Shown here piece after piece: positions 1 to 64,000 of a stretch of DNA of 64,000 nucleotides (positions are counted from its first letter, which is position 1; every line of letters begins with the position of its first letter). A program made the position numbers and the translations under genes. Source of the stretch: an uncultured Lachnospiraceae bacterium (GTDB lineage: Bacteria; Bacillota; Clostridia; Lachnospirales; Lachnospiraceae); the NCBI GenBank assembly GCA_902775555.1, contig CACYMQ010000003.1, forward strand, positions 83,851 to 147,850. The letters run 5' to 3'. The notes below the pieces were generated by a model. It saw only the letters and a list, made by a program, of their open reading frames with translations. It made no database searches and was not told the origin of the DNA.

Positions 1-426
1 GAGGCGCTGGAGGTCCGCATGGCCATAGAGGATCTGGCCGTCAGACTGGCAAGCCTGCGGATCGATGAGGATGGTAAGGAGAAGCTGAAGAAGGCCGCTG
101 CCGCATTTGACGCTGCCTTGGAAGAGAAGGATGTGGTGAAGATCGTGGATAAGGACGAACGGTTCCATGATGTGATCTTTGAGACCACGAAGAACCGCCG
201 GCTGATCAGCCTTGCCCATAGTCTTCGGGAGCAGGTTTACCGCTATCGCTATGAATATGTAAAGGATTTCAGCTCCCATGACAAGCTGTCCCGTGAGCAC
301 GCCCGTATCATGGAGGCGATCCTTGAGGGAGATGTCGTCAAGGCGCAGCAGGCCATGCGCGGACATATCTACGACCAGCAGCAACGGATCATACAGATGA
401 TCATGGTTGAAACAGGAGGGCAGTAA
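1..426 (+). CDS. GntR-family transcriptional regulator, C-terminal FCD domain (5' end outside window)
   Basis: The reading frame is open from the first base, so the gene starts upstream and only the last 141 residues are seen. The all-helical sequence has the features of an FCD ligand-binding domain: a D..FH.....T.N motif (DERFHDVIFETTKN), a later H..I..AI..GD motif and an H near the end (MRGHI), whose histidines and aspartate usually hold a metal or carboxylate ligand. Family members dimerise and bind DNA through an N-terminal winged helix that lies outside the window. The stop is 2 bases before the GTG of tmk, so the two may be cotranscribed. The regulated genes cannot be told from here. 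Confidence 0.8.
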   Translation, partial: EALEVRMAIEDLAVRLASLRIDEDGKEKLKKAAAAFDAALEEKDVVKIVDKDERFHDVIFETTKNRRLISLAHSLREQVYRYRYEYVKDFSSHDKLSREHARIMEAILEGDVVKAQQAMRGHIYDQQQRIIQMIMVETGGQ

Positions 427-428
427 AG

Positions 429-1049
429 GTGAAAGGAATATTTATCTCGGTGGAGGGACCGGACGGAGCCGGGAAGTCCACGCAGATCGAGAGATTGAAG
501 GAGTATCTGGCGCAGAAGGGATACGAGGTGCTGATCACCCGGGAACCCGGGGGGACCGTCATCAGCGAAGCGGTAAGAGAGCTTCTTCTGGATCCGAAGC
601 ATAAGGAAATGAAACCCGAGACGGAGCTGCTGCTGTATGCGGCTGCGCGGGCCCAGCTGGTGGGTGAGGTCATCGGACCGGCCATTGAAGCTGGAAAGGC
701 CGTAATAAGTGACCGCTTTGTGGATTCCTCCGTGGTATATCAGGGAATCGCCCGGGAACTGGGTGTGGAAACCGTGTATGAGGTGAACCGGCCGGCGATC
801 GGCGAGTACATGCCGGATGTCACATTTCTACTGGACCTTCCCGCAGAGGTGGGGATCGCCAGAAAGAAGGATCAGGCGGAGCTGGACCGAATGGAGCAGG
901 AATCGCTGGATTTCCACAGAAAGGTAGCAGAGGGCTATCGTACACTGGCCAAGAGAGATCCGGAGCGGATAAAAACCATAGATGCTACTTTACCAGTAGA
1001 TACGATTTGTGATATGATAAAGGATAAGGTTCAGGCGCTGTTGTCATGA
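429..1049 (+). CDS. tmk: thymidylate kinase
   Basis: It phosphorylates dTMP to dTDP with ATP for DNA synthesis. The 206-aa length fits the family. The P-loop GPDGAGKST lies at residues 9-17, followed by the TREPGGT segment that binds dTMP, the DRFVDSSVVYQG motif and a LID region with basic residues near RKKDQAELDRME. The start is GTG, and AAAGG lies just upstream. holB follows, as in the Bacillus tmk-holB-yaaT region, although the darA (yaaQ) gene found between them there is absent. Confidence 0.95.
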   Translation: MKGIFISVEGPDGAGKSTQIERLKEYLAQKGYEVLITREPGGTVISEAVRELLLDPKHKEMKPETELLLYAAARAQLVGEVIGPAIEAGKAVISDRFVDSSVVYQGIARELGVETVYEVNRPAIGEYMPDVTFLLDLPAEVGIARKKDQAELDRMEQESLDFHRKVAEGYRTLAKRDPERIKTIDATLPVDTICDMIKDKVQALLS

Positions 1050-1080
1050 TATGGACATGGTAAGGAAAGGAGGACACCAT

Positions 1081-2067
1081 ATGGATTTTCATCAGATCAT
1101 CGGACATGAAGATATCATCCGGCATTTCAAAAGCAGCATAGAGACGGGTAGAGTCGGTCATGCATATATCCTTTGCGGCGAAGACGAAAGCGGAAGAAGT
1201 TCACTGGCGTTCTCTTTTGCGAAGACCCTGCAGTGTGAAGCCGGGGGAACGGATCCCTGCAATGAATGCCCGTCCTGTAAGAAGACGGAGAGCGGCAATC
1301 ATCCCGACATCATCATGGTGAACCATGAGAAGCCGAATGTGATCTCTGTTGACGAGATCCGGGAGCAGGTGGTTCAGACCATGGAGATCCGGCCTTACAG
1401 CGGGAACTATAAGATCTACATTATCAATGATGCGCAGCTTATGAATGCTCAGGCACAGAATGCGCTTCTGAAGACGATAGAGGAGCCGCCGGCATACGGC
1501 ATCGTGATCCTCATCACCAATTCGCTGGAGAAGCTGCTTCCCACCATCATTTCCCGATGCATTACCCTGACAACCAAACCGGTGAAGGAGCGGGATGTAG
1601 AGGAGTACCTGAAGGAACATTATGAGTTGGATGACAAGAAGGCCAGATTCTGCGTAGAGTATGCGCAGGGGAATCTCGGGAAAGCGATCCTGCTTGCCAC
1701 CAACGAGGAGTATGAGGCGCTGGTACAGTCGGTGATCCGTCTGGAAAAGAATATCTATGACATGGATATGGAGGATGTCGCCGATGCCATCGAGGCGTGT
1801 TCCTTATATAAGATGAATATCGGCGAATACCTGGATCTCATGATGGTATGGTACCGGGATATCCTCATGCTGAAGGTGACCGGGAAGCCGGACAAGATCA
1901 TTTTCGGGGAAGAGTATTCCACGATCCGGGAGCAGGCAAAGTACCTGTCCTACAATGAGTTGGAGGACAAGGCCCGGGCCATCGAAAATGCAAAGAAAAG
2001 AATCGCAGCAAATGCCAGGATGGAAGACGTGATGCGGCTTCTGATCCTGACACTGAAGGAGATATAG
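1081..2067 (+). CDS. holB: DNA polymerase III subunit delta' (clamp loader)
   Basis: This is the AAA+ delta-prime subunit of the replicative clamp loader. It starts MDFHQIIGHEDII and has the degenerate nucleotide site GEDESGRSSLA, a zinc-binding cluster (CEAGGTDPCNECPSC) and the sensor/arginine region NALLKTIEEPPAYGIVIL...ISRC typical of DnaX/HolB proteins. I chose the ATG at 1081 because AAAGGAGG lies 7 bases upstream; an in-frame ATG at 1051 has no such site. The length is 328 aa. It ends 1 base before ricT. Confidence 0.93.
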   Translation: MDFHQIIGHEDIIRHFKSSIETGRVGHAYILCGEDESGRSSLAFSFAKTLQCEAGGTDPCNECPSCKKTESGNHPDIIMVNHEKPNVISVDEIREQVVQTMEIRPYSGNYKIYIINDAQLMNAQAQNALLKTIEEPPAYGIVILITNSLEKLLPTIISRCITLTTKPVKERDVEEYLKEHYELDDKKARFCVEYAQGNLGKAILLATNEEYEALVQSVIRLEKNIYDMDMEDVADAIEACSLYKMNIGEYLDLMMVWYRDILMLKVTGKPDKIIFGEEYSTIREQAKYLSYNELEDKARAIENAKKRIAANARMEDVMRLLILTLKEI

Positions 2068-2068
2068 C

Positions 2069-3436
2069 ATGAAAGAAGTGATAGGCGTTCGCTTTCGGAG
2101 GAACGGACGCATTTACTACTTCGACCCCATAGACAATGAGGTTGAGGTGGGAACCAGAGTAGTTGTGGAGACAGCAAAGGGCCTTGAGTACGGCTGGGTC
2201 GTTCTCGGCCGGCGGGAGGTGGATGAGGAGAGAGTCCAGGGCGGACTGAAGCCCATCCAGCGTCTGGCATCCGAGCAGGACGACAGGCGGTATGAGACCA
2301 ACCGGGAGAAGTCCAGGCGCGCGTATGAGATCTGTGTGGAGAAGATCAGAGAGCATGATCTGAAAATGAAGCTGATCTCGGCAGAATATGCATTTGACAA
2401 CAATAAGATCATGTTTTACTTTACGGCAGACGGTCGTGTGGATTTCCGTGAACTGGTAAAGGACCTGGCTTCCGTATTCCGGACCAGGATCGAACTTCGC
2501 CAGATCGGCGTACGGGATGAGTCAAAAATGTGCGGCGGGATCGGGATCTGCGGACGAGAGCTCTGCTGTCATTCCTATCTGTCGGATTTCATTCCCGTAT
2601 CCATTAAGATGGCCAAAGAACAGAATCTGTCCCTGAATCCCACCAAGATCTCCGGTGTCTGCGGGCGCCTGATGTGCTGCCTGAAGCATGAGCAGGATAC
2701 CTATGAATACCTGAACTCCAAGCTTCCGAATGTAGGAGACCGGGTGACAGCCTATGACGGGGTAACGGGTGATGTGGCTTCCGTAAATGTGCTTCGTCAG
2801 CGTGTAAAGATCTACGTGACGGATGATGAGGACAATAAGGAACTGGTGGAATACCGGGTGGAGGAGCTGGTCTCCGGTCCCCGGGGACGCAAGTTCGATA
2901 CCGATGAATCCCTTCTGGATCCGGAACTCAGCAAGCTGATGGATGAGTCCGGAGAAGAGGAGAAGGAAGAAAGATCCCAGTCCAGACGGCGCAGGAAGGA
3001 AGGCGCCGGAGACGGGGACGGCGGTTCCGGAAGAGAAAGAGGAAACCGCGGAGGAAGAGGCCGTGGTGAACGCGGAGGACGCGACGGCAGCGAACGCGGA
3101 GGACGCGACGGCAGTGAGCGCGGAGGACGCGACGGCAGCGAACGCGGAGGACGCGACGGCAGCGAACGCGGAGGACGCGACGGCAGTGAGCGCGGAGGAC
3201 GTGACGGCAACGAGCGCGGAAATCGTGACAACCGCGGAAACCGTAACCGGAGAGACGGCGGAAAGAAGCAGGAAGATGCTGCAGCCGGACGGGACAGATC
3301 CCAGAAGGGCAGACAGCATCCGGAGGATAAAGGACAGGAATGTAAGCAGAATCATCGGCGAAATCACCGGCCGAATCGTAAAGGCGAAAGAGGTTCACAT
3401 GGAAATGACGCGACTCCGAAAGGGGGAACGAATTGA
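2069..3436 (+). CDS. ricT: PSP1-domain protein RicT/YaaT with Arg-Gly-rich repeat tail
   Basis: Residues 1-270 match the PSP1 family (YaaT/RicT), with the cysteine-rich signature CGGIGICGRELCC ... GVCGRLMCCLKHE. In Bacillus RicT works with RicA and RicF (the Y-complex, which carries Fe-S clusters) in RNase Y specificity and in cell-fate control. Here the protein has a 455-aa form: from about residue 290 the tail is acidic, then becomes an Arg/Gly/Asp repeat (GGRDGSER, six copies) and ends Lys/Arg/His-rich. RGG-like tails often bind RNA, so an RNA-binding role is plausible but inferred. The coding sequence overlaps trmN6 by 38 bases. Confidence 0.88.
   Translation: MKEVIGVRFRRNGRIYYFDPIDNEVEVGTRVVVETAKGLEYGWVVLGRREVDEERVQGGLKPIQRLASEQDDRRYETNREKSRRAYEICVEKIREHDLKMKLISAEYAFDNNKIMFYFTADGRVDFRELVKDLASVFRTRIELRQIGVRDESKMCGGIGICGRELCCHSYLSDFIPVSIKMAKEQNLSLNPTKISGVCGRLMCCLKHEQDTYEYLNSKLPNVGDRVTAYDGVTGDVASVNVLRQRVKIYVTDDEDNKELVEYRVEELVSGPRGRKFDTDESLLDPELSKLMDESGEEEKEERSQSRRRRKEGAGDGDGGSGRERGNRGGRGRGERGGRDGSERGGRDGSERGGRDGSERGGRDGSERGGRDGSERGGRDGNERGNRDNRGNRNRRDGGKKQEDAAAGRDRSQKGRQHPEDKGQECKQNHRRNHRPNRKGERGSHGNDATPKGGTN
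3068..3211 (+). repeat. 24-nt tandem repeat inside ricT (6 units)
   Basis: Six 24-base units run head to tail from 3068, and a decayed seventh starts at 3212. Each encodes GGRDGSER in the ricT frame. Units differ only by a few A/G and C/T changes (for example gaacgcgg versus gagcgcgg). The period is divisible by three, so the tract stays open in other frames as well, including the frame that later encodes trmN6. Confidence 0.95.
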
Positions 3437-4142
3437 CGACTTAGAGGTAAATGGGTTCCGGATCATCCAGAACCCATCCTTTTTCTGTTTCGGTATGGAT
3501 GCGGTCCTTCTGGCGAACTTCGCACGGACCGGGAGGAAGGACCGGGTTCTGGATCTGGGAACGGGGACAGGGATCATCCCACTGCTCCTTACGGCAAAGG
3601 AAAAGGCTTCTTATACGGAAGGCCTGGAGCTTCAGGAGGAAGTGGCGGAAATGGCAGGACGGAGCGTGGAGCTAAATCATGCGGAGGACCGGTGCCGGAT
3701 CCGACAGGGAGATATCCGTCAGATCGAAGAGGTTTATGCCAGAGGAACATTTGACGCAGTTACCTGTAATCCGCCTTATATCAAAGAAACAAGTGGTTTA
3801 CATAATGATACGGCTGCCTATAATCTTGCCAGACACGAGATAGCAGTGAACTGGGAGGATGTGGTGAAGGCAGCTGCATACGTATTGCGACCGGGAGGCA
3901 GATTCTTTCTGGTCCACAAGCCGTTCCGACTGCCGGAGCTGATGCAGACCCTGCAGGCATATCGGCTGGAACCGAAGAGAATGCAGCTTGTCCAGCCGCA
4001 TGAGGATCAGGAACCGAATATGGTGCTGCTTGAGGCGGTGCAGGGAGGCGGACAACAGCTGACGATCCTTCCGACCCTGGTGGTATACAACAGAGACGGA
4101 AGTTACACAGAGCGGTTGCTGGAGATGTACGGGAAACCATAG
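3399..4142 (+). CDS. trmN6: tRNA1(Val) (adenine37-N6)-methyltransferase-like protein
   Basis: This is a class I SAM-dependent N6-adenine methyltransferase of the YfiC/YabB group. Visible motifs are the N-terminal FRIIQNPSFFCFGMDAVLLANF, the SAM-binding glycine loop VLDLGTGTGIIPLLL and the catalytic NPPY (TCNPPYIKET). The C-terminal part completes the Rossmann fold (VLRPGGRFFLVHKP). The start at 3399 has an AAAGAGG site 5 bases upstream and overlaps the ricT end by 38 bases. The frame stays open upstream to 2943 only because it reads through the repeat tract. In Bacillus yabB sits in the same place in this block. The length is 247 aa. Confidence 0.88.
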   Translation: MEMTRLRKGERIDDLEVNGFRIIQNPSFFCFGMDAVLLANFARTGRKDRVLDLGTGTGIIPLLLTAKEKASYTEGLELQEEVAEMAGRSVELNHAEDRCRIRQGDIRQIEEVYARGTFDAVTCNPPYIKETSGLHNDTAAYNLARHEIAVNWEDVVKAAAYVLRPGGRFFLVHKPFRLPELMQTLQAYRLEPKRMQLVQPHEDQEPNMVLLEAVQGGGQQLTILPTLVVYNRDGSYTERLLEMYGKP

Positions 4143-4188
4143 GCAAAGAAGCATCCGGGTGAGCGGGGAAATTGAGGAGGAGACAGAC

Positions 4189-5037
4189 ATGGAGGGAATC
4201 TTATACCTGGTGGCAACCCCCATAGGGAATCTGGAGGATATGACCTTCCGGGCTGTCCGGATCCTGAAGGAGGCGGACGAGATCGCAGCGGAGGATACCA
4301 GAAACAGCCGAAAGCTGCTGACGCATTTTGATATCCATACGCCTATGACCAGTTACCATGAGTTCAATAAATATGATAAGGCAGAGATCCTGGTGGGTCA
4401 TATGCTGGAAGGGAAAACCATCGCACTGATCACGGATGCGGGGACACCCGGCATATCCGACCCGGGAGAGGTCCTGGTGCAAAGGTGCTTTGAGGCGGGG
4501 ATCCCGGTGGTCCCGGTTCCCGGAGCCTGTGCGGCCGTAAATGCTTTGGTTGCTTCCGGGCAGCGAACCGGGAGATTCGCTTTTGAGGCATTTCTTCCGG
4601 CGGATAAGAAGGAGAGGAAGCAGCGGCTGGAGGAGCTGGGCCGCGAGACAAGGACCATGGTGATCTATGAGGCACCCCACCGGCTGGTGCGGACACTGGA
4701 AGAGCTTGCGGGGGTCCTGGGAGACCGGCCGCTGACGATCTGCAAGGAGCTTACGAAAAAGCATGAGACATTTCATATGACGAGCCTGCAGGGAGCGCTT
4801 TCCATGTACCGTGAGACGGAGCCCCGCGGAGAGTACGTACTGGTCATTGCGGGAAAACCCGAAGAGGAGCTGGAAGCCGAACGGGCGATGCAATACGAAG
4901 GGCTCAGCCTGGCGGATCATATGCGTAAATATCTCGCAGAGGGAAAAGAAGAAAAGGAGGCAATGAAGGCAGTTGCAGCAGACCGGGGGATCTCCAAAAG
5001 AGAGGTTTACCGGGCATGGCTGGATGAGAAAGATTAA
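4189..5037 (+). CDS. rsmI: 16S rRNA (cytidine1402-2'-O)-methyltransferase
   Basis: RsmI methylates the 2'-OH of C1402 in the decoding centre of 16S rRNA. The 282-aa protein opens LYLVATPIGNLEDMTFRA, the family's N-terminal signature. It continues with AAEDTRNSRKLL and LITDAGTPGISDPG, then VPVPGACAAVNALVASG, all typical of the tetrapyrrole-methylase-like fold. The C-terminal helix-turn-helix-like tail (KEAMKAVAADRGISKREVY) is normal for the family. The ATG at 4189 is preceded by GAGGAGG. A GTG at 4159 is in frame but lacks a site. The gap to trmN6 is 46 bases. Confidence 0.95.
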   Translation: MEGILYLVATPIGNLEDMTFRAVRILKEADEIAAEDTRNSRKLLTHFDIHTPMTSYHEFNKYDKAEILVGHMLEGKTIALITDAGTPGISDPGEVLVQRCFEAGIPVVPVPGACAAVNALVASGQRTGRFAFEAFLPADKKERKQRLEELGRETRTMVIYEAPHRLVRTLEELAGVLGDRPLTICKELTKKHETFHMTSLQGALSMYRETEPRGEYVLVIAGKPEEELEAERAMQYEGLSLADHMRKYLAEGKEEKEAMKAVAADRGISKREVYRAWLDEKD

Positions 5038-5189
5038 ATATTGTTAATACTTAGTCTAAAATAGCTGAATTTAAGGATAATACAAGGTGTTTTCCTTAAA
5101 TTTCGAAAAAAACAACTGGATTTTCCGATGTTACTATGATAACATAACAAAAATCACTGCTGTTTGTGCGCTTATTGGAGGTACAAAAG

Positions 5190-5717
5190 ATGGGAAGGAA
5201 AGCATCTAAGGCAACCGGAAATATTTATTATATAGCCCGTATTCGGGCAGCCGAGAAGAATGGGGTGTTTTCCAGTCGCGAAAAAGCCGCTCTACAGCTT
5301 GGGATTGAAAGAAGCAGGCTTGCCCGTATCGAGTTGGACAAGATCGAACCCTATGCGGAAGAAGTTCTGATCATGGCAAAGGAGTATAACGCCCCTTATC
5401 TTTGCAAGGATTACTGCAACAATATCTGTCCGATCGGCATCGACCTGGCACTTGGGAAGAATAAAAAGCAGATAAAGCATGATTCGCTGGAACGTCTGTC
5501 GCTGCGCTTCCTGAACAGCGTACAGTCGATCGATGACATTTCCAGAAAACTGGTCAATATCTCCATGGACGGACAGGTGACCGAGGAGGAATATGAGAAC
5601 TTCCACAAGGTCCTTCGGGCCATGAACGAGGTTTCGGAAAATATAAAGAGCATCAAAGCCTTTATCAATTCCCATGAAGGATTAAGAAGCAGATTCGATG
5701 CGGATCTTCACATTTAA
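5190..5717 (+). CDS. helix-turn-helix (XRE-like) regulator, 175 aa
   Basis: Residues 8-60 look like an XRE/Cro helix-turn-helix: YYIARIRAAEKNGVFSSREKAALQLGI, then ERSRLARIELDKIEPYAEEVLIMA. Next comes a cysteine cluster (CKDYCNNICPIG) and a long helical C-terminal segment that probably dimerises. GGAGGT lies 7 bases before the ATG at 5190. The AT-rich 150 bases upstream hold no gene and probably carry its promoter. Its target is unknown. In Bacillus abrB lies near this spot, but this protein does not resemble AbrB. The four cysteines may bind a metal, which is inference. Confidence 0.7.
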   Translation: MGRKASKATGNIYYIARIRAAEKNGVFSSREKAALQLGIERSRLARIELDKIEPYAEEVLIMAKEYNAPYLCKDYCNNICPIGIDLALGKNKKQIKHDSLERLSLRFLNSVQSIDDISRKLVNISMDGQVTEEEYENFHKVLRAMNEVSENIKSIKAFINSHEGLRSRFDADLHI

Positions 5718-5761
5718 TAAAAGTTTCACAGATCATCCCTCGTAAAATGCTACAAATTTTC

Positions 5762-5790
5762 TTGTGAAATATGGAGATATGGTGTAAAAT
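5762..5790 (+). promoter_or_regulatory. sigma-A-type promoter for the ferredoxin gene
   Basis: TTGTGA (5762-5767) and TAAAAT (5785-5790) are 17 bases apart, about 45 bases before the ferredoxin ATG. Confidence 0.5.
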
Positions 5791-5835
5791 GAGTTCACAA
5801 TCGTTATATCATTTCTATAAAGGAGGGATGACACT

Positions 5836-6006
5836 ATGGCATATGTAATTGGTGATGCATGCATCGGCTGCGGTGCTTGTGCAGGAACCTGTCCTGTTGG
5901 AGCAATTTCCGATAACGGCGGTACCTTCGTGATCGATGAGAACATGTGCATCAGCTGTGGTGCCTGTGCAGGCGGTTGCCCGGTAGGAGCTATCTCCGAG
6001 GGTTAA
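5836..6006 (+). CDS. 2[4Fe-4S] ferredoxin, 56 aa
   Basis: This is a clostridial-type ferredoxin, a soluble low-potential electron carrier for enzymes such as hydrogenase or pyruvate:ferredoxin oxidoreductase. The protein is two near-identical halves, each with CIGCGACAGTCPVGAIS or CISCGACAGGCPVGAIS, so both clusters have the full CxxCxxCxxxCP ligand set. AGGAGGG lies 8 bases upstream of the ATG. Codon use is clean, as for an abundant protein. It appears monocistronic, with a promoter before it and a hairpin after it. Confidence 0.95.
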   Translation: MAYVIGDACIGCGACAGTCPVGAISDNGGTFVIDENMCISCGACAGGCPVGAISEG

Positions 6007-6027
6007 CACTTAGCAAACCGGAAAAGC

Positions 6028-6061
6028 GAATGGGGCATACTCCGCGGAGCATGTCCCATTC
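6028..6061 (+). terminator. hairpin after the ferredoxin gene
   Basis: GAATGGGGCA pairs with TGTCCCATTC (one G-T pair), enclosing the palindrome CTCCGCGGAG. The following bases are only moderately T-rich, so termination is likely but not certain. Confidence 0.45.
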
Positions 6062-6099
6062 TGTGTATTCGGTATGTGATCGATCGCGGGTATCGATCG

Positions 6100-6300
6100 G
6101 TTGACCTCCTTTCCTCTTTGGCAAAGGGGAGGTAAGCTGATTGTGATAGTTATCCCCTGCCAACAGATATGATGGGATCAAAGCGAAGGTCGGGAACCTG
6201 CCTGCAGTCTGAAGGTGCGGTTCGAGGGCACCGAAAGCCGGCGGCAGACTTTGATCGGGGATGTTCCCTTCTATCATACGTTTGGGAACCTCAAATGGCA
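6100..6300 (+). ncRNA. candidate structured RNA or mecA leader
   Basis: This gene-free stretch has several compatible inverted repeats. A first hairpin lies at about 6103-6133 (cctcttt/aaagggg inside acct/aggt). A long rod then nests tatgat (6168-6173)/atcata (6273-6278), gatcaaag (6176-6183)/ctttgatc (6249-6256), ctgcctgc (6198-6205)/gcggcag (6241-6247) and ggtgc (6214-6218)/gcacc (6228-6232). The size and rod shape would fit a 6S-like RNA or a 5' leader of mecA, but I do not recognise family-specific sequence. The strand is assumed from the neighbours. Confidence 0.3.
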
Positions 6301-6367
6301 AGAAAAAAAAGTTGCAGGTTTGTAGCGCGTGAACCGTTTGCGCGGCAGGCTGAAGAAAGGCGACAGT

Positions 6368-7336
6368 ATGAGACTGGAACGCATAAATGAAAATAAAATA
6401 CGGTTTATTCTGGACCGGGAAGATCTGGAAGAAAGGGACCTTCAGGTTTCCGAGCTGGCATACGGCTCCGAAAAGGCAAAGGCTCTTTTCGATGACCTTA
6501 TGGAGATGGCCAGGGAAGAGCTGGGCTTCAGTGACGGCCCCCAGCCCCTGATGGTGGAAGCGATCCCCATGGCGAACAGCGGTCTGATGGTAAATATCAG
6601 CCGGGTGGACAATCCGGATGAGCTTGATCCCAGATTCTCCAGATTCACCAACGGAATAGAGTATGATCATGAGATCCCGGACGGTCCGGGTCCCGCAGAT
6701 GATGAGGATGATGAGGACGGACCGGGGTTCGGTCCGGAGGGACCGGACGAAGAGATGGAATATGAGGGAGAGCCTCCTGAGGGAAGCGCGGATGGTCCGG
6801 ATTTTGATGCGGATGACAAGCAGGGACCGGACGGAGTGCAGATCCAGCAGGGTCCCGAGATCCGTGCGGAGGTCCGCATCCCGAAATCATCGGAGATCAA
6901 TCCCCAGGATATCATGAGCATGATCGACAATATCGTATCCGGCCTTGCAGGGAAGGTGGGCGCCCAGGTGATTAAGGGCGCGGGTAATTCCGGTACCTCC
7001 GGGCCGACACCGAAGGCGCAGGAGAAGCCGAAGCCGGGAGAGCCGGATCCCTTTGTGCTCTATGAGTTCCGGGATCTGCAGAGCATCATCCAGGCAGCGA
7101 AGCTGGTGGGTGATCATTATGACAGTGAAAATGTGCTGTATAAGAATCCGGTCAATCAGAGATATTATCTGTACCTCGGCAGAGAGCGGAATTCACTGGA
7201 TGAATTCGCACAGCTCTGCGCCGTCATGAACGAGTTCGGCAGCCGCTGCAGGATTTCCTATGCGTCAAAGGAGTATTTTGAAGAGCATGCCGTGAAGTTG
7301 ATGGAGGATGCGCTGATCCAGCTGGAGGAGCTGTGA
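6368..7336 (+). CDS. mecA: adaptor protein MecA
   Basis: MecA hands substrates to the ClpC/ClpP protease and controls competence, sporulation or motility regulators in Firmicutes. The N-terminal domain (MRLERINENKIRFILDREDL...) and the C-terminal ClpC-binding domain (YEFRDLQSIIQAAKLV...YYLYL...EFG) are both present. The middle (about residues 105-165) is an unusually long Asp/Glu/Pro/Gly-rich linker, which makes the protein 322 aa, against about 220 in Bacillus. The ATG at 6368 is chosen because GAAAGG precedes it and MRLERI is the conserved start. A strong terminator follows. Confidence 0.9.
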   Translation: MRLERINENKIRFILDREDLEERDLQVSELAYGSEKAKALFDDLMEMAREELGFSDGPQPLMVEAIPMANSGLMVNISRVDNPDELDPRFSRFTNGIEYDHEIPDGPGPADDEDDEDGPGFGPEGPDEEMEYEGEPPEGSADGPDFDADDKQGPDGVQIQQGPEIRAEVRIPKSSEINPQDIMSMIDNIVSGLAGKVGAQVIKGAGNSGTSGPTPKAQEKPKPGEPDPFVLYEFRDLQSIIQAAKLVGDHYDSENVLYKNPVNQRYYLYLGRERNSLDEFAQLCAVMNEFGSRCRISYASKEYFEEHAVKLMEDALIQLEEL

Positions 7337-7412
7337 TCCGTCCGTAGGAACATAGATCAACATGGATCAACGATCAAGATCAGCGTGGATCAAGCCGATG
7401 ATCCGTTATACG

Positions 7413-7446
7413 AAAAAACCCACAGGTGTTGTCCTGTGGGTTTTTG
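7413..7446. terminator. bidirectional terminator between mecA and tkt
   Basis: AAAAAACCCACAGG pairs with CCTGTGGGTTTTT around a TGTTGT loop. There is a T-run on both strands, so it can end mecA (+) and tkt (-). Confidence 0.9.
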
Positions 7447-7508
7447 CATATTTTGGTGGATGTGCCCGGAGGCACCGGATCCGCATATGTACAGCTGTTT
7501 TTTGAATG

Positions 7509-9497
7509 TTACAGCTGTTCCTTAACTGCTGCGATCACCGCATCTGTGGTGATACCGAAATGCTCGAAGATCACACTGCCGGGAGCGGAGGCACCGAAGC
7601 CTGTCATGCCGATGCTCTTGCCGGTCAGTCCGACGTAGCGCTCCCAGCCGAAGGTGGTGAGTGCCTCTACGGATACACGGCGGGTAACGGAGGAGGGAAG
7701 CACCTTCTCCCTGTACTCTGCCGGCTGGTCGTTGAAGAGATCCATACAGGGCATGCTGACAACCCGAACATCCACGCCCTCGGTCAGAAGTGCCTTTCTT
7801 GCTTCCACTGCAAGCTGAACCTCGGAACCGGTTGCAATGATGATGGCGTCCGGTGTGTCCTTTGCACTGTCTTCCAGGATGTAGGCACCCTTCAGGGCTT
7901 CCTTGGAGGAGCCTTCCAGCTGGGGAAGATTCTGACGGGAAAGCACCAATGCGGTGGGTGTGGTCTTGCTGGTCGTTGCAAAATACCATGCAGCTGCAGT
8001 TTCCATGGCATCCGCAGGCCGGAAGGCATAGAAGTTGGGCATCGCACGGAACATGGCCAGTTGCTCGATGGGCTCATGGGTGGGCCCGTCTTCCCCGACA
8101 CCGATGCTGTCATGCGTAAGTACATAAGTGAGAGGAACCTGCATCAGAGCGGAAAGCCGCGCCATGGGTTTTACGTAGTCACTGAATACAAAGAAGGTGG
8201 AAACAAACGGGCGAAGACCGCCGTGAAGCCGGATGCCGTTTCCGATGGCAGCCATAGCCAGTTCTCTGACACCGAAGTGCAGGTTGCTTCCTTCCGGAGT
8301 CTCCTTTGAGAAGTCTCCCAGATCCTTCATGTAAGTCTTGGTGGAGGGGGCAAGATCCGCAGCACCTCCGAAGAAGTTGGGGATCCGTTCCTTCATATAG
8401 TTGATGAGCTGACCGGAGACATTACGGGTTGCTTCCGCTTTCTCCGTGATCCTCCAGAAGCCCTCATCCTCATAAAGCTTTTCAGCATAATCCTCATCAT
8501 GATAGGTATCCCAGAGTGCGGCCTTGTCGGGATTTGCGCTTCGCCATGCAGCGAACAGTGCGTTCCAGGCCTCCTCTTTCCTGGCATTTTCCTCTGCAAC
8601 GGCGGTATAGTGATCATAGATATCCTGAGGAACCATGAAGGGAGTGGAATCCTCCCAGCCCAGGTTCTCACGGAGCGCTGCCACATTTTCCACGCCGAGA
8701 GGCTCGCCGTGTGCGCTTGCCTTCCCTTCCTTTGCAGGGCAGCCGGCACCGATCTTCGTCTTGATCTCGATCATGGACGGACGGGTGGTATCCGCCTTGG
8801 CCTCCTGAATGGCTGCGAGAATGGCAGCGGTATCATTTCCGTCCTCTACACGAAGAGTCTGGAAACCAAAGGCTTCAAAACGCTTCTGTACGGATTCGCG
8901 GAAGGCGATATTGGTCCCGCCCTCGATGGAAATGTCATTGGAATCATAAAGTACGATCAGCTTGGACAGTCCCAGGGTTCCGGCCAGAGAGAAGGCTTCG
9001 TAGGAAATGCCTTCCATCATGCATCCGTCGCCGCCAAGTACATAGGTATAATGATCCACCACCGGATGCTCCGCGGTATTAAATACGGATGCGAGGTGCT
9101 TCTCCGCCATCGCCATACCGACAGCCATCGCCATGCCGGCACCCAGCGGGCCGGTGGTAGCTTCCACGCCGGTCGTATGACGGTATTCCGGATGACCGGG
9201 AGTCAGGGACCCCAGCTGACGGAAGTTCATGAGATCCTCCCTGGTAAGACCGTAGCCGAACAGGTGGAGCAGGGAATAAAGAAGCATGGATCCATGTCCG
9301 CCGGACAGGATGAAACGGTCACGGTTCTCCCATTTGGGATCCTTCGGATTGTGGTTCATGACCTTTGCCCACAGGGTATAGGCAGCGGGAGCTGCGCCCA
9401 GCGGAAGGCCCGGGTGTCCGGAATTTGCTTTCTGAATTGCGTCTGCTGACAGGATGCGAATGGCATCGACAGATCTTTGATCGATAGATTTAGACAT
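7509..9497 (-). CDS. tkt: transketolase
   Basis: This is the thiamine-diphosphate enzyme of the non-oxidative pentose phosphate pathway, moving two-carbon ketol units between sugar phosphates. The 662-aa protein has all conserved blocks: N-terminal [14 protein letters not shown], the H of [20 protein letters not shown], the TPP motif [13 protein letters not shown]...NDISIEG, and the pyrimidine-domain [19 protein letters not shown] with the catalytic Glu nearby. The start at 9497 (MSKSIDQRS) has an AAAGGA site. It lies downstream of the symporter gene on the same strand with a 73-base gap. Confidence 0.95.
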
Positions 9498-9570
9498 GGC
9501 TGGATCCTTTCTGTATACGATTGAAATGTGGCCCGATCGGACGGGCATTCGACCCACAGTATACCATATT

Positions 9571-10974
9571 TCAAGGGAATAGAAAAGTAAAATGGGAACC
9601 GAAATGCTCGGTTCCCCTCCTTATGGAGGCCAGGGAAATGATCAGAGATACGCCCATTCCGATGAGAGACAGATTCGAGACAAGTCCGGAGGGAAGTCCC
9701 TGCTCCAGAAGCCAATCTCCCAGGAAGGTGGAGACCAGGCCGAAGAGACCGCCGGCGATCACCGCCGAGAACCAGATCCCTTTTCGAATGGTATATTTCC
9801 TGTGGCTGTGGATAGCGACCAGCAGCGGGAAGATCACACCGGGGGTGTAGATCGAGTAGGCCCCGGAAAGGATGTTGATGATATTTCCACTGCCTGTGAT
9901 GGCGATCGTTGCTGCGATCACACCGATCCCCAGGACCACGAGCCGGATGATCCGGACATCCTTTTTCCCCAGAATGTCCCGGCTGAAAATGGTAGCCGCA
10001 TTGATGAGGCAGGTATCCGTGGAGGACAGGATGGCAGACAGAAGCCCGAGACTCAGGATGACGCCGATCCATTTCGGAAGGATACCGGTGATGTATAACA
10101 GGGCCTTATGATCCCCCATTTGTTCCGGAGTCACATAGGTACGTGCCCACATACCGATCAGGGTGATCACCAGGGCGAAGACCGCAAGGACCAGACCGGA
10201 GACCCAGGCAGCGCGTTTCGCGGTCTTTTCATTTTTCGATATGAAGTTCCTGGACAGGATATCCGGCCCGAGGAAGTAGACTCCTCCTATGATAAAGCAC
10301 TGGTTGAGCAGATTCCAGCCGGTGTAGTTCTCATTCAGAAGTTCGAAGCCTGTGGATGCCTGTTCCGCGGGCTGATCCCGGAAGAAGTAAAGATAACCGA
10401 AGCAGAGCAGGATCCCTGCAAGGATCACTATCAGCTGCAGACGATCGGTCTTTACGACAGAAAGCTGACCGCCCAGTACGGTATACAGGATCACGATCGC
10501 GGAGATCAGGATCAGAAGGAGCTTGCTGCTGCTTCCTGTGGCAAAGGTCACCAGGCCATGCATAGCCACCAGCTGTCCCGCTACGACACCGATCCAGGAA
10601 ATGGAGATCATGACGGCCAGAAGGACGGATGCCTCCTTCCCTACCAGGATCTCAACCATGTGCGGGAGGGTGTCAGCGCCGATGCGCCGTACCCGTTCGG
10701 AGAGGAATATTGCCTGGAAGATCAGACCCAGGGCACCGAACATCAGCCACCAGATCCCGGGAAAACCGATCTGATAAACCGTATCCGTGATACCGATGGT
10801 GGTGGAAGCCCCGAGGACCGTGGCAAGCAGACTCATGCTGACGGTAAGTGTCTTCTGGGTCCGCCCGGCAACGGCAAAGCTTGTGAAGTCTTCGGTTTTA
10901 CGAAAATCAAGGATTCCCACCAGGATCATTCCCAGCAGATAGATGCCCATGGCGATCAAAAATGTGATATTCAT
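9571..10974 (-). CDS. sodium:solute symporter (SSS family)
   Basis: A polytopic membrane protein of 467 aa, consistent with about 12-13 membrane helices and the SSS fold. It opens [18 protein letters not shown] and [17 protein letters not shown], then [27 protein letters not shown], which matches the conserved helix 1-2 region. The sodium-site segment near [24 protein letters not shown] is the most characteristic part. The substrate cannot be named; pantothenate, proline and sugars are all possible. The ATG at 10974 has an AGCAGGAA site 5 bases upstream; a TTG at 10992 is also in frame. Whether it works with tkt is not known. Confidence 0.85.
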
Positions 10975-11331
10975 CAAAGTTCCTGCTTTCAAAAGGGTTT
11001 CATGCCTGCAGCAAGGATACAGAAGGGCTCATTTGCAGGCCACGGCAAATCGTAACACAAACTTCATTGTTCGTCAACCGAAAGATGAAAATGAGGTGAC
11101 ATACCCGGCCTGCATATGATTTTGTCAGTCATTTTCGTCCGCGCTTTCCCCGTCTTCCCCGGTCTGTGTTTTTCTTCTGTCATTTCACGTCATCCGTGTG
11201 GTAGAATGATTTTGGTTGATGGATATCCGGGCGCATCGGGAAATGAGCCGGCGGGGCTGTAAGGGAACAGACGTCGGGAAGATTAGCCGGTGTGAGCGGG
11301 CTGAGTATAGAAGAGAAACGGAGGTTTTGGT
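10975..11331. other. 357-base divergent intergenic region
   Basis: This separates the minus-strand symporter from the plus-strand carboxypeptidase, so it should hold two divergent promoters. TAGAAT near 11202 could be a -10 for the plus strand. The G-rich 120 bases before 11331 can fold (several agccgg/ccggc pairs), but I see no known riboswitch motif and no credible ORF. Confidence 0.5.
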
Positions 11332-12375
11332 ATGAGATATCCTGCATTTTTAAAAGAAGGCGGCAGCCTGGGGTTTGTGGCGCCGTCCTTCGGATGTGCC
11401 ATAGAACCATATCACAGTGCGTTCCTGAACGCATTGGAGAAATTCCGGAAGAAGGGCTATGGGACAGTACTTGGTCCGAACTGTTTTGCTTCGGACGGGG
11501 TAGGGATCAGCAACAAGCCGGAGCTCTGCGGAAAGGAGCTTAGTGAGATGTATGTCTCGGACGAGACGGATGTTCTTCTTTCCTGCGGAGGCGGAGAGCT
11601 GATGTGTGAAGTGGTTCCCCATATCGACTGGGAGGGGATCCGGAAGGCCCGGCCCAAGTGGTATATGGGGTATTCCGATAATACGAATTTTACATTTCTT
11701 TCCGCAGTCCTTGCCGATACTGCCGCAGTGTACGGACCCTGCGCGCCCAGCTTCGGTATGGAGCCGGAGGATGAGGCGTTGGAGAATGCATTTCAACTGC
11801 TTCACGGCAGGACGACGGTACATAATTACTCCAAATGGGAGAAGGAAAGCCTGAAGGATGAGGAGCATCCGTTCCAGCCCTACAATCTGACGGAACCTTA
11901 CGATCAGAAAATCTATGTTCCCGGGGAGGAAGGTTTGAAGGAAGGGGAGAGTGCTGCATTTGAGGGACGGCTGATCGGCGGATGCGTGGACATCCTCACG
12001 GTCCTGCTGGGGACCCGCTTCGATCAGACGAAGGACTTCCTGGAGCGTTATAAGGAAGATGGCTTCGTATGGTTCCTGGAATGCTGCGATCTGAATCCGC
12101 TTTCCCTGCGGAGGGCCTTCTTCCAGATGAAGCAGGCGGGATGGTTCCGCTATGTGAAGGGCTTTCTGATCGGAAGACCGCTGCATTTCGGAGAGGAATG
12201 CATGGGAGTCGACATGTATAATGCGGTAACTTCCATGATCGGGGACCTGGGAGTACCTATCATTATGGATACGGATATCGGACATTTGCCGCCGATGATG
12301 CCGCTGATCTGCGGTGCGTACGGGAAGGTGAAGGCTGAAGGAAACAGCCTGGAGATCCAGCAGGAGCTGAAGTAG
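11332..12375 (+). CDS. LD-carboxypeptidase / MccF-like S66 peptidase
   Basis: S66 serine peptidases cleave L,D bonds in peptidoglycan tetrapeptides (LdcA) or inactivate microcin C-type compounds (MccF). The 347-aa protein shows the family core: N-terminal LGFVAPS, SCGGGELMCEVVPHIDW, the nucleophile in MGYSDNTNF (Ser115), the catalytic Glu in FVWFLECCD and the catalytic His in DTDIGHLPPMMPL. The length and the ECCDL segment look more like the MccF branch, but the substrate cannot be assigned from sequence. The ribosome site is ACGGAGG. It stands alone, followed by a repeat tract and the convergent radical SAM gene. Confidence 0.85.
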   Translation: MRYPAFLKEGGSLGFVAPSFGCAIEPYHSAFLNALEKFRKKGYGTVLGPNCFASDGVGISNKPELCGKELSEMYVSDETDVLLSCGGGELMCEVVPHIDWEGIRKARPKWYMGYSDNTNFTFLSAVLADTAAVYGPCAPSFGMEPEDEALENAFQLLHGRTTVHNYSKWEKESLKDEEHPFQPYNLTEPYDQKIYVPGEEGLKEGESAAFEGRLIGGCVDILTVLLGTRFDQTKDFLERYKEDGFVWFLECCDLNPLSLRRAFFQMKQAGWFRYVKGFLIGRPLHFGEECMGVDMYNAVTSMIGDLGVPIIMDTDIGHLPPMMPLICGAYGKVKAEGNSLEIQQELK

Positions 12376-12383
12376 CACGGGGA

Positions 12384-12450
12384 AAGATCCTTCGCTGCGC
12401 TCAGGATGACAGGGGCGCGCAGGATGACAGGGGCGCGCAGGATGACACGT
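12384..12450. repeat. short palindromic repeat copy with an 18-nt tandem extension
   Basis: It begins with gatccttcgctgcgctcagg, a member of the window-wide repeat family. The end of the unit (caggatgacaggggcgcg) is then repeated in tandem. It lies between the convergent ends of the carboxypeptidase and the radical SAM gene. Confidence 0.85.
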
Positions 12451-12454
12451 ATGG

Positions 12455-13525
12455 TCAGAAGAGGATATCCCGGAAGCAGATCCGGGGCTCGTCTTTCTCG
12501 AAATTCCAGCTGTGATAGGAGCCTCCCCTGCAGAAGCGGGCGGAGGGACAGCCGTTGCAGCGTTCGTTCCGTTCCGAAAGAGGCGTACGGAAGAACGAAA
12601 AGCCGTTTTGCCAGATGTCGGTAAAGGACTGACGAAGCACATTTCCCTGAATGGAGGTGGCATTTCTGGGGATGTCCAGGCAGGCGCCCACATCACCGTT
12701 CTCCATGATGGATGCCACATAGATCCCGGCGTTGCACAGGAAATACCAGTCCCGTACCTCTGCCTCATATTCCGGCCCGAGGTAGTGGCAGCAGCCATAC
12801 TCTACGGGAAGCTTCTGGTCCCGCTTCTCGCGGATGAAGTCAAGAAGCGCCCGGTGATCCTCAGGGGTCAGGAGCATATGCGGGAAGGAAAGCGCACGGC
12901 CGATGGGTTCGATCCCCGTAAGCCGCCATTCATTAAAATCAATCGTATTGAAAATGTCAAACAAAGCCGGGAGTTCCCGGATATTCTCATGGTTTACCAC
13001 CGTCGTCACCATAAGCGCCGCGTCACTGCAGTGGGTGATCAGGTGTGACAGTCCGGTCATGGCCTGTTCATAACCGCCGGGATAGTTCCGGTAACGGTCA
13101 TGTGTCTCCGGAAGCCCGTCGATACTGATGGAGATCCCGGTCATCCCGGTATCGTGGAGTTGTTTCGCCACCTCTTCGGTGATCAGGGTTCCGTTGCTGG
13201 TCATACCCCAGTGGAAACCAAGACGGTGGATATATTCCGTCAATGCAAAGAAATCCGGATAGAGCAGGGGTTCTCCGCCGGTCAGCGCGATCCGCACACC
13301 GGTACCGAAATGTTCCCGTACCTCATCCAGGATTTCTTTGTATTTCTCCAGAGGCAGTCCGTCAGGCCGGTCGGAGGAGCAGCTGCTTCCGCAGTGGAAG
13401 CAGGCCTCGTTGCATCGAAGTGTCAGCTCAAAGAAGAGCTGGCGCAGTTTGGGTTCCCGACACAGCTTCGCCTGATGGTCCGCCAGAATATTCAGATTTT
13501 GTTCTTTGATCTCCGATTTTGTCAT
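12455..13525 (-). CDS. radical SAM protein with SPASM-like C-terminus
   Basis: The 356-aa protein has the radical SAM cluster CNEACFHC (Cys38, 42, 45), the GGEPLL motif, and SMTSNG/SISIDG segments of the partial TIM barrel. The C-terminal third holds extra cysteines (CNAGIYVASIMENGDVGAC, CNGCPSARFC and a last PRIC), which is the pattern of a SPASM domain with auxiliary Fe-S clusters. SPASM proteins commonly modify ribosomal peptides. The gene immediately upstream encodes a small lipoprotein with repeated YGPP motifs, a plausible substrate, 66 bases away. The start is an ATG with GGAG 7 bases upstream. The reaction is unknown. Confidence 0.88.
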   Translation of the reverse strand: MTKSEIKEQNLNILADHQAKLCREPKLRQLFFELTLRCNEACFHCGSSCSSDRPDGLPLEKYKEILDEVREHFGTGVRIALTGGEPLLYPDFFALTEYIHRLGFHWGMTSNGTLITEEVAKQLHDTGMTGISISIDGLPETHDRYRNYPGGYEQAMTGLSHLITHCSDAALMVTTVVNHENIRELPALFDIFNTIDFNEWRLTGIEPIGRALSFPHMLLTPEDHRALLDFIREKRDQKLPVEYGCCHYLGPEYEAEVRDWYFLCNAGIYVASIMENGDVGACLDIPRNATSIQGNVLRQSFTDIWQNGFSFFRTPLSERNERCNGCPSARFCRGGSYHSWNFEKDEPRICFRDILF

Positions 13526-13541
13526 AGCGGTCTCCGTCTTG

Positions 13542-13559
13542 CTGCCGGTGAAACGGCAG
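13542..13559 (-). promoter_or_regulatory. hairpin between YGPP lipoprotein and radical SAM gene
   Basis: CTGCCG and CGGCAG (6 bp, loop GTGAAA) lie in the 66-base gap. Such a stem could stabilise the lipoprotein message or reduce read-through into the enzyme gene. No T-run follows, so it is not a full terminator. Confidence 0.4.
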
Positions 13560-13591
13560 GCATTCAGTCCGGTTCTTCGAGAGATGTCATA

Positions 13592-13888
13592 CTAGAAGCT
13601 GTCCGGGGGACCGTATACATCCACCGGTTCATTTTGATCTACCGTAAGCGGTTCGGTTACTGCTTCGGTATTCTTCTCGGTTCCCTTCGACTTCTTCTCC
13701 GTGGTGCCGGAGTCCTTCTCAAGATCCGGAGGCGGTCCGTAAACGGCTCTGTTCTCGTTCTCTTCTGTTTTGAGATCCGGGGGAGGTCCGTATACAGTTT
13801 CATTCTTATTATTACTGCACCCGACCACTGCAAACAGCGTGGTGGCAGCAAGCCCGATGAGCGCGGCCTTCTTCGGTCTGATCTTCAT
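13592..13888 (-). CDS. 98-aa lipoprotein with three YGPP motifs, candidate radical-SAM substrate
   Basis: I do not recognise the family. Residues 1-23 form a lipoprotein signal (MKIRPKKAALIGLAATTLFAVVG) with Cys24 as lipobox cysteine. The mature part is hydrophilic and contains TVYGPPPDL (residues 31-39), AVYGPPPDL (48-56) and a last DVYGPPDSF at the C-terminus (90-98), separated by Glu/Lys/Thr-rich spacers. AAGGAGGG lies upstream of the ATG at 13888. The radical SAM/SPASM gene follows directly, so the repeated Tyr-Gly-Pro-Pro units may be modification sites. This link is inference from gene order and motif repetition. It is separate from the divergent aldo/keto reductase. Confidence 0.75.
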   Translation of the reverse strand: MKIRPKKAALIGLAATTLFAVVGCSNNKNETVYGPPPDLKTEENENRAVYGPPPDLEKDSGTTEKKSKGTEKNTEAVTEPLTVDQNEPVDVYGPPDSF

Positions 13889-13916
13889 GGACAATTCCCT
13901 CCTTCCCTTTTTTCTC

Positions 13917-13945
13917 ATTATATTTTCCATGTGGGAAAAAAGCAA
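13917..13945 (-). promoter_or_regulatory. promoter for the YGPP lipoprotein gene
   Basis: On the minus strand TTGCTT (13945-13940) and TATAAT (13922-13917) are separated by 17 bases, about 30 bases before the start codon. Confidence 0.55.
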
Positions 13946-14040
13946 GAAGCTTTGCTTCCGGTTACGGAGGAAGGAATCCGGCACCGGAAGGATCCCACGA
14001 TAGATGATTTCCGAAATAATGGCGAAAATAATGGATATGA

Positions 14041-14069
14041 TATAGCAGAAGCGGATTGCTTCTGCTATA
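14041..14069. promoter_or_regulatory. perfect 12-bp inverted repeat in the divergent region
   Basis: TATAGCAGAAGC and GCTTCTGCTATA flank a GGATT loop. The right arm includes TATAAT. It could be an operator between the divergent lipoprotein and aldo/keto reductase genes, or a transcript hairpin. Confidence 0.4.
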
Positions 14070-14139
14070 ATTGTCATTGGTGGTTTAACCGATAGGAAAA
14101 TGCTGCACGCATCCACGAGAAAGAGAAGGGGAGGTGCAT

Positions 14140-15255
14140 ATGGCAAAGAAACTGGGGTTCGGACTGATGCGGCTTCCGGAGAAGGGAAGCGAGATCGATG
14201 TGAAACAGGTAGAGCAGATGGTCGATCTCTTTATGGACAGGGGATTTACCTACTTTGACACGGCCTGGATGTACTGTAATTTCCGCAGTGAGGAGGTTAC
14301 GAAGCAGGCGCTGGTGTCACGGCATGACCGCGACAGCTTCACATTGGCGACAAAGCTTCACTCCGAATTCATACAGACCGAAGCGGACCGTGATAAGGTA
14401 TTTAACGAACAGAGAAGAAAGACGGGAGTGGATTTCTTTGATTATTACCTGATCCACGATGTAAACAGTCATTCCATAGAGACCTATGACCGTCTGGATG
14501 TATGGAAATGGCTGGAGGACAAGAAGAAGGCAGGTCTGGCAAGGGAGATCGGATTCTCCTTCCATGACGGGCCGGAGCTTCTGGACAGGGTTCTGACGGA
14601 ACATCCCGAGATGGAGTTCGTACAGCTTCAGATCAATTATCTGGATTGGGATTCCTTAGGGATCCGGGCAAGAGAATGTTATGAAGTGGCAACGAAACAC
14701 GGGAAGCCGGTTACTGTCATGGAACCTGTGAAGGGCGGAACTCTGGCAGCGGTGCCGAAGGAGGTAGAGCGGCTCTTCAGGGAATATGCTCCGGATGCAT
14801 CGATCCCGTCCTGGGCGATCCGTTTTGCCGCGAGTCAGCCAAATGTAAGATTTGTACTGTCCGGCATGAGCACCCTGGAACAGGTGGAAGACAATACCTC
14901 CTATATGCAGGAAATGGTTCCTATAAATGAGGAGGAGTTGAAACGGATCAAAAAAGCGGTCGATATCCTCTCGGAAGGAATTGCGATCCCGTGTACCGGA
15001 TGCAGTTACTGTGTAGACGGATGCCCCATGCAGATTCCGATCCCGAAGTATTTTGCTCTGCTGAATGCAGAACTCCAGGAGGTGGACGGCAAGGGATGGA
15101 CACCGCAGAGTGAGTATTATGACAATCTGACAAAGGAGAACGGAAAGGCCAGCGACTGTATACAGTGCGGGCAATGCGAAGGGATCTGTCCCCAGCATCT
15201 GCCTGTCATAAAACATTTGCAGGAAGTGGCAGAGCAGTTTGAGAATATAGTTTAG
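14140..15255 (+). CDS. aldo/keto reductase with C-terminal [4Fe-4S] domain
   Basis: Residues 1-270 are an aldo/keto reductase barrel: FGLMRLP, the catalytic Asp/Tyr region YFDTAWMY, Lys in TLATKLH and His in YYLIHDV. The C-terminal 90 residues carry two cysteine sets (CTGCSYCVDGCP and CIQCGQCEGICP) for two [4Fe-4S] clusters. This architecture is common in anaerobic Firmicutes, with unknown physiological substrate. The ATG at 14140 has GGGGAGG 5 bases upstream. Two small membrane-protein genes follow within 16 and 24 bases, so the three may form one transcript. A second paralogue lies at 50904. Confidence 0.9.
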   Translation: MAKKLGFGLMRLPEKGSEIDVKQVEQMVDLFMDRGFTYFDTAWMYCNFRSEEVTKQALVSRHDRDSFTLATKLHSEFIQTEADRDKVFNEQRRKTGVDFFDYYLIHDVNSHSIETYDRLDVWKWLEDKKKAGLAREIGFSFHDGPELLDRVLTEHPEMEFVQLQINYLDWDSLGIRARECYEVATKHGKPVTVMEPVKGGTLAAVPKEVERLFREYAPDASIPSWAIRFAASQPNVRFVLSGMSTLEQVEDNTSYMQEMVPINEEELKRIKKAVDILSEGIAIPCTGCSYCVDGCPMQIPIPKYFALLNAELQEVDGKGWTPQSEYYDNLTKENGKASDCIQCGQCEGICPQHLPVIKHLQEVAEQFENIV

Positions 15256-15270
15256 TAAGGAGGGTACACA

Positions 15271-15693
15271 ATGGCTTGTTTTTTAGTACCGGCAGCAGAG
15301 GCTGTGGTTACGACAGTGGTTACAAAGGTCCTTCGAAAGAAGGAAAGCCAGAAGAATGCGGAAACGGTTACGGTTCAGTTGGATGATAATACCATTGAGA
15401 CAGGGGAGAAGATTCCGTTTTCCGAAAAAATGAAATGGCTGAATAAGCTCCTTTGGGGCGGATCCGGTCTGCTTGCATTCGAGCATGTATGGCATGGAGA
15501 GGTTGTTCCATGGTTCCCGTTCCTTACGGCAGCCGAGAATCCGGACAGTCTGCAGGAAATGCTGAATGAAATGTCAACGGTGGGCGTATCCATGGCAGTC
15601 CTTGTGACTGCCGTTTGGGGAGGAATGGTTGCTGTATCTTCGCTTATGGAGAAACGTGCGCTGATCGATGGTCCGGTGCCGGAGAAGGAATAG
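15271..15693 (+). CDS. small membrane protein of unknown function, 140 aa
   Basis: I do not recognise the family. The N-terminus MACFLVPAAEAVVTTVVTKVL is hydrophobic, followed by a charged linker and two further hydrophobic segments (about residues 60-82 and 105-125), with the sequence WLNKLLWGGSGLLAFEHVWHGEVVPW between. AAGGAGG lies 8 bases before the ATG. The next gene encodes a protein with a similar plan (a WLFWGAS...WLVDAIFE segment and an LKDMLND/LQEMLNE motif), so the two are probably a diverged pair acting together in the membrane. Confidence 0.7.
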   Translation: MACFLVPAAEAVVTTVVTKVLRKKESQKNAETVTVQLDDNTIETGEKIPFSEKMKWLNKLLWGGSGLLAFEHVWHGEVVPWFPFLTAAENPDSLQEMLNEMSTVGVSMAVLVTAVWGGMVAVSSLMEKRALIDGPVPEKE

Positions 15694-15716
15694 GAATACG
15701 AATAGGGGGAAGAGAC

Positions 15717-16034
15717 ATGACGTTGCTTTTGACGGTTTTTGCCGCGGTGATCAGTACGGTTGTATGGTACCGGCGGGATCCCGGGGATGATATGAAGGTT
15801 GGTGTACTCTGCTGGCTCTTCTGGGGGGCGTCCATCATGTGGCTGGTGGATGCGATCTTTGAATATAAGGAGTTGGGAGCGGAGTATTTCTCACCATCTT
15901 TGAAGGACATGCTGAATGACAGTTTTCTCGGACTCTCGGTGATCGCACTTGCGCTGGTCATCTGGCTGGTAGTTTTATTGATCAGGGATCCCAGGGGACG
16001 TGTACGCAGAATGCTGTTTAAAAAGGCGCAGTAA
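15717..16034 (+). CDS. small membrane protein of unknown function, 105 aa
   Basis: It has three predicted hydrophobic segments: LLLTVFAAVISTVVW, VGVLCWLFWGASIMWLVDAIF and LGLSVIALALVIWLVVLLI. The last ends in a basic tail (RDPRGRVRRMLFKKAQ), so the C-terminus is likely cytoplasmic. The middle portion FEYKELGAEYFSPSLKDMLND parallels the upstream protein. The ATG at 15717 follows GGGGGAAGAG. A hairpin lies right after the stop, before larB. Confidence 0.68.
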   Translation: MTLLLTVFAAVISTVVWYRRDPGDDMKVGVLCWLFWGASIMWLVDAIFEYKELGAEYFSPSLKDMLNDSFLGLSVIALALVIWLVVLLIRDPRGRVRRMLFKKAQ

Positions 16035-16038
16035 TGAA

Positions 16039-16068
16039 ATGGCGGCCCTCATTTACGAGGACCGCCAT
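16039..16068 (+). terminator. hairpin before larB
   Basis: ATGGCGG-CCTC pairs with GAGG-CCGCCAT around ATTTAC, with one mismatch. Only TATT follows, so it may be a weak terminator or attenuator between the membrane-protein pair and the lar genes. Confidence 0.45.
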
Positions 16069-16087
16069 TATTGAGAAGGATATGGCG

Positions 16088-16846
16088 ATGAATCGAGATA
16101 CAAGAACCATACTTGAGGAGGTGCGTGCCGGGACACTGTCCGTCGAGGATGCATGTCTGGAATTTAAGCAGAAACCCTTTGCCGATATCGGATATGCGAA
16201 GGTGGATCTGCACCGCAGGGTCCGGCAGGGGGTGCCGGAGATCATCTACGGAGCGGGGAAGACACCGGAGCAGATCATCGGGATCCTGCAGGCCATGAAG
16301 GAAGGCGGAGAGGACCGGGTTCTTATAACCCGTCTGTCCGAGGAATCCGCGAAGAAGGTGTCGGAGACGATGCCCATTTCCTACTATAGGGAGGCCCGCG
16401 TGGGGATCCTGGGGGGAATGCCACAGCCGGAGACGGAAGGAACCATCCTGATCGCCACGGGCGGGACCGGGGATATCCCGGTCGCGGAGGAAGCGGCCCT
16501 TACGGCGGAATATCTGGGAAACCGTGTGAAACGTCTCTATGATGTGGGGGTAGCGGGATTGCACCGGCTGCTCAGTCACAGTGAGGATGTTCTTCAGGCT
16601 TCGGTGATCATAGCGATCGCGGGGATGGAGGGAGCACTGGCCAGCGTCATCGGCGGACTGGCAGACTGCCCCGTCATTGCGGTTCCCACCAGCGTGGGCT
16701 ATGGGGCCTCGTTTGATGGACTTTCTGCCCTGCTGTCCATGCTGAATTCCTGTTCCAACTGCGTAACGGTGGTAAATATCGATAACGGGTTCGGTGCCGC
16801 ATTTACGGCGAGCCGCATCAATCATATGGGGAGGAAAGATCAATGA
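16088..16846 (+). CDS. larB: nickel-pincer cofactor biosynthesis protein LarB
   Basis: LarB carboxylates and hydrolyses nicotinic acid adenine dinucleotide to pyridinium-3,5-biscarboxylic acid mononucleotide, the first step to the Ni-pincer cofactor of lactate racemase. The 252-aa protein has the PurE-like C-terminal half (TGGTGDIPVAEEAALTAEYLG, GVAGLHRLL, AGMEGALASVIGGL, VPTSVGYGASFDGLSALLSML), which fits the family. The ATG at 16088 has GAGAAGGA 7 bases upstream. It overlaps larC by 4 bases (ATGA), indicating translational coupling. Confidence 0.92.
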   Translation: MNRDTRTILEEVRAGTLSVEDACLEFKQKPFADIGYAKVDLHRRVRQGVPEIIYGAGKTPEQIIGILQAMKEGGEDRVLITRLSEESAKKVSETMPISYYREARVGILGGMPQPETEGTILIATGGTGDIPVAEEAALTAEYLGNRVKRLYDVGVAGLHRLLSHSEDVLQASVIIAIAGMEGALASVIGGLADCPVIAVPTSVGYGASFDGLSALLSMLNSCSNCVTVVNIDNGFGAAFTASRINHMGRKDQ

Positions 16847-18198
16847 GAACACTGTATCTTGACTGCGGCATGGGAGCTGCCGGGGACATGCTGACGGCGG
16901 CACTTCTGGAGCTTCTTCCGGAACCGGAGAAGATGATCGAACGACTGAACCGGCTGGGCATCCCGGATGTGGAATACCGGATGGAACCCGCAGAGAAATG
17001 CGGGATCACCGGGACACATGTCCGGGTGCTGGTACATGGTGAGGAGGAGGGTGAGCACCACCACCATGATCATGATCACCACGACCACGATCACCACGAT
17101 CATGCCCACCATGATCATGATCATCACGACTATGCCCACCACGATCATGCCCACCACGATCATGATCACCATGACCACGATCATCACGACCATGGACACG
17201 ATCATGCCCACCACGATCATGCCCACGATCACCACGATCATGCCCACCATGGACATCACCATCATGTTCATCGGACGCTCGGAGAGATCCGGGATCTTGT
17301 GATGCAGCTTCCTCTGGAAGAGCCGGTCCGTGACGATATCATACAGGTCTATACCTCCATTGCGGAGGCAGAGGGACACGTGCACGGGAAGCCGGTGGAG
17401 GAGATACATTTTCATGAGGTCGGGACCTGGGATGCGGTTGCGGATGTAACGGCTGTTTCCATGCTGATTCACGAACTGCATCCGGATGAGATCATCGTTT
17501 CACCGGTTCATGTGGGCAGCGGACAGGTGGAGTGCGCCCACGGGATCCTTCCCGTACCGGCACCCGCGACTGCGTACCTGCTTCGGGACATCCCCATCTA
17601 TGGCGGAAAGATCCGCGGAGAACTCTGTACTCCCACCGGGGCGGCACTGCTACGGCATTTTGCCACCGGATTCGGAGAGATGCCGGTGCTCCGTGTGACA
17701 GGGATCGGTTATGGTATGGGAAAGAAAGACTTTCCCGCGGCCAACTGCATCCGGGCGATCCTGGGAGGATCGGAAGGGAGCCGGGATACCATCCTGTGCC
17801 TGTCCTGCAATGTGGATGACATGACCCCGGAGGCGACGGGGTATGCGATGGAGCAGCTCTATGCTGCAGGGGCAAGGGAAGTCTTTACGGTTCCTGTGGG
17901 GATGAAGAAGAACCGGCCGGGAACGTTGCTGCAGGTGATCTGTACGGAAGAGAAGAAGGATGCGCTGGTAAAATGTCTGTTCCTTCATACCACGACGCTT
18001 GGTATACGGGAGCAGAGGATGGGGCGTTACACCCTGACCCGTCAGATCGAGACCGTAAATACGCCCTACGGTCCGGTACGCAGAAAGACGGCGTCGGGCT
18101 ATGGAGTGACGCGCAGCAAATGGGAATACGATGACCTTGCAAGGATCGCAAGGGAGACCGGGATGTCACTGGAGGAGATCCGAAAGAAACTGGTATGA
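16843..18198 (+). CDS. larC: nickel-pincer cofactor nickel chelatase LarC, His-rich
   Basis: LarC inserts nickel into the bis-thiocarboxylated pyridinium mononucleotide in a CTP-dependent reaction. It opens TLYLDCGMGAAGDMLTAALLELL and has ...VEEIHFHEVGTWDAVADVTAV, HVGSGQVECAHGILPVPAPAT, GELCTPTGAALL and SCNVDDMTPEATGYAME. Residues about 72-145 are a nearly pure His/Asp tract (HHDHDHHDHA-type repeats), a probable nickel store. In Lactiplantibacillus the gene is split and joined by a programmed frameshift; here LarC1 and LarC2 parts are one 451-aa frame. It is followed by larE. Confidence 0.95.
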   Translation: MRTLYLDCGMGAAGDMLTAALLELLPEPEKMIERLNRLGIPDVEYRMEPAEKCGITGTHVRVLVHGEEEGEHHHHDHDHHDHDHHDHAHHDHDHHDYAHHDHAHHDHDHHDHDHHDHGHDHAHHDHAHDHHDHAHHGHHHHVHRTLGEIRDLVMQLPLEEPVRDDIIQVYTSIAEAEGHVHGKPVEEIHFHEVGTWDAVADVTAVSMLIHELHPDEIIVSPVHVGSGQVECAHGILPVPAPATAYLLRDIPIYGGKIRGELCTPTGAALLRHFATGFGEMPVLRVTGIGYGMGKKDFPAANCIRAILGGSEGSRDTILCLSCNVDDMTPEATGYAMEQLYAAGAREVFTVPVGMKKNRPGTLLQVICTEEKKDALVKCLFLHTTTLGIREQRMGRYTLTRQIETVNTPYGPVRRKTASGYGVTRSKWEYDDLARIARETGMSLEEIRKKLV

Positions 18199-18227
18199 CC
18201 GGATCTCTGATAGAAAGGAGCAGATCC

Positions 18228-19085
18228 ATGGGTATGACGGCTCAGGGGGAAATCCCGGTAAGTAAGAAAAAACGACTGGAGGAGATCCTCCGGGATATGG
18301 GAAACGTTGCGGTGGCCTATTCCTCCGGGGTGGATTCGACCTATCTGCTCTATATGGCAGCTTATGTACTGGGAGAGCGGGCAGCGGCCATTACCGCATT
18401 TTCTCCCCTTTTCTCTTCCGGAGAGCAGAAGGAATCGGAAGAGTTCTGCAGGACACACGGGATCCGGCATATCACCATCCCTTTTCAGCCTCTGGAGCTG
18501 CCGGCCTTTCGTGAGAATCCGAAGGATCGCTGCTATCATTGCAAGACCGTTTTATTCCGGGAGATCCGGAGACTTGCGAAGGAGAATGGCTACGCAGTGG
18601 TAGCGGAAGGAACCAATCTGGATGATCTTACGGATTACCGACCGGGACTTGCGGCGATCGAAGAGCTGGGGATAAGGAGTCCGCTGAAGGAAGCAGGTCT
18701 TACTAAAGCGGATATACGGGCTCTGTCCAGGGAGGCGGGTCTTCCGACCTGGAACAGGCCGTCCTTTGCATGCCTGGCATCCCGGTTCGTATACGGAGAA
18801 GCGATCACGGAGGAACGGCTTATCATGGTCGGAAAGGCGGAGGAATATCTGAAGGAGCTGGGGCTTCGGCAGTTTCGCGTCAGGATCCATGATACACTGG
18901 CCAGGATCGAAGTGGAGCCGCAGGAGATCGGAAGGCTTGCGGCTTTGCCGGTAAGGGAGGAACTCTCCCGCAGATTCCGGGAGCTGGGGTTCCGGTATGT
19001 GACGCTGGACCTTCAGGGGTATCAGACTGGCAGTATGAACCGGGTGCTCGAAGAGGATACGGGTGTGCCTTCGCTGCGGGGGTAA
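18228..19085 (+). CDS. larE: sulfur transferase LarE for the nickel-pincer cofactor
   Basis: LarE is an ATP pyrophosphatase-type enzyme that adds sulfur to the LarB product. The PP-loop SSGVDSTYLLY is clear, with DRCYHCKTVLF and EGTNLDDLTDYRPGL further on. The family cysteine lies in FACLASRF (Cys182). No extra cysteines surround it, which fits the single-cysteine, sacrificial-sulfur type rather than the [4Fe-4S] type. The ATG at 18228 has AAAGGAG 7 bases upstream; an ATG at 18195 overlaps the larC stop but lacks a site. It ends the lar block, and larA is not in the window. Confidence 0.93.
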   Translation: MGMTAQGEIPVSKKKRLEEILRDMGNVAVAYSSGVDSTYLLYMAAYVLGERAAAITAFSPLFSSGEQKESEEFCRTHGIRHITIPFQPLELPAFRENPKDRCYHCKTVLFREIRRLAKENGYAVVAEGTNLDDLTDYRPGLAAIEELGIRSPLKEAGLTKADIRALSREAGLPTWNRPSFACLASRFVYGEAITEERLIMVGKAEEYLKELGLRQFRVRIHDTLARIEVEPQEIGRLAALPVREELSRRFRELGFRYVTLDLQGYQTGSMNRVLEEDTGVPSLRG

Positions 19086-19336
19086 GATCCTTCGGGCTGC
19101 GCCCTCAGGATGACATGCGGGGAGGAAGCTCCTTCGTTTCCCACGGGATGACAGACCGGTGTCATTCTGAGGAGCGAAGCGACGAAGAATCTTACCGGAT
19201 AAGATCCTTCGCGCTGCCGCTTGGTCGATGCTCGGCGCACAAACCGCGTGCCACCGGCACGCGTGCGCCCGCTTCGCTCAGGATGACATGCGGCGGGGTA
19301 AGATCCTTCGGGCTGCGCCCTCAGGATGACAAAAAA
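19086..19336. repeat. repeat-rich intergenic stretch (several copies of the palindromic family)
   Basis: Copies of the gatccttcg...caggatgac unit occur at about 19086, 19203 and 19301, and an inverted copy (gtcattctgaggagcgaagc) at about 19161. The copies vary in their middle part: gggctgcgccc in two, gcgctgccgctt in another with a long insertion. No gene is seen here. Confidence 0.85.
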
Positions 19337-19363
19337 GAAGAATACATATGACGGGAGATCAGA

Positions 19364-22300
19364 ATGGACGAGAAGGAAGTTTGGAAAGTACTCGGAATCG
19401 AGAAGACGGCAGATGAAGCGGTGATCAGGGATGCCTACAGGCAGGCCCTTCTGCATACAAATCCCGAGGATGATCCGGAGGGGTTCAAGGCGCTTCGTGT
19501 CGCATATGAGAGAGCGACGGAGATCGCGGCACATGCCGGGGATGAAGATACGGAGACAGAGAAGAAGGAAGAGACCCCGATGGAGATCCTGATCGGAAAG
19601 GCGGGGGAGATCTATCAGGACATCCGTACCAGAAGGGACCTTCGCTGCTGGGAGGAGTGGGCAGGAGACCCGCTGATCCAGGGGCTTGATACGGTAGATG
19701 CCGTACGCAGGGAATTTCTTCTCTTCTGCGAGATGCATTATCAGTACCCCACAGAGGTATGGCGGTTGTTCGACCGCATATTCCGGATCTGTGATGAGGC
19801 GGCAACCCTTGTCGAGGAATTTCCGGAGGACTATATCCGGTATGTCATTCGGTGCATCCGGGAAAATGATTACTTTACGTATGATGCCCTGATCCGTCGG
19901 GATGAGCTGGACTACGCGCCCGTAACAGAGATCCCGGTCAAAGCGGAGATGACCTATCAATACGAGTTTCAGATCTCGGAAGAGGATAAATACATCCGGA
20001 ATGTGGCAGGACTCTATCAGCTGTACGGAAGTCTCCAGAGCCGCTATACGCAGGAAGAGGAGAAACCGCAGCTCCTGGACGAGCTGGCGGCGCGGATCAT
20101 CAGTCTCAGGGAATCCAAACTCTACCATCCCTTCGAGGCCGTCGGTCTCTTACGTTATCTGGACTTTACGGACAGAAATGAGGAAGGACTTCCGGTGGCA
20201 CTGCATTTTCTTACTCCGGAATCCATTTCCGAAATGGATGACTTTTCCAGCTCGAATCTTGCATACTTCATCGTCAGAACGTATTATAAGCGGGAGGAAA
20301 AGGATGTAAATGAGATCGAATTCGTGGTTGCGGCATTTGACCGGGTACTCTCGCATGAGCCGCATTATGTACTGGCGAACTACGGGAAGGCGATCTATCA
20401 TTTTATGACCGGTGACTATGTGAAGGCAGACGAGGAGATCCTTCTTGCATTTGAATTCAATGATCAGAGCCAGGCCATTGAGGACTTTGCGGACATCGTA
20501 GATGAAAAACTGCTCGACTATTACAGGAAGCGTTACGAGGAGGATCCGGGAGATATCAAGGCACGGATAGAAGCCGGATGGTGTTATCTCCGAAAGAACA
20601 ACACCGCTAAGACCATGGAGCTACTGACCGGGATCGTTCCGGACGAAGAGAATGAATATGCGTATTACAATCTCTATGCCAGATGCTTTGCAAGAGATGA
20701 GAATTTCAAGGAAGCCGAGCCGCATCTTCTGAAATGGCAGAGCTATCTGCTTCCCATTTACGAGAAACTGCAAAACGGCTCTGAGGAAACACTGACGGAT
20801 ACGGAGAAGCAGCGGCTGGACAGGCTCAGCTACAGTTACTACCTGCTTTCTCTCTGCAGAAAGGAAGCCGGTGATCCCGACGGAACTCTGGCCATGATGG
20901 ATAAAGCCATAGAAACTTCCCTGCGGGAAGATGAAAGGGTGAGATACACATTTGCAAAGGGGCAGATGCTGCATGAGTTCGAGCGTTATGACGCAGCGAT
21001 GGAGCTCTGGAGCGGTATGATCGGGGAATGGCCGGATTACGGTCCGGCGTATATCATGCGTCAGGAGGCAGCATTTAACGAGAGAAATGCACGACAGGTG
21101 ATCGATGATTTCTGGACCATCGTCGGACACATGCCCGAATATACAAAAGCCTATATCTATGCTGCACAGGTCTTCAACATCTATGAGAGGGGAGATCTCT
21201 TCGATGAGATGATGGAAGTGGCGAACCAGAACGATATCGACAGTATGGCACTTTCCTTTGAGCAGGTGAAGCGTTACGTACAGGACAGAAATTACCAGGA
21301 TGCGTATGAGATCCTCAACCGGCTGTATCCGGACATCAATGAGGAAAAATGTGACATCGAGGACAAGGCCGGATTCTACACCGAATACGGTTCCGTCCTT
21401 TACTATATAGCGAGGGACCCGGACAAGCAGAAGGAAAGGAAGGAAATCCTTGAGCAGGCACTTCGGATCACCGAAGAAGGGATCCGTATCAACAACGGAT
21501 CCAGACGCGCACACTGGATCAAGACGGACATCCTTGAAGCCATGGGCGAGGATGCGACGGACGAGTATGAGCTCATGCTGGACATTTTCGCTGAGGACGC
21601 GGATGTATACTATGAGTACGGCCGGTATCTGGAGCGTATGAAGAAGAGGTGGAAGGCGATCGAACTCTATCGGAACACCCTGAAGCTGAATCCGGAACAC
21701 CGTGCTGTCCACGAAAAACTGTCGGATTACTATCTGGACCGGTTCCTCGATATGGAGAAGACGAAGGATTACCGGATGGCGGTGGAGCATGCCGAAAAGC
21801 AGCTCGGAAACTACGCAAGTTCGTATTACTATGTGGCTGCCGGACTTGTCTATCTGGAAGGAAATGAATTTGAGAAGGCAGTTCAGGCCGGCGCGAAGGC
21901 TGCGGAAGAGGATCCGGAAAATGTGTATGCATATAATGTTTCAGGCTACGCGCTGATGATGCTGAAGAGATTTGAAGAGGCGGAAGAGGCGTTCGGGAAG
22001 GGAAATGAGATCCTGAAGAAGAATCCGGAGAATACGGCGCTCCAGCGGAATTATATCCGGTTTCTGGAGATGCGGGGCAGATACGGTGAGGCGATCGAAT
22101 ATGCCCGGGCTTATTATGAGCAGTTCCATATCAGTTCCACGAACTCGCATGATGTGCTGGCACGTCTCTATAAGAGAAACCGAAACTACGAGGAAGCCAT
22201 CCGTGAATATGACCAGGTGTCAGAGATCTACCTGACACGGATCTCGCAGGACGGATCGGGTGAAGCAGGGGCAGGGCTCTGTCGGATCAACAGCCTTTAC

Positions 22301-23059
22301 CCCGATGCGGATATCTCCATAATGTCATATCTGACAGCCAATCTCGTTAAGAAGATCGAGACCCTGCACATTATGGGACAGAAGGATGCGTATGAAAAGG
22401 AATATGCAGATCTTAAGGCGTATGCGGAGCAGGAAGAGTTCACGGTGATGCCCAAGCTGTCCCGGAACGGCAAGGTGCAGAGGAGAAGGAACCGGTATAT
22501 CGCTGAGATCCTGAGAGAGATCGGCAGGCATGAATTGTATGTCAGGAGAGAATACGGGGTTGCAGCGAAGCATATGGAAATGGCTGCGGCATTTATGGAA
22601 GCATCCCTCAGGGCAAGGGATCATAGCTATCTGATGGGGAAGATCCCGCTGGAACTGGCTGAGATCTATATGAGAGACGGACGCACAGAGGAAGCCGTGG
22701 AGGCAGCAAAAAGGTGTATGCCGGATCTCATCTGGCCGAACAGAACCATCGAGGATTATCTGAGGTTCCCGAACTCCAGACCGTTCCGTTACGGAGAGCT
22801 GGCGAAGTACTTCTACTTCATCGGTCAGCGGGAGAAGGTGAAGGAATTATTCGGAAAGATGACGGATTACCCGCTCTGTAACTTCTGCCATGAAAGGGAG
22901 TGCTATGACCAGCCCCTGTCCATGGCGAACCTGCAGGAGATCGACGGGGACAGGGAAGGGGCATTGGAGAACTACCGACGTGCCCTGGAATTAAACAGCA
23001 GCGATGCAGAGCTGTATGTGGCGATCGCCGAGCTGACCGGCAGGGGCGCTGCAGAGTGA
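19364..23059 (+). CDS. J-like domain plus TPR giant protein (HscC partner)
   Basis: The first 55 residues resemble a J domain (VWKVLGIEKTADEAVIRDAYRQALLHTNPEDDPEGFKALRVAYE split by its loop), but the HPD tripeptide is replaced by HTN. The remaining 1,170 residues are helical repeats of TPR type; VYYEYGRYLERMKKRWKAIE, YYYVAAGLVYLEGNEFEKAV and NVYAYNVSGYALMMLKRFEEAE are typical units. No signal or membrane segment is seen, so it is probably cytosolic. The downstream gene encodes an HscC-type Hsp70, and large J-like/TPR proteins next to hscC are a known arrangement. It probably delivers or docks clients for that chaperone; this is inferred. The ATG follows a moderate AGATCAGA site. Confidence 0.8.
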   Translation: MDEKEVWKVLGIEKTADEAVIRDAYRQALLHTNPEDDPEGFKALRVAYERATEIAAHAGDEDTETEKKEETPMEILIGKAGEIYQDIRTRRDLRCWEEWAGDPLIQGLDTVDAVRREFLLFCEMHYQYPTEVWRLFDRIFRICDEAATLVEEFPEDYIRYVIRCIRENDYFTYDALIRRDELDYAPVTEIPVKAEMTYQYEFQISEEDKYIRNVAGLYQLYGSLQSRYTQEEEKPQLLDELAARIISLRESKLYHPFEAVGLLRYLDFTDRNEEGLPVALHFLTPESISEMDDFSSSNLAYFIVRTYYKREEKDVNEIEFVVAAFDRVLSHEPHYVLANYGKAIYHFMTGDYVKADEEILLAFEFNDQSQAIEDFADIVDEKLLDYYRKRYEEDPGDIKARIEAGWCYLRKNNTAKTMELLTGIVPDEENEYAYYNLYARCFARDENFKEAEPHLLKWQSYLLPIYEKLQNGSEETLTDTEKQRLDRLSYSYYLLSLCRKEAGDPDGTLAMMDKAIETSLREDERVRYTFAKGQMLHEFERYDAAMELWSGMIGEWPDYGPAYIMRQEAAFNERNARQVIDDFWTIVGHMPEYTKAYIYAAQVFNIYERGDLFDEMMEVANQNDIDSMALSFEQVKRYVQDRNYQDAYEILNRLYPDINEEKCDIEDKAGFYTEYGSVLYYIARDPDKQKERKEILEQALRITEEGIRINNGSRRAHWIKTDILEAMGEDATDEYELMLDIFAEDADVYYEYGRYLERMKKRWKAIELYRNTLKLNPEHRAVHEKLSDYYLDRFLDMEKTKDYRMAVEHAEKQLGNYASSYYYVAAGLVYLEGNEFEKAVQAGAKAAEEDPENVYAYNVSGYALMMLKRFEEAEEAFGKGNEILKKNPENTALQRNYIRFLEMRGRYGEAIEYARAYYEQFHISSTNSHDVLARLYKRNRNYEEAIREYDQVSEIYLTRISQDGSGEAGAGLCRINSLYPDADISIMSYLTANLVKKIETLHIMGQKDAYEKEYADLKAYAEQEEFTVMPKLSRNGKVQRRRNRYIAEILREIGRHELYVRREYGVAAKHMEMAAAFMEASLRARDHSYLMGKIPLELAEIYMRDGRTEEAVEAAKRCMPDLIWPNRTIEDYLRFPNSRPFRYGELAKYFYFIGQREKVKELFGKMTDYPLCNFCHERECYDQPLSMANLQEIDGDREGALENYRRALELNSSDAELYVAIAELTGRGAAE

Positions 23060-23170
23060 GCGGAAACCATACCGCGGGGACGCTGCAAAACGGGCGGAAA
23101 CCGGACCGGGATGGATGGCAGCGGGACATAAAGAATTGACGAAAAATGAAAAAAATGACAGAGGTAACAT

Positions 23171-24865
23171 ATGATAATCGGTATTGACCTGGGAACTACT
23201 AACAGCCTTGTAGCTGTCTATACGGAAGACGGACCGAAGATCATCCCCAACCGACTGGGGGAGAATCTGACACCGTCGATCGTAAGTATTGATGAAGACG
23301 GGACCATATATGTGGGACGTACGGCGAAGGAGAGAAAACAGCTGTACCCTGACAGCTGTGCGGCCACATTTAAAAGGGACATGGGAAGCGACAGAAAGTT
23401 CGCACTTTCCGGAAAGGAATATACAGCAGAGGAGCTTTCCAGCTTCGTGCTCCGATCTCTGAAGGAGGACGCCGAGGAGTATCTGGGAGAGAAGGTAGAG
23501 GAAGCCGTGATCAGCGTTCCGGCTTACTTTAATGACATGCGCCGGAAAGCCACCCGGAGAGCCGGGGAGCTGGCCGGACTCAAGGTGGAGCGGATCATAA
23601 GCGAGCCCACGGCCGCGGCCATTGCCTATGGGCTTTATAATGAGGACAAGCCGGCGAAGAATCTGGTCTTCGACCTGGGAGGCGGCACATTTGATGTATC
23701 CATACTGGATTATTTTCCTCCGATCCTCGAGGTTCGGGCCGTTGCCGGTGATAATTTCCTTGGGGGAGAGGACTTCACGAAAGTGATCGAAGACCTGTTC
23801 TTCCAAAAGAATAAGGAACTCCGGAAGGATGAGCTTTCCGTAAGGGAGCTGGCAATGGTGAATAAAGAGGCCGAGAAGGTGAAACTTCAGTTTTCGGATG
23901 AAGGGACTGCAGTGATGGCACCGAAGATCGGTGACCGTCTGGTTGAAACCGAGATCACGCTCCGGGAATACGAGAAAAACTGCGAAGACCTTTTCGAAAG
24001 GATCCGGATCCCCGTGAAAAGAGCATTGACGGATGCGATGTTGAAGATCTCGGATATCGATAAGATCGTCCTCGTGGGAGGTTCCACGAAATCGCCGGCA
24101 GTACGCTCCTTTGTAAGCAAGCTCTTTAAGACATTTCCGGACACCTCCATCAATCCGGATGAAGCAGTCGCACTGGGTGCGGCGATCCAGGGAGCGATCA
24201 AGGAGAGGAAAGAGTCGATCCGTGAGGTGATCCTTACGGACGTCTGCTCATTTACGTTGGGGACGGAGGTTGTAGTGGATCTCGGAGAGAGACATTCGGA
24301 GGGAGGACATTTCTGTCCGATCCTTGAGAGAAACACCGTTATACCGGCCAGCCGTACCGAGCGATTCTATACGGCACATGATAATCAGACCAAGATCCGG
24401 GTGGATGTACTTCAGGGAGAGAGCCGGATCGCGAAGAACAATCTGCTGCTCGGAACGCTGGAGATCGAGGTACCGAAAGGGAAGGCAGGCCAAGAGGCGG
24501 TGGATGTCACATATACCTATGATATCAACTCCATTCTCGAGGTCGAGGTGAAGTCGCTTTCCACAGGAAAGAAGGAACGCTGCATCATCAAAGGGCAGTA
24601 TGTGGAGATGACGGATGAGGAGATCGAGGCCCGGTTGAAGGAACTGGCCTATCTTAAGATCCCGCCCAGGGAGCAGGAAGAGAACAGCCTGGTGCTCCTC
24701 CGGAGTGAGAGACTGTATGAGGAAAGCCTTGGTCAGGACCGGGACATCCTGGAGGAAGAGATCCGAAAGTTTGAATTCGCCCTGTCCACACAGGATAAAA
24801 GGATCATAGAGAAGGAACGGAAGCGTCTGACCGAATTTCTGGATCAATGGGAGAGCGAGAAATAG
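23171..24865 (+). CDS. hscC: Hsp70-family chaperone HscC
   Basis: The 564-aa protein is a DnaK-like ATPase. It has IGIDLGTTNSLVAVY at the start, the phosphate-2 loop VFDLGGGTFDVSIL, YFNDMRRKATRRAGELAGL and the adenosine motif VLVGGSTKSPAVR. The substrate-binding domain (residues about 360-480) is followed by a shortened lid. It lacks the C-terminal EEVD-like tail of DnaK, and the length matches HscC rather than the ~610 aa of DnaK. The gene lies 111 bases downstream of its J-like/TPR partner, and a strong terminator follows. The client is unknown. Confidence 0.88.
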   Translation: MIIGIDLGTTNSLVAVYTEDGPKIIPNRLGENLTPSIVSIDEDGTIYVGRTAKERKQLYPDSCAATFKRDMGSDRKFALSGKEYTAEELSSFVLRSLKEDAEEYLGEKVEEAVISVPAYFNDMRRKATRRAGELAGLKVERIISEPTAAAIAYGLYNEDKPAKNLVFDLGGGTFDVSILDYFPPILEVRAVAGDNFLGGEDFTKVIEDLFFQKNKELRKDELSVRELAMVNKEAEKVKLQFSDEGTAVMAPKIGDRLVETEITLREYEKNCEDLFERIRIPVKRALTDAMLKISDIDKIVLVGGSTKSPAVRSFVSKLFKTFPDTSINPDEAVALGAAIQGAIKERKESIREVILTDVCSFTLGTEVVVDLGERHSEGGHFCPILERNTVIPASRTERFYTAHDNQTKIRVDVLQGESRIAKNNLLLGTLEIEVPKGKAGQEAVDVTYTYDINSILEVEVKSLSTGKKERCIIKGQYVEMTDEEIEARLKELAYLKIPPREQEENSLVLLRSERLYEESLGQDRDILEEEIRKFEFALSTQDKRIIEKERKRLTEFLDQWESEK

Positions 24866-24900
24866 AAACCATCCTGATTTGTTATACACCGGAGACAGAT

Positions 24901-24942
24901 AAGCTCCGAACCCGCAAATACACGGGTTCGGAGCTTTTTTTT
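24901..24942 (+). terminator. rho-independent terminator after hscC
   Basis: AAGCTCCGAACCCG pairs with CGGGTTCGGAGCTT, followed by TTTTTT. Confidence 0.95.
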
Positions 24943-25977
24943 GGAGACATCGCAATATAAGCCTGAGAAGCCGCAGAGTCTTAAGGCAATCCAGGAGGAC
25001 AGCCGTGTTATAACCATCGATCTTCGGGACCGCAATATCAAGACCCTTGGACATATGACCTCTTCACGTATTCCCATGACCATCTACGGCGTGAACGGAA
25101 AGAAACGTACCGGCGTTTTCACCAGGCCCGTAAAGACAGGAGTGCTGGGAAAATATAACGCCATCGTACGAAGGGCGGCTATGGGATGTTCACCGCGGGC
25201 GGCGGAAGAACTGAAAAGGATGATCCCGACGATCCGCCCGAAGTGATCCTGGGCGCCTTTCTTGTCTTTGGCTATTCCGTGCGGGAAAAAAAGGGGAACC
25301 GCAAGCTGCATGGTAATGAGATCAGGCAGATGCTGAAGCTTTGTAATGTGAAGGAAGAAAGGATCCCGGACAATGCCATCGACGTCCTTACGGAGGGATT
25401 GAACAAGTTGATCGGAAATGCAGCAAATAATATCCTTACCGCGAATCTTGAACTTCCGGAAGGATCAAGGCTGGATCACAGGAATTCTGCCATGAGTGTA
25501 GTGGCGGATCTGCAGATCATCGATTATCTCTGCCTGAATGAGGACCGGCATCCCGGCAACCTTATGTACCAGGTGAACCAGGAAGGGATCATCACCGGGA
25601 TCCAGGGGATCGATAATGATTCATCCTTCGGCCGCCGCAGATGCGGTCAGGTGGAAAATTCAGCCCTTAAGGTGATCAGCAAGACCATGGCGGACAAGGT
25701 GAAGAAGCTTTCTCCGGAAATGCTGCGCTTTGCCCTTCGAGGGAGAGGGCTGTCGGATGAAGAGGTCACTGCTGCAGTGGACAGACTAAGTGACCTGAAA
25801 AAACTGATCAGGAATAAGACCGTACGTACGGTCCGGGATGATAAATTCAATGAACTGTCAAATGATCAGATGTTTCCGACGGATAAGGACAGATTCATCT
25901 CCGACCTGAACATAGGTGAGACCCTGATGGTATATGACGAGGCATTTAATACCCGGAATAAGGCACCGGGACTGTAA
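24941..25977 (+). pseudogene. frameshifted remnant of a kinase-like (HipA/PI-kinase-fold) gene
   Basis: Two overlapping frames share this region: one from 24941 to 25246 and one from about 25186 to 25977 (-1 relative). The second encodes VLTEGLNKLIGNAANNILTANL, then DYLCLNEDRHPGNLMYQV and GIQGIDNDSSFGRR. The DRH.GN and DND segments resemble catalytic and metal-binding motifs of HipA/phosphatidylinositol-kinase-like folds. The first frame has no good start and begins at a TTG in the T-run of the hscC terminator, so the 5' end is lost. A shift within the A-run near 25213 would join the frames. It looks like a decayed gene; a sequencing error is possible. Confidence 0.5.
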
Positions 25978-26027
25978 GACCTACATTTACGCGACAGGGC
26001 ATTCACGCAGTGATGTGTCTGCAGGTT

Positions 26028-26103
26028 GTCAGGCATTTCATCATCAGCAGTGCCGCGCCTGCACAGCGTCAGGCATTTCATCATCCGCGGTGTCAGGCAT
26101 TTT
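26028..26103. repeat. direct repeats after the pseudogene
   Basis: GTCAGGCATTTCATCAT occurs at 26028 and again at 26068, and a shorter TGTCAGGCATTTT at 26091. They lie between the pseudogene and the convergent response regulator gene. Confidence 0.75.
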
Positions 26104-26104
26104 C

Positions 26105-26896
26105 TCAGTCATAATCATAATCGTCAAACATGAATTCCGCCCAGGAATACTGGCTCATATACTCATTTGCATATGAATTGACAGCACCGGCATCCAGCTC
26201 GGAGAAACGATAATAATCGCAGTCCAGAAGCTTCGTGTTGACCGACAGGGAGTCGCGGGTCTTGTGGATGACGGATTCCGCCTTGACGGATTTCAGGGCT
26301 TTGAACATGGCCGAGTAAAGGGTCTGGAGATATTTTTCCTTGGTCGTATCATAGGGAGCGTCCTCAAAAAGAACTGCGGCGATCTCCCGTGTGGTACAGG
26401 AGCTTCCGTGCCGGTGGACCAGATAGGCGAAGATCTCCTTGGCCTTCTTTCGTTCAAAATGTACCGGCGTTCCATCCGGTGTGAAGACATCAAAATTACC
26501 GAAGCACTGCACCCGGAGCAGCGCATCGTTCTTCGGAATGATGGGGAAACGGAGATCCGAGAGTTCCCTCTCCACCTCTTCTTCGGAAACAGGCTTCATA
26601 ATGTATCCGCTGGCACGCATATCCATGGCATCTGCTTTATAGTCGGAGAAGCCCGTAACGAAGATGATATTCAGCTTCGGATTGATCTCCTTCAGGCGCT
26701 TTGCCACTTCCACACCATTCATTCCACGCATATGGATATCGAGAAAAGCCACATCACAGCCGTTTTTTTCGGCTTCCTCCAGCAGCTCCGTCTGTTTCCT
26801 GAAGGGCAGTACCTCCGCATCCGGTTTCACGGTTTCTACCGTACTTGCCAGCAGCTTCAGGGCAAGGGGTTCGTCGTCCAGACATAAAATACGCAT
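26105..26896 (-). CDS. response regulator, receiver plus SARP-like DNA-binding domain
   Basis: Residues 1-120 form a CheY-like receiver (ILCLDDEPLALKLL, phospho-acceptor in DVAFLDIHMRGMNG, VTGFSDY, KPVSEEE). The remainder (about 130-220) looks like an OmpR/SARP winged-helix domain (LRVQCFGNFDVFTPDGTPVHFERKKAKEIFAYLVHR), as in the SAPR family. A conserved C-terminal tail NEYMSQYSWAEFMFDD follows. The gene lies downstream of the LytS-like kinase on the same strand, 119 bases away with a repeat between, so the two make a two-component system. Its targets are unknown. Confidence 0.87.
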   Translation of the reverse strand: MRILCLDDEPLALKLLASTVETVKPDAEVLPFRKQTELLEEAEKNGCDVAFLDIHMRGMNGVEVAKRLKEINPKLNIIFVTGFSDYKADAMDMRASGYIMKPVSEEEVERELSDLRFPIIPKNDALLRVQCFGNFDVFTPDGTPVHFERKKAKEIFAYLVHRHGSSCTTREIAAVLFEDAPYDTTKEKYLQTLYSAMFKALKSVKAESVIHKTRDSLSVNTKLLDCDYYRFSELDAGAVNSYANEYMSQYSWAEFMFDDYDYD

Positions 26897-26943
26897 ATTG
26901 CACTTCCGTTTCTTTATATTATGATCTCAATGACATTTTGTTA

Positions 26944-26996
26944 ATCTGGCCTGTCATCCTGAGGGGAGCAGCGCGAGCCGAAGGTTCCGGATGACA
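26944..26996. repeat. palindromic repeat copy between kinase and regulator genes
   Basis: It includes gtcatcctgaggggagcagc and ends in ccggatgac. This is a diverged member of the window-wide repeat family, placed inside the two-component operon. Confidence 0.7.
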
Positions 26997-27015
26997 TTCC
27001 GGGGAGAGGCTCCGG

Positions 27016-29022
27016 TTATTCGGTGAACCCAGCAGACAGATCCTGTCCGCTCTTCGGCAGGATCACCGTGGCCACGGTTCCTTCACCCGGTGTACTCTCG
27101 ATCGTTACCGAACCACCGCAGAGATCCGCGATCCTTCTTCTGGTGTTCTCCATTCCCACGTGGGACCTGCCGTCACTCTGTGTCTCCTGTTTCTTTTGCG
27201 CTTCTTCCATGTCAAAGCCCACGCCGTCATCGGATATGATCACCCGGAAATCCTCCTCCGTTTCGCGGGTGGCGATGGTGACGGTTCCTCCGTCTTCCTT
27301 CATCCCCACACCATGCTTTACGGCATTTTCCACCAATGGCTGGATACTGAGCTGCGGGAGAAGGAAATCCTCTGTTTCTATATCATAAACGATATTCAGT
27401 GCGTCCTCAAAACGCATTTTTTCGATATAAAGATATTTTTTCAGTTGCTCCAGCTCCTGGGAGAAGGGAACCGGTTTTTTCTGCTTCAGGGAATCCATGT
27501 TCCCCCGCAGATATTTGGCAAATGTAATGGTGGCCTCCTTCGCTTTTTTGCCATCGAGGGTACACATCATGGCGATAGAGGACAGGGCATTGTACATAAA
27601 ATGCGGCTGGATCTGGCTTACCATCACGCCGACCTGGGCTTCGTACAGTTCCTTCTGCATTTTCTCATGACGCAGTGCCTCTTTGTGCTGTGTCCTGAGA
27701 TCCACGATGATCCGGAAGATCTGATACAGCATGGTAAAGGTCAGACCGAAGTAGTAAAAATGGATCTCCGTGAAGAAGAAAATGTTGTTCAGTCCGTCCA
27801 GCAGGATGGACAGGATCAGAGGCGTCCAGGCAACCAGGAGGTATCCGATCTTGTTCTCTTTTTTTCTTTCTATGATCAGCAGTATGCCCATGGCGACGGT
27901 TCCGATGAGAGTTGCGATGTTCAGGATAAAGGAGAAAGCATAGAGATCCATGACATGGGTTTTATGCAGGATCAGTCCTGTCGCCACCATCAGGAGAAAT
28001 ACGGTCGCGATGATATTTCCGATCATCCGGTGAACGTCCTGTTTCAGGTTGGCCTTCATATAGAACAGGAAAGCGCTGATCATAAGATATTGGATCAGGA
28101 CAACGATCAGCATGCATACGGTGGAATCCACGATCAGCAGATTCAGGTACCCGCCGACTCTCTGGCTGATCATAAAGAGACCCCAGAGAAAGCAGAGTGC
28201 ACCGAAGGTGAGATAACGATAATCTACCTTACCCAGGATGAATCCCGCGATGGGGAAGAGGAAGATGCCGAAGAAACATACCAGGACGAAGATCAGGACG
28301 ACAGGCAGGGCCTGGTAATAGAAGTCGGCGTAGAATGCATTTTCTCCGTTTATGGAGAGGGTTACGCAGTCTGAAAAAGTCGACAGCATATTGTCGTAGG
28401 GATTTTCCACCTCCAGGATCAGCTCCAGATCCTCAAGCTGCGGATATTGTTCGAAGTTCTGAATGTTCACTGATTCTGCATTGACCTTGGTTTCCAGGAT
28501 TTCCGCCGTAAGAATACCTCCGACATAATATCCGGGGGTGTCCGGCAGCCTCATTTCTTCGTTATTAAAATCGTGTATATATGATCTGCCGCTATCCGTC
28601 TCGTCGCTGTCTTCCTCTGCATATTCCGGAAAATGCCGTTTCATATCCTCGTACCACTCGAGGTTTTCCACACGATGCTCATGTGTATGGTCGATCAGCA
28701 GACTCCCGTCGGCCGTAGAAAGGGTGAACCATACATTTTTACCCCGGATACCCAGTTCTCTGTAGGTTATCAGGTTGAGGATCTCCGGTTTCCAGCGGAG
28801 GGTGATCCGGTGAAACTTTTCCTTGATGGGCGTGCCGGGTTTCAGCTCCTTCCATTCGCCTCCGTCCACAGAATAAGAACCGGACTGGAGTTTAGGCGTT
28901 GTGGAATATCCCGTCTCGCCGATGTAGTACCGAAGCCCGTTTACGGTCAGCCCGATCAGGATCAGGAACATCAGGAGGAAGCACACCGCTGTCCAGATTT
29001 TTCCGCCGATTACTTTCGTCAT
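27016..29022 (-). CDS. sensor histidine kinase, LytS/YesM-like, with membrane sensor region
   Basis: The 668-aa protein starts with a membrane helix (IWTAVCFLLMFLILIGLTVNGL), then a roughly 200-residue extracellular domain, then a group of about seven helices (7TMR-DISM-like) to about residue 440. The kinase core has the His motif QIQPHFMYNALSSIAMM and the ATP-binding segments LVENAVKHGVG and ISDDGVGFD with a late GGSVTIES. This is the His_kinase/HATPase_c pattern with the phospho-acceptor His in QPHF. GGAGA lies before the ATG at 29022. It probably senses an extracellular ligand and phosphorylates the regulator encoded next. Confidence 0.88.
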   Translation of the reverse strand: MTKVIGGKIWTAVCFLLMFLILIGLTVNGLRYYIGETGYSTTPKLQSGSYSVDGGEWKELKPGTPIKEKFHRITLRWKPEILNLITYRELGIRGKNVWFTLSTADGSLLIDHTHEHRVENLEWYEDMKRHFPEYAEEDSDETDSGRSYIHDFNNEEMRLPDTPGYYVGGILTAEILETKVNAESVNIQNFEQYPQLEDLELILEVENPYDNMLSTFSDCVTLSINGENAFYADFYYQALPVVLIFVLVCFFGIFLFPIAGFILGKVDYRYLTFGALCFLWGLFMISQRVGGYLNLLIVDSTVCMLIVVLIQYLMISAFLFYMKANLKQDVHRMIGNIIATVFLLMVATGLILHKTHVMDLYAFSFILNIATLIGTVAMGILLIIERKKENKIGYLLVAWTPLILSILLDGLNNIFFFTEIHFYYFGLTFTMLYQIFRIIVDLRTQHKEALRHEKMQKELYEAQVGVMVSQIQPHFMYNALSSIAMMCTLDGKKAKEATITFAKYLRGNMDSLKQKKPVPFSQELEQLKKYLYIEKMRFEDALNIVYDIETEDFLLPQLSIQPLVENAVKHGVGMKEDGGTVTIATRETEEDFRVIISDDGVGFDMEEAQKKQETQSDGRSHVGMENTRRRIADLCGGSVTIESTPGEGTVATVILPKSGQDLSAGFTE

Positions 29023-29095
29023 TTTCGTTTCTCCGTTCACTTAGACCAGAAGACACTAAATACACGTACAAGTATATCATACTCCTTCGGATTTT

Positions 29096-29178
29096 GGAAC
29101 GATTGGGGACGGTTCCGGGGTCGGGGTGGAACGATTGGGGACGGTTCTGGGCGTCCCAGAACCGTCCCCAATCGTCCC
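29096..29178. repeat. direct and inverted copies of a 20-base GGGGACGGTTC element
   Basis: ggaacgattggggacggttc occurs at 29096-29115 and 29128-29147, and its inverse is at 29159-29178. The second and third copies form a long perfect hairpin (29131-29174) with a CG loop. Elements of this type are dispersed in clostridial genomes. Confidence 0.85.
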
Positions 29179-29180
29179 GG

Positions 29181-29249
29181 ATGAATTCCTATCAAAACGA
29201 GTATATGAGTCAGTATTCCCGGGCGGAGTTTTTCCTGGATGACTTCTGA
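29181..29249 (+). pseudogene. relic of a response regulator C-terminus
   Basis: The 22-codon frame encodes MNSYQNEYMSQYSRAEFF plus LDDF. It aligns with the C-terminal end of the response regulator encoded at 26105-26896 (VNSYANEYMSQYSWAEFM plus FDDY): 16 of 22 residues are identical. It lies on the opposite strand on the other side of the kinase gene. No receiver domain precedes it, because the repeat hairpin starts right upstream. It looks like the tail of a lost paralogue. Confidence 0.6.
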
Positions 29250-29406
29250 TCTAAAAGAGGGTACGTGAATAGTTGCGTTTCTTAGTTTTTATCTTCTGTA
29301 AAGAAGTTGTAAGGGTCTATGGTTTATGATAGGCACATAAAGAACAAACAACAAAGCCAAACACACAAGGCGAAGAAAAATAACAATAGACATGGAGGAA
29401 AATAAA

Positions 29407-29916
29407 ATGAAAAATGCAGTATTAAACAACGAAATGAATCTTATGATCCCCGAAGGTTTCTCAGAGATCACCGCAGAAGAGGTACAGGAAATGACAACAT
29501 GCAAGGGACAGGCTCCCATGTGGAATATCATCAACAAAGAAGAGCATATGCTGATCACCGCCAGCTGGTTCAAGCGCGGCTGGATAGTATCTCATATGTA
29601 TAATGCCAAGGATATGGCAAAGGCCATTATGAACAGATATAAGTCCGGACTGAAGGTTGAATCACCGTATGCATGCACCTACAGCGATATCAGTGAGACA
29701 ACAATGGACGGCAATAAGGCATATACCTACTCCTGCACATACAGAGCGTTTACAAAGGAAGGCGAACTGGTGGACATGATCCGTGAGACTGTCGTTGTAA
29801 AGATCAAAGATGTATTCTACGTATTTCAGTCTGTATGCCGGGACGAACAGAAGGCAAAGGGCGTTGAATCCTTCCATGAGATTTATGATTCGGTACAGTT
29901 TGCAGTTGCTGCATAG
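29407..29916 (+). CDS. conserved-looking protein of unknown function, 169 aa
   Basis: I do not recognise the family. The protein is soluble by sequence, with no signal peptide. It begins MKNAVLNNEMNLMIPEGF, has a core of alternating hydrophobic strands (HMLITASWFKRGW, AYTYSCTYRAF, TVVVKIKDVFYVFQSVC) and ends HEIYDSVQFAVAA. The strands and the ending SFHEIYDSVQF are reminiscent of PsbP/DcrB-like folds, which is only a guess. GGAGGAAAA lies before the ATG at 29407; an upstream in-frame ATG at 29392 overlaps that site. A strong terminator follows. Codon use is biased, as in well-expressed genes. Confidence 0.75.
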   Translation: MKNAVLNNEMNLMIPEGFSEITAEEVQEMTTCKGQAPMWNIINKEEHMLITASWFKRGWIVSHMYNAKDMAKAIMNRYKSGLKVESPYACTYSDISETTMDGNKAYTYSCTYRAFTKEGELVDMIRETVVVKIKDVFYVFQSVCRDEQKAKGVESFHEIYDSVQFAVAA

Positions 29917-29929
29917 AATAAGGAATGCG

Positions 29930-29957
29930 AAAGGGACGGGAAACCGTCCTTTTTTGT
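29930..29957 (+). terminator. terminator after the 169-aa gene
   Basis: AAGGGACGG and CCGTCCTTTTTT pair around GAAA, with the T-run continuing. Confidence 0.92.
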
Positions 29958-30137
29958 TTTGCCCCACTTTTTACCCCATATTGTGTAACACGGAGCAGGA
30001 CGACAAAGGGCAGAGATAAACCACGAAACGTTGTATTTATGCGGGATTCCGGCATTTGTGTAGTATGTCAAAAAACTGTGATAAATAATGATAAACCATA
30101 GCCGATTGTACTAAATAAAAAACATGAGGCAAATCGG

Positions 30138-30166
30138 TTGAAATTCCTTATTTTATGCCATATAAT
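30138..30166 (+). promoter_or_regulatory. sigma-A promoter for pflB
   Basis: TTGAAA (30138-30143), a 17-base spacer and TATAAT (30161-30166) lie 70 bases before the pflB ATG. The upstream 170 bases are AT-rich and contain two GATAAACCA boxes (30017 and 30091) that might bind a regulator; no clear Rex site is seen. Confidence 0.75.
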
Positions 30167-30235
30167 GACCTCACAAAGCAACCAAAGTACCATAATACGG
30201 CGAAAGCCGAAAATTATAAGAAAAGGAGATAGGAT

Positions 30236-32458
30236 ATGTTACAGAACGAAGCTTGGAACACATTTGAAGGCCGTATCTGGAGAGAAGAGTGCGATGTACG
30301 TGACTTCATCCAGAACAAGCTGTGGGGAAGACTGCAGGAGCTGCAGAAGGCAGAGCGTGAGAACGGTGGCGTTCTTGAGGAGGATGCAGACGTTGTATCC
30401 GGCCTTACCGCTTATGGCCCCGGATATATCGATGAGAGCCTGAAGGACCTGGAGCAGGTAGTTGGTCTTCAGACAGACAAGCCGCTGAAGCGTGCATTTA
30501 TGCCCTACGGTGGTATCAAGATGGCAGAGGAAGCACTCTCCATGTACGGTTACACACCGAATCCGGAGTTCCACAAGATCTTTACAGAGTATCACAAGAC
30601 ACACAACCAGGCAGTATTTGATGCCTATACAGAGGAAATGCGTGCAGCACGTAAGACCCACATCGTAACCGGTCTTCCGGATACATACGGACGTGGACGT
30701 ATCGTCGGCGACTACAGAAGAGTTGCTCTTTACGGTATCGATCAGCTGATCGCATGGAAGGAAGAGGACAAGAAGAACACCGGTAACGGCGTTATGACAG
30801 ATGATGTGATCCGTCTTCGTGAGGAGATCGCTGAGCAGATTAAGGCTCTTAAGGGAATGAAGGCTATGGCAGCAAGCTATGGCTACGATATCTCCCAGCC
30901 GGCTAAGAATGCAAAGGAAGCTGTTCAGTGGCTGTACTTCGGATATCTGGCAGCTATCAAGACACAGAACGGTGCTGCAATGTCCGTAGGTCGTGTATCT
31001 ACATTCCTTGATATCTACATGGAGAGAGATATGAAGGCCGGTATCCTTACAGAGGAGCAGGCTCAGGAGCTCATCGATCATGTAGTTATGAAGTTCCGTA
31101 TGGTTAAGTTCGCTCGTATCGAGTCCTACAACCAGCTGTTCTCCGGTGATCCGGTTTGGGCAACACTTGAGGTTGGTGGTATCGGTGTAGACGGACGTCA
31201 CATGGTAACCAAGACAGACTACAGATTCCTGCATACTCTTGAGAACATGGGACCGTCTCCGGAGCCGAACCTTACAGTTCTTTACAGCTCCGCACTTCCG
31301 GAAACCTTCCGTCGTTACGCTGCTAAGATCTCCATCCTGACATCCTCTATCCAGTATGAGAATGATGATGTTATGAAGCCGATCTGGGGTGATGATTACT
31401 CCATCTGCTGCTGCGTATCCGCTACACAGACAGGTAAGGAGCTGCAGTTCTTCGGCGCTCGTGCAAACCTGGCTAAGGCTCTCCTGTATGCGATCAACGG
31501 TGGTAAGGATGAGAATCCGAAGTTCAATGATAAGGAGACCGGCAAGCCGCTTCAGGTAGCTCCGGCTTATGCACCGATCACCTCCGAGTATCTGGATTAT
31601 GATGAGGTTCTTGCAAAGTACAAGGTTATGCTGAATTGGCTGGCATCCATCTATGTAAACATCCTGAACCTGATCCACTATATGCATGACAAATATTACT
31701 ATGAGAGCGCTCTGATGGCTCTGATCGATTCCGATGCAAGACGTACATTTGCAACCGGTATCGCAGGTTTCTCACACGTTATCGACTCTCTGTCCGCTAT
31801 CAAGTATGCAAAGGTTAAGGTTGTTCGTGATCCTGAGACAGGCCTGGCAGTTGATTTCGAGACAGAAGGCGACTTCCCGAAGTATGGTAATGATGATGAC
31901 CGTGCTGATGAGATCGGTGTATGGCTTCTGAAGGAGTTCATCACAGACGTTAAGAAGAACCACACCTATCGTGGAGCTGAGCCGACAACCTCCATCCTGA
32001 CCATTACTTCTAACGTAGTATATGGTAAGTTCACAGGTAACCTTCCGGATGGACGTCGTGCTTGGACACCGTTCGCACCCGGTGCAAACCCGAGCTACGG
32101 TGCAGAGACAAGCGGACTGCTTGCTTCCCTGAACTCCGTATCCAAGATCCCGTACAAGTGGTCTCTGGATGGTATCTCCAATACCCAGTCCATGAACCCG
32201 AGTGCACTTGGTAACAATGATGAAGAGAAGGTTTCCAACCTGGTTGGTGCTATGGATGGTTACTTCGATCGCGGCGCTCACCACCTGAATGTAAATGTAT
32301 TCGGTCGTGAGAAGCTTGAGGACGCTATGGCTCATCCGGAGAAGCCGGAGTATGCAAACTTCACGATCCGTGTATCCGGATACGCTGTTAAGTTCATCTC
32401 CCTGACACCGGAGCAGCAGAGAGACGTTATCTCCAGAACCTTCCATGATAAGCTGTAA
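30236..32458 (+). CDS. pflB: formate C-acetyltransferase (pyruvate formate-lyase)
   Basis: This glycyl-radical enzyme splits pyruvate with CoA into acetyl-CoA and formate under anaerobic conditions. The 740-aa protein has the active-site cysteines in [10 protein letters not shown] (Cys391-393) and the glycyl-radical motif RVSGYAVKF (Gly715) near the C-terminus. It needs the activase encoded by pflA at 34803. A metalloprotease gene lies between them, and each has its own promoter. Codon use is strongly biased (abundant GTT, GCT, CGT), which fits a highly expressed enzyme. A strong terminator follows. Confidence 0.97.
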
Positions 32459-32486
32459 ACCCGTTCACTGAGTTATACAGTAAAAC

Positions 32487-32543
32487 GGAGAGTCATGCCC
32501 GAGGCAAGCTTGCTTGCCGGAGAGCATGGCTCTCTGTTTTTCT
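32487..32543 (+). terminator. terminator after pflB
   Basis: GGAGAGTCATGC pairs with GCATGGCTCTC (one G-T pair). An inner GGCAAG/CTTGCC hairpin is enclosed, and TGTTTTTCT follows. Confidence 0.9.
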
Positions 32544-32605
32544 ATAGGTTCACGCCGTGACCCGACGAAGGAGAGGCGGCATTTTTCGCTCCGTTATATC
32601 CGGGG

Positions 32606-32634
32606 TTGTATTCACGGAAGTTGCAATCTATAAT
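32606..32634 (+). promoter_or_regulatory. promoter for the HEXXH lipoprotein gene
   Basis: TTGTAT, a 17-base spacer and TATAAT end 30 bases before the start codon at 32664. Confidence 0.65.
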
Positions 32635-32663
32635 TTAGAAAAAAAGCAGAGGAACCCTCAGAC

Positions 32664-34610
32664 ATGAAAAACCGAAAGCGGATACAACAAAAACAACATA
32701 AGAAAAACAGAGTCGGATCATGGCTCTTCCCTCTCCTTTTTATCCTGATCCTGGGCATGACAGCCTGCGGAAAGACTACGGAAGGTGACAGTGGAGCGGG
32801 GACGGCTGCAGAGGCTCCGGGAAGCGAAGGAACGGAAGGACATACCGGATCTGCAGAACAGGAGACGGAACCGGTTCTTTCCCCAAAGGTGGTTCCCATA
32901 GACCGGGAACGACGATTCTACGATCTTACGGCGCTTCTTCCGGATCCGGAAGGCATGTACCTTACGGATTATATCATGGAGGATAAGGAACAGGTCCTGC
33001 TCTTATATACGATGTCGGAAACCGGGGCGGGGGAAAGCACATACGCCTCCGTTTATCGTATGTCCCTTGCGGATGGTACGGTCAGTCCCGTGATGGAAAA
33101 AAGGGAGCTGAAGATGCGGGCTGCCGAGGGCTGGTATCACGAATGCGCATTTGTCCGGACAGATTCCATACAGTTCTTTGACCGGTTCGGGGCTGTGCTC
33201 TATGATCTGAAGAAGGATTCGGAACCGGTCCTTTTCTCGGATGAGAAGGATTATTACTGTCAGGAGTTTACCACAGCCGGAAATCTGTATTATCTGGATC
33301 TTCAAAATGTACTGTACCGTGTTCTCCCCGGTGAGAAGGGGAAGAAGGAGAAACTGTGGACGCTCCCGACGGGCTATACAAGTCTTGTTTTAAATGAGAT
33401 CGGTACGGACTACGTGGTATTTACGGCGGCCACGGCATGGAACAGCGGTATGGGCCAGATCTTCTTCCGGCTCTCGCTTCCGGATGGGAAACTGGAAGAG
33501 ACCTATACGGTTAACGCGGAAGATGGTGTGGAACTCCAGGCGGTGGGAGACGGATATGTGGTCCGGAATATCCTGGATGATTATAAACCGAGTGCGCTTC
33601 AGGTCCGGAGCGGGGGAAAAGAGTATTCCCTGGCGTACACGGGTCAAAATGATCTTATGAAGAAGCTGGCCTCAGGAGAGGCCTTCCTCGGTGCCGGGCA
33701 GTACAGGGCAAAAGACGGGTGGCTCCTCTTTGAGGCAAGATCGGACGGAGGGGATACGGACCAGCTGGTTTTGTGGAATTATGAATCCGCGGATCCGGTG
33801 GACTATACCGAACCGGCACATTCACCCTACCAGATGAAGGACGTGTCCGAGGAAGAGAACCGGAAGCTGAAGGAGGAGCTGGAGAAGGAGTTCGGGATCC
33901 TGATCTTCTACGGAGAGGATGCCTGGCTGGACTATGATACCTACATCGGAATTCCGGAGGAGAATCCCATCACGATATATGGGACGCTGATGAATCTTCG
34001 GGACTGCTATCAGATGTATCCGAAGGGCTTCTTCGAACAGTTAAGGACCGAAGAGTCCCCCCTCAGGATTAATATCGTACAGAGTATTAAGGGAAACGGA
34101 GATGATCAGACGGTAATGGAAGCAAATGGTCTTCTGGCAGCTGATGAAAAGGGGGATGCCCTGATCCTTGCCACTGTCGGATATGGGGCGGAGAAAAGTG
34201 TGATCTTTCATGAGACAACCCATGCAGTCTATAATAAACTGATGGAGGACGGCTTCCTTACGGAGTCTTCCCCTGAGTGGGATGCTCTGAATCCGCCGGG
34301 ATTTTCCTATAGCAACAGCTATAATGAGAGTGATCTCCCGGATTCCGATTACACTGCCGATGCCTGGCCGGATGGTCCGTATGATGAGGTGTATTTTGTG
34401 GGACCGTACAACAAGACCTTTGAGACGGAGGATATGGCCGACCTTTTTGCCTGCCTGATGGGATCGGAAGAAGCACCGGCGTACTACGTAAGCCCGCATA
34501 TTCAGGCAAAATGTGCATTTTTCTTTGATCTGATGCGGAAGGGCTTTGATACCAAGGGGTGGCCGGCCAAAACCTCGTGGGAGCAGGCGCTTGAGAAGGC
34601 CGGAAAATGA
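32664..34610 (+). CDS. secreted lipoprotein with HEXXH zinc-metallopeptidase motif
   Basis: The N-terminus is basic (MKNRKRIQQKQHKK), then a hydrophobic stretch and a lipobox ending LGMTAC, so the protein should be a membrane-anchored lipoprotein. Residues about 90-400 carry repeated strand-rich segments compatible with a beta-propeller-like fold. The C-terminal part has VIFHETTHAVYNK, an HEXXH zinc site (His516, Glu517, His520), with a later acidic helix ETEDMADLFACL that may supply the third ligand. The family is not named. It lies between pflB and pflA but is probably functionally unrelated to them, since both sides have promoters or terminators. The length is 648 aa. Confidence 0.75.
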   Translation: MKNRKRIQQKQHKKNRVGSWLFPLLFILILGMTACGKTTEGDSGAGTAAEAPGSEGTEGHTGSAEQETEPVLSPKVVPIDRERRFYDLTALLPDPEGMYLTDYIMEDKEQVLLLYTMSETGAGESTYASVYRMSLADGTVSPVMEKRELKMRAAEGWYHECAFVRTDSIQFFDRFGAVLYDLKKDSEPVLFSDEKDYYCQEFTTAGNLYYLDLQNVLYRVLPGEKGKKEKLWTLPTGYTSLVLNEIGTDYVVFTAATAWNSGMGQIFFRLSLPDGKLEETYTVNAEDGVELQAVGDGYVVRNILDDYKPSALQVRSGGKEYSLAYTGQNDLMKKLASGEAFLGAGQYRAKDGWLLFEARSDGGDTDQLVLWNYESADPVDYTEPAHSPYQMKDVSEEENRKLKEELEKEFGILIFYGEDAWLDYDTYIGIPEENPITIYGTLMNLRDCYQMYPKGFFEQLRTEESPLRINIVQSIKGNGDDQTVMEANGLLAADEKGDALILATVGYGAEKSVIFHETTHAVYNKLMEDGFLTESSPEWDALNPPGFSYSNSYNESDLPDSDYTADAWPDGPYDEVYFVGPYNKTFETEDMADLFACLMGSEEAPAYYVSPHIQAKCAFFFDLMRKGFDTKGWPAKTSWEQALEKAGK

Positions 34611-34729
34611 TGCGCAGATGGCGCCGAGAACGATGTTACGGATGGTGCCTCGCGGATGAAAGCACGGGAAACGACACAGGTAACGTTCGGATATTGAACG
34701 ATATACGGAGTATCCTGTACCGATTTCAC

Positions 34730-34759
34730 TTGTGCCGGAAAGCGGACCTGGTGTATAGT
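34730..34759 (+). promoter_or_regulatory. possible promoter for pflA
   Basis: TTGTGC (34730-34735) and TATAGT (34754-34759) are 18 bases apart, about 45 bases before the pflA start. Confidence 0.45.
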
Positions 34760-34802
34760 ATTGATAGATTTTTTGATCGTTTTATAAAAGGGAGAAAGTA
34801 TT

Positions 34803-35543
34803 ATGGAAGAAAAGATCACGGGATTGGTTCATCAGACGGAGAGCTTCGGTGCGGTAGACGGGCCGGGGATCCGGTTTATAGTATTCATGCAGGGCTGCAG
34901 ATATCGCTGCCGGTATTGCCACAACCCTGAGACCTGGGCACTGACCGGAGGAGAGGAGCGTACACCGGAGGACGTTCTGGAGCAGGCGCTCCGTTATAAA
35001 TCCTACTGGAGACAGAACGGCGGGATCACGGTAAGCGGAGGTGAAGCACTTCTGCAGATGGAATTTGTGACCCGGCTGTTTGAACTTGCAAAAGAGAAGG
35101 GAGTCAATACCTGCCTGGATACATCGGGCGGACCCTATACGACAGAGGAGCCTTTCTTCTCCAAATTCGAGAAGCTGGCAGCAGTGACCGACCTGTTCCT
35201 GCTGGATATCAAGCAGATCGATGAGGAGAAGCATAAGAGTCTGACCGGTTTTACCAATCAGAATGTATTGCAGATGGCTCAGTACCTGTCGGATCATGAC
35301 AGGCATATGTGGATCCGTCATGTCCTCGTGCCGGGGATCACCACGGATGAGGGAGATCTGCAGAAGCTGGCGGATTTTATTAAGACACTGAAGACCGTTG
35401 ACCGGGTTGAGGTACTTCCGTACCACAGTCTCGGAGTTCCTAAATATGAGAAAATGGGAATCAAATATACGCTGGATGGTGTAACGGCACCTTCCGACGA
35501 GCAGATCGCAAGGGCGAAGGAGATCCTCGGTATTACGGTATAA
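34803..35543 (+). CDS. pflA: pyruvate formate-lyase activating enzyme
   Basis: This radical SAM enzyme generates the glycyl radical on PflB. The 246-aa protein has the N-terminal QTESFGAVDGPGIRF segment, the CxxxCxxC cluster in GCRYRCRYCHNPETW, GGITVSGGEALLQ and the LDTSGG motif. Length and motifs match the PflA family. A GGGAGAAAG site lies just before the ATG. It follows the metalloprotease gene by about 190 bases with a likely promoter of its own. A membrane-protein gene follows 18 bases downstream. Confidence 0.95.
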   Translation: MEEKITGLVHQTESFGAVDGPGIRFIVFMQGCRYRCRYCHNPETWALTGGEERTPEDVLEQALRYKSYWRQNGGITVSGGEALLQMEFVTRLFELAKEKGVNTCLDTSGGPYTTEEPFFSKFEKLAAVTDLFLLDIKQIDEEKHKSLTGFTNQNVLQMAQYLSDHDRHMWIRHVLVPGITTDEGDLQKLADFIKTLKTVDRVEVLPYHSLGVPKYEKMGIKYTLDGVTAPSDEQIARAKEILGITV

Positions 35544-35561
35544 AGTCGGAAAGGACAGACT

Positions 35562-36425
35562 ATGTTTTCGCTGATCGTTCTGGTGGCAGTCTGGTACGCG
35601 CTGTGGGGCAAGAATAACCCAAATACATCCCGTGCCGTACAAGCACCTAAGAAAAAATCAAATATCGGAGGGATCATCGGATTTTTGATCGTGCTTTCCA
35701 TTCTCGGATTCACCGGAAGGTCCATCGCAATTCTGTTGCTGGCCTTTGGTCTTCCGGCACTGTTGATCGGAAAGGTCATCTCGGCGGCTACAAGGAATGC
35801 AAAACGGGAGGAGAGCCCGGAGTACAGGAGTATTCCGGAGAACTTCAAGCTGACACAGACGGTTTCAAAGAGACGTAAGATCGTAAGTAAGTTCAATAAG
35901 GAGTATGAACTGAATCTTACGGATGAGCAGATCGAAAGGATCGTGGATGCATCCTATTTCTCCTATAGCTGGGAACGGGAGATCTATGACATGTCCAAGA
36001 GTTATAATCATCCTGCGGAATGGTATCGTTCGGATACCATGTGGCTCAGGGCGTACCTGTCCGCATTTCCGATGATGAATATCACTTCGGACTTTGAAAT
36101 GCAGAGGCGTGTAGTGGAGGATGCGTTCCGACAGATCTTCCGGGAACTGCCGCCCGGACAGTTTATGACGATCGACAGCGCGATCGAGGAAACGAACAAG
36201 ACCTTCTTCACGCTCTTTGATGAAGCAACCTATATGATCGCCTTCCGTTATATGCAGACCAAGGGGATGCAGCTGGAATTCCCCAATGCGGTACATCATA
36301 TGGAGACGGAGGCAGAGCGGCTGATGCGTGAATATGATGAGAAGACGGGAGCCGGAGAGCCCTACGTAAGCGACAGCAGCGTGGGGAGTCCGGATCCGGA
36401 TGACGGAAGAAGACGTGGATTCTGA
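35562..36425 (+). CDS. membrane-anchored protein of unknown function, 287 aa
   Basis: I do not recognise the family. Two hydrophobic segments (LIVLVAVWYALW at the N-terminus and IGGIIGFLIVLSILGFTGRSIAILLLAFGLPALLIG split around residues 35-70) anchor it. Residues 80-260 are helical and charged, with the sequence KFNKEYELNLTDEQIERIVDASYFSY and several conserved-looking aromatics; this part should be cytoplasmic. The C-terminus is Pro/Asp/Gly-rich. It is 18 bases downstream of pflA and is likely cotranscribed with it, but nothing links the two functionally. The terminator stem overlaps the end of the coding sequence. Confidence 0.72.
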   Translation: MFSLIVLVAVWYALWGKNNPNTSRAVQAPKKKSNIGGIIGFLIVLSILGFTGRSIAILLLAFGLPALLIGKVISAATRNAKREESPEYRSIPENFKLTQTVSKRRKIVSKFNKEYELNLTDEQIERIVDASYFSYSWEREIYDMSKSYNHPAEWYRSDTMWLRAYLSAFPMMNITSDFEMQRRVVEDAFRQIFRELPPGQFMTIDSAIEETNKTFFTLFDEATYMIAFRYMQTKGMQLEFPNAVHHMETEAERLMREYDEKTGAGEPYVSDSSVGSPDPDDGRRRGF

Positions 36426-36454
36426 CGAAAGAAATCGTCAGAACCCGCGTTTTT
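36413..36454 (+). terminator. terminator overlapping the end of the 287-aa gene
   Basis: ACGTGGATTCTGACGA pairs with TCGTCAGAACCCGCGT (G-T pairs allowed) around AAGAAA, then TTTTGATT. Confidence 0.85.
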
Positions 36455-36506
36455 GATTGCGATATCGGATCATTCAGGAAGGAACGACGGTGAAAGCATC
36501 CCTGGA

Positions 36507-36935
36507 TCAGGAATAGTAGGAGATCCTTCGGATGTGCCGTTCATCATTGGAGAAGGCCGTATCCAAAAAGGTATCTACGATCATCAGTGCCAGACCGGCG
36601 CCGATCACGCGGGCACCCATACAGAGCACATTTGCATTATTGTGTTCTCTCGTGGCCTTTGCCGAGAAGACATCATGGCAGAGAGCAGCGCGGATGCCGG
36701 CTTCTTTATTTGCGGCCATGGACATGCCGATGCCGGTACCGCAGATCAGGATGCCGAGCTCGGCCTCACCTTTTTGTATCAGAGAGGTTACCTCTTTTGC
36801 GTAGACGGGATAATCGCAGGAACTGCTGTCGTGGCATCCTGCATCCGTTACTTCAAACCCGCGGGCCTGAAGGTGTTTCATTACCTCAAGCTTCAGTTCA
36901 TATCCTCCGTGGTCACAGCCGATTGCCAGTTTCAT
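36507..36935 (-). CDS. rpiB: ribose 5-phosphate isomerase B
   Basis: It interconverts ribose 5-phosphate and ribulose 5-phosphate, linking with transketolase in the pentose phosphate pathway. The 142-aa protein opens MKLAIGCDHGGYELKLEV and carries GILICGTGIGMSMAANK and HDVFSAKATREHNNANVLCMGARVIG, all conserved in RpiB (LacA/B family). The catalytic Cys is in LICGTG. GAAGGAGG lies 7 bases before the ATG at 36935. It follows the tsaC gene on the minus strand, 77 bases from its stop. Confidence 0.93.
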   Translation of the reverse strand: MKLAIGCDHGGYELKLEVMKHLQARGFEVTDAGCHDSSSCDYPVYAKEVTSLIQKGEAELGILICGTGIGMSMAANKEAGIRAALCHDVFSAKATREHNNANVLCMGARVIGAGLALMIVDTFLDTAFSNDERHIRRISYYS

Positions 36936-37012
36936 TCTGCATCCTCCTTCTATTTCTTTGGAATAGTTATGATTTCCCGACATATACGATGCGCGGAGCC
37001 TTTCCTGCGGCA

Positions 37013-38164
37013 TCAGACGGGGATCACCCGGTGTCCGGCTGCCTTGATCAGCCGGTTCATGATAGCGGAGCCAAGGGCGTCACGCCGAAAGCTTTCTGTG
37101 TAGATCACTTCGCATCCCAGTGAATCACAGGTGCGAAGAGCAGCATATAGGTGCGCTGCGACAGTCTGCCCGTCATCCGTATTTCCAAGTATGATCCTGT
37201 GAAAATGCGGATCTTCCGTCAGAGCGGCATATGCCCCGGAATTCTCTCCGGTGGTCAGGACCGCTGTCACCTTTCCTGCTGCCAGCGCTTCCTTTGCAAG
37301 AACTATGATCCGTTCGGTCACGGCTTCCGTGACCTGTTCCGGATGCGCGATATCCGAAACGATGGACAGGGTTCCGCGGGGAGCGTAATGCGTGTAACGC
37401 ATGCCGGGGGCTTTCGGGTGCTGCATGGCCATGTCCGGCGCGGGGCCTGAAGACGGATTCTCTGTTTTTGTGAAGTCCGCAGGATGGTCCTTCCGGGAGG
37501 ATTCCCGGTCCAGCTCCACCAGAGAAGGATCCAGCTCCACAGGACCTACGACCGCGGACAGCATTTCTTTTGTGATGAAGCCGGGACGCAGGATCATCGG
37601 AACCGGGCCGGTCAGATCCACGATGGTGGATTCGATCCCGATCCCCACAGGACCTCCGTCCAGTATCATCTGTATTTCTCCGGACAGGTCCTCGGCGACA
37701 TGCTCGGCTGTCGTAGGGGACGGGCGCCCGGAACGGTTGGCGCTGGGGGCGGCCACATATACGCCGGAGCGGCGGATCATTTCCATGGCTGCCGGGTGAG
37801 AGGGCATGCGGATGGCTACCGTCGGAAGCCCTCCGGTTGTTTCATCCGGAACGATGGGTTTCTTATTCAGTATGATGGTCAGGGGGCCGGGCCAGAAGGC
37901 TTCCATCAGGATGACAGCGGTTTCGGGAACCTCTGCCGCCAGCTCCCGGACGGCATTCTTATCAGCAATATGAACGATCAGAGGGTTGTCGGAGGGACGG
38001 CCCTTCGCAGCATAGATCCGTCGGGAAGCCGAGGGATCCAATGCGTCACCGCCCAAACCGTAGACAGTTTCCGTGGGGAAGGCTACCAGTCCGCCCTGCC
38101 GAAGGATCTTCGCAGCGGTGTCGATCGCCTCTGAATTGTTACAATTTTCTATGATCGTTTCCAT
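37013..38164 (-). CDS. tsaC: L-threonylcarbamoyladenylate synthase (Sua5/YwlC type)
   Basis: It makes threonylcarbamoyl-AMP from threonine, bicarbonate and ATP, the first step of t6A37 tRNA modification. The 383-aa length shows the Sua5 type: a YrdC domain (GLVAFPTETVYGLGGDAL, YAAKGRPSDNPLIVHI, WPGPLTIIL, VAIRMPSHP, APSANRSGRPSPT, IVDLTG...ILRPG), then a linker and a C-terminal Sua5 domain (MRYTHYAPRG at about residue 255). It precedes rpiB on the minus strand. The other t6A genes (tsaE, tsaB, tsaD) are elsewhere in the window. The N-terminus is METIIENCNN. Confidence 0.93.
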   Translation of the reverse strand: METIIENCNNSEAIDTAAKILRQGGLVAFPTETVYGLGGDALDPSASRRIYAAKGRPSDNPLIVHIADKNAVRELAAEVPETAVILMEAFWPGPLTIILNKKPIVPDETTGGLPTVAIRMPSHPAAMEMIRRSGVYVAAPSANRSGRPSPTTAEHVAEDLSGEIQMILDGGPVGIGIESTIVDLTGPVPMILRPGFITKEMLSAVVGPVELDPSLVELDRESSRKDHPADFTKTENPSSGPAPDMAMQHPKAPGMRYTHYAPRGTLSIVSDIAHPEQVTEAVTERIIVLAKEALAAGKVTAVLTTGENSGAYAALTEDPHFHRIILGNTDDGQTVAAHLYAALRTCDSLGCEVIYTESFRRDALGSAIMNRLIKAAGHRVIPV

Positions 38165-38387
38165 GATCTGAGTCAGTTCTTTCTATAGATTATGTTTTGT
38201 TCCTATAAAGATATAACATTTTCACGGAGTTCTGACAAGGGCAGATGAAGAAAAATGTGTTTTCTCTATGGAAATGATTGACATTTCCGGGAGCTTTTCT
38301 TACTATAAAAATGCAGGCTTTCTGCGGATGGAAGAGAGGAATAAAGGAAAAAGATCAGGATTACATAAATATTTGATCAGAAAGGTG

Positions 38388-38416
38388 TTGACATATTTGT
38401 TACGAGTTGTTATAAT
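38388..38416 (+). promoter_or_regulatory. strong sigma-A promoter for the NlpC/P60 gene
   Basis: Consensus TTGACA (38388-38393) and consensus TATAAT (38411-38416) with a 17-base spacer. The leader to the ATG at 38517 is about 95 bases. Confidence 0.9.
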
Positions 38417-38421
38417 CAACC

Positions 38422-38438
38422 TGTAACAAAATTGTAAC
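38422..38438 (+). promoter_or_regulatory. WalR-like box (TGTAAC-N5-TGTAAC)
   Basis: Two direct TGTAAC hexamers, spaced by AAAAT, match the published WalR (YycF) consensus TGTWAH-N5-TGTWAH. It lies just after the -10 element of the hydrolase promoter, overlapping the expected start of transcription. A TGTTAC/TGTTAT pair also sits in the -35/-10 spacer. Confidence 0.55.
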
Positions 38439-38516
38439 AAATAAGGCAATAAATTTAAAGATTGCTTAATAAATACCACGAAATGTTGTGTTATGTTAAT
38501 CATTAGGAGGCAAATC

Positions 38517-39977
38517 ATGTATAAGCGCTCTAAGAAAATCCTTGTAACAGGACTGACAACAGCACTTTTACTTACATCTATGGCAATCCCTGCTGCAGCA
38601 GCAGAGGATTTCGGCGGCATCAGTATTTCTGCAAGGGTTGAAGAGTATATCGCAGAATCCAAATCCGAGGATCCGGTAACCGAGCTGGTCGGAACCGCAG
38701 CTCCCATGACACCGGCTGTTACTACCGAGAAGGCACTTGCAGCTTCCAATAAGGGAGTCGTTGCATCGAAGGTAGCTGCCGAGGAGACACCGAAGCAGGA
38801 GGAAGTTAAGGAAGCAGAGGAGACGAAGGAAGAAGTAGTTGAAGCTCCGGTTAAGTATCCTCAGTTCAAGGATCGTGTCATCGTAACAGTTGATGACGGT
38901 GTCCTGAATATCCGTGAATCCGCATCACCGGATGCAGAGATCGTCGGAACCATCGATCGTGCAGGTATCGCACTGGTTGAGGAGAAGGGTGACGGCTGGA
39001 CCAAGATCGGATCCGGTAACTGCGAAGGCTATGTAAAGAATGATTTCATCAAGTTCGGCGATGAGGCAGGTGCATGGGCCGAGGAGAACGGAATCCCCAA
39101 GTATATCAAGGTACAGGGCTCCGGACTTCGTGTTCGTAAGGAAGCAAGTACCGACAGTGACATCCTGGATGCAGTATATGAGAATGAGACCTATTCCGTA
39201 CTGGGTGAAGAGGATGACTGGGTTGAGATCGAAATGTATGACGGAACCGTTGGTTTCGTAAATACCGATTATGTTGAGGTTCGCTTCGAAACTCCGAGAG
39301 CAAAGACCATGGAGGAGATCGAAGAGATGCGCAGGGCAGAGGAAGAGGATGCCCGCCGCGAGAAGGAACGTCAGGAAGCTGAGGCGAAGGCAGCAGCAGA
39401 GGAAGCTGAGAGAAAGGCTGCCGAGGCTGAAAGAAGTGCTTCAACAAATACCGAAAAGGAAGAAGAGGAATCCAACTCCTCAAATGCTTCCGAATCTTCC
39501 GGATCTTCCGCAGCAGAGCGTTCAGCAGAGCGTATCGAGCGGACAGAGGAGATAAAGAAGGAAAATGAGAAGTCCATCGAAGCAAGCAAGGAAGAATCCA
39601 CTCCGGTAGTGGCAAGCACACATGCAGAGCTTCGTGCAGACATGATCGCATATGCAAAGCAGTTCCTTGGTAACCCGTATGTATACGGCGGAACTTCTCT
39701 TACAAATGGTACCGACTGCTCCGGATTCACAATGAGGATCTATGAGCACTTCGGATACAAGATCCCGCGTGCCGGCGGACAGAGAACATTTGGTAAGCTG
39801 ATCTCCGTATCGGAGGCACAGCCCGGTGATCTGGTCTTCTATGACGGACACGTAACCATGTACATCGGTGGTGGAAAGGTTATCCACGCCAGCAGCGAGC
39901 GGACGGGAATCATTATCTCATCCCTGTCCTATAGCGGAACACCGCTGTTCGCAAGAAACATTATCGACGCCTATTAA
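38517..39977 (+). CDS. cell-wall hydrolase: SH3-SH3-NlpC/P60
   Basis: It cuts peptidoglycan peptides outside the cell. Residues 1-27 form a signal peptide (KKILVTGLTTALLLTSMAIPAAAA). Two bacterial SH3 domains follow (VDDGVLNIRESASPDAEIVG and the second at GSGLRVRKEASTDSDIL), then an Ala/Glu-rich coiled segment with Ser-rich patches (about residues 265-365). The C-terminal NlpC/P60 domain has the nucleophile in TDCSGF (Cys401) and His in GHVTMYIGGG and VIHASS. The ATG at 38517 has AGGAGG 7 bases upstream. The gene has its own strong promoter and a WalR-like box. The length is 486 aa. Confidence 0.93.
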   Translation: MYKRSKKILVTGLTTALLLTSMAIPAAAAEDFGGISISARVEEYIAESKSEDPVTELVGTAAPMTPAVTTEKALAASNKGVVASKVAAEETPKQEEVKEAEETKEEVVEAPVKYPQFKDRVIVTVDDGVLNIRESASPDAEIVGTIDRAGIALVEEKGDGWTKIGSGNCEGYVKNDFIKFGDEAGAWAEENGIPKYIKVQGSGLRVRKEASTDSDILDAVYENETYSVLGEEDDWVEIEMYDGTVGFVNTDYVEVRFETPRAKTMEEIEEMRRAEEEDARREKERQEAEAKAAAEEAERKAAEAERSASTNTEKEEEESNSSNASESSGSSAAERSAERIERTEEIKKENEKSIEASKEESTPVVASTHAELRADMIAYAKQFLGNPYVYGGTSLTNGTDCSGFTMRIYEHFGYKIPRAGGQRTFGKLISVSEAQPGDLVFYDGHVTMYIGGGKVIHASSERTGIIISSLSYSGTPLFARNIIDAY

Positions 39978-40004
39978 TCTTTGAATTTCTCATAATCACC
40001 TCCC

Positions 40005-40039
40005 GGAAGCCGTCTGCAAGCAAAGTGCAGGCGGTTTCC
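40005..40039 (+). terminator. hairpin after the NlpC/P60 gene
   Basis: GGAAGCCGTCTGCA pairs with TGCAGGCGGTTTCC (two G-T pairs), loop AGCAAAG. The T-run after it is short. Confidence 0.65.
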
Positions 40040-40079
40040 TTGCGTAAAGCCGAAGTATACGGCCGTAGGAATATGAGGC

Positions 40080-40263
40080 TGTGGAAAAGTGGGGCTGTGG
40101 AAACTGTCTGACAGTTCATAAATTATGTTACTGGGCAGATTGCACAACAAATCCATGTTCGGTTGACTGTAATTTGTAGCAAGATGTAAACCGGGCTGTT
40201 GATAACTCACCTTCAAAAAAAGACAGATTTACGTTATTCACAAAGTTATCCACATTGTCAACA
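40080..40263. promoter_or_regulatory. cluster of DnaA-box-like 9-mers
   Basis: In this gene-free region, TTATCCACA (40246-40254) is a consensus box and TTATTCACA (40234-40242) is close. TGTTGATAA (40197-40205) is TTATCAACA on the other strand. TGTGGAAAA (40080) and TGTGGAAAC (40096) are TTTTCCACA and GTTTCCACA inverted. TTGTCAACA lies at 40255. No dnaA or dnaN gene is near, so this is more likely a DnaA-titrating or regulatory cluster than an origin. Confidence 0.45.
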
Positions 40264-40427
40264 TGGATTATGGATTTACATAACACATTTTCAAGGGGAT
40301 CCGCCGGCAGGATAAAGTTTGTCAGAAGTCACTTTTTTTCGGAAATCCGGGAAAAAGGATTGACGGATTTTTGGCTTTCCCAAGGCAGATCCCCTGAAAT
40401 TGTCAGACAGAAAATCTCCCGTTTTTG

Positions 40428-40456
40428 TTGATAGACCCCACGTTCTATGATATAAT
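40428..40456 (+). promoter_or_regulatory. sigma-A promoter for hpf
   Basis: TTGATA (40428-40433), a 17-base spacer and TATAAT (40451-40456) lie about 90 bases before the hpf ATG. Confidence 0.8.
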
Positions 40457-40545
40457 CTTTGTATCGGCGGGAGTATGATACGGGGGAAGAAGTATGCTCC
40501 TCCTGTTGATCTGTCGAATTATCCAGAGGAGAAGGAGTGAACGCC

Positions 40546-41073
40546 ATGAATTACATGATAAGTGGAAAGAACATTGATGTTACTGAAGGTTTAAAGCAGG
40601 CTGTATATGATAAATTAGGAAGGTTGGAGAAGTTCTTCAACGAAGATACAAATGCGCAGGTTACATTTTCCGTAGAAAAGGAACGTCAGAAGATCGAGGT
40701 TACGATCCCCATGAAGGGTCACATCATCCGCGCGGAGCAGGTAAGTGATGATATGTATGTATCCATCGATATGGTAGTTGAGATCATAGAGCGTCAGGTA
40801 ACCCGTTATAAAAAGAGGATCATTGATCAGGAGCAGGATGCAGCATTCTTCCAGAATCAGTTCCTTGAGGAAGAGGATGACATAGATGATGACATCAGCA
40901 TCATCCGAAGCAAGCGTTTCGCTGTAAAGCCCATGTATCCGGAAGATGCATGTGTGCAGATGGAACTCCTGGGCCACAGCTTCTATGTATTCCGCAACGC
41001 AGAGACAGATGAAGTAAATGTGGTATATAAGAGAAAAGGAAATACCTATGGTCTGATCGAGCCTGAATTCTAG
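40546..41073 (+). CDS. hpf: ribosome hibernation promoting factor, long form
   Basis: HPF pairs 70S ribosomes into 100S dimers in stationary phase or stress. Residues 1-95 form the RaiA/YfiA domain (MISGKNIDVTEGLKQAVYDKLGRLEKFF, then KIEVTIPMKGHIIRAEQ). A flexible linker rich in Asp and Glu follows, and then the long-form C-terminal dimerisation domain (VQMELLGHSFYVFRNAETDEVNVVYKRKGNTYGLIEPEF). The 175-aa size is normal for the long form. The ATG at 40546 has GAGAAGGAG 8 bases upstream. It has its own promoter and terminator. secA follows. Confidence 0.95.
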   Translation: MNYMISGKNIDVTEGLKQAVYDKLGRLEKFFNEDTNAQVTFSVEKERQKIEVTIPMKGHIIRAEQVSDDMYVSIDMVVEIIERQVTRYKKRIIDQEQDAAFFQNQFLEEEDDIDDDISIIRSKRFAVKPMYPEDACVQMELLGHSFYVFRNAETDEVNVVYKRKGNTYGLIEPEF

Positions 41074-41091
41074 AGCTCGGACCGTAAGAGG

Positions 41092-41122
41092 AAGCCGGTT
41101 TTTTTACCGGCTTTTTCTTTTT
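41092..41122 (+). terminator. terminator after hpf
   Basis: AAGCCGGT and ACCGGCTT pair around a T-rich loop, followed by TTTCTTTTT. Confidence 0.93.
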
Positions 41123-41170
41123 GTCATTTCAGGCATTTTCCATTGATTTTCCGTTGATCGAAACAAGTGC

Positions 41171-41199
41171 TTGCCTTGCAACCTGATAAATGATATAGT
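41171..41199 (+). promoter_or_regulatory. possible promoter for secA
   Basis: TTGCCT (41171-41176) and TATAGT (41194-41199) are 17 bases apart, 56 bases before the secA start. Confidence 0.5.
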
Positions 41200-41255
41200 A
41201 TTTAGGTTAAGTTGGAAATATTTGCATAAATATAGAAGAATTACGGAGGACACAT

Positions 41256-44117
41256 ATGGGTCTTGGGACAGCGATCTTCGGCACGCACAGTGAGCGAGAG
41301 CTGAAGAGGATCGAGCCGATCATTAAGAAGATCGAGTCAATGGATGAGGAGATGCAGGCGCTCTCCGATGAGGAACTGAAGGCGAAAACAGTCGAATTCA
41401 AGGAACGTTTGGAAAAGGGCGAGACTCTGGATGATATCCTTCCGGAGGCATTTGCGGTAGTGCGTGAAGCGGATTATCGTGTACTTGGCATGAAACCCTT
41501 CCGTGTGCAGCTGATCGGTGGCGTGATCCTGCATCAGGGTCGTATCGCCGAGATGCGTACCGGTGAAGGTAAGACCCTTGTATCCACCCTTCCGGCCTAC
41601 CTGAATGCGCTGGACGGGAAAGGTGTACATATTGTCACGGTCAATGACTATCTGGCTAAGCGTGATGCTGAGTGGATGGGTGCGGTTCACCGTTGGCTGG
41701 GCCTGACGGTCGGGGTGATCCTGAATGCGGATACCAATGATCAGCGCCGGGAAGCCTACAACTGCGATATCACCTATATCACAAATAACGAGCTGGGCTT
41801 TGATTACCTGCGTGATAACATGGTCATCTACAAGGAGCAGCTGGTTCAGCGCTCGCTGCATTACTGCATCATCGACGAGGTGGACTCCGTCCTGATCGAT
41901 GAGGCGCGTACGCCGCTGATCATTTCCGGACAGAGCGGAAAGTCCACGGATATCTATAAAATGTGCGACTACATCGCCCGCAGGATGAAGCGTGGTACCG
42001 CATCCACCGAGATCAGTAAGATGGATGCCATTATGGGAAATACCGTAAAGGAAGACGGTGATTTCCTTGTAAATGAGAAAGACAAGTATGTCGTTCTTAC
42101 AGAACAGGGTGTTGCCGAGATCGAGAAGTTCTTCCATATCGAAAACCTGGCGGATTCCGAGAATATCGAGATCCAGCATACCATGCTGCAGGCTCTGAAG
42201 GCCCATGCACTGATGCACAGGGATCAGGATTACGTGGTAAAGGACGATGAAGTACTGATCGTAGATGAGTTCACCGGACGTATCATGCCGGGACGTCGGT
42301 TCAATGACGGTCTGCATCAGTGTATCGAAGCAAAGGAAAATGTAAAGGTAAAGCGCGAGTCCAAGACTCTGGCGACCATTACCTTCCAGAATTTCTTCAA
42401 TAAATACGAGAAGAAAGCCGGCATGACCGGTACGGCACAGACGGAGGAGAACGAGTTCCGTGAGATCTACAGCATGGACGTTGTTGTAGTTCCCACAAAC
42501 CTTCCGATCGCACGTATCGATGAGGATGATGCGATCTTCAAGACCAAGAAGGAGAAGCTGGATGCCATCATCGAGGATGTGGTTGAGACCCACAAGAAGG
42601 GTCAGCCGGTGCTGGTCGGTACGGTAAATATCGATTCTTCCGAAGAACTGTCCAAGCTGCTGCAGAAGCAGGGCGTGGAGCATAAGGTGCTGAATGCCAA
42701 GTTCCATGAGCTCGAGGCTGAGATCATCGCGGATGCAGGTCTGATGGGACATGTAACCATCGCAACGAACATGGCCGGCCGTGGTACGGATATCAAGCTG
42801 GGTGAAGGCGTTAAGGAGCTGGGCGGACTGAAGGTCATCGGTACCGAGCGTCATGAGTCCAGACGTATCGATAATCAGCTGCGTGGACGTTCCGGACGTC
42901 AGGGAGACCCGGGTCATTCCAAGTTCTACCTGTCACTGGAGGACGATCTGATGCGTCTCTTCGGTTCCGAACGTGTCATGAAGGTCTATGATGCACTCCG
43001 GATCCCGGAAGGACAGGAGATCCAGCATAAGACCATTACACGTTTCGTGGAAAAGGCACAGAAGAAGATCGAGTCCAATAACTTTGCGATCCGTAAAAAC
43101 CTCCTGGAATACGATCAGGTAAATAATGATCAGCGTGAGGTGATCTATGCGGAGCGCCGGAAGGTTCTGGACGGCGAGGATATGCATGAAACCGTATACA
43201 AGATGGTAATGGATACGGTATCCCTCTATGTAGATAAGGTAGCTTCCGATGAAGTGGCTCCTTCCGAATGGGATCTTCGCGAACTGAATGATACACTTCG
43301 TCCCATCGTTCCGCTGGAACCCATCAGTCTTACCGATGAGGAGAAGGAGAACGGAAAGGTCGAAGACTTTAAGCAGCGTCTGCTGGATGAGACCCAGAAG
43401 CTCTATGAGGCAAAGGAAAAGGAGATCACCGAGGCAGGAGGTGACATGCGCGAGATCGAGCGTGTGGCATTGCTGAAGGTGGTTGATATGAAGTGGATGG
43501 ACAACATCGACGACATGGCACAGCTGAGACAGGGTATCGGTCTCCAGTCCATGGGCGGACGTGATCCGGTAGTTGAGTACAAGCTGGCGGGTTATGACAT
43601 GTTCAATGCCATGATGGAATCCATCAAGGAGGATACAGCGCGTTTCCTCATGCACATCGCGATCCGGAGACCGGAAGAAGAGGAAGGTGCCGGCCGCGGA
43701 CCTGCAAGGGATCACAGAGCTCCCCAGGGAAGACCGTCCAGGAAGGGACCGGCTTCTCCTGCTGAGGAAGGTCCTGCAAATGACGGACCGGACAATGACA
43801 GCCCGAACGGACCATGGAATGATGAGCAGGAAGAAGAAGGACCGGAGGGACCGTGGGATGATGTACCGGACGGCGAAGGTCCGGACGGAGACGGCTCGGA
43901 CAGTGAAGGTCCCGGGATGACGGCGGAAGATGCCCGTAAGCAGAATGCGGCACTTCAGCGTCTGGTACGCCGGGAATCCGTAGCAAAGGTTACCGGAACC
44001 AATAAGGATGAAACCCTGAAGAGGGGTCCTGTTAAGAAGAGTAAGAAGATCATGCCGAACGATCCGTGTCCCTGCGGTTCCGGCCTGAAATTCAAGAAAT
44101 GCTGCGGACGGAATTAG
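41256..44117 (+). CDS. secA: preprotein translocase ATPase SecA
   Basis: SecA drives proteins through SecYEG with ATP. The 953-aa protein has Walker A ([15 protein letters not shown]), the DEAD-like [35 protein letters not shown] and [26 protein letters not shown]. The C-terminal linker (about residues 810-910) is long, acidic and Gly/Pro-rich (for example [20 protein letters not shown]). A zinc-binding SEC-C motif ([13 protein letters not shown]) ends it. The acidic linker type resembles the one in MecA of this window. prfB follows 15 bases downstream. Confidence 0.97.
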
Positions 44118-44132
44118 GAGATTGGAGATCCC

Positions 44133-45251
44133 ATGCTTGCGATCGATGAGTATAAATTCAAACTAAGTGAATATGAAAAGCCTCTGGAGGAGGTTCGCCA
44201 GTCTCTGGATATCTCCGGGAAGGAAGCGAGGATCGCCGAGCTGGAGAAGCGGACGGAGGAGCCGGGCTTCTGGGAGAATATCCAGGAGAGCGGCAAGGTG
44301 ATGAAGGAGATCAAGAACCTGAAGGACACCATTGCGGACTACGAAAAGCTCTACAGTTCCTACGAGGATATCGGCGCCATGCTGGAAATGGCAGAGGAAG
44401 CCGGAGAGGACGAGCTGGTGGAGGAAGCCGGCAAGATGCTGGAAGACTTCAGTTCCACATTTGATGATTTCCGTATCGCAACCCTGCTGTCCGGAGAATT
44501 TGACACGAATAATGCGGTCCTTACCATCCACGCAGGTTCCGGAGGGACGGAATCCTGTGACTGGGCCAGCATGCTTTACCGCATGTACACCCGGTGGGCG
44601 GACAAGCATAAGTTCACAGTAGAGGTTCTGGACTATCAGGACGGTGATGAAGCCGGTCTGAAATCCGTTACATTTCAGGTGAACGGATATCATGCTTACG
44701 GCTATCTGAAGTCCGAGAAGGGTGTACACCGTCTGGTGCGGATCTCGCCCTTCAACGCAGTGGGCAAGCGGCAGACCTCCTTCGTATCTCTGGATGTCAT
44801 GCCGGAACTGGATGATAATATTGAAATAGAGATCAACGAAGCGGATCTGAAAATGGATACCTACCGGTCCAGCGGGGCCGGCGGACAGCATATCAACAAG
44901 ACTTCATCGGCAGTCCGTCTGACGCACATTCCCACCGGGATCGTGGTGGCCTGCCAGAACGAGCGGTCCCAGTTCCAGAACAGGGATAAGGCCATGAAGA
45001 TGCTGAAGGCAAAGCTCTATCTTCTGGAACAGCAGAAGAATATGGAGAAGCTGTCGGGTATCCGCGGTGAAGTGACGGACAATGCATTCGGAAGCCAGAT
45101 CCGGTCCTATGTGCTTCAGCCCTACACGCTGGTGAAGGATCACCGGACCAATTGTGAGGTGGGAGATGCACAGCGTGTTCTGGATGGCGGGATCGACCCT
45201 TTCATCAACGCATATCTCAGAGATATGGCGATCAAGTCCGCAGGACAGTAG
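44133..45251 (+). CDS. prfB: peptide chain release factor 2
   Basis: RF2 recognises UGA and UAA and triggers release through GGQ. The 372-aa protein has the SPF recognition motif (RISPFNAVGKRQTSF) and SGAGGQHINKTSSAVRLTH with the GGQ at residues 250-252. The N-terminal part has no in-frame stop at the position of the usual programmed +1 frameshift: the region EVRQSLDISGKEARI is read straight through, without the CTTTGA slippery site. Thus the classical autoregulatory frameshift is absent here. It is probably cotranscribed with secA. Confidence 0.95.
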   Translation: MLAIDEYKFKLSEYEKPLEEVRQSLDISGKEARIAELEKRTEEPGFWENIQESGKVMKEIKNLKDTIADYEKLYSSYEDIGAMLEMAEEAGEDELVEEAGKMLEDFSSTFDDFRIATLLSGEFDTNNAVLTIHAGSGGTESCDWASMLYRMYTRWADKHKFTVEVLDYQDGDEAGLKSVTFQVNGYHAYGYLKSEKGVHRLVRISPFNAVGKRQTSFVSLDVMPELDDNIEIEINEADLKMDTYRSSGAGGQHINKTSSAVRLTHIPTGIVVACQNERSQFQNRDKAMKMLKAKLYLLEQQKNMEKLSGIRGEVTDNAFGSQIRSYVLQPYTLVKDHRTNCEVGDAQRVLDGGIDPFINAYLRDMAIKSAGQ

Positions 45252-45255
45252 GCAG

Positions 45256-45318
45256 CATGAGATAAGATCCTTCGAACTGCTCCGGATGACAGGAGCGAAG
45301 CGGCGAAGAGTCTTACCG
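45256..45318. repeat. palindromic repeat copy between prfB and hom
   Basis: It contains aagatccttcgaactgctcc, then ggatgac, and an inverted part (gaagcggcgaagagtctta). It is a diverged member of the window-wide repeat family. Confidence 0.75.
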
Positions 45319-45344
45319 ATCGAAAGGAAAAGGAGGAAAACTCC

Positions 45345-46568
45345 ATGGTTAATATAGCGGTACTCGGATACGGCACTGTCGGCAGCGGCGTAGTGAAGAT
45401 TCTGGAGAAGAATCATTCTCATGTCAGCCGAAAAGCCGGTGAGGAGATTAATGTAAAATATGTTCTGGATCTTCGGGAATTCCCCGGCGATCCGGTTGAG
45501 AAGGTTCTGGTTCATGATTTTGACACCATCGTAAATGATCCCGAGATCCGTGTGATCGCTGAGGCGATGGGCGGCCTGGAGCCCGCATTTACTTTCGCAA
45601 AGCGGGCGCTGGAGAAGGGCATCAGCTTCTGCACCTCCAACAAGGTTCTGGTGGAAGCAAAGGGGGCCGAACTGATCGAGCTTGCGAAGGAGCATAATGC
45701 AAATTTCTTCTTCGAGGCCTCCGTAGGCGGCGGGATCCCCATCATTCGTCCCATGATCGAATGCCTTACGGCGGATCATTTTGATGAGATATCCGGGATC
45801 CTGAACGGTACCACGAATTTCATGCTGACCAAGATGGATCAGGAAGGCGCGGCTTACGAAGAGGTTCTGTCCGAGGCACAGGCGCTGGGTTACGCAGAGC
45901 GGAATCCGGAGGCGGACGTGGAAGGCCACGATGCCGGACGGAAGATCGCGATCCTTGCCTCTCTTGCATGTGAGAAGCAGGTCAGCTTTGAGAAAGTAAA
46001 AATGGAGGGGATCACGAAGATCACCGGAACGGATTTTGCATATGCCCGTTCGCTGGATGTTTCGATCAAACTGCTCGGAACCGCAAGAAAGAAGGATGGG
46101 AAGCTCTATGCACTGGTTGCACCCTTCATGGTTCCGAAGAATGATCCGCTTTACGCCGTAGTTGGCGTATACAATGCCATCAAGCTGCATGGCGATATGC
46201 TGGAAAATGTGATGTTCTACGGCCAGGGCGCCGGAAAGGAAGCAACGGCAAGTGCTGTCGTATCGGACATCCAGGACTGTGTACGCAGACTGGGAAGCCA
46301 TCGGGAGATCCTGTGGAGTAAAGAACAGAAGGAATTGGGAGATATCATGGAATATCCCTTCCGTTTCCTGGTCCGGGTGGAGGACGGCGATGCGGAGAAG
46401 CTGGCATCCTTCCAAGCTGCACTTGGAGACGCAGACCGGCTGGATGCACCGGAGGGCGTGAGCGGCGAAGCGGCATATCTTACAAAGCCCATGACGGAAA
46501 ATGCTTTGCAGGCAGCAGTTCAGGCTGCAGATGTAAATGTGATCTCACGGATCCGTCTGTCCTGGTGA
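45345..46568 (+). CDS. hom: homoserine dehydrogenase
   Basis: It reduces aspartate semialdehyde to homoserine for threonine and methionine. The NAD(P) loop is VLGYGTVGSGVVKIL. The catalytic part carries the conserved EASVGGGIPIIRPM, LNGTTNFMLTKM and GYAERNPEADVEGHDAGRKIAIL (a family hallmark). The C-terminal 70 residues form a regulatory ACT-like domain (PFRFLVRVEDGDAEKLASFQ). AAAAGGAGG lies 8 bases upstream. Aspartokinase follows, so both steps are adjacent, although a repeat tract separates them. Confidence 0.95.
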   Translation: MVNIAVLGYGTVGSGVVKILEKNHSHVSRKAGEEINVKYVLDLREFPGDPVEKVLVHDFDTIVNDPEIRVIAEAMGGLEPAFTFAKRALEKGISFCTSNKVLVEAKGAELIELAKEHNANFFFEASVGGGIPIIRPMIECLTADHFDEISGILNGTTNFMLTKMDQEGAAYEEVLSEAQALGYAERNPEADVEGHDAGRKIAILASLACEKQVSFEKVKMEGITKITGTDFAYARSLDVSIKLLGTARKKDGKLYALVAPFMVPKNDPLYAVVGVYNAIKLHGDMLENVMFYGQGAGKEATASAVVSDIQDCVRRLGSHREILWSKEQKELGDIMEYPFRFLVRVEDGDAEKLASFQAALGDADRLDAPEGVSGEAAYLTKPMTENALQAAVQAADVNVISRIRLSW

Positions 46569-46569
46569 T

Positions 46570-46736
46570 GTCATCCTGAGCGAAGGCTGTCATCCTGAGC
46601 AACGCGAAGGATCTTTCTCTATGAAGATTCTTCGTCGCTACGCTCCTCAGAATGACAAGTCCCTGTCATCCTGAGCGAAGCATATGTCATCCTGAGCGAA
46701 GCATATGTCATCCTGAGCGAAGCGAAGGATCTTATA
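46570..46736. repeat. repeat-rich gap between hom and lysC
   Basis: Copies of gtcatcctgagcgaag occur at about 46571, 46589, 46665, 46686 and 46707, in places separated by catat. An inverted copy (gaagattcttcgtcgctacg) lies near 46622. No gene is seen. Confidence 0.9.
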
Positions 46737-46789
46737 ATGTAAGTTCCGCCACCGCTGGGTGTGCGTGGATAAGGAGGAATAGAGAAACC

Positions 46790-47992
46790 ATGTTGGTAGT
46801 AAAGAAGTTCGGAGGTACCTCGGTTGCGAATAAGGAGAGGATCTACAATGTCGCAAACCGCTGTATCGAAGAATACAAAAAGGGTAATGATGTGGTTGTT
46901 GTACTTTCCGCTATGGGAAAGTATACGGATGAGTTGATCACACTGGCACAGGACATCAATCCGAATCCGCCGAAACGTGAGATGGATATGCTTTTCACCA
47001 TCGGGGAACAGATGTCGGTAGCACTGATGTCCATGGCTATGGCAAATCTCGGAATTCCGGCGGTTTCCCTGAATGCATTTCAGGTAGCCATGCATACCAC
47101 CTCGGTATACGGAAATGCCCGGATCAAGAGGATCGACTGCGAGCGTATCCGGAATGAACTGGAACAGCATAAGATCGTGATCATCACCGGATTCCAGGGC
47201 GTGAACAAGTATGATGATTATACCACATTGGGCCGTGGCGGTTCCGATACGACGGCAGTAGCTCTGGCAGCGGCGCTTCATGCGGATAAATGTGAGATCT
47301 ACACGGACGTGGACGGCGTATATACTGCGGATCCGCGGGTGGTAAAGAATGCCAGGAAGCTGGATCAGGTGACCTATGATGAGATGCTGGAGCTGGCTAC
47401 GCTGGGTGCAGGAGTTCTGCATAACCGTTCCGTGGAGCTGGCAAAGAAGTACGGCGTACAGCTTGTGGTACGCAGCAGTTTGAATACAAATGAAGGAACC
47501 GTTGTAAAGGAGGGACATAAGATGGAGAAGATGATCGTAAGCGGTGTAGCCTGTGATACGGATGCCGCAAGAGTTGCAGTGATCGGTCTGAAGGATGAGC
47601 CGGGCGTTGCATTTAAACTGTTCAATGCGCTGGCAAAGGCAAATATCAATATCGATATGATCCTCCAGTCCGTAGGACGTGAAGGCTCCAAGGATATTAC
47701 CTTCACCTGCAATACGGCAGATGCGGACGATGCAGCAAAGATCATCGGCGATAATATGGAGTGCCAGTCCATCGATGTAAATAAAGAAGTTGCAAAGGTA
47801 TCCATCGTAGGTGCCGGAATGCAGACAAATGCAGGTGTTGCAGCGAAAATGTTTGAAGCACTCTATGATGCGAATATCAATATCCGTATGATCTCCACAT
47901 CCGAGATCCGTGTAACGGTACTGATCAATGAGAAGAATACCGAACGTGCCATGAATGCGATCCATGACAAGTTCGATCTGGGAAATAACTAA
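46790..47992 (+). CDS. lysC: aspartokinase
   Basis: It phosphorylates aspartate, the first step to lysine, threonine and methionine. The 400-aa protein opens MLVVKKFGGTSVANKERIY and has the catalytic-domain motifs TLGRGGSDTTAVALAAAL and YTDVDGVYTADPRVV. Two ACT domains follow (VAVIGLKDEPGVAFKLFNAL and VSIVGAGMQTNAGVAAKMFEAL), which normally bind lysine or threonine for feedback control. AAGGAGG precedes the ATG at 46790. A terminator follows at 48037. Confidence 0.96.
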   Translation: MLVVKKFGGTSVANKERIYNVANRCIEEYKKGNDVVVVLSAMGKYTDELITLAQDINPNPPKREMDMLFTIGEQMSVALMSMAMANLGIPAVSLNAFQVAMHTTSVYGNARIKRIDCERIRNELEQHKIVIITGFQGVNKYDDYTTLGRGGSDTTAVALAAALHADKCEIYTDVDGVYTADPRVVKNARKLDQVTYDEMLELATLGAGVLHNRSVELAKKYGVQLVVRSSLNTNEGTVVKEGHKMEKMIVSGVACDTDAARVAVIGLKDEPGVAFKLFNALAKANINIDMILQSVGREGSKDITFTCNTADADDAAKIIGDNMECQSIDVNKEVAKVSIVGAGMQTNAGVAAKMFEALYDANINIRMISTSEIRVTVLINEKNTERAMNAIHDKFDLGNN

Positions 47993-48036
47993 CACCCGGA
48001 CTTGGGGACGACCACCGGATCTGTTCCGGGAAGGGG

Positions 48037-48070
48037 GCCGGCATCTGCCTTTGGGAGATGCCGGCTTCGT
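48037..48070 (+). terminator. hairpin after lysC
   Basis: GCCGGCATCT (48037-48046) pairs with AGATGCCGGC (48056-48065), loop GCCTTTGGG, then TTCGTCGTT. Confidence 0.75.
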
Positions 48071-48182
48071 CGTTATGAGGGAAGATGACGGCGCGGGAAG
48101 GCTTTTCTTGCGATTCTTTTTTCCTTGTTGTATGATAGGTAAAGGTACGGGTCATAGGAGACCCATAAGGACGGAGATACAT

Positions 48183-48938
48183 ATGAACAGCAAATATTTC
48201 AGCATAAATGAGGGAGGATACAGTATCCGCTGCAAGCTGTACGGAACCGGAGCAAGAGAGTACGGTCGTATGGTGGTCTACGGACATGGTTTCGGTGGCC
48301 ACAAGGATACCAAAGCCGCTGAAAGGCTTGCGGAGAAGCTTCTGTCCAAGAAGAAGGATGTGGTACTGGTAACATTTGATCTGCCCGGACATGGTGAGGA
48401 TGCCATGCGGGAGCTGCACCTTTCGGACTGTGATGCATATCTGGATCTGGTGATCCGGCATTTACGGGAGAAGTTCGGAGCGAAAGAGCTTTATGCAAAT
48501 GCCACAAGCTTCGGAGGCTATGTCTTTCTGGATCATATCCGGCAGCACGGAAATCCCTTCCGGTCGGTGGTCCTCCGGTGCCCTGCAGTGGAAATGCAGA
48601 AGGTCTTCACCGGTCTTATCACGGAGGATCATAAAAAGGAGTTATCCAAGGGAAGGCCGGCGATGGTGGGCTTTGACCGGAAGGTCCGCGTGACGGCGGA
48701 TTATCTTCGGGAACTGGAGGAGCACGATCTTCTGACCTTTGATTACAGCGGACTGGCGGACAGCATGCTGATCCTTCAGGGTACGAAGGACGAGATCGTT
48801 CCCTGTGAGATGGTTACATCCTTTGCGGATCGGAACGGGCTGCTTTGCATGACGATAGAGGGAGCCGACCACCGGTTCCAGGATCCGAAGAAAATGGATG
48901 AAGCCATAAAAGAAACCATAGAATTCTTCGACCTGTAG
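48183..48938 (+). CDS. alpha/beta hydrolase
   Basis: The 251-aa protein shows the alpha/beta-hydrolase order: oxyanion region VVYGHGFGGHKDT, LPGHGED, the nucleophile elbow NATSFGGY (Ser in a variant TSFGG elbow), the acid in LQGTKDEIVP and the His in ADHRFQDP. Such small hydrolases are often esterases or thioesterases; the substrate is unknown. GGAG lies 7 bases before the ATG at 48183. It is monocistronic, with lysC's hairpin before it and a repeat array after it. Confidence 0.85.
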   Translation: MNSKYFSINEGGYSIRCKLYGTGAREYGRMVVYGHGFGGHKDTKAAERLAEKLLSKKKDVVLVTFDLPGHGEDAMRELHLSDCDAYLDLVIRHLREKFGAKELYANATSFGGYVFLDHIRQHGNPFRSVVLRCPAVEMQKVFTGLITEDHKKELSKGRPAMVGFDRKVRVTADYLRELEEHDLLTFDYSGLADSMLILQGTKDEIVPCEMVTSFADRNGLLCMTIEGADHRFQDPKKMDEAIKETIEFFDL

Positions 48939-48945
48939 GAGCGCC

Positions 48946-49132
48946 ATGTCATCCTGAGCGAAGCGAAGGATCCCTGTGGCGGAAGCAAAGGATTCCTGTG
49001 GCGGAAGCGAAGGATCCCTGTGGCGGAAGCGAAGGATCCCTGTGGCGGAAGCAAAGGATCCCTGTGGCGGAAGCAAAGGATCCCTGTGGCGGAAGCGGTG
49101 TCATCCTGAGCGAAGCGAAGGATCTTATATAG
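48946..49132. repeat. palindromic repeat pair enclosing a 22-nt tandem array
   Basis: A complete repeat (gtcatcctgagcgaagcgaa) begins at 48948 and another at 49100. Between them, six 22-base units run head to tail (48965-49096), each built from the end of the family unit plus cctgtggcggaagc. The units differ only at a few positions (gaagg/aaagg, one T for C). There are no unique spacers. Confidence 0.93.
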
Positions 49133-49144
49133 GGGGATATAAAA

Positions 49145-49639
49145 ATGGGAAATGATTCGAAACGCACGGATTATATCAGCTGGGATCAGTATTTTATGGG
49201 GATCGCCATGCTGTCCTCGGAGCGGTCCAAGGATCCCAACACACAGGTGGGTGCCTGTATCGTCGGGGAAGATAACCGCATCCTTTCCGTGGGTTATAAC
49301 GGTATGCCCCAGGGCTGTGAGGATGATAACATGCCGTGGGGAAGAGACGGATCGGCTTTGGATTCCAAGTATATGTTTGTATGTCATGCGGAACTGAATG
49401 CCATCCTGAATTATCGCGGTACCGGCTCCATGAAGGGGGCCAGAGTCTATGTGACGCTGTTCCCGTGCAATGAATGTGCGAAGGCCATCATTCAAAGCGG
49501 GATCACAGAGGTCGTATATCGGGAAGACAAATATGCGGATTCCGAGTCCACCATTGCATCCAAGCAGATGTTTGACCGCACGGGAGTACGCTACAGACAG
49601 CTGTCTCCGGTGGGAAAAAAGATCACACTCGAAGTGTGA
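49145..49639 (+). CDS. deoxycytidylate deaminase (ComEB-like)
   Basis: It converts dCMP to dUMP, a source of dTMP. The 164-aa protein has the zinc ligands in VCHAELNAILN (HAE) and TLFPCNECAKAII (PCxxC), the cytidine/dCMP-deaminase signature. YISWDQYFMGIAMLSSERSKDPNTQVGACIV matches the dCMP deaminase N-terminus. Allosteric dCTP/dTTP control is usual in the family. The start is ATG with GGGGGA upstream. Thymidylate kinase in the same window uses the product line. Confidence 0.93.
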   Translation: MGNDSKRTDYISWDQYFMGIAMLSSERSKDPNTQVGACIVGEDNRILSVGYNGMPQGCEDDNMPWGRDGSALDSKYMFVCHAELNAILNYRGTGSMKGARVYVTLFPCNECAKAIIQSGITEVVYREDKYADSESTIASKQMFDRTGVRYRQLSPVGKKITLEV

Positions 49640-49742
49640 GAGAAGGGTCACATGCCGGTCGGGAGCCGTACCGGAGAAGCAGAAAGCAGGCCGGGAACAT
49701 CATCCGGGAAGCAGGCTCGGGAAGTAACAGATAGAGGAAGTT

Positions 49743-50285
49743 ATGGCACAGGAAAAGAAATTTAAGATAAATATGACAAAGGAGGCACTTTCCAGCTTCA
49801 TTTTCACATCCTATTACAGCAGATTCGGAGGAGTGTTCAGTATCCTTCTTGGCATCGGAGGCGTGGCAATGGCTGTGCGGGAGATCTTTTTCCGGGATCA
49901 CATTGACGCGCCGAGTCTTGCTGTCTATGTGATCATTGCAGTCTTCTGCCTTTTGGTGAATCCGCTGTCCCTGCCGGGAAAGGCGAAGCGGCAGATGGAA
50001 ACCAGCCCCTCCTATCAGCAACCGATCGAATATACGCTTTTTCCGGAATACCTGGAGGTCTGCCAGGGAGAGGAACACCTGGAGGTCGGCTGGGAACTGA
50101 TCTATAAGATCAAGATGACAAAGAGTATGGTAGCGGTTTATACCAGCAAGATCAATGCATTTGTGTGGCCCTTATCGGAGCTGGGAAATGAGAAGTCCAG
50201 CATTCTGTCCAGGGTGGTGCAGTATACCCAGGAGTATCAGCCGATCCTTTCCGGAAATCTTAAGAAATACCGGGCGAAAGGATGA
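49743..50285 (+). CDS. YcxB-like membrane protein
   Basis: Two membrane segments occur at about residues 28-47 (GGVFSILLGIGGVAMAVREI) and 58-75 (LAVYVIIAVFCLLVNPL). The C-terminal part (YTLFPEYLEVCQGEEHLEVGWELIYKIKMTKSMVAVYTSKINAFVWPLSEL split by loops) has the strand pattern of the YcxB-like domain, which has no known function. The ATG follows GAGGAAGTT. The length is 180 aa. A 34-nt repeat array follows. Confidence 0.75.
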   Translation: MAQEKKFKINMTKEALSSFIFTSYYSRFGGVFSILLGIGGVAMAVREIFFRDHIDAPSLAVYVIIAVFCLLVNPLSLPGKAKRQMETSPSYQQPIEYTLFPEYLEVCQGEEHLEVGWELIYKIKMTKSMVAVYTSKINAFVWPLSELGNEKSSILSRVVQYTQEYQPILSGNLKKYRAKG

Positions 50286-50292
50286 GCCTGAC

Positions 50293-50394
50293 CGGTCGGA
50301 AGAGGGATCGATCGCGGGAACGCCGCCGGTCGGAAGAGGGATCGATCGCGGGAACGCCGCCGGCCGGAAGAGGGATCGATCGTGGGAACGCCGC
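50293..50394. repeat. 34-nt tandem repeat (3 units)
   Basis: Three 34-base units start at 50293, 50327 and 50361. Each holds the palindrome gatcgatc and ends gggaacgccgc. The third unit differs at 2 positions. It lies between the YcxB-like gene and tsaE. Confidence 0.95.
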
Positions 50395-50426
50395 AGGAAT
50401 GATGCGGCATAAAGAGGGAGTTGACA

Positions 50427-50876
50427 GTGACTGAGACACAGGGAGAGAACAGAGGATATACGGAAACCGAAAGCAGCCGTGAGACATTTCTTTTTGCAAA
50501 GGGACTGGCGGAGTCTGCGGCAGGCGGCGAGGTCTATTGCCTGGACGGAGATCTGGGTGTGGGAAAGACGGTTTTCGCCCAGGGCTTCGGCGCGGGGCTG
50601 GGGATCACCGAACCCATGGCCAGCCCTACATTTACCATTTTGAAGGAATATCATACAGGCAGACTGAACCTGTATCATTTTGATGTATATCGGATCGGAT
50701 CCGAGGACGAGATGGAAGAGATCGGCTTTTATGATGCTATCGGACGGACAGACGCGGTATGTCTGATCGAATGGTCGAAGCTGATCGAAGGGATCCTGCC
50801 GGAGGATGCGATCCATGTGACCATTGAGAAGGAACCGGAGAAGGGGTTTGACTATCGAAAGATCACGATGAACTGA
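50427..50876 (+). CDS. tsaE: tRNA threonylcarbamoyladenosine ATPase TsaE
   Basis: TsaE is the ATPase that drives the TsaB-TsaD complex in t6A synthesis. The P-loop GDLGVGKTVFAQG is at about residues 41-53. ASPTFTILKEY, LYHFDVYRI and the Trp in LIEWSKL complete the family signature. GTG at 50427 is taken as the start because AAAGAGGGAG ends 6 bases upstream; a TTG at 50421 would abut the site. The length is 149 aa. It is followed after 27 bases by an aldo/keto reductase gene. Confidence 0.92.
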   Translation: MTETQGENRGYTETESSRETFLFAKGLAESAAGGEVYCLDGDLGVGKTVFAQGFGAGLGITEPMASPTFTILKEYHTGRLNLYHFDVYRIGSEDEMEEIGFYDAIGRTDAVCLIEWSKLIEGILPEDAIHVTIEKEPEKGFDYRKITMN

Positions 50877-50903
50877 TCCCAGTCGAAAGGGGGGACGCAG
50901 GAT

Positions 50904-52097
50904 ATGCAGTACAGAACGGACAGGCACGGTGAGAAGATATCCATGCTGGGTTACGGGTGTATGCGGTTTACGAAGAAGGGGACCGGCATAGACCTCAGGA
51001 AGGCGGAGCGTGAGATCCTTACGGCGTACAAAGCGGGTGTGAATTATTACGATACCGCTTACATCTATCCGGGAAGTGAGGCGGCGCTGGGCCAGATCCT
51101 GGAGAAACATCATTTACGTGAGAAGGTAAATGTGGCAACGAAGCTGCCGCAGTACCTGATCTCAAGCAGGAAAGCGATCGACAAATACTTCAATGAAGAA
51201 CTGACGCGGCTGCGTACGAACTATGTGGACTACTATCTGATGCATCACCTGACGGATGTGGCCATGTGGGAGAAGCTGAAGTCCGTTGGGATCCTCAGCT
51301 GGATCGAAGAGAAGAAGAGATCAGGCCAGATCCGGAATATCGGCTTTTCCTACCACGGAAATACCGAGAACTTCATTCGGATCCTGAATGATTATGACTG
51401 GGATTTCTGCCAGATTCAGTACAATTATCTGGATGATGTGTCCCAGGCAGGGACGAAGGGGCTGAAGGCCGCGGCGGAGAAGGGGATCCCGGTGATCATC
51501 ATGGAGCCGCTCCGGGGCGGAAAGCTGGTGGATCTTCTCCCGCCCAGGGCAAAGAGAGTGATCGAGAAGCACGGAAACGGATGGTCTCCGGCGGAGCTTG
51601 CTTTCCGCTGGCTGTATGATCAGCCGGAGGTGACCTGCGTGCTTTCGGGTATGAATTCCGTGGAAATGGTACGCGAAAACTGCCGGGTGGCGAGTGAAGC
51701 GGAAGCAGGGCATTTTACGAAGCATGACCGTAAACTGATCGAGGTTGTAAAGAGAGAGATCCGCGCCAGGGAGAAGGTGGGATGCACCGGGTGCCGGTAT
51801 TGCATGCCCTGTCCGAAGGGCGTTGATATCCCGGGCGCCTTCCACTGCTACAATACCATGTATATCGAGGGGAAGAAGGCGGGCCGGTTCCAGTATGCCC
51901 AGACCGTGGGACTCACGAAGGAACCCGCATTTCCCAGCCAGTGCATAGAGTGCGGAAAATGTGAGATGCACTGTCCTCAGGGACTTCCGATCCGGGAGAA
52001 GCTGAAGGAAGCAGACAAGGCACTCCTGCCGCTGCCCTATAAGGTGGGGATCAATGTGGCCAGAAAGTACATGTTCCGGAAGAGCAGGAACAGATGA
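50904..52097 (+). CDS. aldo/keto reductase with C-terminal [4Fe-4S] domain (second copy)
   Basis: The 397-aa protein has the same plan as the protein at 14140: LGYGCMRF, the catalytic NYYDTAYIYPGSE, NVATKLP and DYYLMHHL. C-terminal clusters are CTGCRYCMPCPKGVDIP and CIECGKCEMHCPQGLPI. The protein then ends in a basic tail (KYMFRKSRNR). AAAGGGGGG precedes the ATG. It lies between tsaE and a small oxidase-like gene. The substrate is unknown. Confidence 0.9.
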   Translation: MQYRTDRHGEKISMLGYGCMRFTKKGTGIDLRKAEREILTAYKAGVNYYDTAYIYPGSEAALGQILEKHHLREKVNVATKLPQYLISSRKAIDKYFNEELTRLRTNYVDYYLMHHLTDVAMWEKLKSVGILSWIEEKKRSGQIRNIGFSYHGNTENFIRILNDYDWDFCQIQYNYLDDVSQAGTKGLKAAAEKGIPVIIMEPLRGGKLVDLLPPRAKRVIEKHGNGWSPAELAFRWLYDQPEVTCVLSGMNSVEMVRENCRVASEAEAGHFTKHDRKLIEVVKREIRAREKVGCTGCRYCMPCPKGVDIPGAFHCYNTMYIEGKKAGRFQYAQTVGLTKEPAFPSQCIECGKCEMHCPQGLPIREKLKEADKALLPLPYKVGINVARKYMFRKSRNR

Positions 52098-52122
52098 CAG
52101 TCCCGAAGGAGTGCCCGCTGCG

Positions 52123-52152
52123 TTTGTCATCCTGAGCGAAGCGAAGGATCTT
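52123..52152. repeat. single palindromic repeat copy
   Basis: gtcatcctgagcgaagcgaa, then ggatctt: the simplest copy of the window-wide family, between the aldo/keto reductase and PNPOx-like genes. Confidence 0.9.
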
Positions 52153-52205
52153 GACCATAGGCAGAGAGAATAAGCAGAAGAGAATAGAAAGAGGAGAATA
52201 AACAA

Positions 52206-52598
52206 ATGGAAAGAGTGGAAAAATTCTTAAAGGAAGCAGGGACCTATTTTCTTGCAACCGTGGACGGAGACCAGCCGAGAGTAAGACCCTTCGGAACCAT
52301 ACATAACTTTGAAGGAAAACTCTATATCCAGACGGGAAAAAGCAAGGATGTGGCGAAGCAGATCGCTGCGGATCCGAAGGTTGAGATCTGTGCCTTCAAG
52401 GATGGGGTATGGGTGCGTATCGCCTGCAGGCTGGTAGAGGATGATCGCCGGGAAGCCAGAGTCTCCATGCTGGATGCATATCCGGATCTGAAGGCAATGT
52501 ATGACCCGGACGACGGGAACACCGTGGTTTATTATCTGGCGGATGCGACTGCTACCTTCAGTTCCTTTACTGCACCCCCGGAGGTCGTGACCTTCTAG
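52206..52598 (+). CDS. pyridoxamine 5'-phosphate oxidase-family flavoprotein
   Basis: This small split-barrel protein (130 aa) has TYFLATVDGDQPRVRPFGTIH near its start, then KLYIQTGKSKDVAKQI and VEICAFKDGVWVRIACRLVED, which mark the PNPOx-like FMN-binding fold. Such proteins are often FMN- or F420-dependent reductases; the actual substrate is unknown. The ATG follows AGAGGAG. A terminator lies downstream. Confidence 0.88.
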   Translation: MERVEKFLKEAGTYFLATVDGDQPRVRPFGTIHNFEGKLYIQTGKSKDVAKQIAADPKVEICAFKDGVWVRIACRLVEDDRREARVSMLDAYPDLKAMYDPDDGNTVVYYLADATATFSSFTAPPEVVTF

Positions 52599-52621
52599 GC
52601 TGCCGACCGGATAAAAGGCTG

Positions 52622-52665
52622 AAATGCCGGAGAGCCAGCTCCATGCGGGTGAACCGGCATTTTTC
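52622..52665 (+). terminator. terminator after the PNPOx-like gene
   Basis: AATGCCGG pairs with CCGGCATT, followed by TTTC. An inner loop lies between. Confidence 0.8.
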
Positions 52666-52698
52666 AGGTAGACATCATGGAATCATGGAGGGATCAGG

Positions 52699-53874
52699 AT
52701 GAAGATAATCGGTATGGACAGCTCCGGAAATGTAGCTTCCGTTGCCTGTGTGGAAAACGGCATATTGGTAGCGGAGTATACCATGAATCATAAGAAGACG
52801 CACTCACAGACGCTGCTTCCCATGCTGGATCAGATCGTCAGGGATGCGGAGATCGAGCTCTCCGGGATAGATGCCATAGCCGTGGCAGCGGGACCGGGCA
52901 GCTTCACGGGCCTCAGGATCGGAGCCGCAACGGTAAAGGGTCTCGGCCTCGCGTTGGAGAAGCCGGTGATCCCGGTTCCTACCTGTGAGGGGCTCGCCTA
53001 TAATCTCTCCGGGACGGCAGGGCTTGTGGTTCCCATCATGGATGCGCGAAGAGGGCAGGTCTATACGGGGATCTACCGGGTGGATGCGGAATCTGCCCCC
53101 ATCAGGGTCCTGGAGGATCAGATGGCACTTTCCGTGGAAGAACTTTTGGAGAAGCTGGCAGGATACGGCGAGCCGGTAACCTTCCTGGGGGACGGCGTTC
53201 CCGTATTTCGGTCCCTGATCGAAGAGAAATGCAGTGTGCCTTTTTCATTTGCACCGGCCCATAGCTCGCTGCAGCGCGCAGCTTCGGTGGCAGCGCTGGG
53301 AGAATCCTATATGCAGACGGGACGCGGGGTTCCGGCAGATGACTTCAAACCGGTTTATCTTAGAAAATCCCAGGCGGAGCGGGAGCATGAGGCGGCTGCC
53401 CGTGCCCGTCAGGCCGCGGATCTGGCGGATGTAGCCGACATGGAGAAGGAAATGTTCTCCGATGCCTGGTCATCGGAGGCATTGACGGACTGTATCCGCT
53501 ACCCGTATAATCATATCCTGCTCATTTCTACGGAAGGCGAGATCCGCTCACTGGTGTCCGCGGAGGATGTGGCAGATTCCTTCGTGGTAGGCGAGGAAGA
53601 GCAAAAGACAGCGGGATATCTCATCTATGCGGATCCCACGGACGAAGCCGAGCTCCATCGCATCGCCGTATGCCCGGAGTACCGGAGGCGGGGACTGGCA
53701 CGGAAGCTGATGGATGAATTGCTGCGAAGGGCCGCTACGGTATTTCTTGAGGTCCGCGCGGGAAATGAGGCAGCGATCGGTCTCTATACACACAGCGGTT
53801 TTCAGGAGATTGACCGCAGAAAGAACTATTATCACGATCCCGAGGAAGATGCGGTAGTGATGCGAAAGGGGTAA
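52699..53874 (+). CDS. tsaB: TsaB-RimI fusion
   Basis: The N-terminal half (residues 1-235) is TsaB, the scaffold subunit of the t6A complex, with MDSSGNVASVACV, AAGPGSFTGLRIG and MDARRGQVYTGIY. The C-terminal half (about 240-391) is a GNAT acetyltransferase of the RimI type, with ELHRIAVCPEYRRRGLARKLMDELL (the acetyl-CoA loop) and YTHSGFQEIDRRKNYYHDPEEDAVVM. RimI acetylates ribosomal protein S18 in E. coli. In other Firmicutes tsaB and rimI are separate neighbours, so the fusion joins them. The length is 391 aa. rnz follows 4 bases later. Confidence 0.93.
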   Translation: MKIIGMDSSGNVASVACVENGILVAEYTMNHKKTHSQTLLPMLDQIVRDAEIELSGIDAIAVAAGPGSFTGLRIGAATVKGLGLALEKPVIPVPTCEGLAYNLSGTAGLVVPIMDARRGQVYTGIYRVDAESAPIRVLEDQMALSVEELLEKLAGYGEPVTFLGDGVPVFRSLIEEKCSVPFSFAPAHSSLQRAASVAALGESYMQTGRGVPADDFKPVYLRKSQAEREHEAAARARQAADLADVADMEKEMFSDAWSSEALTDCIRYPYNHILLISTEGEIRSLVSAEDVADSFVVGEEEQKTAGYLIYADPTDEAELHRIAVCPEYRRRGLARKLMDELLRRAATVFLEVRAGNEAAIGLYTHSGFQEIDRRKNYYHDPEEDAVVMRKG

Positions 53875-53878
53875 AAAA

Positions 53879-54817
53879 ATGCTTGATATATGTCTGCTCG
53901 GATGCGGCGGGATGATGCCGCTTCCCAATCGCGCATTAACATCGCTGATGGTGCGCTGCAACGGCAGTACGGTCATGATCGACTGCGGCGAGGCAACGCA
54001 GCTCTCCGTACGCCGCCAGGGATGGAGCTTCAAGCCGATCGATCTACTGCTCGTGACACATTTTCATGCGGACCACATCAGCGGTCTGCCGGGGCTCCTG
54101 CTCACCATGGGAAATGCCGAACGTACGGAGCCGCTTACCATAGTCGGACCTCCGGGAGTGGAGCGGGTGGTGAACTCCCTGCGGGTGATCGCACCGGAAC
54201 TTCCTTTCCCGATCCGTTTTGTGGAGCTGCATGAGAAGGAAGAGGTCATGGAGCTGGTGGGTCTGAAGATCACGGCATTCAAGGTCAACCACAACATCAC
54301 CTGCTACGGCTACAGCATCGAGCTGGCCCGGAGCGGGAAGTTCGATGTGGAGGCGGCGAAGAGCCTGGGACTTCCGGTACAGCTGTGGAATCCTCTGCAG
54401 AAGGGAAACACCGTGACCTATGAAGGGAAGGAATATACCAGCGATATGGTGATGGGTGCAGACCGGAAGGGTCTGAAGGTGACATACTGCACGGATTCCC
54501 GTCCGGTGCAGTCCATCGCAGAACATGCTGCAGGATCGGATCTCTTCATCTGCGAAGGCATGTACGGTGATCCGGAGGAGATAAAGAAGGCAAGAGAGAA
54601 GAAACACATGACCATGTATGAAGCGGCTGAACTTGCCAGGGAAGCAGAGGTCGGGGAAATGTGGCTGACACATTTTTCACCCTCACTGATGCGGCCGAAG
54701 CAGTATCTGGACGCGGTCCGGAAGATCTTCCCCCGCACGGAAATGGGAAAGGACCGAAAGACCGTCCTGCTGCGCTTTGAGGATGAGGAATCGGCCACGT
54801 CACCGGAGGGATCATGA
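53879..54817 (+). CDS. rnz: ribonuclease Z
   Basis: RNase Z trims the 3' end of tRNA precursors. The 312-aa protein begins MLDICLLGCGGMMPLPNRAL and has the metallo-beta-lactamase motif LVTHFHADHISGL (HxHxDH) and later HNITCYGYSI, TYCTDSRP and LTHFSPSL, the full set of metal ligands. It follows tsaB-rimI directly, so they are probably cotranscribed. tRNA maturation and tRNA modification thus sit together. Confidence 0.92.
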   Translation: MLDICLLGCGGMMPLPNRALTSLMVRCNGSTVMIDCGEATQLSVRRQGWSFKPIDLLLVTHFHADHISGLPGLLLTMGNAERTEPLTIVGPPGVERVVNSLRVIAPELPFPIRFVELHEKEEVMELVGLKITAFKVNHNITCYGYSIELARSGKFDVEAAKSLGLPVQLWNPLQKGNTVTYEGKEYTSDMVMGADRKGLKVTYCTDSRPVQSIAEHAAGSDLFICEGMYGDPEEIKKAREKKHMTMYEAAELAREAEVGEMWLTHFSPSLMRPKQYLDAVRKIFPRTEMGKDRKTVLLRFEDEESATSPEGS

Positions 54818-54861
54818 CCTTACGGATGAAATACCTGTGGATGAAATAAGAGAAAATAAAC

Positions 54862-54890
54862 GGGAGACAGATGCTGCATCTGTCTCCCTT
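54862..54890. terminator. hairpin between rnz and the convergent XRE gene
   Basis: GGGAGACAGATG and CATCTGTCTCCC pair around a CTG core; a short TT follows on the plus strand. Confidence 0.7.
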
Positions 54891-54897
54891 GTCGCAT

Positions 54898-55137
54898 TTA
54901 CAGGTCTTTATTTCGGGTCGAGGGGGGAAGAGGTTTCTTCTCGTCGGTCCTCCCCAGGATATAGTCGATATTTGTGTTATAATAGTCAGCCACTTTGATC
55001 AGTACAGCTGTAGGGATGTCATTTTCGCCGGTTTCATATTTTGAGTATCCGGTCTGTGACATGCTCAGGATTTTGGCAATCTCGGTCTGGTTCATATCAG
55101 CATCTTCACGCAAGTCACGGAGTCTTTGGTATTTCAT
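54898..55137 (-). CDS. XRE-family repressor, 79 aa
   Basis: The helix-turn-helix is evident: YQRLRDLREDADMNQTEIAKILSMSQTGYSKYETGENDIPTAVLIKVADYY split at its turns. A short basic/Pro tail (DEKKPLPPSTRNKDL) follows. The ATG at 55137 has TGGAG upstream; an ATG at 55158 lacks a site. Two identical-core palindromes lie 80-120 bases upstream, which makes autoregulation likely. The divergent gene encodes the large ECF-S/GGDEF sensor. No metabolic partner is visible. Confidence 0.85.
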   Translation of the reverse strand: MKYQRLRDLREDADMNQTEIAKILSMSQTGYSKYETGENDIPTAVLIKVADYYNTNIDYILGRTDEKKPLPPSTRNKDL

Positions 55138-55216
55138 AGTGTTACACTCCATTTTCATGCTACTTCATTCTACTTTGAAAGCAGAACAGCCGATCTATAA
55201 CACTCTCATCTTATCA

Positions 55217-55258
55217 TAACCTGAAACAGGGTAACCCGTTCTAACCTGAAACAGGTTA
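55217..55258. promoter_or_regulatory. tandem palindromic operators between XRE repressor and the sensor gene
   Basis: TAACCTGAAACAGGTTA (55242-55258) is a perfect 7-3-7 palindrome. A second copy, TAACCTGAAACAGGGTA (55217-55233), matches it at all but one base. The centres are 25 bases apart. They probably bind the adjacent XRE protein. Confidence 0.7.
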
Positions 55259-55420
55259 TGTGTGGCTTCGCTGACGGAAAAGGGCAGGACGGACACGGGA
55301 AAAAGAAGTGGCAGAAAAGCCGTATTCGTTGTAAAATAACTATGTATGCACTTTGAGACCGGGAGGGGCTTCCGCAGATGCCGGATCCGCTCTTCCGACT
55401 TCGAAATGAAAGAGTTATTT

Positions 55421-58400
55421 ATGATCGAAAAGAATAAGAAAAACCGAATCGCGGAGCTGGTATTCTTCCACGTAAATCTGTACAGTATCATGACGATCCT
55501 GCTTGGGATCCTGATCGACATGGGAGGACATTATCTGTCAGTCTGGCTGGAACCGCCACTCTGGCTGGATCTGATCGGTACCATGGTGGTAGCAATACAG
55601 TTCGGCCCGCTGGCAGGTGCATTTACCGGTACGGTGTCCGTCTTCATCGTTCAGCTTTCAAGCGGTGGACATGTGGTATACAGTGCTGTGGGCGCAGTGG
55701 TCGGTCTGGTGGTCGGTTTCCTGTTCCCACGCAAGAAGCACGGTGATCTTTTCATGCTGATCACGGTTGCGCTTTTGGCCGGTCTGATCGGAGCCTCGAT
55801 CTGCGTTCCCTTTAATTTTCTGTATTATGAAGGATCCATCGGCAATCGCTGGGGCGACGCAATGAATCAGATGCTCCAGAACTCGGTTCGGAATACCTGG
55901 ATGACGAATTACATTTCCCAGTTGTTCATCGACCTTCCGGATAAAGTATTCTCCCTGCTGATCGCCAGCCTGATCGCAAATCTTGAACAGATGGCGCATG
56001 CAAAATACAGGAACAGACGTCTGAAGCATCCGATCGCCATGATCCTGGCGCTTGCCATCGGCGCTTCGGTATTTCCGACTGCAGAGCTCAGAGCCGAAGA
56101 GGATCAGACCATCAACTTCGATTCGGATTATGTGACGACCTCTTTTGGTACCAAGGAGGGGCTTTCCTCCTCCGAGGTGAATGCCGTCATCCAGACAAGG
56201 GACGGATATATCTGGGTTGGAACCTATTCCGGACTGTATCGATATGACGGGGTCAAATTTGAAGAAGAAAGCCTGGGGTCTGCCATCAGCAACGTCATCT
56301 GTCTGTATGAGGATTCCCGGGGAAGATTTTTAGTCGGATCAAATAATGATGGATTATGTATATTTGATCGGGATATAAATGATTATGTAAGCTATGGAGC
56401 CTTCAATGAACTCGATTCGGATTCCATCCGCTCGATCTGTGAGGATCGGGATGGAAATATCTATGTAGGCACCTCTCTTTCGCTTTCCAAGATAAGTCCG
56501 AGTGGGGAGATAACGAACTATACGAGCTGGAAAGACTATTATTTTACGGAGTCTCTGGTGGGTCTTCCGGACGGAAGCGTTCTCGGGGTTTCGAACTCAG
56601 GAGTCCTGTTCCGGCTGAAGGATGATAAGATCATTGAAGAGAGGCTGTATGACGGGGATGACGGAGCGTATTACTGGAGTGTTACATGTCATGAAAATGA
56701 GATCCTGGTAGGAACCAATGCGGATACGATCGACCGGTATGTGATCGAGGGAGATAAACTGGAGTACCGGGATCGTATCAATGTACCGAATGCGGTCTAT
56801 GTGAACCGGGTCCGGTACAGTGAAGTGCATGGCGGATACTTCGTCTGCTGTGAGAATGCCATAGGATTTCTGGATGGGAAAACAGGAAGATATACCGAGC
56901 TTTCCAGAAGTGATCGTTTTGGTTCGGTTAAGGATATCTATGTGGATCATCAGGAAAGTATCTGGTTTGTATCCTCCAAACAGGGTCTGATCAAATATTC
57001 CCAGACACCCTTCCGGGATGTGTTCAGTAAGGCCGGGCTCTCTCCGGAGGTGGTAAATGCCACACTGGCGGATGGTAATCTCATGTATGTGGGAACGGAC
57101 ACCGGTCTTCGTGTGATCGATATGGATAAGATGGAACGGGTCACCCCTTCTTTTCAGGCAGAACTGGATAAGGTGCGGATCCGGCAGATCATGAAGGATT
57201 CCAAAGGGAATCTCTGGTTCAGTACGTACAGCGAGAAAGGGCTGGTCTGCGTCAGCCCCGGGGGGAAGACCACCTGCTTCAATGAGAAGACCAGTGGATT
57301 TCTGGGTACACAGTGCCGGACTTCGCTGGAACTGTCGGATGGAAGAATACTCGCGGCATCCAAGAGCGGTCTTTCCTATATCAGGGACGGAGTCGTAGTA
57401 AAAACCCTGGGGGTTGAAGACGGACTGAACAATGCCATCGTCCTCTGCATGATGGAGCGGGAGGACGGCTCTGTCCTGGTCGGTACGGACGGCGACGGAG
57501 TCTACATCCTGGAGGATGACAAAGTCGTTCGGCATCTCGAGCCGGATGACGGGCTTTTCACCTCAGTCATCATGCGGATCGTAAAATGTGACGGCGGATA
57601 TATCTATGTGGCCAGCAACACATTGTATTATGATAACGGATCAACGATCGTGAATCTGATCCATTTCCCGTATTCGAATAATTACGATGTGATCGTGGAT
57701 GATGACGGATATCTCTGGGTGACTTCCAGTGCCGGGATCTTTAAGGTAAGGCAGGATCAGCTGCTGAATATGGAAGAGCTTGCATATGAGCTCCTGAATG
57801 AGAACTGGGGTCTGGATACGAAGCTTACGGCGAATTCCTGGAATTGTCTGGATGGAGAGTTGCTGTATGTATGCTGCGCGGACGGGATCCGGAGACTGAA
57901 TATCCATGACTACCGCAACTACAGCAATGATTATGAGCTTCAGCTGAAATCCGTGGATTACGGTGAGAAAAAGATCCATCAGAAGGACGGGAAGTTCGTG
58001 ATCCCGGCTACGGCAGAACGTATTAATTTTAATATCGCCGTAAACAATACGACACTTTCAAACCCGATGATCCATTACTTCCTGGAAGGAACGAAGGATT
58101 ACGGTCTCGTTTATCCGCAAAGCGAACTGGTTCCGCTCAGTTTCACGGATCTCCCGCACGGAGACTACATGCTGCATATCGAGGTGATCACTTCGGACGG
58201 AGAGGTGGAAAAGGAGAAGATCATCCCGGTCACCAAGGAAGCGATGATGTATGAATACCTGTATTTCAGGCTCTATATGTTCTTTATCCTGCTCTGCCTG
58301 GTACTCTATGTCTGCTGGCTGTTCCTGACCATCCATAAGAAGACCACCAGTATCATCGGTCTCCAGAAGGAGATCTCCACGGATCCCATGACCGGGCTCC

Positions 58401-59290
58401 TGAACAAGGCCGGTGCGAAGAAGACCCTGACGCAGGCATGTGCGGAGGAGACGGGAACACTGATGATGATCGATCTTGACAGCTTCAAGCTGGTCAATGA
58501 TCTCTACGGGCACGACATGGGAGACCGGATCCTGATCCGTTTCTCCGAACTGATCCGGAACGCGCTTCGGCAGGAAGATGTGATCGGCAGGATCGGCGGA
58601 GATGAATTCATCGGATTTATCAAGAATTCCGTGGCGGAAGAGGATGTGGAAAGAGTCACAAGATATCTGAACCGCGAGTTAACGGCGTCTGCAAAGGAGT
58701 ACATGGGAGAGGATATGAATATCCCGCTCGGTACCTCCATCGGAGCGGTACGTGTTCCGGCGGAAGGACGGGATTTCGGTGAACTGTCAAAGCTGGCGGA
58801 TAAAGCGCTGTATGTGGTAAAGCAGAACGGCAAACATGGTTATTCCTTCTACCAGAAGCGAGGTGCGGCCGCCGATACGGAGGAGGAGCAGAATGACAAC
58901 AACAGCTTTGATCAGATCAAGAAGATCATCGGCGAGAGAAATGAAGGAAAAGGAGCCTACCTGGTCAACTTCGATAAGCTTCAGGTGATCTATAAATTTA
59001 TGAACCGGAATGATCAGGTGATGAAGACCACCACCGGGTTCCTGCGGTTCCGGCTGGAGGGAGACGATATCAGTGATGCCGTGCGTGATGCATTTGAAGA
59101 TCATCTGCTCGTGAACCTCCGGAAAAATGATGTACTGAGCCGGTATTCCGGAAGCTTTTATGTGCTTTGTGTCGGAAGAGACAATGAAGTGTTTGAGGAG
59201 ATCGCGAAGCGGCTGGTCGCAGCATGGAATGAAGACCCGGCACATAAGGGCGCAGAAGCTCTGTATGAGTTCCAGATGGTAGGAGAATGA
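55421..59290 (+). CDS. giant sensor: ECF-S-like membrane domain, propeller, Y_Y_Y and GGDEF
   Basis: Residues about 10-205 hold 5-6 membrane segments resembling the S component of ECF vitamin transporters (LIGTMVVAIQFGPLAGAFTG, AVVGLVVGFLFPRKK, LLAGLIGASICVP). A further hydrophobic stretch (PIAMILALAIGASVFP) precedes a large extracellular part with two-component propeller repeats (TRDGYIWVGTYSGLYRYDG, DRDGNIYVGTS). A Y_Y_Y-like domain (about 836-936) and a membrane helix (945-972) follow. The cytoplasmic GGDEF domain has IGGDEFIGF (about 1058) and an inhibitory RQED site five residues before it. A last 130-residue domain resembles a degenerate GGDEF. It probably makes c-di-GMP in response to an external ligand. 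The start is uncertain; an ATG at 55421 with AAAGAG is preferred. Confidence 0.85.
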   Translation: MIEKNKKNRIAELVFFHVNLYSIMTILLGILIDMGGHYLSVWLEPPLWLDLIGTMVVAIQFGPLAGAFTGTVSVFIVQLSSGGHVVYSAVGAVVGLVVGFLFPRKKHGDLFMLITVALLAGLIGASICVPFNFLYYEGSIGNRWGDAMNQMLQNSVRNTWMTNYISQLFIDLPDKVFSLLIASLIANLEQMAHAKYRNRRLKHPIAMILALAIGASVFPTAELRAEEDQTINFDSDYVTTSFGTKEGLSSSEVNAVIQTRDGYIWVGTYSGLYRYDGVKFEEESLGSAISNVICLYEDSRGRFLVGSNNDGLCIFDRDINDYVSYGAFNELDSDSIRSICEDRDGNIYVGTSLSLSKISPSGEITNYTSWKDYYFTESLVGLPDGSVLGVSNSGVLFRLKDDKIIEERLYDGDDGAYYWSVTCHENEILVGTNADTIDRYVIEGDKLEYRDRINVPNAVYVNRVRYSEVHGGYFVCCENAIGFLDGKTGRYTELSRSDRFGSVKDIYVDHQESIWFVSSKQGLIKYSQTPFRDVFSKAGLSPEVVNATLADGNLMYVGTDTGLRVIDMDKMERVTPSFQAELDKVRIRQIMKDSKGNLWFSTYSEKGLVCVSPGGKTTCFNEKTSGFLGTQCRTSLELSDGRILAASKSGLSYIRDGVVVKTLGVEDGLNNAIVLCMMEREDGSVLVGTDGDGVYILEDDKVVRHLEPDDGLFTSVIMRIVKCDGGYIYVASNTLYYDNGSTIVNLIHFPYSNNYDVIVDDDGYLWVTSSAGIFKVRQDQLLNMEELAYELLNENWGLDTKLTANSWNCLDGELLYVCCADGIRRLNIHDYRNYSNDYELQLKSVDYGEKKIHQKDGKFVIPATAERINFNIAVNNTTLSNPMIHYFLEGTKDYGLVYPQSELVPLSFTDLPHGDYMLHIEVITSDGEVEKEKIIPVTKEAMMYEYLYFRLYMFFILLCLVLYVCWLFLTIHKKTTSIIGLQKEISTDPMTGLLNKAGAKKTLTQACAEETGTLMMIDLDSFKLVNDLYGHDMGDRILIRFSELIRNALRQEDVIGRIGGDEFIGFIKNSVAEEDVERVTRYLNRELTASAKEYMGEDMNIPLGTSIGAVRVPAEGRDFGELSKLADKALYVVKQNGKHGYSFYQKRGAAADTEEEQNDNNSFDQIKKIIGERNEGKGAYLVNFDKLQVIYKFMNRNDQVMKTTTGFLRFRLEGDDISDAVRDAFEDHLLVNLRKNDVLSRYSGSFYVLCVGRDNEVFEEIAKRLVAAWNEDPAHKGAEALYEFQMVGE

Positions 59291-59350
59291 CCGGGTATCT
59301 GCCTGCCCCGGCTGGCAGGAGAATGAAGCTGAAAGGAAGAATACTTCAAA

Positions 59351-60385
59351 GTGGAAGAGAAGGATAAGAAAAAGGTTACGATCCTCGGGATCGAATCCTC
59401 GTGTGACGAGACCGCGGCAGCGGTGGTGGAAAACGGACGTACGATCCGTTCAAATGTGATCTTCTCCCAGGTCCCGCTTCACACGCTGTACGGCGGTGTG
59501 GTCCCGGAGATCGCATCCCGTAAGCATATCGAGAAGGTAAATCAGGTGATCCGAAAGGCGATGACGGACGCCGGCTGCAAATGGGAGGACCTGGATGCCA
59601 TCGCGGTAACCTACGGTCCCGGGCTGGTGGGACCGCTGCTGGTGGGAGTTGGCGCGGCAAAGGCCATCGCGTATGCGAAGAAGATCCCGCTGGTGGGAGT
59701 TCATCACATCGAAGGACACATTTCCGCGAATTTCATCGAGCACCCGGATCTGGAACCCCCCTTCATGTGCCTTGTGGCATCCGGCGGGCATTCCCATATC
59801 GTGCTGGTTGAGGATTACGGGAAATATAAGATCATCGGACAGACCCATGATGATGCGGCAGGAGAGGCATTTGACAAGGTGGCCCGGGCCATCGGACTCG
59901 GATATCCCGGCGGACCGAAGGTGGATAAGCTGGCGAGGGAAGGCGACCCGCACGCCATCGAATTCCCCCGGGCAGTGATCGAAGGCGCACCCTACGACTT
60001 CTCCTTCAGCGGACTGAAATCGGCGGTTCTCAATTATCTGAACGGCTGCGAGATGAAGCACATTTCCTATAATAAGGCAGATGTGGCCGCCTCCTTCCAA
60101 CAGGCGGTCATTGATGTTCTGGCGGACCGTTCCGTAAAGGCGGCAAAGGACCATGGGGTAAAGACACTGGCGCTGGCCGGCGGAGTTGCGGCGAATACGG
60201 GTCTGAGAAAGGCCATGGAAGAACGGGCAGCCGCGGAAGGCATCGAGTTCGTATGTCCGTCCTTCATCTACTGTACGGACAACGGGGCCATGATCGGTGC
60301 GGCCGGATATATCGATTACATGCGCGGGATCAGGGATGATCTCACATTAAATGCGATACCGGGACTTCCGATCGGAGCCCGATAG
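59351..60385 (+). CDS. tsaD: tRNA N6-adenosine threonylcarbamoyltransferase TsaD
   Basis: TsaD transfers the threonylcarbamoyl group to A37 of ANN-decoding tRNAs. It has [16 protein letters not shown], the metal-binding [31 protein letters not shown] and [16 protein letters not shown]...CTDNGAMIG. The length (344 aa) is normal. The start is GTG with AAAGGAAG upstream. It follows the sensor gene but is probably separate from it. The partners TsaB, TsaE and TsaC are all in this window. Confidence 0.95.
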
Positions 60386-60387
60386 GC

Positions 60388-60532
60388 ATGTCATCCCGGG
60401 CAAAGACATGTCATCCTGAGCGAAGCGAAGGATCTTTCCTGGAGCAAAGGCATGTCATCCTGAGGAGCGCATGCGACGAAGGATCTTACAGCCGGAGATG
60501 AAAAGATTCTTCGCTTCGCTCAGAATGACAAT
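60388..60532. repeat. repeat-rich gap between tsaD and ispD
   Basis: Copies of gtcatcctgagcgaagcgaa and variants occur at about 60390, 60410 and 60453, with an inverted copy (gattcttcgcttcgctcaga) near 60505. No gene is seen. Confidence 0.9.
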
Positions 60533-60553
60533 AAGCAGTTAGGGGAGGCATTC

Positions 60554-61246
60554 ATGGTATCAGCAATACTTCTGGCCGGAGGCAGCGGCCATCGTATGAA
60601 CAGCGATACGGCAAAACAGTATCTGGAGGTGGGCGGGATTCCGCTGATCGTTCATGCGCTTCGCGCTTTTGAAGAGAGTGAGGCAGACTCCGTCGTGCTG
60701 GTGGTACGGGAGGGAGACGAATCCTATGTGCGAAGTGAGATCCTTGACAGATACGGGATCCGGAAGGTAACGGCCGTCGTCCCCGGAGGAAAGGAACGCT
60801 TTGACTCGGTATGGGAAGGACTCCGTGCGGTGGGGTCTGCCACAGATGACATCGTCCTTATCCATGACGGAGCCCGTCCCTTCGTTTCTCCGGAAATGAT
60901 ACATGCATCCATCGATGCTGCCCGAAGATACGGGGCGTGTACCGTGGCGGTTCCGGTGAAGGACACCATCAAGGTGGTTGATGGGGAAGGCTTCGGGATC
61001 GATACACCGGATCGCGCCACACTTTATCAGGTACAGACACCCCAGAGCTTCCGCCTGTCCCTGATCCTGGAGGCACACCGGAGATTTCGTGAGGACCCCC
61101 GGCCGGGGATCACGGATGATACCATGCTGGTGGAGGAGTATCTGGGGCAGAAATGCTATATGGTTCAGGGAGGCTATGAGAATCTGAAGGTGACGACGCC
61201 GGAGGACATCATTCTTGCAGAGGCGCTGCTTGCACGCCTCCGGTAA
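60554..61246 (+). CDS. ispD: 2-C-methyl-D-erythritol 4-phosphate cytidylyltransferase
   Basis: It joins CTP to MEP in the non-mevalonate isoprenoid pathway. The 230-aa protein has the glycine-rich AILLAGGSGHRMNSDTAKQYL (CTP binding), the VHALRAFEES region, FDSVWEGLRAV and the IHDGARPFVSPEMI motif. The order and length match IspD. GGGGAGG precedes the ATG. No other MEP pathway gene is visible. Confidence 0.95.
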   Translation: MVSAILLAGGSGHRMNSDTAKQYLEVGGIPLIVHALRAFEESEADSVVLVVREGDESYVRSEILDRYGIRKVTAVVPGGKERFDSVWEGLRAVGSATDDIVLIHDGARPFVSPEMIHASIDAARRYGACTVAVPVKDTIKVVDGEGFGIDTPDRATLYQVQTPQSFRLSLILEAHRRFREDPRPGITDDTMLVEEYLGQKCYMVQGGYENLKVTTPEDIILAEALLARLR

Positions 61247-61291
61247 GACCAGGAGCCTTTCGGAACCGCTGAAAGAGATCTGTGCATCAAA

Positions 61292-61349
61292 AAGGGGCTG
61301 TACCCGGCTGATCCTCAATGAATGAGATCATGACAGGTACTGCCCCTTC
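61292..61349 (-). terminator. terminator for the minus-strand 101-aa gene
   Basis: AAGGGGC-T-GTACC and GGTAC-T-GCCCCTT pair over a long loop. Read on the minus strand the stem is followed by CCCCTTTTTGA, a T-run, so it ends the convergent gene. Confidence 0.7.
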
Positions 61350-61372
61350 TGAAAAGGGTCCGACAGGACCGT

Positions 61373-61678
61373 TTATAATTTGGCGACGAGCTGATCCTTA
61401 TAGGTAAGAGCTTTATCTTTAAGATCGTCTACTTTGGTCTTCACTTTGTCGGAATGCTTATATAAGTAGTAGCCGCCACCCGCAAGAAGCCCGAGGATCA
61501 CGATGCGGCGGAAGAAACGACGTCTTCTGGCGCGGAGTTCCTTCTTGACTTTCTTCTTTACCTTCTTTTTAACCTTCTGTTTTACTTGGGCCTCAAATTC
61601 AGCCTTTACCCCCTCCTTCGTCTTATCATCGAGATCCTTGATCAGCTTATCCAGCCCGGTTTCCACAATCTTACCCAT
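61373..61678 (-). CDS. small basic membrane protein of unknown function, 101 aa
   Basis: I do not recognise the family. Residues 1-45 are charged and helical (GKIVETGLDKLIKDLDDKTKE), with the repeated KQKVKKKVKKKVKKEL giving an extremely basic stretch, then RARRRRFFRR and one membrane segment (IVILGLLAGGGYYLY). The C-terminus is again charged (KHSDKVKTKVDDLKDKALTYKDQ). AGGAGGT lies 6-7 bases before the ATG at 61678; ATG 61684 directly touches it. The basic stretch may bind acidic polymer or lipid heads, which is speculative. Confidence 0.68.
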   Translation of the reverse strand: MGKIVETGLDKLIKDLDDKTKEGVKAEFEAQVKQKVKKKVKKKVKKELRARRRRFFRRIVILGLLAGGGYYLYKHSDKVKTKVDDLKDKALTYKDQLVAKL

Positions 61679-61909
61679 TTCCATACCTCCTGTTCCCATT
61701 GTTGTATGACCGGCCTTCTGTCGGAAAGCGGTCCGTCCGGTCGGGTTTTGCCGGACATCTACAGAAGATTATAAAGGGAAAAAAAGGGGATGTCAAATTG
61801 TTGAAAAAATGAACCTGCCCGCATTTTATGAAAATATATAAGTGAACGGACCAAATCGTGCACGATCGATCGTTTGGCGAAAGCTGTATGCAGAACATCA
61901 GGAGGAGAC

Positions 61910-62416
61910 ATGGATCAGATCGAACATTATATAAATGAATACGGAAAGCAGATCTATTCCTTCTGTGTCTACATTACAGGGGACCGTGATGCCGCGGATG
62001 ACCTGTACCAGCAGACATTTTTGGTGGCGATAGAGAAGAACGAGATCAGAGAGGATCAGAATCCCAAGTCCTACCTGCTTTCCATTGCGGTGAATCTTTG
62101 GAATAACCAGAGGCGAAAGTATTTATGGAGGCGAAAGAAGGTAAATGTCGTTTTCTTTGAAGAGGGGGCCGAGGACCAGCTGATGGACCGCTCACCCTCA
62201 GTGGAAGACGAGGCGGAACATAGGGATGAGATCAACCGGATCAGACAAGCCGTGCAGACGCTGCCGGACAAACTGCGGATCGTGATCCTGATGCATTTTA
62301 TGGAGGAGATGTCCGTAGAGGAGGTTGCCAGGGCTCTGGAGATCCCTGCAGGTACAGTGAAAAGCAGGATCCATAAGGCGAAAGCGGTCCTGAGAGAGAA
62401 ACTGACGAAAGGTTGA
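61910..62416 (+). CDS. ECF-type RNA polymerase sigma factor
   Basis: The 168-aa protein has sigma-2 (YGKQIYSFCVYITGDRDAADDLYQQTFLVAI) and sigma-4 (RQAVQTLPDKLRIVILMHFMEEMSVEEVARALEIPAGTVKSRIHKAKAVLREKL split at its helices) regions, with no region 1 or 3. This is the extracytoplasmic-function group. The start at 61910 has AGGAGGAG upstream. The next gene encodes its likely membrane anti-sigma factor, 6 bases downstream. The upstream 200 bases hold AT-rich sequence and TGAAC-like boxes; no firm promoter could be assigned. Confidence 0.92.
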   Translation: MDQIEHYINEYGKQIYSFCVYITGDRDAADDLYQQTFLVAIEKNEIREDQNPKSYLLSIAVNLWNNQRRKYLWRRKKVNVVFFEEGAEDQLMDRSPSVEDEAEHRDEINRIRQAVQTLPDKLRIVILMHFMEEMSVEEVARALEIPAGTVKSRIHKAKAVLREKLTKG

Positions 62417-62422
62417 GATGAT

Positions 62423-63289
62423 ATGGAGAAAGATGATTACACAAAACTGGATCATTCGGATGATATGGACGGACTGCTTGCCCGGGCGCTCCGGCCGGAG
62501 CTTTGTCCTTCGGAGAAACTGAACCGGCAGATACTGTCCGGCGAAGGGACGGCGGACGTCGAAAGGCAGAAAAGGGGGATCAGAAAATGGTATGCGCTTC
62601 CCAAAGCGGCAGTTGCGGCAGCGGCACTGGTCCTGATCGGATCGGCGGGAGTCTATGCGGCAACGCAGTTCCTGAAGACACCCGAAGTAACGGAGCATAC
62701 GATCTCCGTCGGAAATATGGAATATGTAGATGATCAGGCGGTCATCGCTTCTGAAGAACCGGCATCGGTAGATCTGATCTCGAGTGAAGCCGGGGATGAA
62801 ACCACGAAATGGCTGAACAAGGATGTCAGTAGCGTAAATGGATATACCAACACCGACTTTACTTACGATTCCTACCGGACAGCAGCCGGTGAGGCCGGAA
62901 TGTCCTGCTGGATCGAAGCGGAATACGATAAGCCCGAGTCGGTAAAATACACGACGGTCGAGGGAAAAGGCTATCGTTCAAGAATGATCTATGCGACATT
63001 TCGTGTAAATGACGGAGAGATCTGCCTCTGTCAGTCCGTAGACGACGAGGGCGTTTCGGAGGACATGGCTTACAGTGTCTGGTTAAATGCCCCCTCGAAT
63101 CAGCGGACCTATACCACAAAGGCCGGGCAGGAATTTACCCTGGTGGATGATGTGACGGGAGAGGGTGAGGAAAGCCGGACCGTGACGTATGTGATGATCG
63201 CCTACGATCAGTATAAAGGTTATCTTTCCTTTGAGAATCTGACGGACGAAAAGATCGGCGATTTTCTGGAGGGCCTGACACTGAATTAG
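62423..63289 (+). CDS. membrane-anchored probable anti-sigma factor, 288 aa
   Basis: The gene starts 6 bases after the sigma factor stop, which is the usual place of an anti-sigma factor. The N-terminal 55 residues are acidic and helical (MEKDDYTKLDHSDDMDGLLARAL), then one membrane segment (AVAAAALVLIGSAGVYAATQFL). Outside lies a roughly 200-residue domain with many beta strands, ending NLTDEKIGDFLEGLTLN, similar to DUF4367-type domains found in such proteins. The inside part probably holds the sigma factor and the outside part senses a signal. This is inferred from position. Confidence 0.8.
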   Translation: MEKDDYTKLDHSDDMDGLLARALRPELCPSEKLNRQILSGEGTADVERQKRGIRKWYALPKAAVAAAALVLIGSAGVYAATQFLKTPEVTEHTISVGNMEYVDDQAVIASEEPASVDLISSEAGDETTKWLNKDVSSVNGYTNTDFTYDSYRTAAGEAGMSCWIEAEYDKPESVKYTTVEGKGYRSRMIYATFRVNDGEICLCQSVDDEGVSEDMAYSVWLNAPSNQRTYTTKAGQEFTLVDDVTGEGEESRTVTYVMIAYDQYKGYLSFENLTDEKIGDFLEGLTLN

Positions 63290-63318
63290 GAATTTCATAC
63301 AGATCATATCAGGTAGGA

Positions 63319-63350
63319 AGTCCCCCGTCTTTAAGGCGGGGGATGAATTG
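63319..63350 (+). mobile_element. orphan IS200/IS605-type end hairpin (TnpB/omega-RNA-like)
   Basis: TCCCCCGTC and GGCGGGGGA pair as a 9-bp stem (one G-T) around TTTAA, preceded by AAG and followed by TGAATTG. This is the form of the right-end hairpin that follows tnpB in many IS605-family elements and forms the 3' part of omega-RNA. No tnpA or tnpB is in the window. Confidence 0.45.
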
Positions 63351-63470
63351 TAGATCGGGGGCTGGACATGAGAAAATGGGAAAAAGACGTCAGAAGCTCA
63401 TTTCCGGCCCACATATAGAATGGAAGAAAACTTTGACCGCAAGATGTTGATACCGGTTTTCAAAGTGAGA

Positions 63471-63507
63471 AAAATGCCCGAAACAGCCCAAATTTCGGGC
63501 ATTTTTT
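63471..63507. terminator. terminator before the tRNA genes
   Basis: AAAAATGCCCGAAA pairs with TTTCGGGCATTTTTT around CAGCCCAAA. T-runs are present on both strands. Confidence 0.93.
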
Positions 63508-63544
63508 CATGCATTTTTACCTCGGAAAAATCTTAAAAAATGTG

Positions 63545-63576
63545 TTGACATTAAGACTTCATTTTGATAATATAAT
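63545..63576 (+). promoter_or_regulatory. promoter for the tRNA-Ser pair
   Basis: TTGACA (63545-63550) is a consensus -35. The -10 is ambiguous: TAATAT (18-base spacer) or TATAAT at 63571 (20-base spacer). Confidence 0.6.
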
Positions 63577-63644
63577 CAATGCCGCTGAGGTCGGCGGCGT
63601 AATTTTTTTGCGCTAAATTCAGCGCCGAGCATCAATATGAACAT

Positions 63645-63730
63645 GGAGAGATATCGAAGTGGTCATAACGAGGCGGTCTTGAAAACCGTTTGTCCGCAAG
63701 GGCGCATGGGTTCGAATCCCATTCTCTCCG
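63645..63730 (+). tRNA. tRNA-Ser (UGA)
   Basis: GGAGAGA and TCTCTCC close the acceptor stem, with discriminator G. The anticodon loop is CTTGAAA (anticodon TGA), the variable arm is long as in serine tRNAs, and the T-arm is GGGTTCGAATCCC. No encoded CCA. Confidence 0.97.
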
Positions 63731-63776
63731 CTCGCCTAATTTCATAGGTAAAGAGATCAAGCGTTTGGAGTAATGA

Positions 63777-63865
63777 GGAGAAGTACCCAAGTGGTTGAAG
63801 GGGCTCCCCTGGAAAGGGAGTAGGCCGCTAATAACGGTGCGAGGGTTCAAATCCCTCCTTCTCCG
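63777..63865 (+). tRNA. tRNA-Ser (GGA)
   Basis: GGAGAAG and CTTCTCC form the acceptor stem. The anticodon loop CTGGAAA sits between CTCCC and GGGAG, giving anticodon GGA. A long variable arm (about 63825-63840) and GGGTTCAAATCCC T-arm are present. No encoded CCA. It is 46 bases after the UGA tRNA, probably in the same transcript. Confidence 0.97.
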
Positions 63866-64000
63866 CTCTTTTTCCTAAAGATCTATCATGGAAGAAGGCT
63901 GATTGTTCTTTCACAATTTAATAACATGACAACCCCGAAAAATTCTTTTAAAAATTATTTTTCGGATGAAAATCCAAAACAACAGTAAGACATGGATTAC

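Follow-up and report, generated by a model that had tools for sequence, protein, structure and literature searches.

In many rumen and gut bacteria, a gene for a radical SAM/SPASM enzyme is paired with a gene for a protein that carries Tyr-Gly-Pro-Pro (YGPP) motifs. One such pair lies in the stretch of DNA analysed here, i.e. 64,000 nt from an uncultured Lachnospiraceae bacterium (the window), where the YGPP protein is a small predicted lipoprotein. As the same pairing recurs in many of these bacteria, the enzyme very probably rewrites the YGPP sites. The complete reading, i.e. that a splicease-like enzyme yields an exported protein with alpha-keto-beta-amino residues, which is perhaps a protease inhibitor, has in our estimation an even chance of being correct.

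The lipoprotein gene and the enzyme gene in the window

The initial annotation had described a 98-aa lipoprotein with three YGPP repeats and, 66 bases further on the same strand, a radical SAM/SPASM gene, and both descriptions hold. The ORF of the lipoprotein, the proposed substrate, occupies positions 13592-13888 (minus strand), and VYGPP starts at residues 32, 49, and 91 of its translation. The enzyme gene, which encodes the proposed maturase of 356 aa, lies 66 nt downstream at 12455-13525 (minus strand). The enzyme matches PF04055 with 88.9 bits and PF13186 (SPASM) with 27.9 bits, both over the cut-off.

A signal peptide with a lipobox cysteine is the mark of a bacterial lipoprotein, and the window protein is predicted to have both (13817-13888, minus strand). 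The predicted signal peptide and lipobox, MKIRPKKAALIGLAATTLFAVVGC, end at Cys24, which belongs to the lipobox ...VVGC and is the sole Cys of the protein, and an acidic, low-complexity chain follows. The three sites are found in the contexts TVYGPPPDL (site 1, 13781-13795, codons GTA TAC GGA CCT CCC), AVYGPPPDL (site 2, 13730-13744, codons GTT TAC GGA CCG CCT), and, at the extreme C-terminus, DVYGPPDSF (site 3, 13604-13618, codons GTA TAC GGT CCC CCG), all on the minus strand. Tyr33, Tyr50, and Tyr92 are all the tyrosines of the protein, each inside a VYGPP site. The synonymous codons differ among the three copies, suggesting selection on the protein and not a recent duplication of DNA. Pfam families were not found in the lipoprotein at E<=1, and the single NCBIfam match had 11.8 bits against a cut-off of 42.

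The own genome of the window has a size of 3.0 Mb and belongs to the same genus as G002 (see below). A search of this genome for YGPP-coding DNA (pattern NTNTAYGGNCCNCC) gave 12 matches, compared with 20 for a reversed-pattern control. Three of the 12 are the sites of the lipoprotein; by eye, the YGPP frames at the remaining nine belong to two proteins of the P-loop/helicase type, to two further long frames, and to five frames that span 21-58 codons.

The regulatory signals that had been proposed fared less well. By eye, a perfect TATAAT (13917-13922) and a TTGCTT (13940-13945) with a spacing of 17 nt form a putative promoter ahead of the lipoprotein gene (13917-13945, minus strand), and GGAGGG precedes its ATG, but a consensus promoter scan does not list these boxes, and its two matches in the stretch are no more than shuffled sequences give. 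A GC-rich stem is possible in the 66-nt gap (about 13540-13562, minus strand), but the gap region folds no better than shuffled sequences (z -0.15), so that the argument that a hairpin serves to make the substrate in excess over its enzyme is unsupported. A defence system was also considered and rejected, as PADLOC showed generic viperin similarity alone, with 72 bits at best.

Distribution of the pairing and of the motif

We searched 61 genomes, i.e. the own genome, 36 others of the genus, and 24 of the order, for the enzyme (threshold E<=1e-40). It was present in 15 genomes, all of the genus. In nine of these (G000, G002, G006, G009, G012, G018, G023, G030, and G035), a YGPP lipoprotein adjoins the enzyme, and in G027 the neighbour is a zinc-ribbon protein with TIYGPPP. 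In four further genomes, no YGPP lipoprotein adjoins the enzyme and it is encoded elsewhere: about 5.6 kb from the enzyme on the same contig in G001 and G021, as fragments at contig ends in G026, and in G007, where four of the six profile matches inspected contain YGPP and two (E 3e-12 and 2e-7) do not. G034 contains the 5′ end of the lipoprotein gene together with the 3′ end of the enzyme gene, both cut short.

A profile of the nine genus lipoproteins (A2) had strong matches (E<1e-8) in 13 of the 15 enzyme-positive genomes, compared with none of the 22 enzyme-negative genomes of the genus (Fisher p 3e-8, which is no true probability because the genomes are related and several are incomplete); the match in G034 covers the signal-peptide end only. 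Weak matches (E 1e-5 to 0.01) are present in enzyme-negative genomes, and the 15 such loci that were inspected (L114-L118, L120-L129) contain no YGPP frame. Within the genus, the co-occurrence that the initial annotation had suggested checking is thus borne out.

In named genomes, 572 relatives of the enzyme were confirmed, and the best 80 were analysed (two of these loci duplicate the genus set: L034 is L005 and L027 is L015). For 73 of the 80, a YGPP ORF ends no more than 400 nt upstream on the same strand, and in L045 and L049 YGPP ORFs lie just downstream, so that 75 of the 80 loci have an adjoining YGPP protein. The other five are L021, L025, L027, L028, and L030 (L025 has 75 nt of contig upstream). 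A further profile, A4, detected a YGPP lipoprotein elsewhere in all five genomes, with the weakest match in L030 (E 1e-5, one VYGPP). YGPP lipoproteins that mostly lack an adjacent radical SAM gene, the case that had been named against the idea, were therefore not what was found. Taken as a whole, the earlier interpretation survives in the association of YGPP with radical SAM genes, but not in the hairpin as an expression device.

YGPP is rare in other reading frames of the 80 loci, i.e. it occurs in 8 of 4931 (at least 50 codons; minus strand or downstream), and five of these eight are the true YGPP genes that lie downstream of the enzyme in L045 and L049. The 114 YGPP ORFs contain 312 copies of the motif, versus 0.4 in shuffled sequences. 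A chance motif was rejected on these two counts.

Clustering of the neighbours (at least 80 codons) yielded one widely common family, which occurs in 67 of the 80 loci and has YGPP in 97% of its 101 ORFs. By position, four other large clusters are shadow frames inside the enzyme gene, and the next real cluster, which is ABC ATPase-like, comes from 10 loci and either strand. Apart from the YGPP family, the clustering, which took in ORFs from 80 codons upwards, gave no neighbour with wide conservation among the 80 loci. An S66 peptidase neighbour was rejected as a partner, since by eye it is missing from the 25 largest clusters. Directly ahead of the enzyme, five distinct loci have a zinc-ribbon protein that lacks YGPP: L009, L013, L014, L021, and L027 (identical in its DNA to L015).

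For a sample that was not chosen for YGPP, 391 genomes were drawn evenly from the class and searched with TIGR04133 (E<=1e-60). Sixteen genomes matched, the own genome included, and in 13 of the 15 new loci a Tyr-Gly-x-Pro protein adjoins the enzyme (two of the 15 duplicate the named-genome set: L164 is L055 and L170 is L098). Just downstream of the enzyme, L161 has small proteins with EYAPP and MYGSP, whereas L163 has a small protein with AYGID, i.e. without Pro; all appear membrane-bound by eye, and profile A4 found nothing in the genomes of these two loci. In addition, 200 genomes of the family were searched with a zinc-ribbon-type enzyme (E<=1e-90). The nine matches were the own genome, two genomes from the class sample, and six new loci. 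Two of the six have zinc-ribbon partners (L179 with IYGPMP and L180 with IYGPKP) and three have exported YGPP partners (L181, L183, and L186); L182 has none, and its genome contains a gene (L192) for a membrane-type protein whose tail has three YGPP.

The partners are of several predicted kinds, i.e. lipoproteins, dockerin proteins, zinc ribbons, proteins with twin-arginine-like starts (L040, L052, and L061, by pattern), and a protein with a Big_2 domain (L029). PF00404 (dockerin) scored over its cut-off in six YGPP proteins chosen by eye, and a profile built from these six segments detected dockerins in 40 of the 114 YGPP ORFs, across 21 of the 80 loci. A single locus encodes up to eight YGPP ORFs (L066 and L090). 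The zinc-ribbon partners, which have no export signal by eye, adjoin a separate enzyme clade, and their motifs are YGPPP (L017), YGPPI (L019), YGSPM (L020), YGPMP (L179), and YGPKP (L180).

Across these kinds, Tyr-Gly with Pro close behind is mostly kept. The nine aligned genus lipoproteins all have M1, K2, P5, K7, G12, L13, and C24, and beyond the signal peptide and the Cys their invariance extends only to the first and last VYGPP. Among the 18 lipoproteins of a wider set, the invariant positions are K2, C24, a single Pro in the first site, and the complete last VYGPP. At the 382 XYG sites of the 114 ORFs, the X position holds Val 232 times and Leu 67 times. Lineages differ in the residue that comes next after Tyr-Gly (P, S, T, M, or V), and degenerate repeats without Gly after Tyr occur, i.e. 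TEYEAP (L043 and L055), VYSAP (L078), and EYAPP (L161). Of the 832 Tyr located beyond residue 25 of the 114 ORFs, dockerins included, 456 lack a Gly directly after them.

Known families and candidate reactions at the YGPP sites

Adjacent genes for a radical SAM/SPASM enzyme and a lipoprotein, as in the window, also characterise TIGR04133 and TIGR04134 of Bacteroidota and other groups. The best NCBIfam match of the window enzyme is TIGR04133 (rSAM_w_lipo), and TIGR04134 partners have Tyr-Gly-x-Pro close after the lipobox (seen in three members over the cut-off, and not a stated definition), while the window lipoprotein has three such motifs. In genuine TIGR04133 systems from plasmid records, the partners of Parabacteroides distasonis (L153, CEYGSPHANF) and Phocaeicola massiliensis (L155, CEYGTPSADY) score over the TIGR04134 cut-off; a lipoprotein of Treponema saccharophilum annotated as TIGR04134-type (L154, CYGMPENYY, also a plasmid record) has no TIGR04134 match at E<=1e-20. 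In contrast, the window enzyme remains below the curated TIGR04133 cut-off (270 versus 425 bits), and at E<=1 TIGR04134 (cut-off 39.8 bits) does not match the window lipoprotein. Furthermore, the partners in L153, L155, and L160 have one site, which in L153 and L160 precedes a carboxypeptidase-regulatory-like domain (over the cut-off in L153, just below it in L160), whereas the window lipoprotein is of low complexity and has three. L160, from the class to which the window also belongs, bridges the two types of pairs as judged from these sequences: its enzyme scores 385 bits for TIGR04133, and its partner (CGMYGPPPRS) scores 52 bits for TIGR04134 against the cut-off of 39.8. Neither curated model accepts the window proteins, and in architecture and motif they match the radical SAM/lipoprotein and XYG systems.

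The second known system of relevance is the splicease. PlpX (family entry IPR026482), together with PlpY, cuts tyramine out of Xaa-Tyr-Gly and leaves an alpha-keto amide, as described in part of PMC11002830. Sections of PMC10533398 name MYG and LYG as natural splice sites of PlpXY and PIRPLYGLPI and PIRPGYGLPI as splice tags used with it; LYGLPI and GYGLPI are XYGxP, as in the window-type partners, and the window substrate has three VYG. Several sites per precursor are possible in splicease systems, according to a portion of PMC10373908. Unlike in those systems, no Nif11/nitrile-hydratase leader was seen here and the substrate is predicted to be exported. PlpX works with the RRE protein PlpY; among the neighbours of at least 80 codons in the 80 loci, no such conserved gene was found, and as the CxxxCxxC of the window enzyme begins at residue 38, there is little room for an N-terminal RRE.

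We infer that the two genes very probably form a pair of substrate and enzyme. In the cytosol, before export, the enzyme would act at every X-Tyr-Gly-Pro-Pro of the preprotein and remove tyramine from X-Tyr-Gly, which would leave an alpha-keto-beta-amino residue. Export by Sec and lipidation at Cys24 would then bring the product to the cell surface, where each window lipoprotein would present as many as three electrophilic alpha-ketoamide sites.

For TIGR04103, which we take to be IPR026482, the window enzyme has 111 bits (cut-off 725), slightly less than for AhbD, MftC, NirJ2, and NirJ (118-140 bits); this speaks against a splicease, as do the repeats that lack Gly, the 456 Tyr without a Gly behind them, the AYGID of L163, and the five loci in which a zinc ribbon without YGPP directly precedes the enzyme. 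A different radical SAM reaction at YGPP, i.e. a Tyr C-C or C-O cross-link of the three-residue cyclophane type, epimerisation, C-methylation, or Tyr decarboxylation, has a probability that we place clearly short of even. An AlphaFold model of the enzyme (pLDDT 89.7) has BlsE, SkfB, SuiB, a sactipeptide-type thioether enzyme, anSME, and PqqE as its nearest solved structures, and SkfB, SuiB, the sactipeptide-type enzyme, and anSME are SPASM peptide modifiers of other chemistry. These likenesses of a predicted structure do not settle the reaction. In addition, MftC, which decarboxylates Tyr and then joins the adjacent Val according to part of PMC8326336, has 120 bits on the window enzyme, near the 111 of TIGR04103. 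In contrast, the variable residue after Tyr-Gly and the lack of a Cys or any other constant partner speak against these reactions, and X, Tyr, and Gly match the splicease motif. Proline seems an unlikely cyclophane partner, which counts against a cross-link, and as no residue near the Tyr other than Pro is constant, we favour a reaction at Tyr alone over a cross-link. Thioether chemistry was rejected because the mature window lipoprotein has no Cys other than the lipidated one. Based on the preference for a single-site reaction, the XYG match, and family scores that do not single out TIGR04103, we judge the case for tyramine excision to be evenly balanced.

Modification might instead be followed by cleavage that frees the YGPP part as a signalling or antimicrobial peptide, as in a conventional RiPP system, and short repeat-bearing precursors beside a radical SAM enzyme do resemble RiPP loci. 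However, the forms with a lipobox, a dockerin, or a membrane anchor suggest that the protein is retained, the zinc-ribbon partners lack an evident export signal, and no transporter or peptidase family is common to many of the 80 loci (the ABC ATPase-like cluster occurs in 10), so that we regard release as unlikely. Very improbable is a YGPP that serves as a polyproline-type binding motif next to a merely co-regulated enzyme for a small molecule: Pro-rich motifs often bind proteins, and BlsE, a small-molecule enzyme, is the top solved-structure match by sequence and by fold, but the co-occurrence persists where the genes are unlinked, and the differing partners have little in common except YGPP.

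Trees of the enzymes, both of which include 14 of the 80 from named genomes, bear on the splicease relationship. A first tree had 41 rows; the own second radical SAM enzyme, BlsE, MftC, the enzyme of the GDL-motif system (long branches), and one Paenibacillus row were dropped for a second tree of 36 chosen enzymes, which has NirJ-type rows on the other side, few outgroups, and no PlpX. In the 36-row tree, the enzymes of exported YGPP proteins (support 97/99), of zinc ribbons (96/91), of TIGR04133 with L160 (97/89), and of small membrane proteins (99/98) form separate groups, and the TIGR04103-like enzymes stand beside TIGR04133 with 91/89, just under the firm-support mark of the tool. In the 41-row tree with the long rows, TIGR04103-like enzymes group with the GDL enzyme (98/98), are not joined to TIGR04133, and the backbone is open.

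TIGR04103 matched two of 398 genomes in a phylum sample (E<=1e-60), neither over the cut-off. One of the TIGR04103-like enzymes (L158) follows a by-eye Nif11-like peptide with AYG, and another (L159) follows a chagasin-domain protein (PF09394 over the cut-off) with at least seven KYAAP repeats, in which Gly does not follow Tyr; the two loci fit the splicease reading loosely. In the GDL-motif system (TIGR03913 with DUF1843 peptides), two of the three peptides of L175 have the Tyr-Gly of window-type partners, here near the N-terminus (RMLYGG and KPYGVA). In contrast to those, they are short peptides with no export signal by eye, and the third (RPMYMA) has YM instead of YG.

Possible roles of the modified proteins

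Reversible covalent inhibition of proteases is a tentative proposal for the role of the modified proteins, and it is based on analogy. Spliced residues and splicease products inhibit proteases, as reported in parts of PMC10373908 and PMC11117315. Surface anchoring and the presence of several sites would suit inhibitors, and so would a ketone preceded by Val or Leu and followed by Gly-Pro-Pro: X would occupy the P1 position, and Gly-Pro-Pro would be resistant to proteolysis, so that the inhibitors would not themselves be cut.

Ruminococcal equivalents with dockerins could join cellulosomes. As 21 of the 80 loci tie YGPP to dockerins, a role of the YGPP-dockerin proteins as protease inhibitors of the cellulosome is plausible. 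To our knowledge, the dockerin-borne inhibitors of C. thermocellum (serpins and Dpi) are not modified by radical SAM enzymes. They resemble the YGPP-dockerin proteins in being exported, dockerin-bearing, non-catalytic partners of the cellulosome, and dockerin-bearing protease inhibitors that protect cellulosomes are known, according to excerpts of PMC12484212. Serpin-dockerin ORFs of R. flavefaciens appear in part of PMC2721979.

In its broadest form, the proposal is that widespread surface proteins of rumen and gut bacteria (lipoproteins, Tat-exported, and dockerin-bearing proteins) receive numerous genetically encoded alpha-keto-beta-amino residues from a stand-alone splicease without an RRE and form coats that inhibit proteases covalently, both for the cell and for the cellulosome, which we consider possible but doubtful. 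If it were true, the whole TIGR04133 family, Bacteroidota included, would be spliceases that act on YGxP. Irrespective of this broadest form, TIGR04133 and TIGR04134, which are named and functionally blank, gain a sharp and testable target motif and a likely reaction. Should the reaction be tyramine excision, the surface of gut and rumen bacteria, and probably that of cellulosomes, would bear electrophilic beta-residues in arrays, and the enzymes could serve as compact tools to introduce ketoamides into proteins.

In our literature search, we found no paper that joins YGPP with radical SAM enzymes and none that names TIGR04133 or TIGR04134. Citing Scott et al. 2022 (Chem 8:2659), one section of PMC10533398 counts 939 predicted splicease systems besides 27 other characterised ones, and window-type loci may in part be among the 939 already.

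Zinc-ribbon proteins beside the enzyme

At L009, L013, L014, L021, and L027, loci around relatives of the radical SAM/SPASM enzyme in other genomes, a zinc-ribbon protein that contains hydrophobic segments stands ahead of the enzyme in place of the YGPP lipoprotein, the gene for which is located elsewhere in the respective genome. L027 and L015 are identical DNA. Most of these zinc-ribbon proteins have KWWRYF as their C-terminal end.

The zinc-ribbon proteins of L017, L019, L020, L179, and L180 themselves carry Tyr-Gly followed by Pro, i.e. YGPP, YGSP, or YGPxP, and the enzymes beside them form a clade of their own. No obvious export signal was found in these zinc-ribbon partners, and therefore the proposed modification may serve intracellular proteins, too.

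Membrane-type and chagasin-domain proteins

A further kind of partner is the L192 protein (1390-2160, minus strand) of genome G946, which was classified by eye as membrane-type. Its three YGPP sites all lie within the C-terminal tail, and the enzyme gene of this genome is on a different contig.

At locus L159 (1015-3507, minus strand), the gene for a TIGR04103-like radical SAM protein (209 bits against this family, under the cut-off) follows one whose product combines a chagasin-type protease-inhibitor domain (PF09394) with seven or more KYAAP repeats. Possibly, L159 represents a sister system, the modified protein of which is a protease inhibitor in its own right.

Other features of the window

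An 18-bp tandem repeat (2.8 copies, 12397-12447) separates the S66 peptidase gene from the end of the enzyme gene. A gene on the plus strand (16843-18198) encodes a LarC-type nickel insertion protein (PF01969), the long His/Asp-rich insert of which stems from a tandem array (approximately 17062-17255). It is preceded by an AIRC-domain gene (16034-16846), which we take to be LarB-like.
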